Part shown: positions 1 through 64,000 of the stretch, in pieces | How positions within the stretch are numbered: position 1 is the stretch's first letter | Layout of the letters: the number at the start of each line of letters is the position of its first letter | Assembly: GCF_017357245.1 (NCBI RefSeq) | Contig: NZ_CP071612.1 | Location: 1,863,001 to 1,927,000, forward strand | DNA: 64,000 bases | Source of the DNA: Rhizobium bangladeshense | GTDB taxonomy: Bacteria; Pseudomonadota; Alphaproteobacteria; Rhizobiales; Rhizobiaceae | Direction: 5' to 3' | Notes under the pieces: generated by a model | Told to the model about the DNA's origin: nothing | Seen by the model: only the letters and a program-made list of their open reading frames with translations | Database searches by the model: none | Program-made: the position numbers and the translations under genes

Positions 1-736
1 ACAGCATCGATGTCGCCGGCTTCGCAGGATAGTCGCGGTTTTCCTTATAGCCATTGAGCGCGTCTTCGATGAAGGTGCCGAGTCTCACCTGTGCGCCCTG
101 CTCGCCCGGCGTCCATACGTCGGCGAATTCCTTGGCCCAGTTCGGCTTCCTAGGCAGTAGCTTCCAGCTCTCCAGCCTTTCCGAGGTCGGAAGCCGCGAT
201 GCCAGCCGCAGCGACGCAGGTGCGTCGAGTGGCGGCCCAGGTTCGCCCGCTCGCTCGAGTGCCCGCCAGAATGGCGCGTAGACGCGGTACGGCGCACCCT
301 TCCCGGTCATCAGCCTGGATGGTTCATGCAGCAGCTGGCCGCCGAAGCTTCTCGTCTCGATCGCCTGCTTTTCCAGTTCGTGCTCGATGCGGATGTCGAT
401 CGAAAGACCAGATGGGTCGTAGCGGCGGTTCCAGAAGACAGCATCGGCGCCGCTTTCCCTGATAACCGCCCGAAGCACATCGAGCGCCTCACCGCTTACA
501 AGCACCAGCCGTCCCTGCCGCGAACGCAGCGATTTGCCGAGCGCATCCAGCGAATGATGAAGCCACCAGGCTTGGGCTGCGCCGAGCGGACCTGTACCTG
601 CTGCCCTTGGCTCGTTGATGTAAAGAGCGATGATTGGCCGCGCGGAGACGTGGGCGGCGTTGAGAGCCTGATTATCGTCCAGGCGCAAATCCTTTCGAAA
701 CCACAGGATGACAGGTTTTTCCGCGTTGTTTGCCAA
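1..736 (-). CDS. phrB: Deoxyribodipyrimidine photolyase, N-terminal part (runs off the left edge)
   Basis: Light-dependent repair of cyclobutane pyrimidine dimers; FAD plus an antenna chromophore. The minus-strand translation opens with PVILWFRKDLRLDDNQAL, the typical start of the N-terminal antenna-binding Rossmann domain, followed by LVLVSGEALDVL and VFWNRRYDP, both characteristic of class I photolyases. No ATG is in frame near this point. I chose the TTG at 736 because a GGA lies about 10 nt upstream; a second TTG at 745 is possible. About 245 residues are visible; the FAD-binding C-terminal half lies outside the window. The frame stays open to the edge. Family certain, exact start uncertain. 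Confidence 0.9.
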   Translation of the reverse strand, partial: MANNAEKPVILWFRKDLRLDDNQALNAAHVSARPIIALYINEPRAAGTGPLGAAQAWWLHHSLDALGKSLRSRQGRLVLVSGEALDVLRAVIRESGADAVFWNRRYDPSGLSIDIRIEHELEKQAIETRSFGGQLLHEPSRLMTGKGAPYRVYAPFWRALERAGEPGPPLDAPASLRLASRLPTSERLESWKLLPRKPNWAKEFADVWTPGEQGAQVRLGTFIEDALNGYKENRDYPAKPATSML

Positions 737-837
737 TGAAACCAATTCCGTGCTCGCGTTAGTTTTCGGCCGAGTACGGATGTACGCAACGGTCGGGTCA
801 AAAGTTTCATGCGGGGAGCTTTTTTCCGCCGTGACAT

Positions 838-863
838 GAAAAAGGCCGGCATATGCCGGCCTC
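838..863 (-). terminator. Intrinsic terminator of the small secreted protein gene
   Basis: A perfect palindrome AGGCCGGCATATGCCGGCCT (843-862) is followed on the minus strand by TTTTTC. It sits 37 nt after the stop codon of the gene at 900-1226. Confidence 0.75.
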
Positions 864-899
864 TCTGAGCGTGGTGTTTCAAAGCGGGCGATAACCTGG

Positions 900-1226
900 T
901 CAGTTGTCGTATTCGCGGCAGGCTTCGCTGATCGAGGCGCCGCTCTGACCGCCGCGCGTGTCGATACCGGTACCCTGCTGCGGCATGCCGGCGCATTCCA
1001 TCGCCTGCGGCTGGCGGATGCTTTGTGTCGTGGTCGGATCAACCGGTGCGACTTGGACAGGACGAATACCATTGTCGCTGTTGGTGTAGTCGGAAGAATA
1101 GTTAGGCGAACTCGGATCGGTCGATCCGCCATTGGTCGGTCCGATAGGATCAGGGTTCGACTGGGCAAAGGCTGACGACGCCATGCCGATCGCAAGCAAC
1201 GAAGCGGCAATAAGAGATTTGGTCAT
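900..1226 (-). CDS. Small secreted protein, function unknown
   Basis: 108 aa with a clear Sec signal peptide: the charged N-terminus MTKSLIAAS, a hydrophobic core and a cleavage-like SSAFAQ around residue 22. The mature part is rich in Ser, Asn, Pro, Thr and Gly with two Cys, one in MECAG and one in EACREY, so a single disulfide in the periplasm is possible. I do not recognise a named family. It resembles in style, not clearly in sequence, the Gly/Ser-rich secreted protein at 18874-19215. An AGGAGG sequence precedes the ATG. An EcfG-type promoter (1270-1294) lies just upstream, which suggests induction in the general stress response. Confidence 0.75.
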   Translation of the reverse strand: MTKSLIAASLLAIGMASSAFAQSNPDPIGPTNGGSTDPSSPNYSSDYTNSDNGIRPVQVAPVDPTTTQSIRQPQAMECAGMPQQGTGIDTRGGQSGASISEACREYDN

Positions 1227-1269
1227 GAGGATATCCTCCTTTGATTTTCATCATGGATGACCTCTGGGT

Positions 1270-1294
1270 AACCACCTGGAGGAATCATTGTTCC
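1270..1294 (-). promoter_or_regulatory. Candidate EcfG (general stress sigma) promoter for the 900-1226 gene
   Basis: On the minus strand the sequence reads GGAAC, 16 nt, then GGTT. The alphaproteobacterial EcfG/RpoE2 consensus is GGAAC-N16-CGTT (GGAAC-N18-TT in looser form). It lies about 45 nt upstream of the ATG at 1226. The match is good but not perfect (GGTT in place of CGTT). Confidence 0.5.
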
Positions 1295-1838
1295 GATATT
1301 TTTGAGAAACCTGCACGCGAGCCTTGCATGGTCACGCTTAAACCTTAACGGGCGAAGCCGCTGGATCGGCCACGCCGCCTGCCTTGGTGGCATGGCAAGG
1401 CCCCTATGTTCGTTGCTCCACGCGAGGCCGCAGATCTTGGGCTGCAGATTGCGCTTGCACTCGCCCTGACGGCAGGCTGAAGCGGTCGCATTGGCGGCCG
1501 TGGGTGGCGAGAAGGCGGGTATCTCAGCGATTGTTGTCGGCCGCCCGCTATGGACCGCAGTCCCGATGCGCATCGACCCCGCAGAAATGGCCGATCTCCG
1601 CGCTGACCCGCTCACGGCGTAGGAACTCCCAGACCGCTCCAAACAACTGTGCCAGACCGGATAGGCTTGCGCGTCTCCCTGCGATTTGATTGCCACCTCG
1701 GGTACGACGGCCTTCTAAAACAGATCTCGCGTCAAGGTGTTTCCGAGGGTTGCAAAACGCAGCAATTTGCCGTTTCATCGTCGACAGCGACAACCATCCG
1801 ACACTCCTCCTTAACGAGATCCGCCCTTGCACCCGCCG
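1295..1838. other. Intergenic region with a possible decayed ORF
   Basis: No intact gene is convincing here. On the plus strand a 24-codon frame beginning at the ATG near 1409 encodes a hydrophobic segment (LGLQIALALALTAG) that stops near 1480. The adjacent frame continues with coding-like sequence (AVALAAVGGEKAGISAIVVG, later PMRIDPAEMADL) to a TAG at about 1620. A frameshift would join them into a protein of about 70 residues. I do not recognise the product. Longer ORFs on the minus strand have atypical composition and look like shadows. Confidence 0.3.
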
Positions 1839-2504
1839 ATGCCCCATGGCTTCGAGAAGCCCTATGCCGCCTTCCTGTTCGACATGGACGGCACCATCCT
1901 CAATTCGATTCTCGCCGCCGAGCGGGTTTGGAGCGACTGGGCAAGACGCCATGGACTCGATGTCGCAACCTTCTTGCCGAAGATGCATGGATCGCGCGGC
2001 ATTGACACGATTACCCGGCTGAACCTGCCAGGCGTCGATCCCGAATACGAAGCACGGCTGGTGACCGAGGCCGAAATTGCTGATGTCGGCGATGTCGTTG
2101 CCATTCCAGGCGCGGCCGCCTTCCTCAGTTCGTTACCGCCGGAGCGCTGGGCGATCGTCACCTCTTCGCCATTGCGCCTCGCCCGCCGCCGGCTCGAAGC
2201 GGCCGGCCTGCCGTTGCCGAAATTCATGGTGACGGCGGAGGATGTGGCGGTCGGCAAGCCCGATCCGCAATGTTATATTCTCGGCGCCGAACGCCTTGGT
2301 GTCAGCACGCAGGATTGTCTGGTATTTGAGGATGTCGCAGCCGGCATTAAGGCCGGCGAGGCGGCGGGCGCCGATGTCATGGTGGTTACGGCGACCCATC
2401 ACCATAAGATGGAAACACCGCATCCGAGCATCTCTTCCTACAATGAGATCGCCGTTCGCATCTCGGCCGGCCACAAAATGTTCGTCGGTGCGAAGCCGGC
2501 TTGA
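1839..2504 (+). CDS. HAD-superfamily phosphatase
   Basis: 221 aa, subfamily I haloacid-dehalogenase hydrolase of the phosphoglycolate / glycerol-3-phosphate phosphatase type. Motif I FDMDGTIL (nucleophile Asp15, acid Asp17), motif II VTSS, motif III Lys in GKPDP, and motif IV VFEDVAAGIKAG are all present, so it should be an active Mg-dependent phosphatase. A four-helix cap lies between motifs I and II. The substrate cannot be read from sequence. The ATG at 1839 was preferred over the in-frame TTG at 1827; neither has a strong ribosome site. It converges on nasA with about 30 bp between the stops, and no terminator is obvious between them. Confidence 0.88.
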   Translation: MPHGFEKPYAAFLFDMDGTILNSILAAERVWSDWARRHGLDVATFLPKMHGSRGIDTITRLNLPGVDPEYEARLVTEAEIADVGDVVAIPGAAAFLSSLPPERWAIVTSSPLRLARRRLEAAGLPLPKFMVTAEDVAVGKPDPQCYILGAERLGVSTQDCLVFEDVAAGIKAGEAAGADVMVVTATHHHKMETPHPSISSYNEIAVRISAGHKMFVGAKPA

Positions 2505-2534
2505 CATCCAGCCGACCGTATCCTCAGTTGCTGT

Positions 2535-5192
2535 TCATTCCGCCGCTGCGGCGAGACAGCGATCGATAATCCTTCCGATTTCGCTGCGGCAGGAGCCGCA
2601 ATTGGTTCCGGCGCTCGTTTCTTTGCCGACTGCTTCAACGCTGTGGCATCCGCCCCGCACTGCAGCAGCGATCTGGTTGACCCCGACACTGAAGCAGGAG
2701 CAGACGGTTGCACCGGGATCCGCTCTGCCGGCCCCCGGACGGCCTGCGACCAGCGCAAAACGTTTCCTGAGGTCGCCATGCGCCGCGGTGAGCTGCGAGA
2801 TCGCCCAATTGCGTGCAACCGCAACCGGCTCTCGTGCGAGAAACAGAGCGGCAAGCAGGACCTCGCCATCGAAGAAGGCAAGTCTGAGATCGCCGGACTG
2901 CCGATCGGCGTACCCCAGCGGTTCGATCTCGGGCGGAATGGCGAACAACCTCCGGCACCAGGCGATCCAGTCTTCGACGGCCTCCGTGAAGGCAAGCTCC
3001 AGTCGCCAGCCGCCGGCAGCTTTCGCCACCGCCCAATAGGCCGCGTCGGGTGTGGCCGGTTTTGTCGCCGAGACCGCAAAACCATAATGCGCGGCGCGTA
3101 AGGGCCGAACGGCGACGGCAACGTTCTTCGACGCCGGTTGGCCAGAAAGAGGATCGGTGATCGGCGCGACCACGGCATCGATGCGCGCTTTTGCAGCGAA
3201 CTGGTCGTTCCAGTGCATTGGTGCGAAGATGCCGCCGCGCGCCTGGCGGTCGGTCACCAGCGCCCGCACGATCGCCTTGCCGTGAGGGCTCTCGATTTCC
3301 ACGAGTCCGGCGCTTGATATACCGGCTTCGATCGCATCGCGCGGATGGATTTCGGCAAAGGGTTCGGCGATATGGGCGGACAGCCGAGCGCTCTTCCCGG
3401 TTCGCGTCATCGTGTGCCACTGGTCGCGGATGCGGCCGGTGTTCAGCGTGAAGGGGAAATCGGTACTGGTGCGATCCGTCGCGGGCGGTTTCACTGCAAT
3501 GAAACGCGCCTTGCCATCGGCATGGAAGAAACCGCCCTCGGCGAAGAAGCGGGTGACGCCGGCTGCCGTTCCTGCCGGCTGCGGCCATTGAAAGGGCGAC
3601 AGTTCGTCATAGGCGCGGCCGCTGATGCCGGCGCGCGCACCAATGTCGAAATCGCGGCTGCCGTTGTTTTCGAAGGCGGAAAGTGCCGCATGTTCCGCAA
3701 AGATTGCGGCCGGCGCGTCAAAATCGAAAGCGGCGCCAAATCCCATGCGGCGTGCGACCTCCGCAAGCTGCCACCAGTCAGCCCTGGCGTCGCCCGGGAC
3801 GTGGAGAAACGGCCGCTGCCTAGAAATGCGCCGTTCGGAATTGGTGACGGTACCGTTCTTCTCGCCCCAGCCGAGCGAGGGCAAAAGTACATGGGCGTGA
3901 CGGGTCGTGTCCGTATCCTTCAGGATGTCCGACACGACCACGAAAGGACAGGCGGCGATCGCGCTTTCGACGTTGTCGGCGTCCGGCATCGAGACAACCG
4001 GATTGGTGGCCATGACCCAGAGCGCCTTGATGCGCCCGTCGGCCACCGCACGGAACATGTCGACCGCCTTCAGTCCGGGTTTTGCGGCGATGACCGGCGA
4101 GCTCCAGAAGCGCTGAACGCGGTCCCGGTCATCCGCACTTTCGATCGCCATATGGGCGGCAAGCATATTGGCGAGGCCGCCGACCTCTCGCCCGCCCATG
4201 GCGTTCGGCTGACCGGTCAGCGAGAACGGTCCCATGCCGGGCCGACCGACGCGGCCGGTCGCGAGGTGACAGTTGAGGATGGCATTGACCTTGTCGGTGC
4301 CGGAGGAGGATTGGTTGACGCCCTGGCTGTAACAGGTGACCACTTTCTCGGTCGTCTCAAACAGGCGGAAGAACTCCCTGATCTGCATCGCCGGCAGGCC
4401 GGTCCGTTCCAGGAGATCGTTGATATCAAGGGCGGCTGCGGTCGCGAAAGCGTCGCCGAAGCCTTCCGTATGGGCGGCGATATAGTTCTGGTCGACTGCC
4501 GGGCTCGTCGCAAGATGCGCAAGCAGTCCCATGAACAGCGCAACGTCGCTGTCCGGGCGGATTGCCAGATGCAGGTCCGCGATGTCGCATGTCATCGTCC
4601 GGCGCGGATCGATAACGACGATCCGCATGTTTGGCCGCGCCGTCTTAGCGGCGGCGAGCCGCTGGTAAATGACGGGGTGACACCAGGCAAGGTTGGAGCC
4701 GGTCAGAACGACCAGATCGGCGAGTTCGATATCCTCATAGGTGCCGGGCACTGTATCGGCGCCAAAGGCGCGGCGATGCCCTGCAACGGACGAGGACATG
4801 CAGAGCCTGGAATTGGTATCAATATTGCCGGAGCCGATGAAGCCCTTCATCAGCTTGTTGGCGATGTAATAGTCTTCGGTGAGCAATTGGCCGGAGACGT
4901 AGAAGGCAACCGAATCCGGCCCGTGTTCGGCGATCGTTTCGGAAAATCGCCGCGCGACCAGATCGAGCGCCTCATCCCAGCCGCTCCGCTCGCCTTCGAT
5001 TTCGGGGTAAAGAAGCCGGCCGTCGAGATCGATGGTTTCGGCAAGCGCCGAACCCTTCGAGCAGAGCCGGCCGAAATTCGACGGATGCTCGGGATCGCCC
5101 TTGACGCTGACGGCGCCCGCCTCGTCGACCGTGGCGATAACGCCGCAGCCGACGCCGCAATAGGGGCAGGTGGTCTTGGTTTCAGCCGCCAT
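2535..5192 (-). CDS. nasA: Assimilatory nitrate reductase, large catalytic subunit
   Basis: 885 aa cytoplasmic molybdenum enzyme reducing nitrate to nitrite. The N-terminus carries the [4Fe-4S] motif with Cys9, Cys12, Cys16 and Cys44 (CPYCGVGCG, then RLCSKG), followed by the molybdopterin oxidoreductase body (GTYEDIELADLVVLTGSN, NPVVSMPDADN) and a molydopterin-dinucleotide-binding domain (FPFTLNTGRIRDQWHTMTR). The last 60 residues form a BFD-type [2Fe-2S] domain (TVCSCFSVGV and NCGSCRSEI), an extra electron-entry module common in proteobacterial NasA. There is no twin-arginine signal, consistent with an assimilatory enzyme. Its ATG follows the nirD stop codon directly, so it is the last gene of narK-nirB-nirD-nasA. 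Confidence 0.96.
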   Translation of the reverse strand: MAAETKTTCPYCGVGCGVIATVDEAGAVSVKGDPEHPSNFGRLCSKGSALAETIDLDGRLLYPEIEGERSGWDEALDLVARRFSETIAEHGPDSVAFYVSGQLLTEDYYIANKLMKGFIGSGNIDTNSRLCMSSSVAGHRRAFGADTVPGTYEDIELADLVVLTGSNLAWCHPVIYQRLAAAKTARPNMRIVVIDPRRTMTCDIADLHLAIRPDSDVALFMGLLAHLATSPAVDQNYIAAHTEGFGDAFATAAALDINDLLERTGLPAMQIREFFRLFETTEKVVTCYSQGVNQSSSGTDKVNAILNCHLATGRVGRPGMGPFSLTGQPNAMGGREVGGLANMLAAHMAIESADDRDRVQRFWSSPVIAAKPGLKAVDMFRAVADGRIKALWVMATNPVVSMPDADNVESAIAACPFVVVSDILKDTDTTRHAHVLLPSLGWGEKNGTVTNSERRISRQRPFLHVPGDARADWWQLAEVARRMGFGAAFDFDAPAAIFAEHAALSAFENNGSRDFDIGARAGISGRAYDELSPFQWPQPAGTAAGVTRFFAEGGFFHADGKARFIAVKPPATDRTSTDFPFTLNTGRIRDQWHTMTRTGKSARLSAHIAEPFAEIHPRDAIEAGISSAGLVEIESPHGKAIVRALVTDRQARGGIFAPMHWNDQFAAKARIDAVVAPITDPLSGQPASKNVAVAVRPLRAAHYGFAVSATKPATPDAAYWAVAKAAGGWRLELAFTEAVEDWIAWCRRLFAIPPEIEPLGYADRQSGDLRLAFFDGEVLLAALFLAREPVAVARNWAISQLTAAHGDLRKRFALVAGRPGAGRADPGATVCSCFSVGVNQIAAAVRGGCHSVEAVGKETSAGTNCGSCRSEIGRIIDRCLAAAAE

Positions 5193-5537
5193 CTATTCCG
5201 CCGCCATCATCAGGCTTTCCAGAGCGATGAAGAGGGCGCCGTCCTCGTTGCGAACGGGTATGGTTCGCACCTCACCCTTGTCGGCACCGAGCGCTTTGCC
5301 GGTTTCGAGAGAGATCACCCAGTTGTGCAGCGGGCAGGTAACGGCCTTGGCATGCACGATGCCCTGCGAGAGCGGACCACCCTTGTGGGGGCAGTGATCC
5401 TCGATGGCGAAAACCTCGTTTTCCGCCGTGCGGAAGACGGCGATCTTGCCTTGCGGCGTCTTTACGCAGCGGGCGCCGCGTAAGGGGATGTCGGAGATGT
5501 CACCGATTGGATGCCAGTTTTCATTGGGCCAGTTCAT
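5193..5537 (-). CDS. nirD: Nitrite reductase small subunit
   Basis: 114 aa Rieske-fold subunit of the NADH-dependent assimilatory nitrite reductase. The complete Rieske ligand set is present (CPH at HCPHKGG and CPLH at TCPLHNW), unlike many NirD proteins that have lost it, so it may bind a [2Fe-2S] cluster. The ATG at 5537 was chosen because AAGGAG lies 6 nt upstream; an in-frame ATG at 5543 overlaps that ribosome site. It lies 10 bp after nirB and abuts nasA, indicating translational coupling. Confidence 0.95.
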   Translation of the reverse strand: MNWPNENWHPIGDISDIPLRGARCVKTPQGKIAVFRTAENEVFAIEDHCPHKGGPLSQGIVHAKAVTCPLHNWVISLETGKALGADKGEVRTIPVRNEDGALFIALESLMMAAE

Positions 5538-5547
5538 GTCCATCTCC

Positions 5548-7998
5548 TTACTCGGCTGCCTGCTGATAGCCGATCGTCGCCATCGGCTTGAACTCGTGCT
5601 TGTCCTTGCCCGAAACGCGCTCCGACCAGGGGTCGACCTGGGCGAATTTCTGGGAGAAGACGAAGCGGTCGTAATAGGCTTTGCGCTTCTCGGCATCGCC
5701 CAGAATCTGCCGGCGGATTTCCTCCAGGCCGATGCGCTTCGCCCACTTGTAGATGCGCTCGAGATAGCGCGCCTGCTCGCGGTACATCTGCGTCAGGGCA
5801 ACGATATGCTCCAGTGCCTCGTCCTCGGTCTTCACAAGCCCGAGCACCTCGGTACCCTTGATGTCGAGACCGGCCGCGCCGGCGAAGTGGATTTCGAAGC
5901 CGGAATCCACGCAGATCACGCCGATATCCTTGCAGGTCGCTTCCGCGCAGTTACGCGGGCAGCCGGAAACCGCCATCTTCAGCTTGGCCGGTGTCCACGA
6001 TCCCCACATGAATTTCTCGATGCGGATGCCGAGACCCGTGGAATCCTGCGTGCCGAAGCGGCACCAGTCCGAACCAACACAGGTCTTCACCGTGCGCAGA
6101 CCTTTGGCATAGGCCTGGCCGGAGACGAAGCCGGCCTTGCCAAGATCGGCCCAGACGGCAGGCAGGTCTTCCTTTTCCACGCCCAGCAGATCGATGCGCT
6201 GGCCGCCCGTCACCTTCACCATCGGGATGGCAAACTTGTCGACGACATCGGCGATAGCGCGAAGCTCTGTCGATGAGGTGACGCCGCCCCACATACGCGG
6301 AACGACCGAATAGGTGCCGTCCTTCTGGATATTGGCGTGGACGCGCTCGTTGATGAAGCGCGACTGGTAGTCGTCCGCATATTCGTCGGGCCAATCGCAG
6401 ACGAGGTAATAGTTGAGTGCGGGGCGACATTTGGCACAGCCGCAGGAGGTCTTCCACTCGAGCTCCTGCATGACGGCGGGGATGCTCTTCAGCCCCTTTG
6501 CCTTGATCAGCCGCCGGACATCGTCATGCCCAAGTTCGGTGCAGGTGCACATCGGCTGGACGGCAGCCGGATTGTAGCTGTCTCCGAGCGTCAGCGCCAT
6601 CAGCTGTTCGACGAGGCCGGTGCAGGAACCGCAGGAGGCGGATGCCTTCGTATGGGCGCGGACGTCGTCGAGCGACGTCAGCCCCTTGGAGGTGATCGTC
6701 GAGGTGATCTTGCCCTTGCATACGCCGTTGCAGCCACAGATTTCCGCGTCATCCGGCAAGGCTGCAACGGCCGCCATAGGGTCCAGCGGTGACCCTCCCT
6801 GATAGGCCTGACCGAAGATCAGCGTCTCACGCATCTCCGAAATATCGGTCGCCTTCTTCTTCAGGTCGTTGAACCAGGCGCCGTCGGCGGTTTCGCCGTA
6901 GAGCACGGTGCCGATGATCTTGTTGTCCTTCAGCACCAGGCGCTTGTAGATGCCGGCGCTGGCATCGCGCAGCACGATCTCTTCGCGATCGTCACCATCA
7001 GCGAAGTCACCGAGAGAATAAAGCTCGATGCCGGTGACCTTCAGCTTGGTCGGCGTGTCGGCGTGAACGAAGGCGGGCGAGCGATCGCCGGAGAGATGCG
7101 CGGCCGCGATGCGGGCCATTTCATAAAGCGGGGCAACGAGGCCATAGACCATGCCGCCCACCTCGGCGCATTCGCCGAGCGCAAGAATATTGCCGTCCGA
7201 AGTCTGCATGCCGGCATCGACGACGATGCCGCGATTGACCGCCAGGCCGGCGTCCTTCGCCAGGCCGACATTCGGGCGAATGCCGACCGCCATGACGACA
7301 AGAGTCGCCGGAATGATGCGACCGTCGTCGAGCTCGATGCCCTCTACCCTGCCATTGCCGATGATTGCCTTGGTATTGGCCTTGCAGATGACCTTGATAC
7401 CGCGCTCCTCGACTGCCTTCTGCAAGAGATAGCCGGCGGCGGGGTCAAGCTGGCGCTCCATCAGCGTCGGCATGACATGTAGTACGGTGACATCCATGCC
7501 GCGCTGGGCAAGGCCGGCTGCCGCTTCAAGCCCGAGCAGGCCGCCGCCGATGACGACGGCCTTTTCACGGGACTGGGCGGCAAGCAGCATGGCCTGCACG
7601 TCGTCGAGGTCGCGATAGGTGATGACGCCGGGCAGATCCTTGCCGGGCACCGGGATGATGAAGGGCACCGAACCCGTGGCAATCACCAGCTTGTCGTAGC
7701 TTTCGGTGACGCCGTGGTCGGAGGTGACCGTCTTGGCGGCGCGATCGATGTTGACGATCCTGTGGCCCTTATAGAGCGTGATGCCATGCTTGATATACCA
7801 GCCGTCGCCGTGGATGATGATCTGCTCGTAGTCCTTTTCTCCGGAGAGAACCGGCGACAGCATGATACGGTCGTAATTGACGCGTGGTTCGGCGTTGAAG
7901 ATCGTAACTTCATAGCGTCCAGGCGCCTGCTCGAAGAGGTGCTCCAGCATGCGCCCGGGCGCCATGCCATTGCCGATGATAACGAGTTTTTCGGTCAT
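5548..7998 (-). CDS. nirB: Nitrite reductase [NAD(P)H], large subunit
   Basis: 816 aa, six-electron reduction of nitrite to ammonium in the cytoplasm. Domain order: FAD/NAD(P)-binding pyridine nucleotide oxidoreductase (IIGNGMAPGR at the N-terminus; VIGGGLLGLEAA near residue 150), then two consecutive BFD-type [2Fe-2S] motifs (CGCNGVCKGK with SCGSCTGL; CTCTELG with CGCAKCRP), then the ferredoxin-like half domain and the siroheme/[4Fe-4S] domain with CVGSDWC and SGCPRNCAEATC, the four cluster Cys. Full length for the family. It follows narK by 16 bp. Confidence 0.97.
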   Translation of the reverse strand: MTEKLVIIGNGMAPGRMLEHLFEQAPGRYEVTIFNAEPRVNYDRIMLSPVLSGEKDYEQIIIHGDGWYIKHGITLYKGHRIVNIDRAAKTVTSDHGVTESYDKLVIATGSVPFIIPVPGKDLPGVITYRDLDDVQAMLLAAQSREKAVVIGGGLLGLEAAAGLAQRGMDVTVLHVMPTLMERQLDPAAGYLLQKAVEERGIKVICKANTKAIIGNGRVEGIELDDGRIIPATLVVMAVGIRPNVGLAKDAGLAVNRGIVVDAGMQTSDGNILALGECAEVGGMVYGLVAPLYEMARIAAAHLSGDRSPAFVHADTPTKLKVTGIELYSLGDFADGDDREEIVLRDASAGIYKRLVLKDNKIIGTVLYGETADGAWFNDLKKKATDISEMRETLIFGQAYQGGSPLDPMAAVAALPDDAEICGCNGVCKGKITSTITSKGLTSLDDVRAHTKASASCGSCTGLVEQLMALTLGDSYNPAAVQPMCTCTELGHDDVRRLIKAKGLKSIPAVMQELEWKTSCGCAKCRPALNYYLVCDWPDEYADDYQSRFINERVHANIQKDGTYSVVPRMWGGVTSSTELRAIADVVDKFAIPMVKVTGGQRIDLLGVEKEDLPAVWADLGKAGFVSGQAYAKGLRTVKTCVGSDWCRFGTQDSTGLGIRIEKFMWGSWTPAKLKMAVSGCPRNCAEATCKDIGVICVDSGFEIHFAGAAGLDIKGTEVLGLVKTEDEALEHIVALTQMYREQARYLERIYKWAKRIGLEEIRRQILGDAEKRKAYYDRFVFSQKFAQVDPWSERVSGKDKHEFKPMATIGYQQAAE

Positions 7999-8014
7999 AT
8001 TTACAGTCCTTGGA

Positions 8015-9256
8015 TCAGGTTGCAGCCACGGGCGCAGAGTGCCCCTGGCGCGACAATTGCTTGACGGACAGATGCATCCAGATGAGCGAGATCGCGACGA
8101 TCGCGAAGAGCAGCAGGAAACAGCTGGACCAAAGGCCGGTCATGTCCTTGAGAAGGCCAAAGGCGATCGGGAGAATGAAGCCCCCGAGCCCACCCATCAT
8201 CCCGACGATGCCACCTACGGCGCCGACGTTTTCGGGGTAATAGGCCGGAATGTGCTTGTAGACGGCGGCCTTGCCGAGGCTCATGAAGAAGCCGAGCACG
8301 AAGATGACGACGATAAAGATGGCTGGTGTGATGGCCGAGGCCGGCAGTGACAGGACGAGCGTGGCCACGGCCGAAACCGCAAACATCGCATACATGACGC
8401 TGCGCGCGCCTTTCTTGTCCGACAGCACGCCGCCGAACGCGCGGAAGATGCTGCCTGGGATCGAATAGGCGGCTGCGATCATGCCGGCCGTTTCCAGGTT
8501 GAAGTCATAGACGCCGACCAGATAGCGCGGCAGCCACAGGGACAGGGCGACGAAGCCGCCGAAGGCGAAGAAATAGTAGAGCGAGAAGCGCCAGACCTGG
8601 ACGTTCTGCAGCGGCGCGAATTCCGCGGCAAGGCTCTTGGAGGCGACGCCGCGTTCGCGACGAAGACGGAAAGCCGGATCATCGGTCGTGGTGAACCAGA
8701 AGACGATTGCCATCAGTGCGAGGCCGACAGCCCAGATCTGCGCAACTGCCTGCCATCCCCACGCGATCAGCACGAAGGGTGCTGCGAATTTGGTCACTGC
8801 CGCACCAACATTGCCGGCGCCGAAGATCCCGAGCGCCGTGCCTTGCTTGTCCGCGGGGAAGAAGGGCGAGACATAGGCGACACCGACTGCGAAGGAGCCG
8901 CCGGCAAGGCCGACACCGAGGCCGGCGATCAGCATCTGCGTATAAGTTTGGGCGTAGGAAAGCAGGAAAGTCGCCAATGCAGCGGCAAGCATTGTCAGCG
9001 TATAGACGAGCCGACCGCCGTAACGCCCGGTCCAGATGCCGAGGACAATGCGCACCACCGATCCCGTCAGGACGGGGGTGCCGACGAGCAATCCGAATTC
9101 GGCCTCGTTCAAGCCGAGGTCCTGTTTGATGCGAATGCCGATGATCGCGAAGATCGTCCAGACGGCAAAACAGAGGGTGAAGGCCACCGTGGAAATCCAC
9201 AGTGCTTTGGCTGGTTCGCTGGCGGACATGGGCGGCGCTTTCTCGATGGCAGACAT
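8015..9256 (-). CDS. narK: Nitrate/nitrite MFS transporter
   Basis: 413 aa, twelve predicted membrane segments, Major Facilitator Superfamily nitrate/nitrite porter (NarK/NasA type). The N-terminus ALWISTVAFTLCFAVWTIF and the segment FVALSLWLPRYLVG are typical. An upstream in-frame ATG would add 28 residues, but the ATG at 9256 has GGAGAAGCT directly before it and the added residues would be coded by the leader. First gene of the nas structural operon; preceded by the regulated leader (9257-9560). It should supply nitrate to NasA and may export or import nitrite. Confidence 0.93.
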   Translation of the reverse strand: MSAIEKAPPMSASEPAKALWISTVAFTLCFAVWTIFAIIGIRIKQDLGLNEAEFGLLVGTPVLTGSVVRIVLGIWTGRYGGRLVYTLTMLAAALATFLLSYAQTYTQMLIAGLGVGLAGGSFAVGVAYVSPFFPADKQGTALGIFGAGNVGAAVTKFAAPFVLIAWGWQAVAQIWAVGLALMAIVFWFTTTDDPAFRLRRERGVASKSLAAEFAPLQNVQVWRFSLYYFFAFGGFVALSLWLPRYLVGVYDFNLETAGMIAAAYSIPGSIFRAFGGVLSDKKGARSVMYAMFAVSAVATLVLSLPASAITPAIFIVVIFVLGFFMSLGKAAVYKHIPAYYPENVGAVGGIVGMMGGLGGFILPIAFGLLKDMTGLWSSCFLLLFAIVAISLIWMHLSVKQLSRQGHSAPVAAT

Positions 9257-9302
9257 AGCTTCTCCGTGGCACGACAAGGTCGTGCCGATCCATTGCTGAG
9301 GG

Positions 9303-9372
9303 TTAAAAACAAAAAGCCGCTGACCAGGATGCGCTTGCACGAGGCGCGCGAAATATCCTGATCAGCGGCTTT
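9303..9372 (-). terminator. Intrinsic terminator (attenuator) in the narK leader
   Basis: Minus-strand RNA forms a 17-bp stem with one mismatch (arms at 9356-9372 and 9313-9329, AAAGCCGCTGATCAGGA pairing with TCCTGGTCAGCGGCTTT), followed by TTTTTGTTTTT. It ends about 45 nt before the narK ATG, with no ORF between the promoter and this structure, so it is positioned to stop transcription before the operon unless antiterminated. Confidence 0.85.
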
Positions 9373-9378
9373 GCTGGT

Positions 9379-9420
9379 GGCGCCCGCCGTTGGGCGCCTA
9401 ATCATTGGCCTTTTGGCCTG
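9379..9420 (-). promoter_or_regulatory. ANTAR-type antitermination hairpins (NasT target) in the nas leader
   Basis: Two hairpins in tandem lie just upstream of the terminator. The second, 9379-9398, has a 7-bp stem GGCGCCC/GGGCGCC closing the hexaloop AACGGC, with A at position 1 and G at position 4, the loop signature bound by ANTAR proteins. The first, 9403-9420, is a short CAGGCC/GGCC hairpin whose loop does not match the signature clearly. NasT, an ANTAR protein, is encoded upstream in the same locus. The placement fits NasT-dependent antitermination as known for the nas leaders of Klebsiella (NasR) and Azotobacter (NasT). Confidence 0.72.
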
Positions 9421-9568
9421 TCTATCTCAGAGCACTCCGAATATCGGCTTGCTGAACATTTGATCCACTGCGACTATTTCGCGTCGCAACCAACTCCCGT
9501 GTCTTTTATGAGCGCCTGCGTGTGCCCATTCTGCGCAGATCGCCGTTGATCCGTGCGATATCTAGGAA

Positions 9569-9583
9569 GCAAGCGCCGTGCCA
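9569..9583 (-). promoter_or_regulatory. Sigma-54 promoter of the narK-nirBD-nasA operon
   Basis: Minus strand TGGCACGGCGCTTGC, an exact match to the sigma-54 consensus TGGCACG-N4-TTGC. Transcription would begin near 9557 and give a leader of about 300 nt. Sigma-54 implies activation by NtrC under nitrogen limitation. I did not find a convincing NtrC dyad upstream; the sites would fall inside the nasS 3' end or in 9600-9740. Confidence 0.8.
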
Positions 9584-9739
9584 ACTCCAGATATAATCGG
9601 CAAGGTACTGAACGGAAACAATTTTCAGGCGATTCGCACGCTGCCTGTTTTTCAGGCCTCCGGCAGGTGTGCAAATGTTTTGTGCGTCGCGGTAGGGCGG
9701 ATGCCGAACTTGTTGGCGTTTTGTAAAGCCGGCGCGGCA

Positions 9740-11023
9740 TCAGATTTCGTCGCCGCCGGGAGCAAACGGCAGGGCTCTCCTGACTGCGAAGCCTGCGATA
9801 TAATCCGGCAGCTCTGCGGGATCGAAGACCCTGCCATCCATGAAGCGATCTCCCTCTTCGCTACCCTCGACGCGGATATCGGCGTCGAGGGGCGCGTTAT
9901 TGTCGCCGAGAGCTGCACGGTAGAGATCCGGACGATAGGCAGAGGTCGCTGCCCGCGCCTTGTTGAGGCTGGCTTCTGCCTGCCCCCAGCGGATCATCTG
10001 GCTGTAGATCCACAAGGCGTGGCTCGGTCTCGGATAATTGGCGAAGCCAGAATGGAACTGGAAATAATCGGGAATGACGCGCCGGTTGCTCTTTGCGTCT
10101 AGGCTGAATTCGCCGGCGAGCACACGGCGGATGATGTCGACCGGTGCGGCGATATAGCGGGAGTCGGCAAGCGCGGCCGCCAGCGTGTCGTGATTGTCCG
10201 GCCGGTCGCACCAGCGGGCCGCAGCATCGAGCGCCACGATCAGCCGGGAAACGGTTTCCGGATGGCTTTCCGCCCAGTCCGGCCGCATGCCGATCACCTT
10301 TTCCGGAGCCGAAGGCCAGATATCTTGTTTGGCGGCGACGATACGGCCGAGACCCCGCTCCGAGGCAACCATGTTCCACGGGGCGCCGACGCAGAATCCA
10401 TCGATCGCGCCAGCCGCCAGCGCATCCGACGTCATCGGCGGCGGTACGACGACGAGCTTGACGTCCTTGTCTGGATCGATGCCGCCAGCCGCCAGCCAGT
10501 AACGGAATTCGTAATTGTGGGAAGAGAAGGGATAGGTTACCCCGAAGGTCGGGAGCGGCTCGCTGCGTGCTTTCATCGCCGCTACTGATTTTGCGAGGGC
10601 GCGGGCATTGTCGAGCGCGCTTCCCGTTTCCGGCAGCCCGGCGTCATCCCGCATCCGGTCGAAGAGCCGCATCGACAGCGTGATCGCGTTCCCGCCGCGA
10701 CCCAGCGAGAACGGCGTGATCGTCGGCGAGGGATTGGAACCGAGACCGAGCATGGAGGCGACAGGCATCGGCGACAGCATGTGGGCGATATCGAATTGGC
10801 GGAATGCCAGGCGATCGCGCATATTCGCCCAGGAGACGTCCTTGACGAGGTCGAGCGTCAAGCCTTCCCTCTGGGCAAAGCCGAATTCTGCTGCCGCAAT
10901 CAGCACCGACGCATCGACGAGCGGAATGAAACCGGCCCTGAGTACCTTCGGTCCTTCGTTATTCGCGCGCGCCGGCGAGGGCAGCCCGCCGCCCGATTTG
11001 GCGGTCATCGTCATCATGTTCAC
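9740..11023 (-). CDS. nasS: Nitrate sensor NasS (NrtA/CmpA-like periplasmic-binding fold, cytoplasmic)
   Basis: 427 aa, ABC-transporter-type nitrate-binding fold of the NrtA/CmpA family (VLRAGFIPLVDASVLIAAAE; DGFCVGAPWNMVASERGLGR). There is no signal peptide: the N-terminus MNMMTMTAKSGGG is polar, and no permease or ATPase gene accompanies it. Together with the adjacent nasT this identifies it as NasS, the cytoplasmic sensor that holds NasT inactive until nitrate or nitrite binds. It follows nasT by 34 bp. A plain nitrate-uptake binding protein is unlikely given the missing export signal. Confidence 0.9.
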   Translation of the reverse strand: MNMMTMTAKSGGGLPSPARANNEGPKVLRAGFIPLVDASVLIAAAEFGFAQREGLTLDLVKDVSWANMRDRLAFRQFDIAHMLSPMPVASMLGLGSNPSPTITPFSLGRGGNAITLSMRLFDRMRDDAGLPETGSALDNARALAKSVAAMKARSEPLPTFGVTYPFSSHNYEFRYWLAAGGIDPDKDVKLVVVPPPMTSDALAAGAIDGFCVGAPWNMVASERGLGRIVAAKQDIWPSAPEKVIGMRPDWAESHPETVSRLIVALDAAARWCDRPDNHDTLAAALADSRYIAAPVDIIRRVLAGEFSLDAKSNRRVIPDYFQFHSGFANYPRPSHALWIYSQMIRWGQAEASLNKARAATSAYRPDLYRAALGDNNAPLDADIRVEGSEEGDRFMDGRVFDPAELPDYIAGFAVRRALPFAPGGDEI

Positions 11024-11057
11024 TCCGGTTTCCTCCGGATATTCGCCAAATCGGCCA

Positions 11058-11645
11058 TCACATCAAAAGTCCCGCTGCGGTGACGACGCTCTGAGCGATT
11101 TCCGACATCTTCTTCTTTTCGTTCATTGCCGTCTGACGCAGCAGCGCGAAGGCCTCTTCCTCGGATAGGCCACGCATCTTCATGAGAATGCCCTTTGCAC
11201 GCTCGATGAGCTTGCGTTCCTCAAGCGCCGAGCGGGCGTCGGCAAGTTCCCGCCGTAACCGGCTGAAGGCATTGAAGCGGCTGACGGCCATGTCGAGGAT
11301 CGGTTTGACGCGCTCCTTCTTCAGTCCGTCAACGATATAGGCTGACACGCCGGCATCGACGGCGGCCTCGATGGAGGCGGTATCGGAGCGATCGACGAAC
11401 ATGGCGATCGGGCGGCTGACGGTGCGCGTCAGCTGGAACAGGTGTTCCATCATGTCGCGGTTGGGGTTCTCGATATCGATGATGATCACGTCGGGCATCA
11501 GAGTTTCGATGATTCGGGCGATGCCATTGACCTCATGGACCACGGTGACGCGCGCGTGCCCTGCCTCGCGCAGCCCTTCCTCGATGATGGAGGCGCGTAT
11601 GGCATTTTCGTCGATTACCAGAATTGTCAGATCGCGATGCGTCAT
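11058..11645 (-). CDS. nasT: Antitermination response regulator NasT (ANTAR)
   Basis: 195 aa. The N-terminal receiver-like domain (TILVIDENAI, then VIIIDIENPNRD) is followed by a coiled linker and a C-terminal ANTAR RNA-binding domain (LIERAKGILMKMRGLSEEEA, with the terminal MSEIAQSVV helix). Binds dual-hairpin leader RNA and prevents termination; activity is held in check by NasS. An upstream ATG at 11705 would give 215 aa, but the receiver fold begins at once after the ATG at 11645, which was preferred. First gene of the pair nasT-nasS, transcribed towards its predicted RNA target in front of narK. Confidence 0.93.
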   Translation of the reverse strand: MTHRDLTILVIDENAIRASIIEEGLREAGHARVTVVHEVNGIARIIETLMPDVIIIDIENPNRDMMEHLFQLTRTVSRPIAMFVDRSDTASIEAAVDAGVSAYIVDGLKKERVKPILDMAVSRFNAFSRLRRELADARSALEERKLIERAKGILMKMRGLSEEEAFALLRQTAMNEKKKMSEIAQSVVTAAGLLM

Positions 11646-12052
11646 GCCGATATTTATGACGCGCTGCAGCAATTTTGGCAAGATGTTCGCCTGAAAACTG
11701 TGCAAAAATAGGAGTGCCTAAAGATTAGTCAAATTGCCGCAGTTTCAGGCGCGCAGGAAAACTGATGTCTATCGCTGCGCCCTGGCTGGCCCCGAGCCCG
11801 GCGGCGATGCTACGTGCAAGACCGGGCCTCTTCCTTGCTTAGCCACCGCAAAAATAATGCCGCAGCAGGCCGGAAATCGAAAGAGCATGCCTTCGGTTAT
11901 CATGGTATATGACTTAGTTAAAATCGTGGGCTGGGAATTTTACCATCGACCGATGCGAGCTGGTAATCGCAATTTCGCGTCCGTTTCTGGCGGATGATCC
12001 CATGCCTCGATTTGAGATGAAAAAATTGAACACCAGGCTTGGAGGGCCGACC
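11646..12052. other. Divergent intergenic region between nasT and the peroxiredoxin gene
   Basis: About 400 bp without a supported gene. It must hold the promoters of nasT (minus) and the peroxiredoxin (plus). I see no sigma-54, EcfG or palindromic operator match that I would defend. Short ORFs here have poor coding character. Confidence 0.5.
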
Positions 12053-12712
12053 ATGAGCTTACGTATCAACGATATTGCCCCTGACTTTACCGCCGACACG
12101 ACGCAGGGACCGATCAGCTTCCATGACTGGATCGGCAACGGTTGGGCCGTGCTGTTTTCGCATCCGAAGAATTTTACGCCTGTCTGCACGACCGAACTCG
12201 GCGCCATGGCCGGTCTTGCCGGCGAGTTTGAGAAGCGCGGCGTCAAGATTATCGGCATCTCCGTCGATCCGGTCGAAAGCCATGCCAAGTGGAAAGGTGA
12301 CATCAAGACCGCTACTGGCTTCGATGTCGATTATCCCCTGATCGGAGATAAGGACCTGAAGGTCGCCAAGCTCTACGACATGCTGCCGGCCGGCGCCGGT
12401 GAGACCTCTGAAGGTCGCACACCAGCCGACAACGCGACCGTGCGCTCGGTCTTCATCATCGGTCCCGATAAGAAGATCAAGCTGATCCTGACCTATCCGA
12501 TGACGACGGGCCGCAATTTCAACGAGATCCTGCGCGCCATCGACTCCATTCAACTGACGGCCAAGCACCAGGTGGCGACGCCTGCAAACTGGAATCAAGG
12601 CGAAGATGTCATCATCACCGCTGCCGTTTCCAACGAAGACGCAATCACGCGTTTTGGCTCCTTCGATACGGTTCTGCCCTATCTCAGGAAGACGAAGCAG
12701 CCGTCAGCCTGA
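12053..12712 (+). CDS. 1-Cys peroxiredoxin (Prx6 type)
   Basis: 219 aa thiol peroxidase reducing hydrogen peroxide and organic peroxides. The active-site motif FTPVCTTE places the peroxidatic Cys at residue 45, with the catalytic Thr three residues before it and an Arg in NATVRSVF. No other Cys occurs in the protein, so it is a true 1-Cys enzyme needing an external thiol. The long C-terminal extension with YPMTTGRNF is typical of Prx6. The start at 12053 has GGAGG 8 nt upstream; an ATG at 12002 would add 17 residues without family support. Single-gene unit with its own terminator. Confidence 0.94.
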   Translation: MSLRINDIAPDFTADTTQGPISFHDWIGNGWAVLFSHPKNFTPVCTTELGAMAGLAGEFEKRGVKIIGISVDPVESHAKWKGDIKTATGFDVDYPLIGDKDLKVAKLYDMLPAGAGETSEGRTPADNATVRSVFIIGPDKKIKLILTYPMTTGRNFNEILRAIDSIQLTAKHQVATPANWNQGEDVIITAAVSNEDAITRFGSFDTVLPYLRKTKQPSA

Positions 12713-12733
12713 TCCAGCTTTCAAGCTCTTCCG

Positions 12734-12765
12734 AGCCGTCGCGGCCAATGGCCCGGCGGCTTTTT
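12734..12765 (+). terminator. Intrinsic terminator after the peroxiredoxin gene
   Basis: GCCGTCGCGGCC, loop AAT, then GGCCCGGCGGC form an imperfect GC-rich stem followed by TTTTT, about 20 nt after the stop codon. Confidence 0.75.
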
Positions 12766-12859
12766 CATGCGCCATTCCAGAAATGTGGGAAGCTTCGCGC
12801 CATAATTGATGCTATCTAGAATTCACGTCGCGATGGAAGTTGGAACCCGCCGAGATCAG

Positions 12860-13816
12860 ATGATAGTGCGAAAGTGTCAGTTCGGCGTTAGGAGGAGATC
12901 GGCGAACGCCCTGCTTTCGGTCTGTTTTCTGCTCGCCGTCCTGGAAGCGGCAAAAGCCCAGCCGGAAGAGAGCGCTGCCGAGTCGGCCTGTCTCTATTCC
13001 GGGCTCAGTGCGTCGGGAACGGGCGAAACGCTCTGCATTCGCAAAGAGAGTTTCAATCGTGACCTCTGCCTTGCGATCGGACATTTCGCCGAGGCCAATC
13101 GGTTGCCGCCGGCTTATTTCGCCCGTCTCATCTGGCGGGAGAGCACCTTTCGCCCCGACGCAGTCAGCATCAAGGGTGCGCAGGGGATTGCACAGTTCAT
13201 GCCGGGAACGGCGAAACTTCGCGGTCTCGAAGACAGCTATCAGGCGCTGGAAGCATTGAGGAAATCGGCGCAATATCTCGACGAACTGCGCAATCGTTTC
13301 GGCAATCTCGGCCTCGCCGCCGCCGCCTATAATGCCGGCGAAAACGGCCTGGCGACTTACCTTACGTCAGGCAGGTTACCATCCGAGACGCGCAGTTACG
13401 TGATGGCGATCACCGCGCACACGGTCGAGGAGTGGAAAGACAATCCGCCCGAGGACGCGGCTGTCCCGCTTGAAAAGGACAAGCCCTTCCTCGACGGCTG
13501 CGTGGCGCTTGCAGATAGCCGAAGACTGAAGGAGACGCCTTGGCGTCAGGAGGGCGTCTGGGCGCCCTGGGGCGTTCAGCTGGCGGCGAATGGCGATGTC
13601 GCAGTGGCCCGGCGCATGTTTCGCGATGCCGTGCAGGATCTGCCTGCGCCATTGAATGCGGAGCAGCCGCTGATCTTGCGGCAGCGCGATCGCAGCTTCG
13701 GGTTTCGCCCGCGTTATGCCGCCCGCATCGCCCGGCAAACCCGCATAGAGGCCAACGACGTCTGTAACCAGATCCGCAAGCATGGCGGCACTTGCCTCGT
13801 TTTCAAAAACCAGTAA
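12860..13816 (+). CDS. Secreted lytic transglycosylase (SLT domain)
   Basis: 318 aa with an N-terminal signal peptide (NALLSVCFLLAVLEAAKAQ). The SLT domain begins near residue 80: the catalytic Glu is in IWRESTF (about residue 94), followed by KGAQGIAQFMPGTA and the downstream motif AAAYNAGENGL. Cleaves the MurNAc-GlcNAc bond in peptidoglycan, forming 1,6-anhydro ends. Alternative in-frame ATGs at 12806 and 12833 exist; 12860 gives the most compact signal peptide. The C-terminal 120 residues, with two Cys, match no domain I recognise. Single gene; no secretion system lies nearby, so general wall turnover is likely. Confidence 0.88.
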   Translation: MIVRKCQFGVRRRSANALLSVCFLLAVLEAAKAQPEESAAESACLYSGLSASGTGETLCIRKESFNRDLCLAIGHFAEANRLPPAYFARLIWRESTFRPDAVSIKGAQGIAQFMPGTAKLRGLEDSYQALEALRKSAQYLDELRNRFGNLGLAAAAYNAGENGLATYLTSGRLPSETRSYVMAITAHTVEEWKDNPPEDAAVPLEKDKPFLDGCVALADSRRLKETPWRQEGVWAPWGVQLAANGDVAVARRMFRDAVQDLPAPLNAEQPLILRQRDRSFGFRPRYAARIARQTRIEANDVCNQIRKHGGTCLVFKNQ

Positions 13817-13908
13817 TGGGCTTGCCCCCCGCGGCGAAAAGTCTGCTTGCAGGATCGCCCGACGCCGCAGCATAGTCGTGGCGGATCATGTCATCGGGAG
13901 GGGAGACA

Positions 13909-14862
13909 ATGCGCGTTTTGGTCATTGGAGCAACGGGCCATATCGGAACCTACCTCGTTCCTCGTCTGGTGGAGGCGGGTCACGACGTCGTGACGATCAG
14001 CCGCGGTGCTGCAACGCCTTATACGGCAAACCGCGCCTGGGCCTTCGTGGATCAGCGACAGATGGACCGGGTAGAGATGGAACGGAAGGGTGATTTCGGT
14101 CCGGCCGTGCGGGCTTTGAATGCCGATATCGTCATCGACATGATCTGCTTCACGCTGGAAAGCGCCGAGCAGTTGGTGACGGCCCTATCAGGGCATGTCG
14201 GCCATTTCCTCCATACCGGAACGATCTGGACACATGGATACCCGGTGGCTGTGCCAACGCGGGAGGAGGCGCCGAAGTCTCCCTTCGGAGACTATGGGAT
14301 CCAAAAGGCTGCGATCGAAGCCTATCTGCTGCAGCAGGCAAAGCTCCGGGGGTTTCCAGCGACCATCATCCATCCCGGCCACATTGTCGGCGAGGGATGG
14401 GCGCCGCTCAATCCGGCCGGCAATTTTAACCTGAACGTCTTTTCGACCCTTGCCCGCGGAGAGGCACTTGCGCTGCCCAATTTCGGCCTGGAGACCGTCC
14501 ACCACGTCCATGCAGACGACGTGGCGGCGATGTTTATGGATGCGATCTCCAATTGGAATGCAGCCACAGGTGAAAGCTTCCATGCGGTATCGGAGCAGGC
14601 GCTGACACTTCGCGGTTACGCCGAATCCATGTCGCTATGGTTCGGGAGGGACCCGAAGCTCACCTTCGCGCCGTTCGATGTCTGGGCGGAAGGCCAGACG
14701 GACGAGGACGCGAAGGCGACATGGGAGCATATTGCCCGCAGCCCCAACTGCTCGATCGCCAAAGCCCGGCGTCTGTTGGGCTACAGCCCGAGATATACGT
14801 CCCTGCAGGCCGTGCAGGAATCGGTCGGCTGGCTTGTCGGGCAGGGGCGGATAAAGACCTGA
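13909..14862 (+). CDS. NAD-dependent epimerase/dehydratase family protein
   Basis: 317 aa extended short-chain dehydrogenase fold. The N-terminal Rossmann motif is RVLVIGATGHIGTYL; the family usually has GxxGxxG, here GATGHIG. A catalytic Tyr/Lys pair is plausible at DYGIQKAAIEAYL. Substrate not identifiable; the pattern resembles atypical nucleotide-sugar epimerases and isoflavone-reductase-like proteins. The start at 13909 is set by GGGAGGGGAGACA; an ATG at 13888 would add seven residues. It converges on the glycerate kinase gene. Confidence 0.8.
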   Translation: MRVLVIGATGHIGTYLVPRLVEAGHDVVTISRGAATPYTANRAWAFVDQRQMDRVEMERKGDFGPAVRALNADIVIDMICFTLESAEQLVTALSGHVGHFLHTGTIWTHGYPVAVPTREEAPKSPFGDYGIQKAAIEAYLLQQAKLRGFPATIIHPGHIVGEGWAPLNPAGNFNLNVFSTLARGEALALPNFGLETVHHVHADDVAAMFMDAISNWNAATGESFHAVSEQALTLRGYAESMSLWFGRDPKLTFAPFDVWAEGQTDEDAKATWEHIARSPNCSIAKARRLLGYSPRYTSLQAVQESVGWLVGQGRIKT

Positions 14863-14887
14863 TCGCTGGGTAGTCGTTCGTGCCGCC

Positions 14888-16150
14888 CTAACGGATGAAG
14901 ATCGCCCTGAAATCATTGACGTTGGTTCCGGTTGGGCCGGTCTCGAAGAGATCGCCGACAGCCTCGAACGCAGAATAGCTGTTATTGCCGTCGAGCAACC
15001 GGCGCGGATCGAGCCCGGCTGCCCGCAGGCGCTTGACCGTAGCGCCATCCGCAAAAGCGCCGGCATTGGCCTCCGAGCCGTCGATCCCATCCGTGTCGGC
15101 AGCCAGGACATCAATGCCGTCCTGTCCGTCGATTGCCAGCGCCATCGCAAGGGCGAATTCGCCATTGCGCCCGCCCTTGCCTCCCTTGGCCCTCAGCGTC
15201 ACTGTCGTCTCGCCGCCGGATAGAATGACGACCGGCTTTGGAAATGGCCTGTTTCGCCCCACGACCTCGCGGGCGATGGCCGCATGCACCAGCGCCACGT
15301 CACGCGATTCACCTTCGACGGCATCTGACAGGATTGCCGGAGTGATCCCTTGCGTCTTCGCCTCGGCGGCGGCCGCCGCCAGCGAGACGCCGGCAGAGGC
15401 GATGATGTGATGCTCGTGCCTCAAGAATACCGGATCGTCCGGCCGCGGGGCATCAGCATTCGGCGAGTTCAGATGGTCGAGTGCGGTCTGCGGCAGCTGC
15501 AATCCGTACTGTTTGATAATCTCGAGCGCCTCGTGCCGTGTCGAACCGTCAGGAACCGTCGGTCCGGATGCTACATGGGCCGGGTTGTCGCCGGGAATGT
15601 CGGAAACAATAAGGCTGACGACTCTGGCTTTCGTCGCTGCCGCCAGCCTCCCGCCCTTGATGGTGGAGAGATGTTTGCGCACGACATTCATGGCAGAGAT
15701 CGGCGCGCCCGAAGCAAGCAGCATTTCGTTGAGCGCGATCTCGTCTTCGAGGGTCAGTCCCTCCGGCGGAGCTGGCAGCAGCGCCGAACCGCCGCCGCAG
15801 ATCAGCGCGATCACCAAATCGTCTTCCGACAGCTGGTTTACGGTTTCAATCAACCGCCTGGCCGCAGCGAGCCCTTTAGCGTCGGGTACCGGATGGGCTG
15901 CTTCGACGATTTCGATAAAGCGCGTTTCGCAGCCATAGCCGTATCGGGTCACCACCAGTCCCTCGAGCGGTTCGTCCCAGGCGCGTTCGAGCGCCTGCGC
16001 CATCTGCGCCGCACCTTTGCCGGCGCCGACAACCACGGTTCTTCCCTTCGGTTTTTCCGGCAGGTGCGACTTGATGCCGGTCAGCGGATCGGCGGCACGA
16101 ACCGCCGCGTCGAACAGGCTTTTCAGGAAATCACGGGGGGCGGTTATCAT
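14888..16150 (-). CDS. ttuD: Glycerate 2-kinase (MOFRL family), formerly called hydroxypyruvate reductase TtuD
   Basis: 420 aa. The N-terminal domain has VVVGAGKGAAQMAQALE and LICGGGSALLPAPPEG; the MOFRL domain near the C-terminus has GGRNGEFALAMALAI and the Asp/Gly-rich DTDGIDGSEANAGAF. The family phosphorylates D-glycerate to 2-phosphoglycerate, joining tartrate, glyoxylate or serine-cycle carbon to glycolysis. The reading frame is open another 59 codons upstream, but MITAPRDFLKSLF is the conserved start. No accompanying tartrate or hydroxypyruvate isomerase genes are present. Confidence 0.9.
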   Translation of the reverse strand: MITAPRDFLKSLFDAAVRAADPLTGIKSHLPEKPKGRTVVVGAGKGAAQMAQALERAWDEPLEGLVVTRYGYGCETRFIEIVEAAHPVPDAKGLAAARRLIETVNQLSEDDLVIALICGGGSALLPAPPEGLTLEDEIALNEMLLASGAPISAMNVVRKHLSTIKGGRLAAATKARVVSLIVSDIPGDNPAHVASGPTVPDGSTRHEALEIIKQYGLQLPQTALDHLNSPNADAPRPDDPVFLRHEHHIIASAGVSLAAAAAEAKTQGITPAILSDAVEGESRDVALVHAAIAREVVGRNRPFPKPVVILSGGETTVTLRAKGGKGGRNGEFALAMALAIDGQDGIDVLAADTDGIDGSEANAGAFADGATVKRLRAAGLDPRRLLDGNNSYSAFEAVGDLFETGPTGTNVNDFRAIFIR

Positions 16151-16343
16151 CGTTGGTCTCTGCTGCCTTGGGTGTCGGTCATGATGGGGACTGTCGACGC
16201 ATCGGCGTGGCGGCGTCAAGGCCGAAGATGGGGCGACTTGGCGGCTCTGACGCAGACTCTCGCAATTGAAAGAGCCGAACGAATAGAAAGCATTAACCAT
16301 CCTCCCGTAGACAACACATAGGATCAAAGGAAACCTGTGTTCG

Positions 16344-16643
16344 ATGGCTACTGAAACGACCCGCCGCCCCGCCGCCTCTCATGAAGGCAAGATTATTGCC
16401 TTTCCCTCCGCATCCGGAATTGCCAATGTCGAGCGTTGCGCCCGAGAACTCGGGCGGCGGCATGGCGCGGACGCGATCGAATTCTGGAAAGCCGAGTGCC
16501 GCAGGCTTGCCGATCAGCTTTTAGCCGCGGGGATGCCGGAGAGTGATGTCGGTCAGCGTGTGATGGAGTTTCAACAAGATGTCCAGATCGAACTGGTGCT
16601 CAGCCATCAGAATCAGGCCATTGCCAGATCTCAGAAACGCTGA
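16344..16643 (+). CDS. Small conserved rhizobial protein, DUF6074-like
   Basis: 99 aa, cytoplasmic, no membrane segment. The core KIIAFPSASGIANVE, then a helical region rich in Arg, Ala and Glu (WKAECRRLADQLLAAGMPES) resembles DUF6074 proteins, which are common and often multicopy in Rhizobiales. Function unknown. The ATG at 16344 is the first in the frame. Transcribed away from the glycerate kinase gene. Confidence 0.72.
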   Translation: MATETTRRPAASHEGKIIAFPSASGIANVERCARELGRRHGADAIEFWKAECRRLADQLLAAGMPESDVGQRVMEFQQDVQIELVLSHQNQAIARSQKR

Positions 16644-16700
16644 TGCATATCACCCGCAAGAAAGCGGAGGAGAGATCTGCCGCGCAGGCGACATCCGCCG

Positions 16701-16800
16701 AGAGCATGTCTCGCAAAAGGCGGGCAGAGGTTTGGCGGGACACGCTGAAAACAAAAACCTAAAGCGTGATCAGTGAATCTGAGAGGATCGCGACACGTTT
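16701..16800 (+). repeat. Dispersed palindromic intergenic repeat, copy A
   Basis: About 100 bp starting AGAGCATGTCTCGCAAAAGG and containing AAACCTAAAGCG, then GAATCTGA. It aligns with copy B at 31636-31740 in the same orientation. Copy B keeps clean inverted arms; this copy is more degraded (ACACGC in place of ACGACATGC). It resembles rhizobial intergenic mosaic/palindromic repeats. Confidence 0.7.
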
Positions 16801-17011
16801 GAGACGCATTCGCTTTTACGCTCGCATCTCCAAAGTTTGGTCTAGATGTTGCTAACGCATGTCTTCAACGGCGTTGATAGCTTTCTTCTTCGCCGCGATC
16901 CAATGGTTTCCCGCCTCGCTAGATCAGATCGTTCGTCCAGCTTGGCATGTAGCGCCTTCCTGTCTTGTGGATGGCCGATAAACCACCCTGGGACGACGGC
17001 GTATTCAACCA

Positions 17012-17039
17012 AAGGGGCGCAGCATTCGCTTGCGCCCCG
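17012..17039 (-). terminator. Intrinsic terminator after the 17051-17971 gene
   Basis: GGGGCGCA and TGCGCCCC (arms 17014-17021 and 17031-17038) form a perfect 8-bp stem; on the minus strand it is followed by TTTGG. The stop codon is only 12 nt upstream. The T-tract is short. The rest of 16801-17010 holds nothing I can support. Confidence 0.55.
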
Positions 17040-17050
17040 TTCATTCATCG

Positions 17051-17971
17051 TCAGACCCGGGACGTGACGACGAGATCTTCCTCTTCGTCGCGTTGCGATC
17101 CTCCGAGAGCCGCGGCCGCAGCAGCGATGAAGGCGCCGACCAAAAGCGACAAGGATCCGAGCAATGCCGTGGTCGAGGCGGTTTTGCGTGCCTCGTCAGC
17201 AGCTTTCTGGGTAGCGACCTTGGCGTCGTCGATACGCTTCAGCACCGTATCGACACGGGTGCGGGCATCGGCTTCGGAAAGACCGGTCCGCGCAGAGACG
17301 ATGGTGGCAAGATAGGCCTTGTCCTCATCTGGAATTTGCCCTTCCGCAGCGCCATTGAGGAGGATGCGGGAGACTTCCGATGTGGCCGCAGCATCGTTGG
17401 ATGTCGCTGCCGCACGCGCCTGGTCGGGACGCAGCAAGGCGTCGGTAAAATAGGCGGTGGAAAGATCCAGCGGCGAGGTTGGCGACGATGCCGCTGCCGT
17501 ACCGGCAGCGACGGCAGTTGAACCCACGGCTTGCGCGGCCGATCCCACTGCCTGTGCACCGGCACCGGCGAGCGATGTCAGCGACGATGCAAGGAATCCG
17601 GCGACGAAGATTGTCGCCAGAGCCCAGCTTATGAAACCATGCGCGGTGTCGCGGAAGAAAACCTCATCGGTGTGGACAGCCGCCCATTTTGTGCGCAGGC
17701 GGCCGGTTACATAGCCTCCGAGCGCGGAGGAAAGCCATTGCACGAGAACGAGCCAGATCGCCGCTGTGATGCCGAGCGTGCCGAGCGAACTGCTTTGACC
17801 TGACCAGGGCGACACCATGGTCAGCCCAAGCCCGGATCCTAGAAGCAGAAGGATGAGGGTCACTCCGATGGCGGCGGCTGCGCCACCGAAGATGGGTCCC
17901 CATGTCATAGCGGATTTGGAGGATTCGACCGGAGTGGCAACCTCTCCGGGACCTGTGACTGAGACCGACAT
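17051..17971 (-). CDS. Multi-pass membrane protein (annotated as PhnA-like in rhizobia)
   Basis: 306 aa. Membrane segments: GPIFGGAAAAIGVTLILLLL, LGTLGITAAIWLVLVQWLSS, a third near FISWALATIFVAGFLASSLT, and a C-terminal LLGSLSLLVGAFIAAAAAAL. A soluble middle part of about 120 residues (DEDKAYLATIVSARTGLSE, then an Ala/Lys-rich coiled coil) separates the third and fourth. The C-terminus is charged (GGSQRDEEEDLVV). Similar rhizobial proteins carry the name PhnA-like, which says nothing about function. It follows the 25-aa membrane protein gene by 9 bp; both sit behind an EcfG-type promoter, so an envelope role in stress is plausible. Confidence 0.72.
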   Translation of the reverse strand: MSVSVTGPGEVATPVESSKSAMTWGPIFGGAAAAIGVTLILLLLGSGLGLTMVSPWSGQSSSLGTLGITAAIWLVLVQWLSSALGGYVTGRLRTKWAAVHTDEVFFRDTAHGFISWALATIFVAGFLASSLTSLAGAGAQAVGSAAQAVGSTAVAAGTAAASSPTSPLDLSTAYFTDALLRPDQARAAATSNDAAATSEVSRILLNGAAEGQIPDEDKAYLATIVSARTGLSEADARTRVDTVLKRIDDAKVATQKAADEARKTASTTALLGSLSLLVGAFIAAAAAALGGSQRDEEEDLVVTSRV

Positions 17972-17980
17972 GATCCGTTC

Positions 17981-18058
17981 CTATCGCATAAACAGAGCCA
18001 GAAGAATGATGATAGGCAGTGGAACGCCGAGCAGCCAAAGTAGAATACCGCGACCCAT
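17981..18058 (-). CDS. 25-aa membrane protein
   Basis: MGRGILLWLLGVPLPIIIL then LALFMR: one hydrophobic span with a Pro-rich kink and basic ends, so a single-pass inner-membrane microprotein. AGGAGG lies 6 nt before the ATG, strong support for translation. Small proteins of this pattern (MGRGILLWLLGIP) occur widely in Rhizobiales and related bacteria without known function. It is 9 bp upstream of the larger membrane protein gene and probably shares its EcfG-type promoter. Confidence 0.72.
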   Translation of the reverse strand: MGRGILLWLLGVPLPIIILLALFMR

Positions 18059-18103
18059 GAGAGACCTCCTGTCAAAGGTGACGTTACGTGGTTGATGCCA
18101 CAC

Positions 18104-18128
18104 AACTTTTAAGCACGGTGTTTGTTCC
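18104..18128 (-). promoter_or_regulatory. Candidate EcfG promoter for the 25-aa and PhnA-like membrane proteins
   Basis: Minus strand GGAAC, 16 nt, AGTT; the loose consensus GGAAC-N18-TT is met. It lies about 45 nt upstream of the ATG at 18058. Confidence 0.55.
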
Positions 18129-18168
18129 CGGCCGGTGGAACGGTTGTCTCGAAATGACCGGTTTCCTT

Positions 18169-18438
18169 TCAATCCCGTGGCAGCATTTGCAAGAGCAGCA
18201 GATTGCCGGAGCGGTTGCCGCATCCGTGGCATCGGAGGCGTCTGCCCAGGCTGGCAAGAGACAGGTTTTGGCCGCAGCGCCGGGCAATATCCCGCCGGTC
18301 GATAAACATCTGGCGGCCACATGCGCGGCAACGGGCATAAATGACAAACCACTCCGGTAGCGTCGACAATGTTGCTTTTTCGATTTCGACGGCGTGGCGA
18401 TCAGGGGGCGCGAGGCCGATACCGGGACGATGTCTCAT
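18169..18438 (-). CDS. Small zinc-ribbon-like protein
   Basis: 89 aa. Two Cys pairs, CRACGRQMF and LRCHGCGN, about 28 residues apart, form a probable zinc ribbon. Between them lies an Arg-rich helix (DRRDIARRCG), and the Arg-rich LGRRLRC suits nucleic-acid binding. AAGGG stands just before the ATG. Short proteins with this LPEW-x-RCRxCGR pattern are common in rhizobia and lack a known function. Downstream gene of a probable two-gene unit with 18445-18678. Confidence 0.68.
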   Translation of the reverse strand: MRHRPGIGLAPPDRHAVEIEKATLSTLPEWFVIYARCRACGRQMFIDRRDIARRCGQNLSLASLGRRLRCHGCGNRSGNLLLLQMLPRD

Positions 18439-18444
18439 AGCCCT

Positions 18445-18678
18445 TCAAAACTTGTTGTCCGTTCGCGCCATGCCGCGGCTCACGCCCTTATCTCTCTGGG
18501 CAAGCTGGAGTCTGAGATGATGGCAATCCAGCAACAGCGTCGTGATAGCGGCACGGGCGTCTCCTTGGTGAAAAGCGACAACCGCGTCGACTTCTCCCCT
18601 CAACGCTTCTTCTGCCAATTTCTCGGTTGTCTGCGGACGCACGACCTCAATCTCCTTTGGAGCTTCCAATCTGAACAT
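18445..18678 (-). CDS. Small conserved hypothetical protein
   Basis: 77 aa, mostly helical and soluble: RLEAPKEIEVVRPQTTEKLA, then EVDAVVAFHQGDARAAI and LLLDCHHLRLQLA. No domain recognised. The start at 18678 has AGGTG next to it and gives a compact protein; an in-frame ATG at 18750 would add 24 residues and cannot be excluded. Six bp separate its stop from the zinc-ribbon gene, so the two are probably cotranscribed. Confidence 0.6.
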   Translation of the reverse strand: MFRLEAPKEIEVVRPQTTEKLAEEALRGEVDAVVAFHQGDARAAITTLLLDCHHLRLQLAQRDKGVSRGMARTDNKF

Positions 18679-18873
18679 CACCTGCCGTTTTGTTGATGTT
18701 CCTATTATGTTCCCATTGCTCCTCGTGTCAAGAATGAAGCGATAGCGCATTATTTGATCATCATCCGAGGCGGCGCGAGACGCCGGGAAGTTCCTGTACG
18801 CTTTCGGACTGAAACAATCTCCGGAGGCTTTTGTTTGCTGCCTATCGCAATGAAGCAACGAGGAGGATACCCA

Positions 18874-19215
18874 ATGCTTCTGAGAATGATGGCAGTAACA
18901 GCAATGACGATTGGCCTGGCAATGTCGGCAATGGCCCAGTCGGGTGGCGGTTCGGGATCCGGTAGCGGCAGCGGCGGCGGAGCTTCAGGGTCCGGCAACG
19001 GCACCACGTCCGGTACGGAGGCTACCGGTTCCGGCAACACCAACTCCGGCGGTGCGGGGGGGAATACGACGATCGGCGCCGGTGCGGCCGGTGCCAACAA
19101 CTCCGGCGGCGATCCGAATGACTGCCAGCGCCAACAGGCCGGCGGCACCGGTAATCCGGCTCCCACCTCCGGCAACAGCTCGACACAACCTGATGCGGCA
19201 AATGCGTGCCAGTAA
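18874..19215 (+). CDS. Secreted Gly/Ser/Asn-rich low-complexity protein
   Basis: 113 aa. Signal peptide MLLRMMAVTAMTIGLAMSAMAQ, then a long Gly-Ser run and GTTSGTEATGSGNTNSGG type sequence, with two Cys near the C-terminus (NDCQRQQ and NACQ) that could form a disulfide. GAGGAGG lies 7 nt before the ATG at 18874. Function unknown. The architecture (signal peptide, disordered Gly/Asn body, C-terminal Cys pair) parallels the gene at 900-1226. Confidence 0.68.
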   Translation: MLLRMMAVTAMTIGLAMSAMAQSGGGSGSGSGSGGGASGSGNGTTSGTEATGSGNTNSGGAGGNTTIGAGAAGANNSGGDPNDCQRQQAGGTGNPAPTSGNSSTQPDAANACQ

Positions 19216-19239
19216 AAGCTCGCGCCGCTTCATCAACTT

Positions 19240-19268
19240 GTCCCGGAAGTCAGAGCCACTTCCGGGAC
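19240..19268. terminator. Perfect 11-bp hairpin after the Gly-rich protein gene
   Basis: GTCCCGGAAGT, loop CAGAGCC, ACTTCCGGGAC. It lies 25 nt after the stop. No T-tract follows on either strand, so it is either a weak terminator or an mRNA-stabilising end. The following 240 bp up to the lipoprotein gene hold nothing else I can support. Confidence 0.45.
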
Positions 19269-19511
19269 ACCTGCGTTGGGTGCTTTCCGGCAATGCCGCG
19301 GGAACGCCTGGCGATATCTGCCTATCTTGCACGCAGAATTTATGAAGGTCGGCAAAAATTTTTTCGCGGCTGGAGCTGATGTCCGTCGATAGGAGCGCCT
19401 ATATCTTCAGGCGCAGGTTGATTTCGGAGGAGATGAGCTCGGGAAACGCTCCCGTTGTTCTCGATGGAGGGGCTCTCGCTACCGAGTGCAGTGGAAATGG
19501 GAGACGTATGC

Positions 19512-19691
19512 ATGAATAAATTTCGAGCATCTTTAACAGCCGGAGCAATTACTCTGGCGGTCATTGCCTCAGCCTGCTCAACGCCGCCAAATTCATATGG
19601 CTCGGCATCCGGATATCAGCCGGGCGATTCCATGAATCGGGCCTGCGCCGACGGCTTCCGACCTGGCGACGGGCGTTCGTGCAGCTATTAG
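19512..19691 (+). CDS. Small lipoprotein
   Basis: 59 aa. Signal segment FRASLTAGAITLAVIASAC with the lipobox IASAC (acylated Cys near residue 22), followed by a short Ser/Gly/Tyr-rich mature part with two further Cys (RACADGF, SCSY). Likely anchored in the outer membrane. GGGAG lies 13 nt before the ATG. No family recognised. Confidence 0.62.
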   Translation: MNKFRASLTAGAITLAVIASACSTPPNSYGSASGYQPGDSMNRACADGFRPGDGRSCSY

Positions 19692-19836
19692 GAGCGACGT
19701 GCTTCAAAATCCGATGCCGGCACCCAGAACACCCATATCGAATCCTCCGGCGGCATGAGCGATCGACGCCGAGTCTTGTCATTCGCTGCCAACATGAAGA
19801 ATTTTGATTCTGCAATGATTGGCGGCTTGCCGAAGC

Positions 19837-19861
19837 GGAACCCTTATCGCTCGTCTCCGTT
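19837..19861 (+). promoter_or_regulatory. EcfG (general stress sigma) promoter of the CsbD gene
   Basis: GGAAC, exactly 16 nt, CGTT: a perfect match to the alphaproteobacterial EcfG consensus. It lies 31 nt upstream of the CsbD start codon. Confidence 0.75.
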
Positions 19862-19891
19862 CCTCTATCCTAACGACAGGAGGAATAAGCC

Positions 19892-20095
19892 ATGGATTGG
19901 AACCGCGTCGAAGGTAACTGGAAGCAGATGAAAGGCAAGGTCAAGGAGCAGTGGGGCAAGCTGACGGACGACGATCTTGACGTCATCAATGGTAAGCGCG
20001 ATCAGCTCGAAGGCAAGATCCAGGAGCGCTACGGCTACGAGAAAGACCGTACCCGGAAAGACATCGACGATTGGTATAATCGACAGACCTGGTAA
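19892..20095 (+). CDS. CsbD-family stress protein
   Basis: 67 aa, hydrophilic and helical, full CsbD length: WNRVEGNWKQMKGKVKEQWG, then LTDDDLDVINGKRDQLEGKI. CsbD proteins are general-stress proteins of unknown mechanism, under sigma-B in Bacillus. AGGAGG lies 9 nt upstream of the ATG, and the EcfG promoter directly before it agrees with stress induction in an alphaproteobacterium. Confidence 0.93.
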   Translation: MDWNRVEGNWKQMKGKVKEQWGKLTDDDLDVINGKRDQLEGKIQERYGYEKDRTRKDIDDWYNRQTW

Positions 20096-20323
20096 TTTGC
20101 ATCATCGGGCGGGGGACGCTGTCTTCGGATGACACGCCCAATCTGAGGGCCTGTCCCTAGACATTTCTCGTTCATCAGCCTCCCGCTGCCGGAAGACGTG
20201 AATCGGTGCACTGGAGTTTTAACCCATTGAGTGCCGCGAACCTTGCTGAAAGCCGACGCCGGTCGAGCCGTCGTTGCAAGCGCACGCTCCGGGAGCTGCA
20301 ACAACACTGAAGATCTTGAAAAA

Positions 20324-20398
20324 TGGCTCCCCGGGCCGGATTCGAACCGGCGACCTGTCGATTAACAGTCGAATGCTCTACCGCTGAGCTACCAGGGA
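20324..20398 (-). tRNA. tRNA-Asn (anticodon GTT)
   Basis: 75 nt with encoded CCA. Acceptor TCCCTGG pairs with CCGGGGA; D-arm GCTCAGCGGTAGAGC; anticodon loop with GTT in GACTGTTAATC; T-arm GGTTCGAATCC. Minus strand, isolated gene. Confidence 0.96.
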
Positions 20399-20611
20399 TC
20401 ACTGCTTGGCGCGGTGTGAGTGGGCTAATACAAATGCTTGCCCGATTTGCCAAGCGGTTTTTTCAAAAAAATGAAATGAACTTGTATTTGTACGGTCTGT
20501 GCCCATCTCTGGGAAATGACAAATAGGAATGAACGCCAAGAGCCAGAGGGCAACCAGAAGCGCAGAGAGCGGGCAGGGCGCTTCGGTATCGACCACGTAA
20601 ACCACAGGCTT

Positions 20612-20833
20612 ATGCTCGGTTCTTTCAGCATCGGCATGCCCCGCTCACGCATCGGGCGGATGGCAATCGGCACGGCCCTCGTTTTCTGCGGCTTGCTGGG
20701 TTTCCTGCCGGTCCTCGGTTTCTGGATGGTGCCGCTCGGCCTCCTGGTGCTCTCGCATGACCTTTCCATCGCCCGCAGGCTTCGGCGCCGGCTGGCAGTC
20801 TGGTGGCACAGGCGGGGAAAGCCGGCCGGGTGA
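20612..20833 (+). CDS. Small inner-membrane protein
   Basis: 73 aa from the ATG at 20612; the frame extends to an ATG at 20516 (105 aa) through a charged stretch of low coding quality, so the start is uncertain. Two membrane segments with a short Pro/Gly turn (IGTALVFCGLLGFLPVLGFW and MVPLGLLVLS), then a strongly basic tail (RRLRRRLAVWWHRRGK). This resembles short rhizobial transmembrane proteins of the PGPGW type; no known function. Confidence 0.6.
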   Translation: MLGSFSIGMPRSRIGRMAIGTALVFCGLLGFLPVLGFWMVPLGLLVLSHDLSIARRLRRRLAVWWHRRGKPAG

Positions 20834-20927
20834 CGTCGGTCGCGGGAGACGCCATGTGGAGCGGCGGATCGCTATCCGTATCGGTACTTATTGGGCTAGA
20901 ACGCTCCACATTTGTCCAGGCGAGGAA

Positions 20928-21260
20928 ATGAAGCCGTTAGTTATTGCAGTCCTCTCGGTGGCGGCGATTGTCTCAGCCACATCAGCCGAGGCCCAAGCCG
21001 TCGACAGCCGCGGTTTTGACGCCAGCGGTATCTGCCGCCGTCCCGAAGGCTGTGTCATCGAGCAAGGCCGAGGCGGCTATAACGGCCCTCGCAACTATCG
21101 CAATTTTAACGGCCGTAACGAGCGCGACGGCAGGAACGACCGTGGTCGGGACGATCGTCGCTACCGCTCTCAGAACAGGACCTCCATTGAAAGCGTCGGC
21201 ATCATCTTGGCTGATCAAGCAGTGCCGGTCGCCGAGTTCGAGCTGCATGCATCCGGATGA
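20928..21260 (+). CDS. Small secreted Arg/Asn/Asp-rich protein
   Basis: 110 aa. Signal peptide MKPLVIAVLSVAAIVSATSAEAQ, then a segment with two Cys (GICRRPEGCVIEQG) and a highly charged repeat-like stretch NRDGRNDRGRDD. The last 25 residues turn hydrophobic (SVGIILADQAVPVAEFELHA). GAGGAA precedes the ATG. Likely periplasmic; function unknown. No relatives of defined role recognised. Confidence 0.58.
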   Translation: MKPLVIAVLSVAAIVSATSAEAQAVDSRGFDASGICRRPEGCVIEQGRGGYNGPRNYRNFNGRNERDGRNDRGRDDRRYRSQNRTSIESVGIILADQAVPVAEFELHASG

Positions 21261-21268
21261 ATGCGATT

Positions 21269-21607
21269 TTAATTCGATCTCAGTTCGCTTTCCTCAAAAA
21301 TCCCGCCGTGGCCCCGATCGAGCTCGGTTGCCATCAAGAGACTGCAGGCGGCAAGAAGCAGAACGAGTTTCAGTCCGTGGACTACCAACGAGACCGGTTG
21401 CCGACGGGCCGGGGAGACGCGTGACGGCGCGATATAGTACTGGTAATAGAATTGCGGATCATTCGTTTCCAGAAGGTTCTGGTAGACATGCGGCGGAATG
21501 TTTGCATGTCTCACCGGCGCGGACCCGGCGAACTTTACGTAGAGATCCCGCGTTTCGGCATCATACGCCGCACGTCCCTGCCTTGCTTTGAGGGCAGCCC
21601 ATTCCAT
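21269..21607 (-). CDS. KTSC-domain-like protein with C-terminal membrane segment
   Basis: 112 aa. Residues 10-65 follow the KTSC pattern: ARQGRAAYDAETRDLYVKF, then YxNIPPxVYQNLL and QFYYQYYI. KTSC domains are small beta-rich modules of unknown function, sometimes fused to lysyl-tRNA synthetase. A membrane segment LVLLLAACSLLMAT lies near residues 80-95, an unusual addition. It converges on the 20928-21260 gene, with 8 bp between the stops. Confidence 0.65.
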   Translation of the reverse strand: MEWAALKARQGRAAYDAETRDLYVKFAGSAPVRHANIPPHVYQNLLETNDPQFYYQYYIAPSRVSPARRQPVSLVVHGLKLVLLLAACSLLMATELDRGHGGIFEESELRSN

Positions 21608-21715
21608 CGCAGCTCCTATACCCTCCCACGGCGTTAAGATGGCGGGCAGGCGCTCTAAGTCAAGTTAGGAATTTCAAACGCCGCCGATCGTCCTGGCGTC
21701 TGCAGCGCGGGCAAT

Positions 21716-21979
21716 TCACCAGGATCTGCCGGCGTCGAAATCTTCGCACTCATCCTCGGTCATCTGGCGGTGAACAAACTCGCCGTCGACGACCTTGCGC
21801 ATCACGTGACCCGTAATAGACATCTTCGTGTTGATGTCGGTGACAGGTTCGGTAACGAGGGCATAGCCCCACTCGTCTTCCCGACCTCCGTTCGCATAGC
21901 TCATCGAGATGCGTTTGAGCCTGGCAAGCAGTGAAAAGAAGATGTCTTTGGCGGTCCCGCCGAATGTCGCGTCGTGCAT
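21716..21979 (-). CDS. Small conserved hypothetical protein
   Basis: 87 aa, acidic and soluble (GREDEWGYALVTEPVTDINT, ending MTEDECEDFDAG). GGGGAG lies 6 nt before the ATG at 21979; a further in-frame ATG at 22027 gives an improbable hydrophobic start. No family recognised. Confidence 0.58.
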   Translation of the reverse strand: MHDATFGGTAKDIFFSLLARLKRISMSYANGGREDEWGYALVTEPVTDINTKMSITGHVMRKVVDGEFVHRQMTEDECEDFDAGRSW

Positions 21980-22256
21980 GATTTCTCCCCAGAAAATGGG
22001 GATGATCCAAATCTGTTCGCAATACAATCCTAACTTTTTGGGATGATGTCGAAACGGCTCGACTTTATTGGCGTTCAGTTAACCGGCTATCGATCATCGA
22101 TCATCATCCGGGCCAAGCCGACCACCCAGAACTTTCCGCAACGCCTAGTCGGAATGAAAAAAGGACCGTATTCAGAATGAAAGGTCTTGCGCTCATTCTA
22201 GAGCTGGTCTAAATCGCGGCCACCACACGGTATTTTTAGATATCGGTCACAGGTGA

Positions 22257-22330
22257 GGCCTCGTGGCGGAGTGGTGACGCAGAGGACTGCAAATCCTTGT
22301 ACCCCGGTTCAATTCCGGGCGAGGCCTCCA
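22257..22330 (+). tRNA. tRNA-Cys (anticodon GCA)
   Basis: 74 nt with encoded CCA. Acceptor GGCCTCG pairs with CGAGGCC; D-arm GGCGGAGTGGTGACGC; anticodon GCA in GACTGCAAATC; T-arm GGTTCAATTCC. Confidence 0.96.
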
Positions 22331-22496
22331 AATTCTCCTCGCCGCTGCAATAATTGCGCAACATCGCTTATTTTAAAGAACGGATGCTCGGCCCTACGCT
22401 TTTAACGGCTTGATGCACACGATCCGCGTCGCCAGACCCGGATTGTGGCGGGCTTCATGCAAGCTACGCCGGCGCTTGCTTCGGCGTTCGATCTGC

Positions 22497-22598
22497 TCAG
22501 GTCCTTTCACCGTCCAGCAACCCGCAGCAGAAGAGGCCGATGAGCGTTGCGACGATAAAGAAATCGAACAGCGTGAAATATTCGAGAATCGCAGACAT
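22497..22598 (-). CDS. 33-aa membrane protein
   Basis: MSAILEYFTLFDFFIVATL continuing IGLFCCGLLDGERT: one hydrophobic helix with a vicinal Cys pair and a charged C-terminus. GGAG lies 9 nt before the ATG, and a further GGAGG occurs upstream. Too short for routine annotation. It is isolated between tRNA-Cys and the Pcm-like methyltransferase gene. Function unknown. Confidence 0.5.
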   Translation of the reverse strand: MSAILEYFTLFDFFIVATLIGLFCCGLLDGERT

Positions 22599-22804
22599 GG
22601 CCTGCTGCTCCTATTCCTCCGCTGCAAATCATAACATGAAGGGGCAGGGCATTCCACGCTGGTGTTGCCGCGTCTTACCTCCTGTGGCGCGAAAGAGGCG
22701 CCTGGCGGATTCTTTTCGCCGACCGCTGCCAAGCCTTGAAACCATCCGTGGCGGAGATTAAGAGACGAGGGACAGGAACCGCTTTTCAAGAGCGAGAGGA
22801 CATG

Positions 22805-23467
22805 ATGGATTTCGAAGCAGCACGCGCAAAGATGGTCGACACCCAAATCCGCACGACGGATGTTACCTCGCATTCCGTGCTGACGGCTTTTCTCACGGTG
22901 CCGCGCGAATCTTTCGTGCCGGAGAGGTCGAAGCTCCTCGCTTATATCGACAACGATGTCGAGATCTCAGCCGCCGCACCGGGCAAGCCGGCCCGCTTCC
23001 TGATGGAGGCTTCGCCGCTCGCCAAGCTGCTGCAGCTGGCGGCCATCAGCAAAGACGATTTTGTGCTCGAGGTCGGTTGCGGCACGGGTTACACATCGGC
23101 ACTGCTGTCGATCCTCGCCGGCTCGGTCATCGCGCTTGAATGCGACGAGGCGCTGGCCGCCGAAGCGAAGGCAAAGCTTGCCGACTATAGCAAGGTCGAG
23201 GTCGTGACCGGTCTCCTCGAAAAGGGCTACGCCGCCGGCGCCCCGTATGATCTGATCTTCATCAACGGGGCGGTCGAGGAGGTTCCGGCCGCTCTTCTCG
23301 GTCAGTTGCGCGATGGCGGCCGTCTGGTCACGGTTGAAGGTCATGGCAATGCCGCTCGCGCCAAAGTCTTCGTCGCCGAGCGCGGCGCCATTTCGGAGAA
23401 TGTCTTCTTCAACGCTTCGGTCAAGCCGCTGCCGGGTTTCGCCAAGGCGCGCGAATTCGTTTTCTGA
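22805..23467 (+). CDS. Protein-L-isoaspartate O-methyltransferase-like protein
   Basis: 220 aa SAM-dependent methyltransferase. The SAM motif is VLEVGCGTGYTSALLS (near residue 100), with the PCMT N-terminal pattern MVDTQIRTTDVTSHSVLTAF, in which the usual catalytic region differs from classical Pcm. A second, more standard pcm gene is at 45424-46077, so this copy may have a changed substrate. AGAGG lies 5 nt before the ATG at 22805. In rhizobia I recall tolC directly downstream of this gene; here only a terminator follows. Confidence 0.85.
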   Translation: MDFEAARAKMVDTQIRTTDVTSHSVLTAFLTVPRESFVPERSKLLAYIDNDVEISAAAPGKPARFLMEASPLAKLLQLAAISKDDFVLEVGCGTGYTSALLSILAGSVIALECDEALAAEAKAKLADYSKVEVVTGLLEKGYAAGAPYDLIFINGAVEEVPAALLGQLRDGGRLVTVEGHGNAARAKVFVAERGAISENVFFNASVKPLPGFAKAREFVF

Positions 23468-23494
23468 CACTTTTCTCCCTCTTCAATCGACGAA

Positions 23495-23518
23495 CGGGCG
23501 CCATCGGCGCCCGTTTTT
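23495..23518 (+). terminator. Intrinsic terminator after the Pcm-like gene
   Basis: CGGGCGCC, loop ATC, GGCGCCCG, then TTTTTG; 28 nt after the stop codon. Confidence 0.85.
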
Positions 23519-23731
23519 GTCAGTGCTGCCGGAAAGCCTTCACAAACATCATTTATTCTGGCGCTGTCGTCTCCGAACGCTGGCGGCAGGCATTGGGTAA
23601 CAAAACTGTGCATGGCCGCATTCAATTGATTCGCGATGATTTTTTTCACGTCTGGGGTATTCTAAGGTCGTGGTGATTCGGATGAACGCTCCACACCATC
23701 CGGTCGTTGTTTTGGGATAACGGGGATAGAT

Positions 23732-24595
23732 ATGGCTCAGCCAAGTGTAGCGCGTGAACCGTCCATGGAAGAAATTCTGGCCTCGATCCGCCAGATCATC
23801 GAAAGCAATGAACCCGGCGCCGGCAAGGCGATTTCAGCTTCCGTGCCGCCGGTTTACGGCGCCGACGAGGACGAAAACGGCTCCGAAATCCATCTGACGG
23901 TGGATGATACTTATGCCGGCGTGGAGTTTCCGGAACCGGCCATGCGCTCTTCCGATCCGCGTTTCGTCGCCGCCAATTCGGCTGGCATCGCCCCTGAGGC
24001 AGAAGCTCCGGCCCGCGCGCTGTCGCTTGCCGATGTCGCAGCCCGCGTGCGCGCTGCCTCCGAGCGCAGCGCCGTTCAGGCCGGTCAAGCTCTGCGCGAA
24101 ATTCCGAGCGGCTTCCGCCAGCCGGAGCCGCAGCCGGCTGTGATGCCGGAGCCGCCGCGTGCTGCTAGTCCGCAGCCGCAGCCTGTTTTCACTGCTGCCG
24201 CAGCACCCGTTTCCCCCGATCCCGTCCGGCAGCGGGCCGAACCGGCGATTGCCGAAACACCGCAGGCCGCAGTCGCCGAGCAGGCAGCTGTTGCCGCCGA
24301 AACTGTGCCGCCGGTTTTGGAGCCGGCCCGTTCGTCGACCGAGCGTTTCCTGCCGAGCGTTGTCGACGAGGCCCAGCCGACGCTGCTTTCGGAAGATGCC
24401 GGTCTGCAGATCAGCCGCTCCTTCGAGGAGCTTGCCGCTGCGATTGACGGTGCCGAGCGTCGCTCGCTGGACGAGATTGCCGAGGACATGCTGCGCCCGA
24501 TGCTGCGCGAATGGCTTGACGACAATCTGCCGACGCTGGTCGAAAGGCTGGTGCGTGAGGAAATCGAGCGCGTGGCGCGCGGCCCGCGCCGCTGA
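23732..24595 (+). CDS. popZ: Polar organizing protein PopZ (DUF2497)
   Basis: 287 aa. The N-terminal helix PSMEEILASIRQIIESNEPG and the C-terminal helices EIAEDMLRPMLREWLDDNLP then LVERLVREEIERVA are the conserved ends of PopZ. The middle, about residues 90-210, is Pro/Ala/Glu-rich and disordered. PopZ forms a polymeric matrix at the cell pole that anchors ParB/centromere and recruits cell-cycle proteins. Followed by its own terminator and then valS, the usual rhizobial neighbour. Confidence 0.9.
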   Translation: MAQPSVAREPSMEEILASIRQIIESNEPGAGKAISASVPPVYGADEDENGSEIHLTVDDTYAGVEFPEPAMRSSDPRFVAANSAGIAPEAEAPARALSLADVAARVRAASERSAVQAGQALREIPSGFRQPEPQPAVMPEPPRAASPQPQPVFTAAAAPVSPDPVRQRAEPAIAETPQAAVAEQAAVAAETVPPVLEPARSSTERFLPSVVDEAQPTLLSEDAGLQISRSFEELAAAIDGAERRSLDEIAEDMLRPMLREWLDDNLPTLVERLVREEIERVARGPRR

Positions 24596-24614
24596 TCGGA
24601 TTGCTTTTTCATGG

Positions 24615-24648
24615 AAAAGCCGCTCCGGTCTCCGGGGCGGCTTTTTTA
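24615..24648 (+). terminator. Intrinsic terminator between popZ and valS
   Basis: AAAGCCGCTCCGG, loop TCT, CCGGGGCGGCTTT, ending in TTTTTT. Confidence 0.9.
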
Positions 24649-24712
24649 TTGACTTGGCCGTGGCCATCCTATTTACAAACCCCCATCCTCGAACCTCGAA
24701 ATTGGTCAGAAA

Positions 24713-27556
24713 ATGCTCGACAAGACCTATGATTCCGCTGCCGTCGAACCGAAAATCGCCGCGAAATGGGATGATGCGGACGCCTTCCGCGCCGGCGCGA
24801 ACGCCAAGCCCGGGGCCGAGACCTTCACCATCGTGATCCCGCCGCCGAACGTCACCGGTTCGCTGCATATGGGGCACGCGCTGAACAATACGCTGCAGGA
24901 TATCATGGTGCGCTTTGAGCGCATGCGCGGTAAAGACGTGCTTTGGCAGCCAGGCATGGATCACGCCGGCATCGCCACCCAGATGGTCGTCGAGCGCAAG
25001 CTGATGGAACAGCAGCTGCCGGGCCGTCGAGAGATGGGTCGCGAAGCGTTCATCGACAAAGTCTGGGAGTGGAAGGCGGAATCGGGAGGCCTGATCTTCA
25101 ACCAACTGAAGCGCCTCGGCGCGTCCTGCGACTGGTCACGCGAACGCTTCACCATGGACGAAGGCTTGTCGGAGGCGGTTCTTGAAGTCTTCGTCAGCCT
25201 TTACAAGGAAGGGCTGATCTACAAGGACAAGCGCCTCGTCAACTGGGATCCGAAACTGCTGACGGCGATTTCCGACCTTGAAGTCGAACAGCATGAGATC
25301 AAGGGCAATCTCTGGCACCTTCGTTATCCGCTGGAGCCGGGTGTCACCTATCAGTACCCAATTGCTTTTGACGAGGAAGGCAAGCCGTCCGAATGGGCAA
25401 CGCGCGACTATCTGGTTGTTGCGACGACCCGCCCGGAAACGATGCTCGGCGATACCGGTGTTGCGGTCAATCCGGAGGACGAGCGCTATAAGTCGATTAT
25501 CGGCAAGCATGTCATTCTGCCGATCGTCGGCCGCCGCATTCCGATCGTTGCCGACAACTACGCCGATCCGGCGGCCGGCACCGGCGCCGTCAAGGTGACG
25601 CCTGCGCACGACTTCAACGACTTTGAAGTCGGCAAGAGGGCTGGTCTGCGCGCGATCAACATCATGAATATCGACGGCACCATTGCTATAAAGGACAATG
25701 AGGATTTCCTCGAAGGCCTCGACAATCCGGCGGCATTGCATGGCGCCTGGGATCGCCTGGAAGGGCAGGACCGTTTCTACGCGCGCAAGGTCATTGTTGA
25801 AATTTTCGAAGAGGCGGGCCTCCTCGACAAGATCGAACCGCACAAGCATATGGTCCCGCACGGCGACCGTGGCGGCGTGCCGATCGAGCCGCGGCTGACC
25901 GAACAATGGTATGTCGATGCCAAGACGCTGGCCCAGCCGGCGATCGCCTCTGTCCGCGAAGGCCGCACCAGGATGGTGCCGAAGAGCTGGGACAAGACCT
26001 ATTACGAATGGATGGAGAATATCCAGCCCTGGTGCGTCTCCCGTCAGCTCTGGTGGGGACACCAGATTCCCGCCTGGTACGGGCCGGACGGCCAGGTCTT
26101 CGTCGAAAAGACCGAGGAAGAGGCGCTGCAGGCGGCCATCCAGCATTACCTCTCGCATGAAGGGCCGATGAAGGCCTATGTCGAGGACCTGCTCGAAAAT
26201 TTCAAGCCGGGCGAGATCCTGACGCGGGACGAGGATGTGCTCGACACTTGGTTCTCCTCCGCGCTCTGGCCCTTCTCCACGCTCGGCTGGCCGGACAAGA
26301 CCCCGGAGCTTGCGCGTTATTACCCGACCAATGTGCTCGTCACCGGCTTCGACATCATCTTCTTCTGGGTCGCGCGCATGATGATGATGGGCCTGCATTT
26401 CATGAAGGACGAAGACGGCGAGCCGGTTGAACCCTTCAACACGGTCTATGTCCATGCGCTGGTGCGCGACAAGAATGGACAGAAGATGTCGAAGTCGAAG
26501 GGCAACGTTATCGACCCCTTGGAGCTGATCGACGAATACGGTGCCGACGCACTGCGGTTCACCCTGGCGATCATGGCGGCGCAGGGCCGCGACGTGAAGC
26601 TCGATCCGGCCCGCATCGCCGGCTACCGCAATTTCGGCACCAAGCTCTGGAACGCCACGCGTTTTGCCGAGATGAACGGTGCCAAGAGCGATCCGCACTT
26701 CGTGCCGGAGGCGGCCGAGCTTACCATCAATCGCTGGATCCTGACGGAGCTTGCCCGTACGGAACGTGACGTTACGGAAGCGCTTGAAGCCTTCCGTTTC
26801 AACGATGCCGCCAGCGCGCTTTACCGCTTCGTCTGGAACGAAGTCTGCGACTGGTATCTCGAGTTCCTGAAGCCGGTCTTCAATGGTGAGGACGAGGGCG
26901 CCAAGGCCGAAGCCCAGGCCTGCAGCGCTTATATTCTTGAAGAGATCTACAAGCTGTTGCATCCGTTCATGCCCTTCATGACCGAAGAGCTTTGGGCGCA
27001 TACCGCCGGCGAAGGCAAAGAGCGCGACACGTTGGTCTGCCATGCCGAATGGCCATCGCCGTCCTATGCCGATGACGCAGCCGCCGACGAGATCAATTGG
27101 CTGATTGACCTCGTCTCCGGCATCCGCTCCGTGCGCGCCGAAATGAACGTGCCGCCGTCGGCAACCGCCCCGCTTGTCGTCGTCAAGGCCAACAATCTCA
27201 CGCGCGAAAGGCTGTTCCGCCATGACGCCGCCATCAAGCGCCTTGCTCGGGTCGAAGCGATATCGCTGGCCGACGACGCGCCGAAGGGGGCGGCCCAGAT
27301 CGTCGTTGCCGAAGCTACCGCGTGCCTGCCGCTCGGCAATCTGATTGACCTTTCCGCCGAAAAAGCCCGCCTGGAAAAAGCGATTTCGAAAATGGATGGA
27401 GAAATCGCCCGCATCAACGGCAAGCTTTCCAACGAGAAGTTCGTCGCCAACGCCAATCCCGAGGTGGTCGAGGCCGAGCGCGAGCGTCTCGACGAGTTGA
27501 AGGGGCAGATTGCCAGCTTGAAAACCGCGCATTCCCGCGTGAGTGAAGCCGGATAA
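24713..27556 (+). CDS. valS: Valine--tRNA ligase
   Basis: 947 aa class I aminoacyl-tRNA synthetase. HIGH motif as HMGH in [15 protein letters not shown] (residue ~45), KMSKS in [14 protein letters not shown] (~residue 590), the editing domain between them ([15 protein letters not shown]), and the C-terminal ValS coiled coil ([20 protein letters not shown]). Full length. Starts 64 nt after the popZ terminator and has its own terminator, so it is probably monocistronic. Confidence 0.98.
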
Positions 27557-27586
27557 GATCTGCAACCAACTTTGCCAATTATATCA

Positions 27587-27615
27587 AAGGCGCGCCCTCT
27601 GTGGGCGCGTCTTTT
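27587..27615 (+). terminator. Intrinsic terminator after valS
   Basis: GGCGCGCCC, loop TCTGT, GGGCGCGTC, then TTTTTT. Confidence 0.88.
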
Positions 27616-27953
27616 TTGATCCATCGTGTAGCGATTCGGGCCGTGAACTTGGCTGGATTTAGGCGATCAGCCTGTGGATTGCGGCCGCGCGAGCGCCCGA
27701 TCGGCGAAAACTACCACTGTTGTCCGATTGATACAGCTTCTGCAATGATTGGAATGAAATCCTCTGAGGCGCCCAGAACTCGGACATCATCTGGAATAAA
27801 ATTTTATTAACCAGATTTTTTGACGTGTCCGTCAATTTCTTTACGTAAGTTGGCCGTCGCAACGATTGGAAGCGCTACCGTGCGGCGCGTTGCCATTTCT
27901 GGCGAACACTTACACAGTGTCGTCACATCAATTGCTGGAGTGGGGGAGACACA
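27616..27953. other. Intergenic region upstream of the FadL-like gene, with a small dyad
   Basis: 338 bp without a gene. At 27820-27835 the sequence TTGACG, TGTC, CGTCAA is a 6-bp inverted repeat inside an AT-rich stretch, about 120 bp before the fadL-like ATG. It could be an operator for that gene. I see no recognisable promoter consensus. Confidence 0.35.
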
Positions 27954-29234
27954 ATGGCATCGCGTATGTTTTCCAAGGGCGTAACGTCGCTCGTTCTTTT
28001 TTCGTCGCTTGCCTCGACGTCCTTTGCCGGCGGCCTGGAGCGCGGCGGCTATAACATCGATCAGCTATTCGATACGTCGCCATTCTCATTCCAGTCGGGC
28101 GTCACCTACGTGACGCCGCAGCGCAGGCTGAAGGACGTCCGTGACACGGATACTTCGGCAGCTCCAGGGGGCGGCAATCTCAACACCCGTCCAAACAGCG
28201 CTGACGAGACCGCGAATTACACTATCCCTTATATTGGCTTCAAGGCTGGCTTCGCGGACACGATCGACTGCCTTGTCGACTATTCCGAGCCCTTCGGCGG
28301 GCATACCAATCCCGGTTTGAACTGGGCTGGCGCCAACAACAATATCGAGACGAAGATCGAGACCCGCAACTATGGCGGCACCTGCTCCTATCGTTTCGAT
28401 GTCGGCCCCGGGCAGCTTCGCTTCATCGGCGGCGCTTTCTATCAGGAAGTCGAGGGCTTCAAGGAACGCCTGGTTTCAACGGTTCCGCTTCTGTTTGGCA
28501 CGGGCACCGGCATCGGCCGTCTCGATCTCGAAGACAGCGGCTGGGGCTGGCGCGCCGGTCTCGCCTACGAGATTCCGGAATATGCGATGCGCGCGAGCCT
28601 CGTCTATAACAGCCGCGTTAAATACGACAATCTGACTGGCACCGTGGACCTGACGCAGGTTTCTGCGCCGATTGCGCCGCTGAATGGCGCTCCGTACGGA
28701 AGGGTCACTGACGTCTTCGGCTCTGCAGAGGCGCCGGATTCGCTTGAACTGAAGCTGCAGAGCGGTATCGCTCCGGATTGGCTCGCCTTCGGATCGGTGA
28801 AGTGGACGAACTGGAGTGTCCTCCAGTCTGTGCCTTTCTGCCCGACCTCTACGAAGGGCCTTGTCGCCTGCCGATCAGGCGGCGCGACCGAGCTGACCTC
28901 GCTTGATCTTCTCTATCGTGATGGCTGGACGATCACCGGAGGTGTTGGCCACAAGTTCAATGAGCAATGGGCGGGTGCCGTCAGCCTGACATGGGACCGC
29001 GGCACCAGCCAGGGCTATGGCGCGCAGACGGACAGCTGGACACTGGGCCTTGGCGCCGCCTTGACGCCGACCGAACACATAGAATGGCGCTTTGCAGGTG
29101 CGGTGGGCGTGCTGACGAGCGGTTCGTCCGGCGTTGTAACCCGGAACGGCGTCACGTTTGGAGATGATGTCTCCTATTCCTATGGTGACGATCTGGTCGC
29201 GGCATTGTCGACCAGCCTAAAGGTTAAGTTCTAA
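27954..29234 (+). CDS. FadL/OmpP1-type outer-membrane transport protein
   Basis: 426 aa. Signal peptide ending FSSLASTSFA, then a mature beta-barrel with alternating pattern and the C-terminal aromatic end KVKF. The N-terminal GGLERGGYNIDQLFDTSP resembles the hatch region of OMPP1/FadL/TodX proteins, which move long-chain fatty acids or aromatic hydrophobics across the outer membrane. GGGGGAG lies just before the ATG. A single transcription unit with its own terminator. No fatty-acid catabolism genes lie nearby, so the substrate stays open. Confidence 0.85.
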   Translation: MASRMFSKGVTSLVLFSSLASTSFAGGLERGGYNIDQLFDTSPFSFQSGVTYVTPQRRLKDVRDTDTSAAPGGGNLNTRPNSADETANYTIPYIGFKAGFADTIDCLVDYSEPFGGHTNPGLNWAGANNNIETKIETRNYGGTCSYRFDVGPGQLRFIGGAFYQEVEGFKERLVSTVPLLFGTGTGIGRLDLEDSGWGWRAGLAYEIPEYAMRASLVYNSRVKYDNLTGTVDLTQVSAPIAPLNGAPYGRVTDVFGSAEAPDSLELKLQSGIAPDWLAFGSVKWTNWSVLQSVPFCPTSTKGLVACRSGGATELTSLDLLYRDGWTITGGVGHKFNEQWAGAVSLTWDRGTSQGYGAQTDSWTLGLGAALTPTEHIEWRFAGAVGVLTSGSSGVVTRNGVTFGDDVSYSYGDDLVAALSTSLKVKF

Positions 29235-29257
29235 TCCCCTGTTTTGAAGAATTGAGG

Positions 29258-29284
29258 AGCCCGGCACTGCCGGGCTCTTCTTTG
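29258..29284 (+). terminator. Intrinsic terminator after the FadL-like gene
   Basis: GAGCCCGGCACTGCCGGGCTC followed by TTCTTTG, 23 nt after the stop codon. The stem is perfect; the T-tract is interrupted. Confidence 0.78.
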
Positions 29285-29947
29285 TCCCGTGCCCGTTAAT
29301 CATGTTATGTCCTGACATCGTTTTGTGACGATTCAGCAACAGTTTTTTACGACGATTGGCGTATGGTGGCGGCGGGGCGAATTTGTCTACTTCCCGCCAC
29401 AAAGAGGGCGCAGCGCTATAGGCGGGCAAGGAGATGGCAGGCGTAGGGTGCGTGTAAAGTAGCATGGGTCGATTTTTTTTCGGGAACAGCAGATCATGCG
29501 GCGCGATTTGCGACCATCGTTCGGTTGCGGCCGTTTCGCTTGTTGAACAAGGCTGTTCCCGCCGTAAATCTGGCCTCGCGATGAGATTAGCAATCCATCC
29601 ATTGTCGGTATTTTCGACCCGCCCGCCTGAGCGGCGCGGCTTAGGCGCAGATGCCGATACTGGTTTCGTCACAATTGCTGTTTACGAAAGCGATAGGGGC
29701 GGGAAGGCGAATGCCGCGCCTGCCGAAACAGTGCCAGGCAAATTGCAGTCGGGCCATGCCGGGAGCCGGGTGGTTCTGGATGATATGGTGAAAATTCGGC
29801 CTTCCGAAAAAGGCCAATGGGCTGGATGCGACGCGGGTAAAGGGGCCATGGAGCCCGCCGCGGGATCGCTCGCCTCGAAAGAACACATCCGCGGTATGCC
29901 CGGCGCCAGCGCCGGCTGCGTGCGATGAACGAAAGAAATCGGTTGAA
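29285..29947. other. Long intergenic region upstream of exoR, with a paired inverted repeat
   Basis: About 660 bp. At 29481-29490 CGGGAACAGC is exactly inverted at 29552-29561 (GCTGTTCCCG); a shorter dyad CTTGTTGAACAAG lies just inside the right arm. An eight-T run precedes the left arm. This suggests a structured RNA or a regulatory leader of exoR. An open frame at 29464-29928 (plus) has odd amino-acid composition and no ribosome site, and I do not accept it as a gene. Confidence 0.4.
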
Positions 29948-30742
29948 ATGGTAACGTCCGAGTTCAAACTGTTCAAACTCATGCTGGTGAGCATGTGGAT
30001 GGCAATATCGCTGTCGGGTCCGGTTCACGCTTTCGACATCAAGAGCGACGTCAGCAAGGAGTCCGGTCCTTTCGATCTGTTCAAGTTCGGCTTCAAGGCC
30101 TACAAAAACGGTCAGAAGGAGGAGGCGGTCGAAGCCTACAAATACGCCGCTGAAAAGGGCCATACCGGTTCGCGCTGGGCGCTTGCCAATATGTACGCTG
30201 ACGGCGACGGCGTCACCCAGGATGATTTCGAAGCCTTCAAGATCTATAGTGAGATCGCCCAGCAGGGTGTCGAACCCGGCTCGGAAGATACAGGTTTCTT
30301 CGTCAACGCGCTTCTCGCGCTCGCCAATTACTACAAGCACGGTATCGCCGGCAGCCCGGTCAAGATCGATCTTACCCAGGCGCGCCAGCTCTATTTCCAG
30401 GTGGCCTCCACCTTTGGCGTTCCCGAAGCACAGTTTCAGCTGGCGCAGATGATGCTGGCCGGCGAGGGCGGCAATGCCAGCCCGCAGCAGGCGAAAAAGT
30501 GGTTGAACCAAGCCCGCAAGAGTGGCCATCCCGGCGCCATGGCGGTTTTCGGAAACATTCTTTTCGACGAAGGCCAGACGGCCCGCGGTCTCGCACTGAT
30601 GACCGCCGCTCTAGACCGCTGCAAGCCGAAAGATTGCAGCTGGATGGAAGCGCTACAGGAGCAGGCCTTCTCGGTCGCCAACGAAGCCGACCGTCGCACC
30701 GCAGTTTCGCTGTCGCACGCTATCGCGAGCGGTTCCGACTGA
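29948..30742 (+). CDS. exoR: Exopolysaccharide regulator ExoR
   Basis: 264 aa periplasmic Sel1-repeat protein. Signal peptide to about residue 28 (GPVHA then FDIKS). The mature part has KESGPFDLFKFGFKAYKNGQ, the conserved ExoR start, followed by Sel1-like repeats (AAEKGHTGSRWALANMYADG, PEAQFQLAQMMLAGEGG, HPGAMAVFGNILFDEG). In Sinorhizobium, ExoR binds the sensor kinase ExoS and represses succinoglycan synthesis and motility switching through the ExoS/ChvI system. Full length for the family. Monocistronic, after a long upstream region. Confidence 0.95.
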   Translation: MVTSEFKLFKLMLVSMWMAISLSGPVHAFDIKSDVSKESGPFDLFKFGFKAYKNGQKEEAVEAYKYAAEKGHTGSRWALANMYADGDGVTQDDFEAFKIYSEIAQQGVEPGSEDTGFFVNALLALANYYKHGIAGSPVKIDLTQARQLYFQVASTFGVPEAQFQLAQMMLAGEGGNASPQQAKKWLNQARKSGHPGAMAVFGNILFDEGQTARGLALMTAALDRCKPKDCSWMEALQEQAFSVANEADRRTAVSLSHAIASGSD

Positions 30743-30826
30743 GGCTTTCCATTCAGCGCGCGCGGCATTGAACCCGCGCCTCCTTCATCGCGTGCCTGAA
30801 CGACGGGCTGCTGCAGGCACGGAAGG

Positions 30827-31618
30827 TCAGGCTGCAAAATCGAAATAAGCGATGACGGGCACATGATCGGACGGCTTTTCCCAGGCCCGCACATGCTTTT
30901 CGATCGCCGCCGACGTCATCCGGTCGGCAGCTTCGGGTGACAGCAGCAGGTGGTCGATGCGGATGCCGTTGTTCTTCGGCCATGCACCCGCCTGATAATC
31001 CCAGAAGGAATAGAGCCGCGTCGCATCCGTCGTTGCGCGCACCGCATCGGTCAATCCGAGATTTTCGAGCCTGCGAAATGCCTGCCGCGTCTGCGGCAGA
31101 AACAACGCATCGCTTTCCCAGACCCTGGGATCGAAGCAGTCGTGCGGTTCGGGGATGACGTTGTAGTCGCCGGCAAGCACCAACATCTCTTCATAGGCCA
31201 GCCGTTCGGCTGCGAAGCTCCTCAGACGCTCCATCCATGCGAGCTTGTAGGGATACTTCTCCGTGTCGACAGGATTGCCGTTCGGAAGATAGATGCAGCA
31301 GACGCGCAGGATGCGGCTGTCGGGCAGCGTGAACACCGCTTCAAGGAAACGTGCCTGCTCGTCCAGCGGATCCCCGGGCAGGCCGCGGTTGACTTCAAAA
31401 GGCGAAGTCTTGGAGAGGATCGCGACGCCGTTGAATCCCTTCTGGCCGTGCGTCTCGACATGATAGCCGAGCGCTTCGATCTCCAGCCGGGGAAAGCCTT
31501 CGTCGATCGTCTTGATCTCCTGCAGGCAGACGATGTCGGGATCGGAATCCTTGAGCCATTGCGTGAGATTGTCGATCCGCGCCTTGACGCCGTTGATGTT
31601 CCAGGTCGCGATCTTCAT
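30827..31618 (-). CDS. xth: Exodeoxyribonuclease III
   Basis: 263 aa AP endonuclease / 3'-exonuclease for base-excision repair. Motifs: WNINGVKARIDNL, LQEIKT (metal-binding Glu), GDYNVIPEPHD, and the C-terminal RIDHLLLSP and SDHVPVIAYF. All catalytic residues of the exonuclease III fold are present. Convergent with exoR. The second EEP-family gene at 62973-63776 is divergent from it. Confidence 0.96.
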   Translation of the reverse strand: MKIATWNINGVKARIDNLTQWLKDSDPDIVCLQEIKTIDEGFPRLEIEALGYHVETHGQKGFNGVAILSKTSPFEVNRGLPGDPLDEQARFLEAVFTLPDSRILRVCCIYLPNGNPVDTEKYPYKLAWMERLRSFAAERLAYEEMLVLAGDYNVIPEPHDCFDPRVWESDALFLPQTRQAFRRLENLGLTDAVRATTDATRLYSFWDYQAGAWPKNNGIRIDHLLLSPEAADRMTSAAIEKHVRAWEKPSDHVPVIAYFDFAA

Positions 31619-31635
31619 GGCTCTGTCCCGTCGCT

Positions 31636-31740
31636 AGAGCATGTCGCGCAAAGGCCTGCGGCCATTTTTGCGATCACGACATGCGGAAAATCAAAGACCT
31701 GAAGCGTAGCAAGCGAATCTGACAGCCACACGCTTCAGTG
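31636..31740 (+). repeat. Dispersed palindromic intergenic repeat, copy B
   Basis: Starts AGAGCATGTCGCGCAAAGG and contains an inverted pair GCATGTCG...CGACATGC (about 48 nt across), then AAAGACCTGAAGCG with a second dyad CTGAAGCG...CGCTTCAG. It aligns with copy A at 16701-16800. It sits between xth and erpA, where it could form two hairpins. Confidence 0.75.
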
Positions 31741-31841
31741 CGCTCCTTTTATCGCGGTCTTTCGCCGCTGGACAGGCCGATAAACCGGCCGGAAGCAGTT
31801 CTTCCGCCTGTCGTTGGGGGCAACGTTGTGCGTTCTGATAT

Positions 31842-32174
31842 TCAGATAGAGAAGCTGGTGCCGCAGCCGCAGCTTGCCACCGCGTTCGGGTTCTTGATCT
31901 GGAACGATTGGCCAAGCAGATTGTCGACGAAGTCGATCTCGGAGCCTGCCATATAGACGAGCGACAGGCTGTCGATCAGCACCTTCGCGTCGTTCTTTTC
32001 AACGACGATATCGTCATCCCCAGCGCTGTCGGCGAGGTCGAACTTATAGGAAAAGCCCGAACAGCCGCCGCCTTCGACCGAAACGCGCAACGCGCTTTTG
32101 CCGGCCTCCGCACTGATGATCGCGGCGATACGCTTTGCCGCGGCATCCGAAAGAGTTACACTCGTATCCGTCAT
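31842..32174 (-). CDS. erpA: Iron-sulfur cluster insertion protein ErpA / A-type carrier
   Basis: 110 aa A-type Fe-S carrier. The three conserved Cys are in GGGCSGFSY (Cys ~38) and ASCGCGTSF (C-x-C near the end). The start at 32174 is fixed by GGAGG 5 nt upstream; an ATG at 32225 lacks such a site. No suf or isc genes adjoin. ErpA and IscA cannot be separated with certainty by sequence alone. Confidence 0.93.
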   Translation of the reverse strand: MTDTSVTLSDAAAKRIAAIISAEAGKSALRVSVEGGGCSGFSYKFDLADSAGDDDIVVEKNDAKVLIDSLSLVYMAGSEIDFVDNLLGQSFQIKNPNAVASCGCGTSFSI

Positions 32175-32395
32175 GTTTCCTCCTGCCGGGGTCAAGATCC
32201 GGAGAGAATGGGTTTTGGCACTCAAATGTTCAAATGCCTGATATCAAAGGTACTTAGCATGATCTTCGCGAAAATGCCATGATGCGCCGAAGCGGTCGGC
32301 GAACGCCTCTTTGCCGTTTCCTCGGGCTATAGGTATGAAGAGGGCGGAGCGGCGTCAATGGGCAGATGCGGCAACAGGCAGAATGACGGTGAAGA

Positions 32396-33613
32396 ATGAC
32401 GATTGACAGGCGAGCTTTAGGTTTTGGCGGTAGCGAAAGAGCGGTCTATGCGGCCGACCCATGGACGACGCGTGGGCGTCTCTATCCGGAAGACGGCAGT
32501 CCGACGCGCTCCGATTTCCAACGCGACCGCGACCGCATTGTCCATACTACCGCCTTCCGCCGGCTGAAGCACAAGACCCAGGTCTTCATCGCCCAGGACG
32601 GCGATCACTACCGCACCCGGCTGACGCATACGATCGAGGTGGCGCAGATTGCACGTGCGCTTGCCCGCGCCCTGAAACTCGACGAAGACCTGGCCGAGGG
32701 CGTGGCGCTGGTGCACGATTTCGGCCATACGCCGTTCGGCCATACCGGCGAGGACGCGCTGCACGAGGTGCTGTTGCCTTATGGCGGCTTTGACCACAAT
32801 GCCCAATCGCTGCGCATCGTGACCAAGCTCGAGCGGCGGTATGCCGAATTCGACGGCATCAATCTCACGTGGGAAAGCCTCGAAGGTCTGGTCAAGCACA
32901 ATGGTCCGCTACTGACACCAGATGGTGCGGGCACGCGCGGCCCGGTTCCGCAGCCGATCCTCGATTATTGCGAACTGCACGATCTCGAGCTTGCAACCTA
33001 TGCCAGCCTCGAAGCCCAGGTCGCCGCGATCGCCGACGACATCGCCTATAACACCCATGATATCGACGACGGTCTGCGCTCCGGCTATCTGAGTTTCGAC
33101 ATGCTGGAGGAAATTCCCTTTCTCGCCGGATTGATGGCCGAGGTGAGGGGGCGCTATCCGCATCTGGAGCCGAGCCGTTTCACCCACGAGATCATGCGCC
33201 GCCAGATCACCCGCATGGTCGAGGACGTCATCAGCGTCGCGCAGGAGCGCGTTTCGCTTCTTCGTCCTGAAAGTGCTGCCGACATCCGCGGAGCCGACCG
33301 GGTTATCGCCACCTTTTCCGAAGACATGGCCGAAACCGACAGGCAGATCAAGGCGATGCTCTTCAAGCGCATCTACCGTAATCCCGATATCATGCGCATC
33401 CGCGCCGGTGCTGCCCAGATCGTCACGGATCTCTTTGCCGCCTACATGGCCAATCCCAAGGAGATGCAGAGCCATTACTGGGTCGATCATATTGCGGGGC
33501 TCGCCGATGCGCCGAAGGCTCGCCATGTCGGCGACTACCTCGCCGGCATGACCGACACCTATGCGATCAGTGCCCACAGGCGATTGTTTGACCACACTCC
33601 GGATTTGCGATAG
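32396..33613 (+). CDS. dgt: Deoxyguanosinetriphosphate triphosphohydrolase-like protein
   Basis: 405 aa HD-domain dNTPase. HD motifs: [29 protein letters not shown] and [13 protein letters not shown], with a further Asp in [14 protein letters not shown]; all metal ligands are present. Hydrolyses dGTP (or related dNTPs) to nucleoside and triphosphate. The type without a tetramer-specific extension is usual in Alphaproteobacteria. Directly upstream of argS, 64 bp apart, and probably cotranscribed. Confidence 0.93.
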
Positions 33614-33677
33614 GCAGCGGTCGCCCGCCGAAGGCCGACTTGCGCTCTTTGGCACAGCCTATGCATGGAAGAGTGCG

Positions 33678-35435
33678 ATGAACCTTTTTACCGACTTCGA
33701 AGCCAGGATCAAAACCGCCCTTGAACAGATCGATCTGGTCAGGGAAAAGCGATCTGAGCTCGATTTCGGGCGCATTACGGTCGAACCGCCGCGCGATGCC
33801 AGTCATGGCGATGTTGCGACCAACGCTGCGATGGTGCTGGCAAAGCCGCTTGGCACTAATCCTCGTGCCCTTGCTGACGTCATCATCGCCAAACTCAAGG
33901 AGGATGCCGACGTCGCCGATGTCTCGGTGGCGGGCCCCGGTTTCATCAACATCCGTCTCGCCGTCGGTTATTGGCAGCGGTTGCTCGCCTCCATCATCGG
34001 TGCCGGCACCGACTATGGCCGCTCGACGCTCGGTGAGGGCCGGAAGGTTAATGTCGAATATGTCTCGGCCAATCCGACTGGCCCGATGCATGTTGGTCAT
34101 TGCCGCGGCGCCGTTGTCGGCGATGCGCTCGCCAACCTGCTCGCCTTTGCCGGATATGGCGTCGAAAAGGAATACTATATCAACGATGCAGGCTCGCAGA
34201 TCGACGTGCTGGCCCGCTCGGTCTTCCTGCGTTATCGCGAAGCGCTCGGCGAACGGATCGGCGAAATCCCCTCGGGTCTCTATCCCGGAGATTATCTCGT
34301 TCCTGTCGGTCAGTCGCTTGCCGCCGATTATGGCGTCCGGCTGCACAATATGCCGGAAGAGGAATGGATGCCGATCGTCAAGGATCGCACGATCGATGCG
34401 ATGATGGCGATGATCCGTGAAGATCTGGCGGCGCTGAATGTCCACCACGATATCTTCTTCTCCGAGCGCACCTTGCATGCCAACGGTGCGGCAGCCATCC
34501 GCACGGCGATCAACGACCTGACCTTCAAGGGCTACGTCTACAAGGGCACGCTGCCGCCGCCGAAGGGCCAGGTTGCCGAGGACTGGGAAGATCGCGAGCA
34601 GACGCTATTTCGCTCGACCGAAGTGGGCGACGATATGGACCGGCCGCTGATCAAGTCGGACGGCTCCTACACCTACTTTGCCGCCGATGTCGCCTATTTC
34701 AAGAACAAGTTCGACCGCGGCTTCGAGGAGATGATCTACGTGCTCGGCGCCGACCATGGCGGTTACGTCAAGCGCCTGGAAGCGGTTGCGCGCGCCGTCT
34801 CGGAAGGTAAGGCGAAGCTGACCGTGCTGCTCTGCCAGCTCGTCAAGCTTTACCGGAATGGCGAGCCCGTGAAGATGTCGAAACGCTCCGGCGATTTCGT
34901 CACGCTCAGGGATGTCGTCGAGGAAGTCGGCCGTGATTCGGTTCGGTTCATGATGCTTTACCGCAAGAATTCCGAACCGCTCGACTTCGATTTCGCCAAA
35001 GTGACGGAACAGTCGAAGGACAATCCCGTCTTCTACGTGCAATATGCGCATGCCCGCTGCATGTCGGTCTTCCGGCAGGCCAGGGAGGCGTTCCCGGACC
35101 TCGATGTCTCGCCTGAAGATCTTGCCAAAAGCGTTGCTGGCATTGGGGATCCGGCCGAATTGCAGTTGGTCGCCAAGCTGGCCGAATTCCCTCGTGTCGT
35201 CGAAGCGGCGGCCCAGTCGCAGGAGCCGCATCGCATCGCTTTCTACCTCTATGACCTCGCCAGTTCCTTCCACGCGCACTGGAACAAAGGTAAAGATCAG
35301 ACGGAATTACGATTTGTTAATGATAAAAACCGAGAATCAAGTATTGCCAGACTTGGGCTGGTGTACGCCGTCGCGTCGGTTTTGAAGTCGGGACTTGCCA
35401 TTACAGGCACTGCCGCACCTGACGAAATGCGATAA
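33678..35435 (+). CDS. argS: Arginine--tRNA ligase
   Basis: 585 aa class I synthetase. HIGH motif as HVGH in [20 protein letters not shown]-like [11 protein letters not shown]-terminal anticodon-binding (DALR) region with [20 protein letters not shown]. The frame is open 39 codons upstream, but [17 protein letters not shown] is the conserved start and GGAAGAG precedes it. Full length. Confidence 0.97.
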
Positions 35436-35496
35436 CGTCACCATTTCCCCACAATGCGCTGGCATTTGAGCGTTGGCGTTTGCGAGTGGGATAGGC

Positions 35497-38400
35497 ATGG
35501 CTGAGAAACAACTTGCGTATGATACGCGCGGAAAAGACGATCTGTTTGCTGACGACGATCCGTTGGCCGAACTTGCCCGTATCGTCGGCTTCGAACCGCG
35601 TGTTGCAGCAAATACAGTGACCGAGGCCGCGCGCCGCGAACCCGCCTTCAATCTTGAAGACGAACTCGGGCGCGAGTTCGACCGCTACGATTCGCCGCGT
35701 CCGCTTGGCGAACTGGACCGGCCGGCCGAGCCGATCGCTGACGACATCACCCCCGAAGATTATGTCGAGCCCGTTCTCGATGCTTCCCCCGTTGCGGTTG
35801 ACGTGGATGTTCCGGAGCTCGTCTCCGTTGATCCCGTTGCCGCAGAAGAAGCTGCCGAACTCCCTGCAAGGGATTGGGATGCGGCCGCCGACCGGGCAGC
35901 CGATCCGCTGCCGCTTTCTGTCGATCCTGCTTCCGAGGTGCCGGTCCAAACCGCTTTTGGCGGCGCCCGCGACCTGATCGAGGAACTCGAACTGTCGATC
36001 GGTGCAGCACCGGTCTCTTCGCTGGCGCAGCCAGCCAAGGCCCCGCAATGGTCGGCCGCCAGCATCAGGCTGCCGCTCGCTAACTTCCACGCCCCGAAAC
36101 GTGAGGAGCCGGTGGCCCCGCCGGCGGCTGTAGTCGAGCCCGCTGTCGAAGCAGTCGGCGAGCCTGCGGCTGAAGCTCCCGCTGATCCGATGGCTGATGC
36201 AGCGGTTGCCGATCTTGCCTGGGCAGAGCCGGAGCCCATGATCAAGCAGCCGGCGCCCATTGCGGCTGTCGAACCTGCCGAGGAGTTCGAATCCGTGGCG
36301 CCATCCTTCGGCTTTCCCGCCGAGCTCGATCGCCACGATGAGGCAATCGCGCCGCAAGAAACTGCTGAAGCCGAGGAATTCGTTGAAGTTGAGGACGAGC
36401 TGGAAGAGTTCAGCTCCGACGCCGGTTTCGACCTCGCGGCCGCCATCGAGGGCGAGATCCAGGCCGACGCCGCGCTGACTGAGGTCGGGCACGAAGTTCC
36501 GCATACCGCCGGCACTTTCGATGTCGACGACCTGCTGGCCGACGTCTCGCGCTATCCGGTGCCTCGTCCGGTTTTGCAGCGCGCCAATCTGGCGCCGGTT
36601 TCGCCGGAGCCCGCCTCCCTCGGGGCCGCACCGGTTCAGCCCGAGGCGGTCGCGCCCGCACTGGTCTCTGCTGCACCGGTCCTTTCCGCTCCGATCGAAA
36701 GGGTGCCTGCCTATACTGCCGAAGCCGCAAGGCCGGTCGCGCCACAGCCTGCCGAGGTCACTCCGCCCCAGCCGGTCGCAACGGTATATTCGCGGGCGCC
36801 GCAGCCCACCGCGGAGGCTGATGATCCCTTTGCGGGCCACGATTTCGAACTGGATCTTGCCGGCATCGAGCTGGAACTTGCCGATCTTGATTTCTCCGAA
36901 GCAGCAGAGCCTGCGCCGCAGCCAAAGGCGCAGCCGGCACCCGTTGCGCCCCAGGAGGCAGCGCCTGAGCACTTGGAGGCGGCCGTGCCGCCGCAGCCCG
37001 CGCCGGCCTTGATTCCCGAACCGCCGGCCGCAGCTCCGGCGCCTGCTTTCAATTGGGCGCCTGCCGCAGAGGCATCTGCCGCTGAAACGACCGAAGACTT
37101 GCCGTTTGATCCGGCAATGATCTCCGATCCCGAGGATCGTCCCGAGACAGTGGACGACATGCATGTGCCGGCGCTGCCGCCGGTCGAGCAGCCCGCTCCG
37201 GTCGCGAAAACCGCGGATTTCGATTTCGATCTCGATGCAGAGATCGCGAGCTTCTTCGAACCGGCCAAGCCGCGCGAGACGGCGGCGCCCGCCCGCAATA
37301 TGGCGGCCGCTGCGGCAAAGCCGGCTAAGCCGACCATTGCCGACGGCCTCGATGATTTCGAACGGGCGCTGGAGGAGGATTTCCGCCGCAGCGTACGCGA
37401 GCCGGTCGAGCGTCGGGAGACCTCCGAAGTCCGCATCGAGTCGGCAAGCCAGGCCGCAGATTTCAGCCGTGCCCGCTCGATGCGCCGGCTGCTTGCCGGG
37501 GCCGTGGTGCTGGTGGTCTTCGCCGGTGTTGGTTATGGCGTCTATTCCTCCGTGTGGAACGGTGAGGGGCTTGGTATTGTCGCTTCCGGCGAGCCGCGCG
37601 TGATCACGGCGGACAAAGCGCCGGTCAAGGTCGTTCCGGAAAATCCGGGTGGCAAGACCGTGCCGAACCAGGATAAGGCCGTCTACGACCGCGTCGCGGG
37701 TTCTGCCGAGGAGCCGAAGCAGAAGGCTCTCGTTTCCTCGGACGAGGCGCCTGTCGATGTCGTCCAGCGCACTTTGACGCCGGAGACGTTGCCGGAGGAT
37801 GACGAGAACGTCGGTGCCGACGATCGGGTTACGCCGACGGCGGTTGGTGAGACGGAGGATCCGCGTCTTCTGCCGAACCAGGCTAACGCCGACGACGCTT
37901 CCGCAAGCGACGCCGACAAGACGCCGTCCGTTTCGCCGCGCAAGGTACGCACGATGATCGTCAAGCCTGACGGCACCCTGGTCGCCCGCGAGGAGTCTGC
38001 GCCGGTCGACCAGCCGGCCCAGTCTGCTCAGCCGATGCCGTCTGCCCAGCCGTCTGTGACGGCGCAATCGGCCTCGACGGCGCCATCGGCTCCGATGGCA
38101 CCGCCGGTTGCCGGAACGGCTGCGAGCTTCCCGGCAAGCGCCGAAGTTGCTTCCGCCGATGCGCGTTCCGCGGCACCTGTCGAAACCGCGCCGGCACAGC
38201 CGTCGCCTGCCGCAACTGCCCCCGCCGCAACCGCCGATGTGCAGCCGGCAAATCCCGCGCCGGCCGATGCGGCGGTGCGGCCGGTCAAGACGACGACGAT
38301 TGCCGATACGGCTCCGGTTCCGATCGCCCGCCCGGCCGATCAGCCCGTCAATGTGGTCGGAACCGTCACAGAGAAGGGTAATGTCCGCACGCCCGCGCAG

Positions 38401-38706
38401 CAGCCGACGCAGGTCGCCTCCGCAACGCCGGCCGCCGCCCAGCCGCAGCAAGCCGCATCCGCCGGCGGCTACGGCCTCCAGATCGCTTCGCTGCCGTCGG
38501 AGGACGAGGCTAATAAATCCTACGCCAACCTGTCGAAGAAATTTGCCGGCGTGCTCGGTGGCCGCGCCCATGAGATCCGCAGGGCCGATATTGCCGGCAA
38601 GGGCACTTTCTACCGTGTCCGCATCCCGGTCGGCTCCAAGGACGAGGCCGCAGCACTCTGCGAGAAGTATCGTGCCGCGGGTGGAAGCTGCCTGATCTCG
38701 CGGTAA
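35497..38706 (+). CDS. SPOR-domain membrane protein with long disordered region
   Basis: 1069 aa. About 660 residues of Pro/Ala/Glu-rich disordered sequence precede a single membrane segment (RRLLAGAVVLVVFAGVGYGV), followed by another Pro/Ala-rich stretch and a C-terminal SPOR domain (GYGLQIASLPSEDEANKSYA, with RVRIPVGSKDEAAALCEKY). Topology: long N-terminal cytoplasmic part, SPOR domain in the periplasm, binding denuded septal glycan. A role in cell division or polar wall growth is likely. Downstream of argS and upstream of nagZ, as in other rhizobia. Its size, due to low complexity, makes every antisense frame open as well. Confidence 0.9.
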   Translation: MAEKQLAYDTRGKDDLFADDDPLAELARIVGFEPRVAANTVTEAARREPAFNLEDELGREFDRYDSPRPLGELDRPAEPIADDITPEDYVEPVLDASPVAVDVDVPELVSVDPVAAEEAAELPARDWDAAADRAADPLPLSVDPASEVPVQTAFGGARDLIEELELSIGAAPVSSLAQPAKAPQWSAASIRLPLANFHAPKREEPVAPPAAVVEPAVEAVGEPAAEAPADPMADAAVADLAWAEPEPMIKQPAPIAAVEPAEEFESVAPSFGFPAELDRHDEAIAPQETAEAEEFVEVEDELEEFSSDAGFDLAAAIEGEIQADAALTEVGHEVPHTAGTFDVDDLLADVSRYPVPRPVLQRANLAPVSPEPASLGAAPVQPEAVAPALVSAAPVLSAPIERVPAYTAEAARPVAPQPAEVTPPQPVATVYSRAPQPTAEADDPFAGHDFELDLAGIELELADLDFSEAAEPAPQPKAQPAPVAPQEAAPEHLEAAVPPQPAPALIPEPPAAAPAPAFNWAPAAEASAAETTEDLPFDPAMISDPEDRPETVDDMHVPALPPVEQPAPVAKTADFDFDLDAEIASFFEPAKPRETAAPARNMAAAAAKPAKPTIADGLDDFERALEEDFRRSVREPVERRETSEVRIESASQAADFSRARSMRRLLAGAVVLVVFAGVGYGVYSSVWNGEGLGIVASGEPRVITADKAPVKVVPENPGGKTVPNQDKAVYDRVAGSAEEPKQKALVSSDEAPVDVVQRTLTPETLPEDDENVGADDRVTPTAVGETEDPRLLPNQANADDASASDADKTPSVSPRKVRTMIVKPDGTLVAREESAPVDQPAQSAQPMPSAQPSVTAQSASTAPSAPMAPPVAGTAASFPASAEVASADARSAAPVETAPAQPSPAATAPAATADVQPANPAPADAAVRPVKTTTIADTAPVPIARPADQPVNVVGTVTEKGNVRTPAQQPTQVASATPAAAQPQQAASAGGYGLQIASLPSEDEANKSYANLSKKFAGVLGGRAHEIRRADIAGKGTFYRVRIPVGSKDEAAALCEKYRAAGGSCLISR

Positions 38707-38724
38707 CTGCAGGTTGTTGAATAG

Positions 38725-38761
38725 GAGAGCGGTGGGCCGGGTCGGTCCGCCGCTCTTTTTT
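38725..38761 (+). terminator. Intrinsic terminator after the SPOR gene
   Basis: AGAGCGGTGGGCC, loop, GGTCCGCCGCTCT, then TTTTTT; it lies about 55 nt before nagZ. Confidence 0.8.
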
Positions 38762-38816
38762 GTGCATCGTGCCCGGCCTCGCTCGCATTTGGCGGGGCGG
38801 CGTCTATGATTCTCGC

Positions 38817-39830
38817 ATGACCGAATCAAAAGCGATGATCCTGGGCTGCAGCGGCCTTTCCCTCACCTCCGAAGAGAAAGCCCTTTACCGTGGCGAACGA
38901 CCTTGGGGCTTCATCCTCTTCGGACGCAATATCTCCGAAGCATCTCAAATCGCTGATCTCGTCGCTGAACTGCGCGACAGCGTCGGCTGGCATGCACCGG
39001 TTCTGATCGACCAGGAGGGGGGGCGCGTCCAGCGCATCCGTCCGCCGGTCTTGCCACGGTATCCCGCAGGCCAGGCGCTGGGTGATCTCTATCGCCGCGA
39101 TCCTGTGCTCGGGATCCGGGCCGCCTGGGTGATGTCACGGCTGCATGCCTTCGATCTTTCGAGCGTCGGCATCAATGTCGATTGTCTGCCGGTGCTCGAT
39201 GTGCCGGTCGAAGGAAGCAGCAATGTCATCGGCGACCGTGCCTATGGCGGCGATCCCGACACCGTCATCGCCATGGGACGGGCGGCTGGCGACGGGCTGA
39301 AGGCCGGCGGTCTGCTGCCTGTCATGAAGCATATGCCAGGCCATGGTCGCGGCTTTGCAGATTCGCATCTGGAGCTGCCTGTGGTTACCGTCTCGCGCGA
39401 TGAGCTGGAAACCCATGATTTCCCGCCCTTTATGGCGATGAAAGACGAACTGATGGCGATGACCTGCCATCTCGTCTTCACATCGATCGACCCTGATAAT
39501 CCGGCGACGACCTCACGCAAGGTGATCGACGGCATCATCCGTGAGCATATCGGCTTTGGTGGTCTGCTGCTTTCCGACGATAGCTCGATGAACGCGCTTT
39601 CCGGCACGATCGGCGAACGGGCAGCGAATATTATTGCAGGCGGATGCGATATCGTGCTGCATTGCAACGGCGATATGGACGAGATGCTGGATGTCGTGGC
39701 AAATGTTCCGCCGCTGGCCGGCGCGTCGCTTGCCCGGGCAAATGCGGTCGAGGCAGGCTTCGCCGCGCCGGATGCGGCTGACGAAGCCGGGTTGCGCGCA
39801 GAATTTGAGGCGATGTTTGCGATGGTTTGA
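38817..39830 (+). CDS. nagZ: Beta-N-acetylhexosaminidase (glycoside hydrolase family 3)
   Basis: 337 aa cytoplasmic NagZ type. Motifs: KHMPGHGRGFADSHLELP (the catalytic His-loop), QEGGRVQRIRPP, and the nucleophile Asp in LSDDSSMNALSG. Removes terminal GlcNAc from anhydro-muropeptides in peptidoglycan recycling. Start at 38817 beneath a weak ribosome site; the ORF runs back to 38760. The stop overlaps the possible scpA start ATGA. Standing before scpAB is the usual rhizobial arrangement. Confidence 0.93.
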   Translation: MTESKAMILGCSGLSLTSEEKALYRGERPWGFILFGRNISEASQIADLVAELRDSVGWHAPVLIDQEGGRVQRIRPPVLPRYPAGQALGDLYRRDPVLGIRAAWVMSRLHAFDLSSVGINVDCLPVLDVPVEGSSNVIGDRAYGGDPDTVIAMGRAAGDGLKAGGLLPVMKHMPGHGRGFADSHLELPVVTVSRDELETHDFPPFMAMKDELMAMTCHLVFTSIDPDNPATTSRKVIDGIIREHIGFGGLLLSDDSSMNALSGTIGERAANIIAGGCDIVLHCNGDMDEMLDVVANVPPLAGASLARANAVEAGFAAPDAADEAGLRAEFEAMFAMV

Positions 39831-39847
39831 TCGCAGAGGAGCAGGGT

Positions 39848-40705
39848 GTGAACACGGTCAAGGGCACGGAACGTCCGCAGGCGGCAACGCCGATGGACAA
39901 GCTGTGGCAGGATACCAGTGCAGAGCGCGCCAGCCACGAGCCCGCGTTGGTGATCGACGTCGCCGGCTTCGAAGGCCCGCTCGACCTGCTGCTCTATCTC
40001 GCCCGCAACCAGAAGGTCGACCTGTCCCGCATTTCCGTATTGGCGCTCGCCGAACAATATCTGCAGTTCGTCGAAAGCGCCCGGCGCATCCGCATCGAGC
40101 TTGCTGCCGACTATCTCGTCATGGCGGCATGGCTTGCCTATCTCAAGTCACGCCTGCTTATTCCCCAGCAGGTCAAGGATGACGGTCCCTCCGGCGAGGA
40201 AATGGCGGCAACGCTCGCCTTCCGCCTGAAACGCCTAGAAGCCATGCGCCAGGCGGCGGAGGGTCTCGTCAACCGCAACCGCCTCGGCCGCGATATCTTC
40301 GCCCGCGGCGCGCCGGAGCATATTCCGGACCGGCAGCAGTCCGCTTACGCGGCGAGCCTTTACGATCTTTTGACCGCATATGCGGCGCTGCGCCAGCGCC
40401 ACGCCGTTACCCAGGTGACGATCGAGAGGCGCAATGTCTGGTCGCTGACCGACGCCCGCGAACTGTTGACTCAGATGATCGGCGAGGTCGGCGACTGGAC
40501 GGCGATGGAGCATTATCTGCTGCGCTATCTCGCCGCACCGGAGGAACGCGTCACGGCGATTGCCAGCGCCTTCGCCGCCTCGCTGGAACTGGTGCGCGAG
40601 GGTAAACTCGAAATTCGTCAGGACGGCGCCTTTCAGCCGATCTATATGCGCCGCGGTCCCAAGCATGCAACGCTGCAGGTCGTGGAACAGGAGCGGCCGG
40701 CTTGA
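39848..40705 (+). CDS. scpA: Segregation and condensation protein A
   Basis: 285 aa from the GTG at 39848 (GAGGAGCAGG just before it); an ATG at 39827 overlapping the nagZ stop would add seven residues. Conserved kleisin N-terminus VAGFEGPLDLLLYLARNQKVDLS and the winged-helix C-terminus EHYLLRYLAAPEERVTAIAS. Bridges the SMC heads in the SMC-ScpAB chromosome condensation complex. Its stop overlaps the scpB start. Confidence 0.95.
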   Translation: MNTVKGTERPQAATPMDKLWQDTSAERASHEPALVIDVAGFEGPLDLLLYLARNQKVDLSRISVLALAEQYLQFVESARRIRIELAADYLVMAAWLAYLKSRLLIPQQVKDDGPSGEEMAATLAFRLKRLEAMRQAAEGLVNRNRLGRDIFARGAPEHIPDRQQSAYAASLYDLLTAYAALRQRHAVTQVTIERRNVWSLTDARELLTQMIGEVGDWTAMEHYLLRYLAAPEERVTAIASAFAASLELVREGKLEIRQDGAFQPIYMRRGPKHATLQVVEQERPA

Positions 40706-41406
40706 TCGATCCCAGAAGCGAAGAGAATTTCGAGGAGGACGGCCGCGACATGCAGGCCGAGATCGAGGCTGAGCGTGTCGCCGAGGCGCTGGTCTTTGCC
40801 TCCTCGCAACCGGTTTCCGAAGGTTTTATCGCCGAGCGGCTGCCCAGAAACACCAATGTGCATGCGATCATGCTGCGACTGAAGGAGCAGTATGCGCCTC
40901 GCGGCGTCAATCTGGTGCAGGTCGAGGGCGCCTGGGCCTTCCGCACCGCCGCCGATCTCTCCTTCGTCATCCGCCGCGATGACAATGAGGTGAAGAAGCT
41001 TTCGCGCGCCGCGTTGGAGGTGCTGGCGATCATTGCCTATCACCAGCCGGTGACGCGTGCCGAAATCGAGGACATTCGCGGCGTTCAGACCTCGCGCGGC
41101 ACGCTTGATGTGCTTATGGAAGCCGGCTGGGTGCGGTTTCGCGGCCGTCGGCGTACGCCGGGCCGGCCGGTGACCTTGGGCACGACACGCGATTTTCTCG
41201 ACCATTTCGGACTGGAAGAGTTGCGCGATCTGCCTGGCCTCGAAGAATTGAAGGGGGCCGGCCTACTGTCAGGCCGCATTCCGGCGAATTTCAACATTCC
41301 ATCGCCGTCGATGAACGACGAACTGACCGAGGACGAGGATCCGATCACCCAGATGGATCTCGAAGAACTCGGGTTGCTCGCTCCCCGTTCTACCTCCGAA
41401 GATTGA
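40702..41406 (+). CDS. scpB: Segregation and condensation protein B
   Basis: 234 aa. Two winged-helix domains (EAERVAEALVFASSQPVSEG; RAALEVLAIIAYHQPVTRAE, RGVQTSRGTLDVLMEAGWV). The start is a TTG overlapping the scpA stop by four bases (TTGA), so translation is coupled. A possible internal start at the ATG (Met17) would remove only disordered residues. Dimeric partner of ScpA. Confidence 0.95.
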   Translation: MIDPRSEENFEEDGRDMQAEIEAERVAEALVFASSQPVSEGFIAERLPRNTNVHAIMLRLKEQYAPRGVNLVQVEGAWAFRTAADLSFVIRRDDNEVKKLSRAALEVLAIIAYHQPVTRAEIEDIRGVQTSRGTLDVLMEAGWVRFRGRRRTPGRPVTLGTTRDFLDHFGLEELRDLPGLEELKGAGLLSGRIPANFNIPSPSMNDELTEDEDPITQMDLEELGLLAPRSTSED

Positions 41407-41588
41407 AGGACTTCGTCTTGCTTTTGCCATGCATGACGAAAACAATGATGCTCACGATTTTTTGGCGGGTCTGTGGCTTGTCACAAAGGGCGATACCGTG
41501 ACATTAAGCGCAGTTCAAAGGGCTTGATGTTGGAAACGGTGTCAGAAATTCTTACATCGTGGGAACATCGAAACAGGGAGTTAGAGTG

Positions 41589-41783
41589 ATGATGGGTTCT
41601 TTTAGCATGTGGCACTGGCTGATCGTCTTGGTCATCGTGCTGTTGCTGTTCGGTCGCGGCAAGATTCCGGAACTGATGGGCGATGTTGCCAAGGGCATCA
41701 AGAGCTTCAAGAAGGGTATGACGGACGAAGACGCGCCGGAAACGGCCAAGACGGTCGATCACAAAGCCGACGAAACCAAGTAA
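41589..41783 (+). CDS. tatA: Sec-independent (Tat) translocase protein TatA
   Basis: 64 aa. N-terminal membrane helix [20 protein letters not shown] with the FGRGKIPEL hinge typical of TatA, then an amphipathic helix ([16 protein letters not shown]) and an acidic tail. Start at 41589 (MMGSF) or 41592; GGGAG lies upstream. First of tatA-tatB-tatC. Confidence 0.96.
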
Positions 41784-41833
41784 TCAAGTCCGGGAAAAGC
41801 GCAGCCCCCGCGCTTCCCGTCCAGGAGCCTTGC

Positions 41834-42451
41834 ATGTTGGATATAGGCTGGACCGAACTGTTGGTTATCGCGGTCGTGCTGATCGTCGTTGTCGGTCCGA
41901 AGGATTTGCCGCCGATGCTGCGCGCTTTCGGCAAGATGACGCAGCGCGCCCGCAAGATGGCGGGTGAATTCCGTACCCAGTTCGATGAAGCGCTACGTGA
42001 ATCTGAGCTTGACGATGTCCGCCAGACGATCGGCGACGCACAAAAGCTCAATCCGGTGAACAGCCTGCGCGAGGCGATGAACCCTCTTCGCCAGATGGGC
42101 AACGAGATCAAGGCTGACCTGCAGAAGGCGACGGTGGCTTCGGAAAATAAGACCGAGGTGCCGCCGGCTGCCGTCTCGGCCCCGACGCCGTCAATGAGCC
42201 TGCCCGAAACCCCGCCGCTGGTGCCGGTGACCACACCCGCATCGGAACCCGTCGCCGCAGCGGCTCTCCAGGCCGATACGGTCGCCGAGAAGCCGAAGGC
42301 CGTGCGCAAGCCGCGCGCCAAGGCTGTCGATAAGACCGATGCCGCTTCCGCCATTGCGGCGCCCGTGGAAAGGCCAAAGCGCACGGTGGTGGCCAGGAAA
42401 CCTGCAACGCCCCGGAAGCCGGCGCAGACGAAGAAGAAGGACGAGGCATGA
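41834..42451 (+). CDS. tatB: Sec-independent (Tat) translocase protein TatB
   Basis: 205 aa. MLDIGWTELLVIAVVLIVVVGPKDLP is the TatB membrane helix with the GPKDLP hinge, then the amphipathic helix GKMTQRARKMAGEFR and a long Ala/Pro/Lys-rich disordered tail typical of rhizobial TatB. AGGAG lies 6 nt before the ATG. It overlaps tatC by 4 bp. Confidence 0.96.
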   Translation: MLDIGWTELLVIAVVLIVVVGPKDLPPMLRAFGKMTQRARKMAGEFRTQFDEALRESELDDVRQTIGDAQKLNPVNSLREAMNPLRQMGNEIKADLQKATVASENKTEVPPAAVSAPTPSMSLPETPPLVPVTTPASEPVAAAALQADTVAEKPKAVRKPRAKAVDKTDAASAIAAPVERPKRTVVARKPATPRKPAQTKKKDEA

Positions 42452-43275
42452 GCGGTGATATCGAAGACAAGCCGCAGCCGTTGATTGAGCACCTGATGGA
42501 GCTGCGTACGCGGCTGATGTGGTCGATCGGCGCGTTCTTTATTGCCTTCATCGTGTGCTTCTTTTTCGCCAAGCACATCTTCAACTACCTGGTCTATCCC
42601 TATAAGCTCGCTGTCAGCTGGGCCAACCTCGATGTCGAGAAGGCGCAGCTCATCTACACCGCGCCGCAGGAATTCTTCTTCACGCAGGTCAAGGTCGCCA
42701 TGTTCGGTGGCCTTGTCATCGCTTTTCCGATCATCGCGGCCCAGATCTACAAGTTCGTCGCTCCAGGCCTCTACAAGAATGAACGGGCGGCCTTCCTGCC
42801 GTTCCTGATCGCTTCCCCACTTCTGTTCCTCTTGGGCGCCGCGCTGGTCTATTTTTTCTTCACGCCTATGGTCATGTGGTTCTTCCTGTCGATGCAGCAG
42901 GCGCCGGGCCAAGACGAGGTAGCAATCTCGCTTCTGCCGAAGGTGTCGGAATATCTGAGCCTGATCATGACGCTGGTCTTCTCCTTCGGCCTCGTCTTCC
43001 AGCTGCCTGTTGTCACGACACTACTTGCCCGTGTCGGCCTGCTGACGTCGGAATGGCTCGCCGAAAAGCGTAAATTCGCCATCGTGCTCGCCTTCGTCGT
43101 TGCTGCCGTGCTGACGCCGCCGGATCCCTTGTCCCAGATCGGTCTTGCGATACCGGCAATCCTTCTCTACGAGATTTCCATTTACGCGGCACGACTCGTG
43201 GAGCGTCAGCGTTCCCAACGGGCACTTGACGAGGCTTCTGGTTCCTCCGACGTCGCCAAGACGGACAGTGTCTGA
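42448..43275 (+). CDS. tatC: Sec-independent (Tat) translocase protein TatC
   Basis: 275 aa with six membrane segments. Conserved cytoplasmic N-terminus IEDKPQPLIEHLMELRTRL and the motif TAPQEFFFTQVKVAMFGG between segments 1 and 2; the C-terminal PPDPLSQIGLAIPAILLYEI loop and segment 6 are also diagnostic. Twin-arginine signal receptor of the Tat complex. Confidence 0.97.
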   Translation: MSGDIEDKPQPLIEHLMELRTRLMWSIGAFFIAFIVCFFFAKHIFNYLVYPYKLAVSWANLDVEKAQLIYTAPQEFFFTQVKVAMFGGLVIAFPIIAAQIYKFVAPGLYKNERAAFLPFLIASPLLFLLGAALVYFFFTPMVMWFFLSMQQAPGQDEVAISLLPKVSEYLSLIMTLVFSFGLVFQLPVVTTLLARVGLLTSEWLAEKRKFAIVLAFVVAAVLTPPDPLSQIGLAIPAILLYEISIYAARLVERQRSQRALDEASGSSDVAKTDSV

Positions 43276-43365
43276 GCGGTTCCTGACTTTCCCCTGAGGT
43301 CTGCCGTTTCCTGTCCGGTCGGTTTCTCCGGCCGGTCATTTCTATTGCAACGAGTTGGAACGACG

Positions 43366-44649
43366 ATGCTCGATATCAAATGGATCCGTGAGAATCCCGA
43401 AGCGCTCGATGCCGCCCTTGCCAAGCGCGGTGCGGAACCTCTGGCCCAAAGTCTCGTCGCCCTCGATGAAAAGCGCCGCTCTGCTGTGCAGAAAGCGCAG
43501 GATATGCTGTCGCGCCGCAACCTTGCCTCTAAGGAAATCGGCGCGGCGATGGCCCAGAAGAACGGCGAACTCGCCGAGAAGCTGAAGGCCGAGGTGGCCG
43601 AACTGAAGACCCTGCTGCCTGCGATCGAGGAGGAAGAACGGCAACTGACGGCCGAACTCAACGACGCGCTTTCGCGCGTCCCGAATGTCCCCTTCGACGA
43701 TGTTCCAGTCGGCAAGGACGAGCACGACAATGTCGTCACCCGTGTCGTCGGCGAAAAGCCGCGCTGGAACCACACGCCGAAAGAGCACTTCGAAATCGGT
43801 GAGGCGCTCGGCTATATGGACTTTGAGCGCGCCGCCAAGCTGTCCGGTGCGCGCTTCACGGTTCTGACAGGACCGCTCGCCAGGCTCGAACGGGCGCTCG
43901 GCCAATTCATGATCGATCTCCACACAAGCGAGCACGGCTATACCGAAGTCAGCTCGCCGCTGATGGTCCGCGCTGAAGCGCTGTTCGGCACGGGCAACCT
44001 GCCGAAGTTCGAAGAGGATCTCTTCAAGACGACGGATAGCCGCTATCTCATTCCGACCGCGGAGGTGACGCTGACCAATCTGGTGCGCGAGGAAATCCTC
44101 GACCAGGAAAAGCTGCCGCTGCGTTTCACGGCGCTGACCCCATCCTTCCGGTCGGAAGCGGGCTCTGCCGGTCGTGACACCCGCGGCATGCTGCGCCAGC
44201 ACCAGTTCTGGAAATGCGAACTTGTCTCGATCACCGACGCCGAGAGCTCGATCGCCGAGCATGAGAGGATGACCGCCTGCGCGGAGGAGGTGCTGAAGCG
44301 CCTCGGGCTGCATTTCCGCACGGTGACCCTTTGCACCGGCGATATGGGCTTTGGCTCGCGCAAGACCTACGATCTCGAAGTATGGCTCCCGGGGCAGAAT
44401 GCCTACCGGGAAATCTCTTCCTGCTCTGTCTGCGGCGATTTCCAGGCCCGGCGAATGAATGCGCGCTATCGCGGCAAGGACGACAAGAGCAACAAGTTCG
44501 TCCACACGCTGAACGGTTCCGGCACCGCCGTCGGCCGCTGCCTAATCGCCGTCCTCGAAAATTATCTGAATGAAGACGGCACCGTCACGATTCCGGACGT
44601 TTTGCTGCCTTATATGGGCGGAATGACCAAGATCGAACGGGCGGCCTGA
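43366..44649 (+). CDS. serS: Serine--tRNA ligase
   Basis: 427 aa class II synthetase. N-terminal tRNA-binding coiled coil ([16 protein letters not shown] to about residue 100) and the motif-2/3 region [21 protein letters not shown] and [19 protein letters not shown]. Start at 43366 ([13 protein letters not shown]), the conserved N-terminus. Upstream of surE and pcm; the surE start is 4 bp after its stop. Confidence 0.97.
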
Positions 44650-44653
44650 GGCG

Positions 44654-45427
44654 ATGCGCATCCTGCTCACGAATGACGATGGCATCCACGCCGAAGGCCT
44701 TGCTGCGCTGGAGCGGATCGCCCGTACACTGTCCGACGATGTCTGGATCGTGGCGCCGGAAACCGATCAGAGCGGCCTGGCGCATTCGTTGAGCCTGTCC
44801 GAGCCGTTGCGGCTGCGCAAGATTTCCGACAAACATTTCGCGCTGCGCGGTACGCCGACCGACTGCGTCATCATGGGCATCAGGCAGGTGATGGACATCA
44901 AGCCCGATCTCGTTCTCTCCGGCGTGAATTCGGGTTCGAATGTTGCAGACGATGTGACCTATTCCGGCACGATCGCGGGCGCGATCGAGGGCACGATGCA
45001 GGGCGTGCGATCCTTTGCACTGAGCCAGGCCTATCTCTATGAGGACGGCGCGCGCATCGTCCCCTGGGAGGTGTGCGAAACGCATGCGCCGGCACTTCTG
45101 GAAAAGCTGATGGTGCTGGACCTGCCGGAGGGCACGTTCCTCAATCTCAACTTCCCGAACTGCCGTCCCGACGAGGTCGACGGCGCCGAGGTCACCATGC
45201 AGGGCAAGCTCGCCTTCAACCTGCAGGTCGACGCCCGCTCCGACGGCCGGGGATTTCCCTATTACTGGCTCAAGTTCGGCGAACGCGCCGGTGCCTTCAT
45301 CGAAGGTACCGATATCCACGCCTTGAAGCATAACAAGATTTCGGTAACGCCTTTGAAACTGGATTTGACCGATTATTCCGTGACGGACCGCGTGGCGCGG
45401 GCCCTGGGATACGGAGCACGGGTTTGA
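44654..45427 (+). CDS. surE: 5'/3'-nucleotidase SurE
   Basis: 257 aa. [16 protein letters not shown] (metal-binding Asp pair and Asn), [22 protein letters not shown] and [11 protein letters not shown] are the SurE signature. Survival-associated nucleotidase. Its stop overlaps the pcm start, a conserved surE-pcm pair. Confidence 0.97.
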
Positions 45428-46077
45428 CGGCAAGACTGGCGGAGAAGGAGGGCTTCGCGGCGCTCGTCCTCAGACTGCGCGCCGAAGGCATCTCCGATCT
45501 CGATCTGCTGACGGCGGTCGAGCAGACGCAGCGCTCGTTGTTCGTGCCGCCGCAATTTGCCGAGGACGCCTATTCCAGCCGGACGATACCGATCGAATGC
45601 GGCTCCTTCCTGGAAGGCATCGATTTTGTCGTTCGCATTCTGCATCACCTGAAACTCAAACCGGGGCAGCGCGTTCTGGAAGTCGGAACCGGCAGCGGCT
45701 TCACCGCCGCTGTCATGGGCCGTCTGGCCGAACGTGTTCTGTCGATCGATCGCTATAAGACGCTAACGACGGCTGCGCAGCGGCGCATGGAATCGCTCGG
45801 GCTGCGCAACGTCGTCATCCGCCAGGCCGACGGCAGCGCCGGCATGCAAGGTGAGGGCACTTTCGACCGTATTCTGGTAACCGCTGCATTCAATGCTATG
45901 CCGCGCTTTTATAGCGACCAGCTCGTTTCCGGTGGTTCGATGATTGCCCCGCTGATGATTTCCGAGAATGAGTGTCGCATGGTGCGGCTGACGAAAACCG
46001 GCAGCCGTTTCGAACGCGAAGAACTGTTCGAAGCCCCTTATCTGCCGATCGTACCGCGACTCGCCTCGCTGCTGTAG
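45424..46077 (+). CDS. pcm: Protein-L-isoaspartate O-methyltransferase
   Basis: 217 aa. SAM-binding motif [23 protein letters not shown] signature [19 protein letters not shown], and the C-terminal [18 protein letters not shown]. Repairs isoaspartyl residues in damaged proteins. The start is a TTG within the surE stop overlap. Second methyltransferase of this fold in the window (22805-23467). Confidence 0.94.
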
Positions 46078-46263
46078 ATGCGCGGTTCGAAAGCTGGCAC
46101 GCATCCTTTGGCACCATGTTCCAGACACTGCGATTTTTCACCCGTAAGCTATGGTTATCAACTTCTCAAAAATATCGCACTGATTCCAGCGTCTTAACCG
46201 CGTGGTAATACTAACGCGTTTTAATAGACTCACAAATGGTTGCGTTCTCAGTGGGTCGAGTCA

Positions 46264-47868
46264 ATGCGTTTCAGTCTTTCGCCGAAGTTCGGTAAGTCGG
46301 CCGGTAATCTCCTGGTTGTTGGCCTGCTGGCGAGTGCCGCAACGGGCTGCAGTTCCGATGTGACACGGTTCGGCGGCTTGTTTTCCTCCTCGGGGCAGGA
46401 TCAGATTACCACAAGTTCCATTCCGCGCGGCGGTCGGCAAGGTGATCCGGTGCCGCGCGCCGATCTCGGCGGCCCCGTTGTCGCCAGTCAGTCGGGTTAC
46501 GGCGGCGGCAATGCTGCGCTGAATCAACCCTATCCGGCGCGCCCCGGTTACGATCCGGTCCCGACGTCGAGCGCCCGCATGGCTTCCTCGCCCGTCTCGA
46601 TACAGCGCTCCGAACTTGCGGCTCCAACGGCTGCTGCGCCATCCCGCCAGCGGGAGAGAGAAGTCGCGCTCGCCCAGCCTTTCCCGGCTTCGGCGCAGCC
46701 TGAAACGGCGCGGCTCGTAGCGCCCGCTGCTCCGAAGCCGGCGCCCGATTCTCTGACGACGGGTACGACGCCGAAGATTTCCGGCTGGTCCGCGACCAAC
46801 GCGCCTTCCGTCACGCTGCGTCCAGGTGAGAGCATTGCGACCTTATCCCGGCGCTTTGGTGTTCCGGAAAAGGAAATCCTGCGAGTCAATAACCTAAAGG
46901 TGGCTTCGGCGGCCAAGGCCGGCCAGGCAATCCTGATCCCGACTTTCAACGGTGGCAATGCCGCCAAGGCGGCTTCGCAGGCGGCCGATCTTTCCAAGCC
47001 CGGCAATATGCCAGACCCGGCCAAGGCGCCGGAACAGAAGGTCGCCGTCGTCCCGGGCGCCAATTCCGCACGGGACAAGACCATGGCGAGCGCCGATTCG
47101 ACCGGCAAGCTTCCGGCTGGCGCCGGCAAGGATCCGAAGGCGCCTGCCGGCAGCTATGTCGTTAAGCAGGGCGATTCCCTGGCAAAGATCGCCAAGGCGA
47201 CCGGCACTAACATCGACGATCTCAAGACTGCCAATAATCTTTCGGCGAATTCGCTGCGTATCGGCCAGGCTCTGAAAATCCCGAACGGCAGTGCCGACAC
47301 GGTCAAGACCGCTTCCATCCCGGCTGAGAAGGTCGAGCCGAAACCGGCTGATCCGGCGCCCGCCCAGCAGACTGCGTCGGTTCAGACCGCGTCCGTTCAG
47401 CCTGCGCCCTACAAGGCGCCGGTCGCCACCCAGACCGTCGACGAGGTCGAGAAGAAGTCCGACGTCAGTTCCGACGCGCCGGAATCGACCGGCATCGGCA
47501 AATATCGCTGGCCGGTTCGCGGCCAGGTCATTGCCGCCTACGGCGCCAACGTCAACGGCAATCGCAACGACGGCATCGACATTTCGGTGCCGCAGGGCAC
47601 GCCGATCAAGGCTGCCGAAAACGGCGTCGTCATCTATGCCGGCAACGGCCTGAAGGAACTCGGCAATACGGTTCTCGTCCGTCACGACGACGGCACCGTC
47701 ACTGTCTACGGCAACGCCGACACGTTGAGCGTCGCCCGCGGTCAGAAGATCCAGCGCGGTCAGACCGTCGCCGTCTCGGGCATGAGCGGCGACGTCAAGC
47801 AGCCACAGGTCCATTTCGAGGTGCGCAAGGACGCGTCGCCGGTCAACCCGATGACTTTCCTGGAATAG
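46264..47868 (+). CDS. NlpD-like LysM / M23 lipoprotein, probably non-catalytic
   Basis: 534 aa lipoprotein (signal with lipobox AATGC near residue 25). Two LysM domains (TLRPGESIATLSRRFGVPEK; YVVKQGDSLAKIAKATG), then a C-terminal LytM/M23 domain (NDGIDISVPQGTPIKAAENG, VVIYAGNGLKELGNT, QPQVHFEVRKDASPVNP). The first zinc motif has Asn at the position of the metal His (NDGID in place of HxGxD) and the second reads VYGNAD in place of HxH, so peptidase activity is unlikely. Like E. coli NlpD, it probably activates amidases at division. It follows surE-pcm, as nlpD follows surE-pcm in enterics. Confidence 0.9.
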   Translation: MRFSLSPKFGKSAGNLLVVGLLASAATGCSSDVTRFGGLFSSSGQDQITTSSIPRGGRQGDPVPRADLGGPVVASQSGYGGGNAALNQPYPARPGYDPVPTSSARMASSPVSIQRSELAAPTAAAPSRQREREVALAQPFPASAQPETARLVAPAAPKPAPDSLTTGTTPKISGWSATNAPSVTLRPGESIATLSRRFGVPEKEILRVNNLKVASAAKAGQAILIPTFNGGNAAKAASQAADLSKPGNMPDPAKAPEQKVAVVPGANSARDKTMASADSTGKLPAGAGKDPKAPAGSYVVKQGDSLAKIAKATGTNIDDLKTANNLSANSLRIGQALKIPNGSADTVKTASIPAEKVEPKPADPAPAQQTASVQTASVQPAPYKAPVATQTVDEVEKKSDVSSDAPESTGIGKYRWPVRGQVIAAYGANVNGNRNDGIDISVPQGTPIKAAENGVVIYAGNGLKELGNTVLVRHDDGTVTVYGNADTLSVARGQKIQRGQTVAVSGMSGDVKQPQVHFEVRKDASPVNPMTFLE

Positions 47869-47889
47869 GTAGAGCGTACCAGGGAGCGC

Positions 47890-47916
47890 AAAAGCCCGGC
47901 CACCAGCCGGGCTTTT
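47890..47916. terminator. Bidirectional terminator between the NlpD-like and DUF815 genes
   Basis: AAAAGCCCGGC, loop CACCA, GCCGGGCTTTT, symmetric with A and T tracts on both sides, between convergent genes. Confidence 0.88.
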
Positions 47917-47958
47917 GTCATTTTCGATCTCTTCGCATAGACTCCGATTCGGGGGCGC

Positions 47959-48831
47959 CTATGCCTGGTCGATATGAACGCGCAGACGTCCGGCGAGATC
48001 CTGGATATATTGCCAGGCGACGCGGCCGGAGCGCGCGCCGCGCGTCGTTGCCCATTCCAGCGCCTCGGCATGCATCTTATTGCGGTCGAGGCCAAGCTTG
48101 AAGTGATCGGCATAGCCGTCGATCATGCCGAGATAGTCTTCCTGGCTGCATTTATGAAAGCCGAGCCAAAGACCGAAGCGATCGGACAGCGAGACCTTTT
48201 CCTCGACGGCTTCAGATGGATTGATGGCCGTCGACTGTTCGTTTTCCATCATGTGACGCGGCAGAAGATGGCGCCGATTCGACGTGGCGTAGAAGAGCAC
48301 ATTGTCAGGCCGTCCCTCGACGCCGCCGTCGAGTGCAGCCTTCAGCGACTTGTAGGCGGTGTCGTCATGATCGAAGGAGAGGTCGTCGCAGAAGACGATC
48401 ACACGGTACGGCGTGTCCTTCAGGAGGTCGAGCAGGTTGGGCAGGCTGGCAATATCCTCGCGATGTACCTCGACCAGTTTCAACGGGACGCCGCTTTCGC
48501 GCCTGACATCCTCATGCACCGCCTTGACCAGCGATGATTTGCCCATGCCGCGCGCGCCCCAGAGCAGCACGTTATTGGCGACATAACCCTCGGCGAAGCG
48601 CACCGTATTCTCATGCAGGATATCGCGCACGTGGTCGACGCCGCGGATGAGCTTCAGCGCCACCCGATTCGGCTTCTTCACCGGCTGCAGATACTGACGC
48701 GACGGCGCCCAAATGAAACAGTCGGCCGCATTCCACTCATTGACGGCAGGTGCCGGCCCGGCTAGACGCTGCACGGCATCAGCGAGCCTTTTCAGCTCGG
48801 CAAGCAGGGCGGTGTTGATTTCCTCGGTCAT
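47959..48831 (-). CDS. DUF815 / AAA ATPase
   Basis: 290 aa. Walker A GARGMGKSSLVKAV, Walker B VIVFCDDLSFDHDD and an arginine-bearing sensor region (YATSNRRHLLP). Matches DUF815-type bacterial ATPases of unknown partner; the N-terminus (LLAELKRLADAVQRLAG) is a coiled coil. AGGAGG precedes the ATG at 48831; an upstream ATG at 48861 has no such site. Convergent on the NlpD-like gene. Confidence 0.88.
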   Translation of the reverse strand: MTEEINTALLAELKRLADAVQRLAGPAPAVNEWNAADCFIWAPSRQYLQPVKKPNRVALKLIRGVDHVRDILHENTVRFAEGYVANNVLLWGARGMGKSSLVKAVHEDVRRESGVPLKLVEVHREDIASLPNLLDLLKDTPYRVIVFCDDLSFDHDDTAYKSLKAALDGGVEGRPDNVLFYATSNRRHLLPRHMMENEQSTAINPSEAVEEKVSLSDRFGLWLGFHKCSQEDYLGMIDGYADHFKLGLDRNKMHAEALEWATTRGARSGRVAWQYIQDLAGRLRVHIDQA

Positions 48832-49037
48832 CGCAAGCCTCCTGATTTCTCGCTGCGGCAAGCCGCTTTGATCTTTCGATGCCGCCTACCATGGCCTTTT
48901 CCCGGCCGAAAGGTTATGAGGCAGCGGAATCGGTACTCTTTCCGGCTGTTTCTGTTGCATTCATCCAAGCTGCAACTATAGTCCGGCAACCTGAAAAAGC
49001 AGGCGGAGTTCCGCCGTAGAAGCCTGAGGAGTTTAGC

Positions 49038-49385
49038 ATGTTCATCACCCCGGCATTCGCCCAGACTGCGACCGATACCGCAACAGGATTCGGCGGTTCC
49101 GGTTTCGAAATGATCATCCTTTTCGTGCCGCTTATGGTCGTCTGGTACTTCCTGCTGATCCGGCCGCAACGGGCGCAGGCAAAGAAGCGCGAGGAAACCT
49201 TGAAGGCCATTCGCCGCGGCGATCAGATCGTGACGGGCGGTGGTCTCGTCGGCAAGGTGACCAAGGTCGTCGACGACAAGGAAGTCGAAGTCGAAATTGC
49301 TGAAGGCGTGCGCGTGCGCATTGTTCGCAGCGGCATTTCGGACGTTCGCGTCAAGGGTGAGCCTGTCAAAGCCGACGCGGCGTAA
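49038..49385 (+). CDS. yajC: Preprotein translocase auxiliary subunit YajC
   Basis: 115 aa single-pass membrane protein (GFEMIILFVPLMVVWYFLLI) then a cytoplasmic part with KAIRRGDQIVTGGGLVGKV, the YajC signature. Next to secDF, its functional partner. Confidence 0.95.
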   Translation: MFITPAFAQTATDTATGFGGSGFEMIILFVPLMVVWYFLLIRPQRAQAKKREETLKAIRRGDQIVTGGGLVGKVTKVVDDKEVEVEIAEGVRVRIVRSGISDVRVKGEPVKADAA

Positions 49386-49429
49386 CAAGCGATAACGGCG
49401 AAGAGCCGGATCGGAAGATCGTCGAGAGA

Positions 49430-51970
49430 ATGTTGCATTTTTCCCGCTGGAAAACACTTCTGATTTGGCTGGTCGCCCTTGCAGCCATCATCATCGCTGC
49501 GCCCAATCTGCTCGGCGAGGCGCAGCGTTCCTCTCTGCCGGGATGGTTGCGAAACAGCCGCGTCACGCTCGGTCTCGACCTGCAGGGCGGCTCGCATATC
49601 GTCCTAAAGGTCGAGCGTTCCGATATCGTCAAGGACCGCTTGGAAGAGGCGGTCGCCAAAGTGCGCAACGCGTTGCGGGGCGCCGGCATTCGCTATACCG
49701 GCCTGACCGGCAACGGCCAGACCGTCACTGTCCGGGTTACCGATCTGGCCGAGACGCAAAAGGCGGTCGATCTGCTGAAGCCTCTGACCATGGCCGGCGA
49801 GCAGTCGGAGCCTGGGATTTCGCTGCAGCAGGGCGCGGAGGGACAGCTTTCGCTGCAGATTTCCGACGCCGGCATTGCCGCCGACATTGCCTCCGCCCGC
49901 GGCCGCTCGCTCGATATTGTCGGCCGCCGCCTGGCGCAATCGGGCTACGATCATTTCCTCCTCCGCCCCGATGGCGACGACCGGATCGTCGTCCAGGTGC
50001 TGGGATCGGTCGATGCCGAGCGGGTGAAAAACATCCTGAACCAGCGGGCCAAGCTTTCCTTTCATCTCCTTGACGAAAGCATGTCCGGACAGGAGGCTCT
50101 GAGCGGCCGCTGGCCGGCCACTTCCGAGGTGCTTTATTCGCTCGACGATCCGCCGGTTCCTTATCTGGTCGACCGCATTGCATTCGTCACCGGCAGCAAC
50201 ATGGTCAATGTCGAGCCTGTCGTCGATCCGCAGACCCAGGATACCTCGATCGCCTATCGCCTTGATGCGGAAGGCACGCAGCGGCTGGCGCAGGCGACAA
50301 CGCAAAATATCGGCAAGCACCTTGCCATCGTCTTTGACGACCAGGTGATGTCGGCGCCGGTCATCGATGCGGCGATCACCGACGGTGAGGGCCGGATTTC
50401 GGCAAACTTCTCAGAGGATGGCGTTCGCGATCTTGCGGTGATGTTGCGCGCCGGCGCCTTGCCGGCGACGCTGACGAGCGTCGAGGAGCGCAGCGTCAGC
50501 CCGAGCTTCGGCGCCGACTCCATCTTCTCCGGCCTGGTCGCCGGTCTCGTCGCAGTCGTGCTGGTCGCAGCATTGATGATCGCGCTCTACCGCATTCTCG
50601 GCGTCATCGCCGTCGTCTCGCTCGTCTTCAATCTGATCTTCATCGTCGCTGCGCTCAGCCTTGCCGGCGCGACACTGACTTTGCCCGGTATTGCCGGCAT
50701 CGTGCTTATTGTCGGCATGGCGGTCGATGCCAACGTGCTGATCTATGAGCGCATACGCGAAGAGCAAAGAGCCAGCCCCTCCTTTGAGCAGGCCGTCGGC
50801 CGCGGCTTTTCGCGCGCTTTCGCAACGATCATTGACGCGAATGCCACGATCTTCATCGCCGCCATCATTCTCCTCTTCCTCGGCAGCGAATCCATTCGCG
50901 GTTTCGCAGTCACGCTGGCGGTCGGCATTGCGACGACCGTCATCACTGCTTTCACGCTGACGCGCTCGATTGTCGCCGCCTGGCTGAAAGCGCGCCATCC
51001 CAGGCATCTGCCGAAGAGCGTTCTCGCGCATCTTTTCGAGCACGCCAATGTGCGTTTCATGGGGATCCGCCGTTACGTCTTCACCGCGTCGGCAGTGATC
51101 TCGCTGATCGCCATGGCGGCATTTGCCACCGTTGGCCTGCAGCTCGGTATCGATTTCACGGGCGGCTCGCTCATCGAGGTGACGGCGAAGCAGGGCAGTG
51201 CTGACATCGCCGACCTCAGATTGCGTCTGGATGATCTCAATCTTGGCGAGGTCAGCGTCGAGCCTACGGGCGGGCGATCGAATGCGCGGATTCGCATCGC
51301 GTCGCAGGGCGGCGGCGAGAACGCCGAGCAATCGGCGGCCACGCTGGTGCGCGGCGAACTCGAGGCCGATTACGATTTTCGCCGCGTCGAGGTTGTCGGT
51401 CCCGCCATCTCGGGCGAATTGACGATGATGGCGACGCTCGGTGTCGCAGCCGCACTCTCGGCCATTCTGATCTACATCTGGATCCGCTTCGAATGGCAGT
51501 TCGCAGTCGGCGCCATCATTGCCACGCTGCACGACGTCATCATCATGCTCGGTCTCTTCGTGCTGACCGGCATCGAGTTTAACCTGACGAGCATCGCAGC
51601 CATGCTGACGATCGTCGGTTATTCACTGAACGACACGGTCGTCGTCTATGACCGGATGCGCGAGAATCTTCAACGATACAGGAAGATGCCGCTGCCGATC
51701 CTGATCGACGCCTCGATCAATCAGACATTGTCGCGCACCGTCCTGACCGCGGCGACGACGCTGCTTGCGCTGCTTGCGCTGTATCTGTTCGGCGGCGACG
51801 TCATCCGCTCCTTCTCCTTTGCGATGCTCATCGGAGTCGCTCTCGGCACTTTCTCTTCGATCTACATCGCTGCTCCCGTATTGATCGTCTTCCGGCTGCG
51901 GCAGGAAGGTCCTGACGAAGAAGAGAGCAACAAGACGGATGCCGGTGTAAGATCCGGCACGGTGGTTTGA
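49430..51970 (+). CDS. secDF: SecDF fusion, protein translocase accessory subunit
   Basis: 846 aa, the fused SecD-SecF form common in Alphaproteobacteria. SecD half: membrane segment 1, then LGLDLQGGSHIVLKV (the D1 motif), a large periplasmic domain, and the C-terminal segments with GMAVDANVLIYERIREE. SecF half begins near residue 540: VGLQLGIDFTGGSLIEV, and GYSLNDTVVVYDRMRENL. Twelve membrane segments in all. Uses the proton gradient to pull exported proteins. Confidence 0.96.
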   Translation: MLHFSRWKTLLIWLVALAAIIIAAPNLLGEAQRSSLPGWLRNSRVTLGLDLQGGSHIVLKVERSDIVKDRLEEAVAKVRNALRGAGIRYTGLTGNGQTVTVRVTDLAETQKAVDLLKPLTMAGEQSEPGISLQQGAEGQLSLQISDAGIAADIASARGRSLDIVGRRLAQSGYDHFLLRPDGDDRIVVQVLGSVDAERVKNILNQRAKLSFHLLDESMSGQEALSGRWPATSEVLYSLDDPPVPYLVDRIAFVTGSNMVNVEPVVDPQTQDTSIAYRLDAEGTQRLAQATTQNIGKHLAIVFDDQVMSAPVIDAAITDGEGRISANFSEDGVRDLAVMLRAGALPATLTSVEERSVSPSFGADSIFSGLVAGLVAVVLVAALMIALYRILGVIAVVSLVFNLIFIVAALSLAGATLTLPGIAGIVLIVGMAVDANVLIYERIREEQRASPSFEQAVGRGFSRAFATIIDANATIFIAAIILLFLGSESIRGFAVTLAVGIATTVITAFTLTRSIVAAWLKARHPRHLPKSVLAHLFEHANVRFMGIRRYVFTASAVISLIAMAAFATVGLQLGIDFTGGSLIEVTAKQGSADIADLRLRLDDLNLGEVSVEPTGGRSNARIRIASQGGGENAEQSAATLVRGELEADYDFRRVEVVGPAISGELTMMATLGVAAALSAILIYIWIRFEWQFAVGAIIATLHDVIIMLGLFVLTGIEFNLTSIAAMLTIVGYSLNDTVVVYDRMRENLQRYRKMPLPILIDASINQTLSRTVLTAATTLLALLALYLFGGDVIRSFSFAMLIGVALGTFSSIYIAAPVLIVFRLRQEGPDEEESNKTDAGVRSGTVV

Positions 51971-51974
51971 AAAT

Positions 51975-52361
51975 ATGGCAAAAGGCATAGAAATCCGCGC
52001 GGCGCATTTTCCCGGCCGGGCTCCGATCGACACATACGGCAATGGCGGTTTCCGTTTTGCCGACATGTCGCATCGCGGCTCGATCCTTTGCCTGCCCTCC
52101 GGCATTCACGGTTGGGACATGGATATGTCGAAGCCGCTGTCGCTTGAAAATTTCCGCCGCGTGCTGGAAGAGGCAGCTGAAATTGAGGTTCTGCTCGTCG
52201 GTACGGGAACCGAGCTTCGCCGTCTGCCCGACGAATTGAAGCAGGCGCTGAAGACGCGCGGCATCTCTTCCGATCCGATGAGCACGGGTGCCGCGGTGCG
52301 CACCTTCAACATTATGCTTTCGGAGCAGCGCGCCGTCGCAGCGGCATTGATTGCGGTCTGA
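51975..52361 (+). CDS. Mth938-like domain protein
   Basis: 128 aa. HRGSILCLPSGIHGWDMDM and EIEVLLVGTGTELRRLPDEL followed by GISSDPMSTGAAVRTFNIML match the Mth938 (DUF498) fold; the human relative NDUFAF3 assists complex I assembly. Only 4 bp separate it from secDF and 2 bp from the following gene, so it is cotranscribed. The neighbouring NDUFAF6-like gene makes a complex I assembly role plausible. Confidence 0.88.
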   Translation: MAKGIEIRAAHFPGRAPIDTYGNGGFRFADMSHRGSILCLPSGIHGWDMDMSKPLSLENFRRVLEEAAEIEVLLVGTGTELRRLPDELKQALKTRGISSDPMSTGAAVRTFNIMLSEQRAVAAALIAV

Positions 52362-52363
52362 CG

Positions 52364-53221
52364 ATGGCTGACGCGAAAATAGCGACCAACCAGGACATCT
52401 GCCTGGCGATGCTGCGCGACAATGATCGCGACCGCTATCTCGCCTGTCTCTTGTCGCCGGAGGAGAAGCGCGGTGCGCTAGCGGCCCTTTACGCGTTCAA
52501 TGCGGAACTCGCCCGCATCCGAGACCTGGTGCATGAGCCGCTGCCTGGCGAGGTGCGCATGCAATACTGGCGCGACCTGCTGGAAGGCAATGCGCATGGC
52601 TCGACGGCGGCCAATCCCGTCGCCGCGGCGCTTCTGACGGCGATAGAGGCCCATCGCCTGCCGCGCAAGACGCTGGTTGACATGATCGACGCCCGCACCT
52701 TCGACCTCTATGACGATCCGATGGAGACGCGGGTCTCGCTTGAAGGTTATGCCGGCGAAACGGCCTCCGCGCTGATCCAGCTCGCAAGCCTCGTGCTTTC
52801 GCCGGAGGAGGCTCCGCGATCGGCGGATGCCGCCGGCCATGCAGGCGTCGCACAAGCGATTGCCGGGCTGTTGCTGCTGATGCCGCTGCACCGCCGCCGC
52901 GGCCAGATCTATATTCCGCTGCAGATCCTTTCCGCCACCGGACTTAACCGCGACGCCTTCCTCGCCGGCGAAGACCGGCCGCGCATCTCCGCCGCCATCG
53001 AGGCCTTTGCCGGCCTCGGCCTTGAGCATCTGGCAAAGGCGAGAGGGGCAGGGTCGATTCCGCCAGCTCTGTTCCCTGCCTTCCTGCCCGCGACCCTGGC
53101 CGAACCGGTGCTCCTCAAGGCGCAGAGGCGGGGGGCTTTCCTGTTCGACTGGCCGCTGCAGTCGCCGCAATGGCGCCGCCAACTTAGAATGGCGCTGGCG
53201 GCAGCCCGCAGGAAAATCTGA
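52364..53221 (+). CDS. Squalene/phytoene-synthase-like protein (NDUFAF6 type)
   Basis: 285 aa. Isoprenoid-synthase fold: YLACLLSPEEKRGALAALYA, RIRDLVHEPLPGEVRMQYWRD, and LLLMPLHRRRGQIYIPLQIL. It lacks a clear pair of DxxxD motifs, so it may not be a synthase; the same fold occurs in mitochondrial NDUFAF6, needed for complex I assembly. Directly after the Mth938-like gene, which supports that reading. Confidence 0.8.
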   Translation: MADAKIATNQDICLAMLRDNDRDRYLACLLSPEEKRGALAALYAFNAELARIRDLVHEPLPGEVRMQYWRDLLEGNAHGSTAANPVAAALLTAIEAHRLPRKTLVDMIDARTFDLYDDPMETRVSLEGYAGETASALIQLASLVLSPEEAPRSADAAGHAGVAQAIAGLLLLMPLHRRRGQIYIPLQILSATGLNRDAFLAGEDRPRISAAIEAFAGLGLEHLAKARGAGSIPPALFPAFLPATLAEPVLLKAQRRGAFLFDWPLQSPQWRRQLRMALAAARRKI

Positions 53222-53292
53222 CACAGGTCAAATTCGCGCAAGTCTCGCGCGCTACAAGACCCTCAACACGATCCTTTGAACGGAGACTCGGC

Positions 53293-53760
53293 GTGGGCAT
53301 TATCGTCTGGTGCGTTCTTTTCGCCATCGTCATCTTCTTTGCTTTCGTTGCAACACGAATGGCTGCGCAAAACAAGGAGGACAGTCTGCACGACACGGGG
53401 CTGGCCATCATCGAGTTCGGCCGTGCCTTTCCCAACGAGGCGATCCGCCAGCTGCAGGCGACGAAAAACGGTCAGGCGATCTTCGTGCGCCTGCACGACA
53501 ACAAGGCCGGCCTCATGCGCAACATGGCGCGCCATTTCTCCTGCCATCTGATCGAGCCCGGCCGTGTGCGTGTCGCAAGCTCGGAGACCGGCAGGGGGTT
53601 GGAAATAGAATTTCTAGATGCGCCCAGCCACAACGGCAAATTCGAGTTCGCTTCAGCGAAGGAGGCGTCTGAAGTTGCGCTCTGGCTGCTCGGCAACTAT
53701 ATCGCCGAGCCGGATAAGGACCTGCCATCCGGCAATATTTCGGCAGCCAACAAGCAATAG
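53293..53760 (+). CDS. Membrane-anchored conserved hypothetical protein
   Basis: 155 aa. N-terminal membrane helix (GIIVWCVLFAIVIFFAFVAT), then a globular part (LHDTGLAIIEFGRAFPNEAI, QAIFVRLHDNKAGLMRNMAR). The start is GTG with GGAGAC 6 nt upstream. Common in rhizobia next to the squalene-synthase-like gene. Function unknown. Convergent on trmFO. Confidence 0.8.
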   Translation: MGIIVWCVLFAIVIFFAFVATRMAAQNKEDSLHDTGLAIIEFGRAFPNEAIRQLQATKNGQAIFVRLHDNKAGLMRNMARHFSCHLIEPGRVRVASSETGRGLEIEFLDAPSHNGKFEFASAKEASEVALWLLGNYIAEPDKDLPSGNISAANKQ

Positions 53761-53766
53761 AACAGC

Positions 53767-55200
53767 TCAGGCGCTTTCGGCAAACGTCGGCGTCTGACCG
53801 AGCCAGGCGGCGCAGTCTGCAAGCGCACGACGTGCGATCAACTGCCGCTTCATGATCGTTTTATCCTTGCCGCGGAAGCGCTTGACGCCCTCGGGTTTGA
53901 CGATTGAGCCGGGCTCAAGCTCTGGAAATAGCCCGAAATTGATGTTCATCGGCTGAAACGAGCGCTTGCCCGGTTCCTCGTCGGTGACGATGTGCCCGCC
54001 AGTGATATGGCCGAGCAGCGAACCGAGGGCTGTCGTAGCCGGCGGCAACGAGATCGCCTCGCCCTTACGTTCGGCGGCTGCGAAACGCCCCGCCATCAAC
54101 CCGACGCTGGCACTTTCCACATAACCCTCGCAGCCGGTGATCTGGCCGGCAAAGCGCAAGCCTGGCCGCGATTTCAGCGTCAGCGACGGGTCCAGCAATG
54201 TGGGAGAATTGATATAGGTGTTGCGATGCAGGCCGCCGAGGCGCGCGAATTCCGCATTTTCCAGCCCCGGAATCATCCGGAAGATTTCCGCCTGCGCGCC
54301 GTATTTCAATTTCGTCTGGAAACCGACCATGTTGTAGAGCGTTCCGAGCGCGTTGTCCTGCCGCAACTGCACGACCGCATAGGCCTTTACGGTTGGGTTA
54401 TGCGCGTTCGTCAGTCCCATCGGCTTCATCGGCCCGTGGCGCAGTGTCTCGCGACCGCGTTCAGCCATGACCTCGATCGGCAGGCAGCCGTCGAAATAAG
54501 GCGTGCCTTCCCATTCCTTGAAACCGACCGTGTCCCCCGATATCAGCGCATCGACGAAAGCATTGTACTGCGCTTCGTCCATCGGGCAGTTGATGTAATC
54601 CTTGCCCGTGCCGCCGGGGCCGACCTTGTCATAGCGCGACTGGTACCAGCAAATGTTCATGTCGATGCTGTCGCGGTAGACGATCGGCGCGATGGCATCG
54701 AAGAAAGCGAGCGAATCCTCGCCCGTTGCCGCCTGGATGGCGCTGGCGAGCGACGGCGCCGTCAGGGGCCCGGTGGCGACGATGGCGAGATCCCAGTCGC
54801 TTGGCGGCAGGCCGGTGATCTCTTCACGCATGACTGTGATAAGAGGGTGGTCGTGGATGGCGCGGGTCACGGCATCCGAGAAGCCGTCGCGATCGACGGC
54901 GAGCGCACCGCCGGCCGGTACCTGGTGGCGGTCGGCAGCGGCCATGATCAGCGAGCCCGCCATGCGCATTTCCGCGTGGATGACGCCGACGGCATTGCTG
55001 GTCGCATCGTCGGAACGGAAGGAATTGGAGCAGACGAGCTCGGCCAGACCGTCGGTCTTGTGCGCATCCGTGCCGCGCACGCCGCGCATTTCATGCAGAA
55101 TGACGGGAACGCCCGCACTGGCGATCTGCCAGGCGGCTTCCGAACCGGCAAGCCCGCCGCCGACAACGTGGATAGGGGAATAGGAGGAGATCGTGTTCAT
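53767..55200 (-). CDS. trmFO: Methylenetetrahydrofolate--tRNA-(uracil-5-)-methyltransferase TrmFO
   Basis: 477 aa FAD enzyme forming m5U54 in tRNA with methylenetetrahydrofolate. FAD motif [18 protein letters not shown], catalytic region [14 protein letters not shown] and QRDNALG-like [15 protein letters not shown], and the [16 protein letters not shown] motif are all typical. Present in Alphaproteobacteria in place of SAM-dependent TrmA. Confidence 0.95.
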
Positions 55201-55245
55201 TCCGGGCTGATATCATGTCGGCGGGTGCGATCCAACACCCCGGAA

Positions 55246-55272
55246 TCAAAAACGGCGCCCTGATGGCGCCGT
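55246..55272 (-). terminator. Intrinsic terminator after the first DUF1127 gene
   Basis: Minus strand ACGGCGCC, loop ATCAG, GGCGCCGT, then TTTTTG; about 30 nt after the stop codon. Confidence 0.85.
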
Positions 55273-55304
55273 CTTGAAGCATCGTGCCGTCACCAGGTCC
55301 GCAA

Positions 55305-55448
55305 TTAGCGGAACGAGCGGGATGCGATGTTGCGGATGTCGTAGCGGCTAACGCCGATATCGGACAGGGTCTGGTTCGACAGGCTGCCGAGCTCGTTGAG
55401 CGTGCGGCGGTAGCTGAGCCAGCTTTTTGCAATGCGGATCGGATTCAT
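55305..55448 (-). CDS. DUF1127 small basic protein (first copy)
   Basis: 47 aa, too short for routine gene lists. MNPIRIAKSWLSYRRTLNEL, then LSNQTLSDIGVSRYDIRNIA and an Arg-rich end (SRSFR): the DUF1127 helix-turn-helix-like fold. AGGAAG lies 8 nt before the ATG at 55448. DUF1127 proteins in Rhodobacter (CcaF1) and Brucella bind RNA or affect metabolism and stress. Minus strand, in the same orientation as the sRNA and the second copy; separate terminators. Confidence 0.9.
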   Translation of the reverse strand: MNPIRIAKSWLSYRRTLNELGSLSNQTLSDIGVSRYDIRNIASRSFR

Positions 55449-55513
55449 TGTCATCTTCCTCGAACAAATGTCCGCGGGACGGCGGGATCGCCTGTCTCTC
55501 TGCGGTTGATGTC

Positions 55514-55577
55514 TATATAGGCGATGTCGGTCCGATTGTGCAGTGCAAATAAGAGGCGTCTGCCATGCAATTGTGCA
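55514..55577 (-). promoter_or_regulatory. Promoter region of the first DUF1127 gene with repeated TGCACAAT
   Basis: Minus strand: TGCACAAT at 55570-55577 and again at 55535-55542, 35 nt apart, upstream of a -10-like TATATA at 55514-55519. Related sequences (ATTGTGTAAAGCATTGCACAG) lie upstream of the second DUF1127 gene near 56018-56040. These may be LysR-type sites, as for VtlR/LsrB, which activates DUF1127 genes in Brucella and Agrobacterium; that assignment is inference. Confidence 0.4.
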
Positions 55578-55671
55578 CTACGATGCTCGCAAATTGAGCG
55601 GTGAATACTTTTTAAGCGAGCGATAGAGCTGAGAAAACAGCAACCGGAGCGGCAGTGGATTGCTTGCAAAA

Positions 55672-55703
55672 GAAAACGCCCGCTGTGGTGCAGCGGGCGT
55701 TTA
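55672..55703 (-). terminator. Intrinsic terminator after the second DUF1127 gene
   Basis: Minus strand AACGCCCGCTG, loop CACCA, CAGCGGGCGTT, then TTCTTTTG; about 45 nt after the stop. Confidence 0.8.
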
Positions 55704-55747
55704 AATCATTGACGATCTGCTTGGGAGAAAGCAGCGACCGCCTTGAA

Positions 55748-55894
55748 TTAGCGGGAGGAAGCCTCACGGGCAACGCGATGGATGTCCGAACGGTCGATGC
55801 CGAGGTCATGCAATTCGCGGTTGGTCATGCGACCGAGTTCCGTAACGGTCTGACGATACTTGCGCCAGTTGTTAAAAGAGCGAGTGATGTTCAT
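55748..55894 (-). CDS. DUF1127 small basic protein (second copy)
   Basis: 48 aa. MNITRSFNNWRKYRQTVTEL, then MTNRELHDLGIDRSDIHRVA and EASSR. Highly similar in plan to the first copy, with the conserved GI-x-R-x-DI segment, but sharing only part of the sequence. AAGGGG lies 7 nt before the ATG. It lies 440 nt downstream of the cuckoo-type sRNA on the same strand. Confidence 0.92.
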   Translation of the reverse strand: MNITRSFNNWRKYRQTVTELGRMTNRELHDLGIDRSDIHRVAREASSR

Positions 55895-56333
55895 GTTAAG
55901 CCCCTTTCCGAGGGTTTGATCTGCCAGCAGCCACCGATCGGCGCTGACCTCTATTTGATGGCTGGAATATATGTTGCGGCGCGAAGAACGAAAACAGCCA
56001 AGTTTTCAAGTCACCCATGCAAGCTGTGCAATGCTTTACACAATATTACCGCATTTTGATCAACGAATAGGCAAAAGAAATTGGTGGAAGATTCTACGTT
56101 TTCTCGTGCTCACTCTCGTTGCGGTAGGCAAAGCTGCCTCTCCGGCGGATCGAGTCGATGGGGTTTAGCGCCGAAGCGCCAAGCAACTCATTTATCTCAC
56201 GCCGCCGAAGCGAGTGATCGCGATACGGTGCCACGGCTTCATGCGGCGGCCGTCACGTCAGGTGGCCTCGCTTTGCGAGCAGCACTGCGGCGCCGATAAC
56301 GATAAGTTGTTGAATCCCAGGCCGTCCATTCGT
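55895..56333. other. Intergenic region between the second DUF1127 gene and the sRNA
   Basis: 440 bp without a supported gene. On the minus strand a -10-like TATATT at about 55970 lies some 70 nt before the DUF1127 start; the TGCACA-like elements near 56020-56040 lie upstream of it. The short plus-strand ORF 56081-56299 has no ribosome site and unlikely composition. Confidence 0.5.
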
Positions 56334-56450
56334 CAATAAAACGCCCGCCGGGGGAGGATCCGGCGGGCGCATTATACTGACTGGCAACTGGGAGGAGGAG
56401 TGTTGCCAGTCTATCGCAGCGCGCTTGGGAGGAGGAGTGCGCAGCCGCGA
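56334..56450 (-). ncRNA. Cuckoo-type (alpha-r14-like) small RNA with CUCCUCCUCCC loops
   Basis: Minus-strand RNA with two hairpins whose loops each carry CUCCUCCUCCC: 56421-56442 (stem GCGC/GCGC) and 56381-56409 (8-bp stem CTGGCAAC/GTTGCCAG). A perfect 10-bp intrinsic terminator (CGCCCGCCGG/CCGGCGGGCG, 56342-56369) follows, ending in GTTTTATTG. The repeated anti-Shine-Dalgarno loops and terminator are the hallmark of cuckoo RNAs in Rhodobacter (CcsR) and alpha-r14 RNAs in rhizobia. About 117 nt. The 5' end is not certain; no clear promoter was identified. Confidence 0.8.
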
Positions 56451-56780
56451 ATCTCGTCACGAACAAAAGCATCCGTGGGCGTCCGGAAAACCGGGCCGGG
56501 GCGCCATCCCCGTGCTTCGATAGATCGGTAAATAATATGACTAATCATTTTTTTGCAGTGCAATAAATACATGAGAGGTATGCGAAATGAGCATGCGTCT
56601 CCCTTTGTATGCTCATATTAGCGCTTCCGACGTTAGCGGTCGGTTAACGTCTGACCCAAATTAGACCAATGAGGAATTTGCAGTCTATCGCCGGGATGGC
56701 GTTTGCGAAGCCGCCTGCTGCGGCTATAACGACGGAAGCCGAAGCGCCGGAACGAGCGTCACGGAAATGAGGAGTGAGGC
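56451..56780. other. Intergenic region between the sRNA and the DUF2157 gene
   Basis: 330 bp. It should contain the divergent promoters of the sRNA (minus) and the DUF2157 gene (plus). Notable: an inverted repeat AATGAGCAT (56586-56594) / ATGCTCATaTT (56609-56619), and TTAGCGGTCGGTTAAC (56633-56648), one mismatch from a CtrA site (TTAA-N7-TTAA). Confidence 0.4.
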
Positions 56781-57875
56781 ATGTATCGCGGCAGATTGGA
56801 GCGGGATCTCTCGCTCTGGGTGGGAAAGGGGCTGATTGGAGAGGAAACCGCCGGCGCGCTTCTCGCCGAATATGATAGCCGCCCGGCAAGCTTCAGCCTC
56901 GGCCGGGTGCTGATGGCGCTGGCGGCGGTGCTGCTTGCCGCGGCCGTCTTGCTGGTCGTCGCGTCCAACTGGGAGGCCATTCCGCGCCTCGTCCGCGTCG
57001 GCGCTATCCTCACCCTGATTTGGATTGTACACATTGCCGCCGCCATGATGCTTGCCCGCGGTGCGACAGCGGCCGCAAGCGGGTTGCTGGTCATCGGGGC
57101 AATGAGCTTCGGTGGCGCCATCTCGCTGGTCGGGCAAATGTATCATCTCTCGGGCGACGAGCAGACCGTGATGTATCTCTGGTTCGCGATTGCCACGATC
57201 TCGGCGATCCTGTTCCGTTCGGGCGCCGTTGTCGTCGTCGCAGGCTTTCTCTCCTGGGCGTCGTTCGCCGTCTATCTCGAGAACCACGAGACGCATTGGA
57301 TCGGGTTTGATCCCTGGATGGCGCCGATCATGGCGGTGATGACAATCGCGCTGGTGCGTTATACCGGTGCCGAGCGGGCCCGTCATCTCGCCTACTTGCT
57401 GCTGGTCGGCTGGCTCGCCTGGCTCTACACGCTTTATGAGGAGATCGCCGTGGCGCTCGCCTTCGCAATCGGCGGTATGGCGGCCTTCGCGCTAACGGCT
57501 TTGCCGCACCCTCGTATCGCTTCGCTGATGAGAAGTGCCGGCGCAGCGCCGGCTTTCTACAGCTTCGTCGTCGCCGTAATCGGCTTGCTGCTGCTGCATA
57601 TCGAGATTGAGCAAGGCTGGCGGCTGGTGGTGCTCGGCGTGGCGACGCTCGCCGCTGCCGTGCTGGCGATCGCTCTACATGGCAGGGATAACGGCGCGGT
57701 GCGTTATCTCGCCTATACGACCTTTGCCGTGGAGATGCTCTATCTCGCCTCCGTCACCGTCGGCTCGATCCTCGGCACGTCGAGTCTCTTCTTGTTCTCC
57801 GGTCTCGTGGTGGCGCTCGTCGCCTGGCTCGTCATTCGTCTCGAGCGGCGCTTTTCGCGGGAGGCGCGCGCATGA
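56781..57875 (+). CDS. DUF2157 multi-pass membrane protein
   Basis: 364 aa. N-terminal soluble part (LERDLSLWVGKGLIGEETAGA, the DUF2157 domain), then about ten membrane segments (LAAVLLAAAVLLVVASNWEAI, VLAIALHGRDNGAVRYLAYT and others), ending in a basic tail. The partner gene with a GDYXXLXY domain overlaps its stop by 4 bp, a pairing found widely in bacteria. Function unknown; an envelope role is likely. Confidence 0.9.
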   Translation: MYRGRLERDLSLWVGKGLIGEETAGALLAEYDSRPASFSLGRVLMALAAVLLAAAVLLVVASNWEAIPRLVRVGAILTLIWIVHIAAAMMLARGATAAASGLLVIGAMSFGGAISLVGQMYHLSGDEQTVMYLWFAIATISAILFRSGAVVVVAGFLSWASFAVYLENHETHWIGFDPWMAPIMAVMTIALVRYTGAERARHLAYLLLVGWLAWLYTLYEEIAVALAFAIGGMAAFALTALPHPRIASLMRSAGAAPAFYSFVVAVIGLLLLHIEIEQGWRLVVLGVATLAAAVLAIALHGRDNGAVRYLAYTTFAVEMLYLASVTVGSILGTSSLFLFSGLVVALVAWLVIRLERRFSREARA

Positions 57876-58462
57876 GTTCGTTGATGGCTAGGCTGCAATC
57901 CGGCAAAGGATATCTGATTTCGGCGATCATCGTCGCCGGCTTGCAGTCGGTGATCCTCGGCACGATGATCCAGAGCCGTGCATCGATCCTCAGCAGCGGC
58001 GCTGAGGTCCTGCTGAAGACCGCCCCGGTTGACCCGCGGGATTTCCTGCGCGGTGATTATGTCGTGTTGAATTACGACATTTCCGCCGTGCCGGTGCAGA
58101 CGGTCTCCGGCGGCATTCCCGCTGAACCCGGCGAACACACCCTGTGGGTCCGATTGAAGAGGCAGGTGGACGGTTTCTGGACGGTGAGCGAATCGTCTTT
58201 CCAGGCGCTGCCGCCGCAGCCGGAGACGGTGATCCTGCGCAGCCAGCCTTTCTATAGTGGCGGGCTCGCGGCCGGCGGCAGCATCCGCGTCGAATACGGC
58301 ATCGAGCGCTATTACGTTCCGGAAGGTCAGGGCAAACCGATTGAGGAGGCACGCAATGATGGCAACGTCGCCATAGCGGTGCGGGTCTCGCCAGACGGAA
58401 GCGCGCAGATACGCAGCCTGCTCGTCGACGGCAAGCCGGTTTACGACGAACCGCTTTATTGA
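57872..58462 (+). CDS. GDYXXLXY-domain membrane protein
   Basis: 196 aa. One N-terminal membrane anchor (LISAIIVAGLQSVILGTMI), then a periplasmic domain with the name-giving motif in FLRGDYVVLNYDIS and a second conserved segment RVEYGIERYYVPEGQGKPIE. It overlaps the DUF2157 gene by ATGA, so the two are translated together and probably form a complex. Function unknown. Confidence 0.92.
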   Translation: MSSLMARLQSGKGYLISAIIVAGLQSVILGTMIQSRASILSSGAEVLLKTAPVDPRDFLRGDYVVLNYDISAVPVQTVSGGIPAEPGEHTLWVRLKRQVDGFWTVSESSFQALPPQPETVILRSQPFYSGGLAAGGSIRVEYGIERYYVPEGQGKPIEEARNDGNVAIAVRVSPDGSAQIRSLLVDGKPVYDEPLY

Positions 58463-58614
58463 TCTCTCAAGCCTTCGGGGGAGGGCGGCTTCTGGGCTTT
58501 GAAGACCCTGTCATTTGCCGTTCATTTTTCCTTTGCCTCGACCAAATCGGGTGATATAGAGACGCCGCGCTCCGGAAGGCCTCATGCGCAGGCATAGGCA
58601 TGCGGTTTGTGAAC

Positions 58615-58699
<85 letters not shown>

Positions 58700-58902
58700 G
58701 GCTGTTTGCAGGGGGAGACTAAGAACTTAGTTGTCCCCAATGACCGAAGGTTGTTCCGAATACTCGGAAGCGAGTGCCGTTCCCCATTTTGGCGGAATGA
58801 TACAGGAATTGGGAAAAGCCACGCACGGCACGCTGCCGGCGTCGTGCTCATCGAAACGAACGGCGTCTGGGCACGGCCGCCAGGACATGAAGGTAGGAAG
58901 AC

Positions 58903-60390
58903 ATGCAGGTTATCGAAACGCTCGCTGAAGGGCTGAAGCGCGAAATCAAGGTCGTTATCCCGGCCAAGGACATGGAAGACAAGATGAATGAGCGTCTTGC
59001 CGACGTGAAGGACAAGGTCCGCATCAACGGCTTCCGTCCGGGCAAGGTTCCCGCTGCTCACCTGAGGAAGGTCTACGGCAAGTCGATCATGGCCGACCTC
59101 GTCAACGAGATCGTCCGCGAACAGCCCGCCGCCATCCTGTCCAGCCGCGGCGAAAAATCCGCCACGCAGCCGGAAATCGCCATGACTGAGGACAAGGACG
59201 AGGCCGACAAGATTCTCGCCGCCCAGCAGGATTTCGAATTCACGCTCTCCTACGAAGTGCTGCCGCCGATCGAACTGCAGTCCGTCAAGGGCATCAAGGT
59301 CACGCGCGAAGTCATCGATATCTCGGATGACGAAGTCAACGAGCAGGTCCTGAAGGTCGCCGAAAGCGCCCGCTCCTACGAGAGCAAGACCGGCAAGGCC
59401 GCCAACGGCGACCGCGTCACCATGGATTATGTCGGCAAGGTCGACGGCGAAGCTTTCGAAGGCGGCACCGATCAGGGCGCCGAGCTGGTAATCGGCTCCA
59501 ACCGCTTCATCCCGGGCTTCGAAGATCAGCTCGTCGGCGTCAAGGCCGGCGAAGAGAAGACCATCACCGTGACCTTTCCGGCCGACTATCCGGCGAAGAA
59601 CCTCGCCGGCAAGGAAGCAACCTTCGACATCACGGTCAAGGATGTTGCAGCGCCCGGCGCGGTCGAGATCAACGACGAACTCGCCTCCAAGCTCGGCATC
59701 GAATCCGCTGATCGCCTGAAGGAAATCGTCCGCGGCCAGATCGAATCGCAGTACGGCTCGCTGACCCGCCAGAAGCTGAAGCGCCAGATCCTCGACCAGC
59801 TGGACGAGATGTACAAGTTCGAGACCCCGGCTTCGCTCGTCGATGCCGAATTTAACGGCATCTGGAGCCAGGTGAACAACGACCTCGCTCAATCTGGCAA
59901 GACCTTCGAGGACGAAGACACGACCGAAGAGAAGGCGCGTGAGGAATACAAGACGCTCGCCGAGCGTCGGGTCCGCCTCGGCCTCGTTCTCTCCGAAATC
60001 GGCGAAAAGGCTGGCGTCGAAGTCACAGAAGACGAGATGCAGCGCGCGATCTACGATCAGCTGCGCCAGTATCCCGGCCAGGAAAAGCAGATACTCGAAT
60101 TCTTCCGCAGCCAACCGGGTGCAGCCGCCTCGATCCGCGCACCGATCTTCGAAGAGAAGGTCATCGACCATCTGCTGACCGAAATCGACGTCACCGACAA
60201 GAAGGTGACGAAGGAAGAACTGCTCGCTGAGGAAGAAGGCGAAGCCAAGCCTGAGGCCAAGAAGGCCGCTCCGAAGAAGAAGGCGGCGGCCAAGGCCGAG
60301 GCTGCAGAGGCTGGCGAGGGCGAGGAAGCCGCCGCTCCAAAAAAGAAGGCTGCTCCGAAGAAGAAGGCTTCTGAGGACAGCGCCGAGTAA
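58903..60390 (+). CDS. tig: Trigger factor
   Basis: 495 aa ribosome-associated chaperone and peptidyl-prolyl isomerase. The ribosome-binding signature is in [20 protein letters not shown], the FKBP domain in [20 protein letters not shown], with a long C-terminal helical domain and a Lys/Ala-rich tail ([17 protein letters not shown]), typical of rhizobial Tig. AGGTAGGA lies just before the ATG. Followed by its own terminator. Confidence 0.97.
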
Positions 60391-60413
60391 TCGCCTTCCC
60401 GTTCTAGAATTTG

Positions 60414-60446
60414 AAGGCCCCGCCATCGCGCGGGGCCTTTTCTTTT
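60414..60446 (+). terminator. Intrinsic terminator after tig
   Basis: AAGGCCCCGC, loop CATCG, CGCGGGGCCTT, then TTCTTTTT; about 23 nt after the stop codon. Confidence 0.88.
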
Positions 60447-60556
60447 TGGATTTATCAGGACAGCACATTTCCAACGTCGCCGTCGCATTATCAACAACAG
60501 ATAGTTGTGATTAGGTACAATGGGGCAGATCTACCGAGTGGCGAGGGGGCTTGAAA

Positions 60557-60982
60557 ATGACTGCAAAGCACGACCTGAAGAAGCTGGTGGAGGAAATCTA
60601 CACTGTGCGTGATCGCGGCGATATTGAGGGTACGCTGGCGCTGCTCGGCGAGGATTGCACCTTTCGCATTGTCGGCAATACACGGCTGGCGCCTTTTTCG
60701 ACTGAATCGGGCGGACCTCATGCCTTTCGCCAAGCAATATCGCAGCTCATCACTGCGTGGGATCTATCCAACGTCAGGACAGCCGGCATTTATGTGGACG
60801 AGGACGCGCAGGTGGTCTTTGCCCACCGCGATGGCGAGGTCAGGCATATCCCATCGGGCGTGACATTCCGTACGGAATTCGTCGACAAGTTCCATTTTAG
60901 GGATGGCAAGCCGGTCAAGATCGTCGAATTCCTCGACACGTTGCAAATGGCCGAGACGAGTCAGATGATCCAAGTCGCTTAA
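60557..60982 (+). CDS. SnoaL-like / nuclear transport factor 2 family protein
   Basis: 141 aa cone-shaped alpha+beta fold of the NTF2/SnoaL type: LKKLVEEIYTVRDRGDIEGT, then FRTEFVDKFHFRDGKPVKIV and EFLDT. No catalytic Asp/His set is obvious and no substrate can be named. The ATG at 60557 has GAGGGGG 7 nt upstream; a TTG at 60551 in frame is close to that site. Soluble, single gene. Confidence 0.85.
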   Translation: MTAKHDLKKLVEEIYTVRDRGDIEGTLALLGEDCTFRIVGNTRLAPFSTESGGPHAFRQAISQLITAWDLSNVRTAGIYVDEDAQVVFAHRDGEVRHIPSGVTFRTEFVDKFHFRDGKPVKIVEFLDTLQMAETSQMIQVA

Positions 60983-61034
60983 ACGGCGGCGAAAAACATC
61001 CCATGTGAGGCACTTTAGCGAAAATGGCCACCGC

Positions 61035-62810
61035 TCAATTCGCGGTCCGTGTCAATTGCGCGACTTTCCTGACATGACTCACGGCTGCGGTTCCGCCTGA
61101 TGTTTTGGTGAACAGGCTGAGCGTTTCTTCCTCATCATCCGCGACGGGTGTCAGCGCCTGATCCATATAGCTCTTCGACTTCGCATCTCTTGAGATCAGG
61201 AAGGCGGAGATCATCAGGCCGATGATCGTGCCGGCGAGCGAAGCATGTTTGAGGATGGTTTCCCTGGCAAAGCGCGGCCAGAAGACCAGCGGGTGTTCGC
61301 GCGGAAGCTCCGGACGTCGCTCCGACGGCGTCTTTAAGCGCATGAGGCCGCTTTGCAGCGGATGCACGTTTTCCAGCGGCACGGTCGTTGCGAAGGAGAC
61401 GAGAACTTTCACAAGCCTTGCCAGCGGCACACCGGTCGCCACGGCGCGGCGCAGCAGCGTCTTCATATGGGCAGGCGAATAATAGAGCGACCAAGCCTCA
61501 TGGTAGATGTCTTCCCATTCCTGCTTGCTCATTTTGGGGTGGGCGGTGCAGACATGCTCGACATCGTAGATGTTGAGATCGCCGTCCATCTCGACGCCCT
61601 TCTTCCACAGGACCTGATGGTCCTCCGAACCGGGCAGCGGCGTCAGGATGAAGAATTCGATGACGTCGAGCGGGAGCTCTTCCTGGATGATGGCAATGTC
61701 GCGCCGGATCGATTCCGGCGTGTCGGCGGGGAAGCCCAGAATATAGCCGGCAAGCGTCATGATGCCCTGCGCCTTCCAGGCGAGCAGCATCTTGCGGTAT
61801 TCGGTGATTTTGTTCTGGTTCTTCTTGGCGGCGGTCAGATTGTCCGGATTGACGTTTTCAAGACCGATGAAGACGCGGGTGACGCCCGCGCGCTTGGATT
61901 TCTCGATGAAATTGGGAATTTTGTGGCAGAGCGTGTCGACCTGAATCATCAGGCCGAGCGGAATGCCATCCCGCTCCTTGAGCTCTATCAAGCGGTCAAA
62001 GATCGCTTCCCAATCCTTGTTGCGGGCGAAATTGTCGTCGGTGATGAAGAATTTATGGATGCCCTGCGCCCAGTTCATCCGCACCAGCTTCTCGACGTCG
62101 TCGGCAGAGCGGAAGCGCGACTTGCGTCCCTGCACATTGATGATGGTGCAGAACGAGCACTGATAGGGACAGCCGCGTCCGGCATCGAAACTCGTGCTGA
62201 GCCCGAGCGTACGCTGGATATTGTCCTTCGGCAGGAAGGGAACCGGCGTACCTCCGATGCCGGGAAGGTCGTTCATGAAATTATAGAGCGGCTTCAACTC
62301 GCCGGCGGCGGCGTCGCGCAGCACCATCTCCAGCCGCCCTTCGGCCTCGCCGGCGAACATCGAGATGCCCATGTCGCGGCAGGCATCGAGCCCGACCGCC
62401 GTGCCGTCGAGCATCGAAAGGCAACCGGACACATGGAAGCCGCCCATCGAAACAAGCAGGCCGGCATTGCGGAACGGGCGGGCGATATCGAGTGCGCGCG
62501 GATATTGATTGGACTGGACGCCAACCAGCGCGACCATGCCGAAATTGCCGTGGCGTCTGAACTGGGCGAGCAGCCGAGCGAAATCGATCCGCGTATTGGT
62601 CTCGTCGAGTACCGTGATGTCGATCGCGACATCTGGCCCGAGCACTTTACGCTCGGCGCATTCGGCAGCGATACCGTAGAGAGCCGCAAGCGAATTGGAC
62701 GGGATCATTGCCCGCCACCAGCGGATGACGTAGCCGTCATCGTCATAATGCGACGGCTTGATCAGGATGAGCTGAAAACGTCTGCGCGCGGCTTCCGAAG
62801 CATGGGACAA
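61035..62810 (-). CDS. B12-binding radical SAM protein
   Basis: 591 aa. N-terminal cobalamin-binding-like domain (VALVGVQSNQYPRALDIARP, then VSMGGFHVSGCLSM), and a radical SAM core with the cluster motif CPYQCSFC in GRGCPYQCSFCTIIN (about residue 215) and the SAM-binding GLENVNPDNL. A C-terminal membrane segment LAGTIIGLMISAFLI lies near residue 550, so it is probably attached to the membrane. The family includes hopanoid and tetrapyrrole enzymes; this member has no assigned substrate, and no biosynthetic genes adjoin. Confidence 0.88.
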   Translation of the reverse strand: MSHASEAARRRFQLILIKPSHYDDDGYVIRWWRAMIPSNSLAALYGIAAECAERKVLGPDVAIDITVLDETNTRIDFARLLAQFRRHGNFGMVALVGVQSNQYPRALDIARPFRNAGLLVSMGGFHVSGCLSMLDGTAVGLDACRDMGISMFAGEAEGRLEMVLRDAAAGELKPLYNFMNDLPGIGGTPVPFLPKDNIQRTLGLSTSFDAGRGCPYQCSFCTIINVQGRKSRFRSADDVEKLVRMNWAQGIHKFFITDDNFARNKDWEAIFDRLIELKERDGIPLGLMIQVDTLCHKIPNFIEKSKRAGVTRVFIGLENVNPDNLTAAKKNQNKITEYRKMLLAWKAQGIMTLAGYILGFPADTPESIRRDIAIIQEELPLDVIEFFILTPLPGSEDHQVLWKKGVEMDGDLNIYDVEHVCTAHPKMSKQEWEDIYHEAWSLYYSPAHMKTLLRRAVATGVPLARLVKVLVSFATTVPLENVHPLQSGLMRLKTPSERRPELPREHPLVFWPRFARETILKHASLAGTIIGLMISAFLISRDAKSKSYMDQALTPVADDEEETLSLFTKTSGGTAAVSHVRKVAQLTRTAN

Positions 62811-62928
62811 GAGTGTCTATCTTTCTTTAGAAACATCTGCCCGGAGGCAAAACGGCGTTGATGGCACAAATCAGGCACGGCGTATCAATGCGATTTATCA
62901 GAGTTCAAACTAAGGCGTAAAAATTCGA

Positions 62929-62955
62929 AACTGCGCGCTAAAGTTTCGCGCAGCA
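62929..62955 (-). terminator. Hairpin after the EEP-family gene
   Basis: Minus strand CTGCGCG, loop AAACTTTAG, CGCGCAG; T-rich only after a gap of four bases (TTTCGAATTTTT). A weak terminator at best. Confidence 0.4.
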
Positions 62956-62972
62956 TGTCTTCCGTCGATACA

Positions 62973-63776
62973 CTACTCGAGATCGAGCAGCAATGCGCGG
63001 TGGTCCGACACCTCGGGCGCCTTGACCACCTCAAATTGGGCAACCTTCACCTCCGGTGTAACCAGCATGTAGTCAGCGAAGCGGCCTTGCTTTGGATAGT
63101 AGGAAGTTCGCGTGTCGACGAGGCCGTTTCCGGTGACGAGATCGGAAAGACCTAACCTGGCAAGGACCTTGAAGGTCGCGCTGTCGGGCAGCAGGTTGAA
63201 GTCGCCGCAGACAACGAGCCCTTCGTCACCTGGCCAGATCCGCCCGATGAGGCCGACCAGCGCCAAAGCCTGCTTTTCGCGCTCCGCCGTATCGCCCTTG
63301 CCGGCGGGATCGCGCAGCCCATGCATATGGGCGATCGTCACAGCGCGAGCGTGTTCATGGCTGAAGAGACGGATGCAATGCGCGTTTCGCGGCCTGGGAT
63401 GTTCACCCCAGCCATCGGCGGAAAAACTGCCATGCACGAAGTCCAGCGCCTGGGCGATAATGGAATGCGATTTGCGGACGAAGGTCGCCAACCCGAATTC
63501 CGCGACAATGGCGGCGTCGCCATCGAAAAGCTCACCTCTCGATGTCGGGCAGAAGAAGGCGTCGTGGCCGGGCAGGGCGTCGCCGATCTCCCGGAACAGA
63601 TCGACGCGCTGCGGCAGCTCCAGCCCCGCATCCCGGTAGAGCGACCATCCGCGATCCGCATTCGGCGCCCTCAGCATCTCCTGCAGGCACAGCACATCGG
63701 GATCGGCCTGCCTGACATAGGCGATCAGGGCCTCGTGCAGCCTGCCGCCCCATGCATTCAGCGAAATGATGCGCAA
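62973..63776 (-). CDS. Endonuclease/exonuclease/phosphatase-family protein
   Basis: 267 aa. Motifs of the EEP fold: ISLNAWGGRLHEAL, LCLQEML (metal-binding Glu), GDFNLLPDSAT, and the C-terminal SDHRALLLDLE. Substrate uncertain: DNA, phospholipid or inositol phosphate. The frame is open to 63869, but that stretch is disordered-like and overlaps sthA's end; the TTG at 63776, with GGAG 8 nt upstream, gives a fold-compatible start. Not a close relative of xth (30827-31618). Confidence 0.85.
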   Translation of the reverse strand: MRIISLNAWGGRLHEALIAYVRQADPDVLCLQEMLRAPNADRGWSLYRDAGLELPQRVDLFREIGDALPGHDAFFCPTSRGELFDGDAAIVAEFGLATFVRKSHSIIAQALDFVHGSFSADGWGEHPRPRNAHCIRLFSHEHARAVTIAHMHGLRDPAGKGDTAEREKQALALVGLIGRIWPGDEGLVVCGDFNLLPDSATFKVLARLGLSDLVTGNGLVDTRTSYYPKQGRFADYMLVTPEVKVAQFEVVKAPEVSDHRALLLDLE

Positions 63777-63832
63777 GCTCTCGGCTCCGTCTTGGCTGGC
63801 GGAATTAGATGGTGGCGCTGCCGGCGGCGCTT

Positions 63833-64000
63833 TCAGAGTTCCGACTTGATGTCGCCCATCCGGTTCCAAGCGTCGAGCCCGGCGATCTTATAGGCTTCGG
63901 CGAGCGTCGGATAGTTGAAGGTGTTTTCGACGAAATATTCGACCGTGCCCTTCAGATTGAGCACCGCCTGGCCGATATGCACCAACTCCGTGGCGCCTTC
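63833..64000 (-). CDS. sthA: Soluble pyridine nucleotide transhydrogenase, C-terminal end (runs off the right edge)
   Basis: The last 55 residues are visible: [40 protein letters not shown] and the end [11 protein letters not shown]. The dimerisation-domain motif with HIGQ and FNYPT-x-AEAY is that of SthA (E. coli UdhA), which exchanges reducing equivalents between NADH and NADPH. The stop codon is TGA at 63833-63835. The 5' end is outside the window. Confidence 0.88.

Follow-up and report, generated by a model that had tools for sequence, protein, structure and literature searches.

The founding member of the ar14 family of small RNAs (sRNAs) is NfeR1 of Sinorhizobium meliloti, which pairs at ntrB through anti-Shine-Dalgarno (anti-SD) loops and is activated by LsrB through a TGCA-N6-GCAT site in its promoter (PMC10746234). 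An NtrC site, TGC-N11-GCA, also belongs to this promoter type. Three hairpins with CCUCCUCCC in each loop characterize the family, the transcripts of which are about 123 nt long and Hfq-independent. In Rhodobacter sphaeroides, sRNAs with such loops are part of the CcaF1-CcsR1-4 operon, in which a short DUF1127 gene comes first and four sRNAs follow on one transcript under an RpoHI/RpoHII promoter; CcaF1 binds RNA (PMC12501420, PMC10253847) and affects the processing of the CcsR RNAs (PMC10253847). Short DUF1127 genes with cuckoo RNAs also make up the CIN1 locus (Reinkensmeier and Giegerich 2015, via PMC10253847). RNA binding versus sensor kinase binding by DUF1127 proteins is described as an unresolved puzzle in PMC12501420: the sensor kinase PhoR is a binding partner of E. 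coli YjiS and of the short DUF1127 proteins of Agrobacterium, and Salmonella YjiS was not found to bind RNA. In Brucella, DUF1127 genes are activated by VtlR (PMC12595884).

Here we describe a locus in a 64,000-nucleotide stretch of Rhizobium bangladeshense DNA (NZ_CP071612.1; hereafter the window) in which an sRNA, two DUF1127 genes (#1 and #2) and a trmFO-like gene follow one another on the minus strand (Table 1). As in CIN1, a short DUF1127 gene lies beside a cuckoo RNA; going by the second-hand description of CIN1, the window adds an sRNA-first order and a probable reduced sRNA copy in a 3'UTR. The sRNA shares with NfeR1 the Rfam family, three hairpins, anti-SD loops and a near-match to the LsrB box, but differs in a shortened loop 3, one mismatch in the box, an extra TGC-N3-GCA dyad and the adjacent DUF1127 genes, and any of the five ar14 copies of its own genome is a candidate ortholog of NfeR1. 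Compared with the Rhodobacter operon, the window has the same kind of short DUF1127 gene and CCUCCUCCC-loop sRNA but a different layout: the sRNA comes first and, with its own terminator and promoter-like block, appears to be a separate unit rather than one co-transcribed behind a DUF1127 gene. Likeness to the Agrobacterium and VtlR-controlled Brucella genes extends to short PF06568 proteins and a VtlR-type box before DUF1127 #1; DUF1127 #2 has no exact VtlR-type box, and PhoR binding and VtlR control are candidate properties here. We consider it likely that the locus is a chromosomal CIN1, that is, an ar14/NfeR1-family anti-SD sRNA and short DUF1127 proteins forming one stress-response module descended by duplication, loss and decay.

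Table 1. Features of the sRNA-DUF1127 locus and its flanks, in window coordinates.
Feature	Position	Strand	Evidence
trmFO-like gene (GidA family), conserved downstream neighbour, marks the syntenic place	53767..55200	-	PF01134 329.8 bits, synteny
DUF1127 #2, 49 aa	55305..55454	-	PF06568 50.2 bits, cut-off 23.3
DUF1127 #2 promoter-like block	55515..55577	-	Alignment of 16 chosen sequences
Probable reduced ar14 copy, overlaps the end of DUF1127 #1 and forms its 3'UTR	55671..55775	-	Model R1 32.7 bits
DUF1127 #1, 48 aa	55748..55894	-	PF06568 59.3 bits, cut-off 23.3
DUF1127 #1 upstream: LsrB-type box TGCACAGCTTGCAT (56017-56030) overlapping VtlR-type box GCATGGGTGACTT (56008-56020)	56008..56030	-	
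ar14/NfeR1-type (cuckoo) sRNA core, three hairpins	56336..56455	-	RF02344 109.9 bits, fold z -7.64, motif positions
sRNA promoter-like block	56530..56593	-	Alignment of 22 chosen sequences
DUF2157 and GDYXXLXY genes, divergent neighbours; tig further out	56781..58462	+	Pfam, synteny

An ar14-family sRNA beside two DUF1127 genes

The Rfam model of the ar14 (NfeR1/cuckoo) family, RF02344, matches the sRNA over model positions 1-123 (E 2e-19, gathering score 58.8), and both short proteins exceed the PF06568 cut-off. The predicted fold has three hairpins (-61.8 kcal/mol), and none of 200 shuffles was equally stable. The motif CTCCTCCTCCC occupies the loops at 56390-56400 and 56427-56437 (minus strand), and a third, shortened copy, ATCCTCCC, lies at 56352-56359 inside the terminator loop; the anti-SD loops accordingly read CUCCUCCUCCC, CUCCUCCUCCC and, in the terminator, AUCCUCCC, with loops 1 and 2 complete by the family definition and loop 3 shortened to UCCUCCC. 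All 26 ar14 sequences of our choosing have CCTCCTCCC unchanged in both of the first two loops and TCCTCCC unchanged in the third, and double changes occur in 20 of the 24 predicted pairs of a consensus that comprises hairpin 2 and the terminator and leaves out hairpin 1. An earlier note on this DNA had proposed a cuckoo-type sRNA with two anti-SD loops beside two DUF1127 genes, overlooking the third loop, and had named a covariance-model search and loop conservation as checks; the sRNA passes both, given its RF02344 score and given loop motifs that stay constant among relatives whose hairpin 2 and terminator stems vary with pairing retained.

The same note had drawn a parallel to the Rhodobacter cuckoo RNAs, which holds for the kind of RNA but not for the family model, the Rfam CcsR1 model (RF02791) reaching 36.9 bits at 56373-56453 against a gathering score of 65.3. 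A class-level search with RF02344 under stricter filters (15/289 genomes) returned only the window's own match above the cut-off. As the conserved promoter-like block lies at 56530-56593, a primary transcript near 185-190 nt would be expected before processing, longer than both the 110-130 nt proposed earlier and the length typical of ar14 transcripts.

A terminator scan placed sites at 56341-56370 after the sRNA and at 55674-55702 after DUF1127 #1, which agrees with the proposal that the elements are separately terminated; overall, however, its three sites are not above chance (shuffles 2.2, s.d. 1.3), and it flagged none 3' of DUF1127 #2, where GGCGCC...GGCGCC and a T run can be seen by eye. 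Several GGAGG-type ribosome sites had also been claimed for the window, a claim that proved weak: exact GGGAGGAGG occurs outside the sRNA at a single site in the whole window, 14261-14269 (plus strand), and GGAGG, AGGAG or GAGGA stands ahead of the assumed start in 4 of 49 model open reading frames (ORFs), a set in which starts are crude and some members are surely not genes. Duplexes predicted between sRNA loops 1/2 and start regions reach -9.1/-9.9 kcal/mol for DUF1127 #1 and -13.7/-10.2 kcal/mol for DUF1127 #2; these values lie near or are weaker than the model-ORF median of -12.1 kcal/mol, so we do not favour the view that the sRNA represses the DUF1127 genes directly. The strongest predicted loop 1/2 duplexes among the model ORFs fall on the divergent neighbours DUF2157 and GDYXXLXY (56781 and 57872, plus strand; -23.6 and -25.3 kcal/mol), and conservation of the DUF2157 site is not apparent by eye in an alignment of 22 chosen sequences.

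Linkage and gene order in Rhizobiaceae

Our linkage survey covered 61 genomes from 60 genera of Rhizobiaceae, 60 with ar14 and 59 with DUF1127. Among the matches listed, 90 of 150 ar14 copies lie less than 1 kb from a DUF1127 gene (0.2 expected), 89 of them on the same strand, and 50 of the 55 genomes to which the listed ar14 matches belong contain linked pairs; some of the other 60 copies may have a DUF1127 neighbour beyond these matches. Owing to shared descent, with 46 clusters at one place, the 90 linked copies do not amount to 90 independent events. A conserved link between ar14 and DUF1127 in Rhizobiaceae is supported, which bears out in part the functional pairing of DUF1127 proteins and anti-SD RNAs suggested earlier for rhizobia, but the association itself is already in print as the CIN1 locus (PMC10253847).

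The genome to which the window belongs contains five ar14 copies alongside seven DUF1127 genes. Two of the five copies adjoin DUF1127, namely the window copy and one on contig C3, and three are without DUF1127 within 1 kb. In the C3 pair (L051, G000:C3:396076-396536), the DUF1127 gene comes first and the gap is 207 nt; together with similar pairs in L058, L063, L080 and L099 (gaps of 219-311 nt), it suggests that both genes can be copied together. Four tandem ar14 copies, 5-16 nt apart, stand behind a single DUF1127 gene in L071 and L078 and resemble the CcsR1-4 array. The small genomes G006 (1.1 Mb) and G044 (1.5 Mb) still match ar14 (61.7 bits and E 4.5e-7, respectively); among the matches listed, G006 has one DUF1127 gene, on another contig, and G044 none.

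For synteny we used 62 clusters selected for having both partners. Among the matches listed, 46 of them lie 5' of trmFO on the trmFO strand, 45 of these also with tig, DUF2157 or GDYXXLXY; one further cluster, on a contig that stops early, has the tig-side flank only, and 15 have neither flank. The 46 trmFO-side clusters comprise 33 that are DUF1127-first and 13 that are sRNA-first, the plain D-R arrangement (D, DUF1127; R, sRNA) being the commonest with 14 cases. The window itself reads R-D-r-D, with r for the probable reduced copy. Between the two orders stand D-R-D-R (L110), D-R-D-D (L098, L061), R-D-R-D (L070) and R-D-R-D-D (L074), which look like steps from one to the other. A quick 52-row TrmFO tree, with weak support for 20 of its 49 inner branches, contains a clade of 16 rows (SH-aLRT 95) that is sRNA-first throughout. 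The five loci with these arrangements group weakly with it, as do, less in keeping with a series of steps, L060 (D-R-R) and L101 (D-R). Outside the clade, the sRNA-first order is found in L052, L070 and L074. Of these, L052 (genome G002; R-D-D-D, three DUF1127 genes) is placed away from the clade, so that the order may have arisen repeatedly, or the branch is misplaced.

The sRNA-first order of the window probably goes back to a duplicated DUF1127-sRNA unit minus its leading protein gene, and the simplest reading of the arrangements would be that such a unit was duplicated, after which the first DUF1127 gene was lost and the second sRNA decayed. Under this preferred reading, a DUF1127-ar14 unit upstream of trmFO, present in many Rhizobiaceae genera, would have been the ancestor; after its duplication, loss of the leading DUF1127 gene would have turned the first sRNA into an independent gene, and the second sRNA would have shrunk into the 3'UTR of DUF1127 #1. 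At 11 loci, the leader that separates the promoter from the sRNA was translated in three frames and inspected by eye, and no DUF1127 remnants were visible. The earlier description of the protein genes as duplicated holds in that there are two of them and needs refining in that they look like remains of a multi-copy DUF1127-sRNA array. Overall, the comparison of loci supports protein and sRNA staying together, with similar upstream boxes, through local rearrangement.

A probable sRNA relic in the 3'UTR of DUF1127 #1

The 3'UTR of DUF1127 #1 looks like the second sRNA in reduced form. It consists of a hairpin with the loop region TTCTCCC (55723-55729) and the terminator mentioned above, and the fold of 55669-55750 has a z of -5.26. 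A covariance model built from the 26 chosen ar14 sequences, R1, gives this element 32.7 bits against 110.8 for the real ar14 copy, reaches 36.5 bits at the corresponding place in the same-genus locus L081 and scores 20 bits or more there in 35 of 80 named relatives, which are the sequences retained at 73-100 % identity to DUF1127 #1; behind DUF1127 #2 it finds nothing at an E of 1 or below. The Rfam ar14 model yields 28.5 bits (E 0.0057) against its gathering score of 58.8, and we therefore term the element ar14-like rather than a member of ar14. Stronger evidence for a reduced copy than the bit scores comes from the loop counts: in fold tests, 42 of the 80 3'UTRs place CTCCC within a hairpin loop (38 place CCTCCC there), compared with 0-5 in ten rounds of shuffling and 0 of 54 behind DUF1127 #2. 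The window carries one change in this loop, UCUCCC for CCUCCC. Because RNAalifold recovered only the terminator from the 3'UTR set, the loop hairpin rests on single-sequence folds, not covariation.

Alternatively, the 3'UTR could be an ordinary hairpin-terminator that resembles ar14 by convergence, which we regard as rather improbable without being negligible. Its score is far below that of the real copy, and in control searches with R1 an antisense match in L097 reached 32.8 bits by way of its terminator and a match elsewhere, in L154, 23.8 bits. Unrelated Rfam families score similarly at the element, anti-hemB with 27.7 bits (E 0.00057, better than ar14) and rnk_leader with 27.9 bits, and the loop is absent in 38 of the 80 sequences, among them R. 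tropici-type relatives and some loci situated elsewhere. Convergence would, however, leave the loop counts to be explained, and it fits poorly with the complete ar14 copies directly 3' of the corresponding DUF1127 gene in L070 and L074 and with two Sinorhizobium sequences that retain ACCTCCC in the terminator loop instead of the hairpin loop. The L097 match itself (L097:2755-2866, minus strand) is antisense to a true ar14 end and contains CUUCCUCC ahead of the terminator that both share; it may represent a facing transcript that uses the same terminator.

In the literature searched, which covered CIN1 through PMC10253847, we found neither the sRNA-first order nor the 3'UTR element nor the shared boxes described below. 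Derivation of the sRNA-first order from a duplicated unit and a reduced sRNA in the DUF1127 #1 3'UTR are possibly new.

Upstream boxes and a possible common response

A sigma-70 scan of 55100-56900 gave no site (shuffles 0.9), so the predicted promoters rest on conserved footprints, which we compared with an LsrB-type motif from PMC10746234 and a VtlR-type motif from PMC7486931. Upstream of the sRNA are a near-box, TGCTCATTTCGCAT (56580-56593, minus strand), with one mismatch to TGCA-N6-GCAT, a dyad within TTGCACTGCAAAA (56551-56563, minus strand) and a -10-like TATTAT (56532-56537). The DUF1127 #2 block contains a shorter variant box, TGCACAATTGCAT (55565-55577), a dyad, TTGCACTGCACAA (55536-55548), and CTGCAC-N17-CTATAT (55515-55543), such that a TGC-N3-GCA dyad precedes both the sRNA and DUF1127 #2. 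Across sRNA-first loci, the first sRNA is preceded by TGCR-N5/6-GCAT in 11 of 13 (shuffles 0.65), the first DUF1127 gene in 12 of 13 (0.55) and the second DUF1127 gene in 10 of 12 (0.63), and this motif is present in 26 of 49 DUF1127-first loci (2.7 expected); the exact TGCA-N6-GCAT is found in 6 of the 13 sRNA-first loci. The pattern TTGCRYTGCAMAA precedes the sRNA in 11 of 13 (shuffles 0.00), the first DUF1127 gene in 2 of 13 and the second in 5 of 12, and VtlR-type boxes are confined to the first DUF1127 gene (8 of 13; sRNA 0 of 13, second DUF1127 gene 0 of 12). Elsewhere in the own genome, three other ar14 copies (C3, C1:4302648 and C1:452212) have an exact VtlR-type box within 260 nt upstream, and the latter two also an exact TGCA-N6-GCAT read by eye.

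Wherever both box and dyad precede the sRNA, which is the case in ten sRNA-first loci and in 12 chosen named relatives, they start 31 nt apart. We rejected the idea that they are simply the retained promoter of the old operon, as the 31-nt spacing occurs in only 2 of 49 DUF1127-first loci; in 19 of those 49 the dyad starts 5 nt ahead of the box. LysR-type sites have a two half-site layout. With a spacing of three helical turns, the dyad would also suit such a regulator, and candidates for it are therefore the second half of a LysR-type site or a PhaR/AniA operator. The 21-position operator consensus WNWD2NYGCRNYGCRNH2WNW, described in S. meliloti (PMC12542648), matches exactly before the sRNA and in its core only before DUF1127 #2; the motif alone is not rare, given 26 exact matches in 398,276 bases (62 loci, both strands). 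The pattern TTGCRCTGCAMAA has four sites in the genome, two of them in the sRNA-DUF1127 locus, and its reversed control pattern one. An AniA dyad is also mentioned, at second hand, for the mmgR promoter.

With separate promoter-like blocks now in place, the units are probably still co-induced, each being preceded by LsrB/VtlR-type boxes or near-boxes, and the sRNA and DUF1127 #2 have the dyad in addition. The LsrB regulon varies, as conflicting reports on its control of the AbcR sRNAs in S. meliloti indicate (PMC7486931 vs PMC10746234). By analogy with NfeR1, the sRNA would most likely repress translation, its CUCCUCC loops pairing with the ribosome-binding sites of transporter and nitrogen-control mRNAs; by analogy with the Agrobacterium, Brucella and Rhodobacter proteins, the DUF1127 proteins would most likely tune the same response by acting on a partner such as PhoR, on RNA turnover or on both. 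A bolder and distinctly less probable extension holds that the DUF1127 #1 mRNA has a dual function, encoding the small protein and acting in trans through the single anti-SD loop of a reduced cuckoo RNA in its 3'UTR, that LsrB (redox/nitrogen) controls the sRNA and both DUF1127 genes with PhaR (carbon storage) on the sRNA and DUF1127 #2, and that regulon-level coupling has replaced the operon.

A serious competitor to this common response, to which we give somewhat less than an even chance, is that the linkage reflects inherited synteny alone, with the sRNA acting alone like NfeR1, the DUF1127 proteins alone on PhoR and no functional link between them. One syntenic place does account for 46 of the 62 clusters among the matches listed, three of the five own-genome ar14 copies stand without DUF1127, and the short Agrobacterium proteins act via PhoR (PMC12501420); inherited synteny sits less easily with the 15 clusters among the matches listed without trmFO-side and tig-side flanks, with the retention of both partners through changes in order and with the similar boxes across units. 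Less probable again is a CcaF1-like module, in which the ar14 RNA would be bound by the DUF1127 proteins and guided by them to maturation or decay, in the way that CcaF1 with RNase E acts on CcsR1-4. Such a role would match what is reported for CcaF1 (PMC10253847), and DUF1127-sRNA spacings of 5-40 nt in many relatives fit a single processed transcript, but the promoter-like block and terminator of the window sRNA would make processing from a DUF1127 transcript needless, and Salmonella YjiS reportedly showed no RNA binding (PMC12501420). Our confidences in these alternatives overlap with that in the chromosomal CIN1 module and are not meant to sum to one.

Under the preferred reading of one module descended by duplication, loss and decay, the protein and sRNA genes of the window are seemingly uncoupled yet adjacent and preceded by similar boxes, so that each would be more easily removed alone than in the one-transcript operon of Rhodobacter. 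Should the 3'UTR element prove to be a genuine relic, the gradation between a full sRNA and an mRNA tail with a single loop would show how an sRNA gene can sink into an mRNA.
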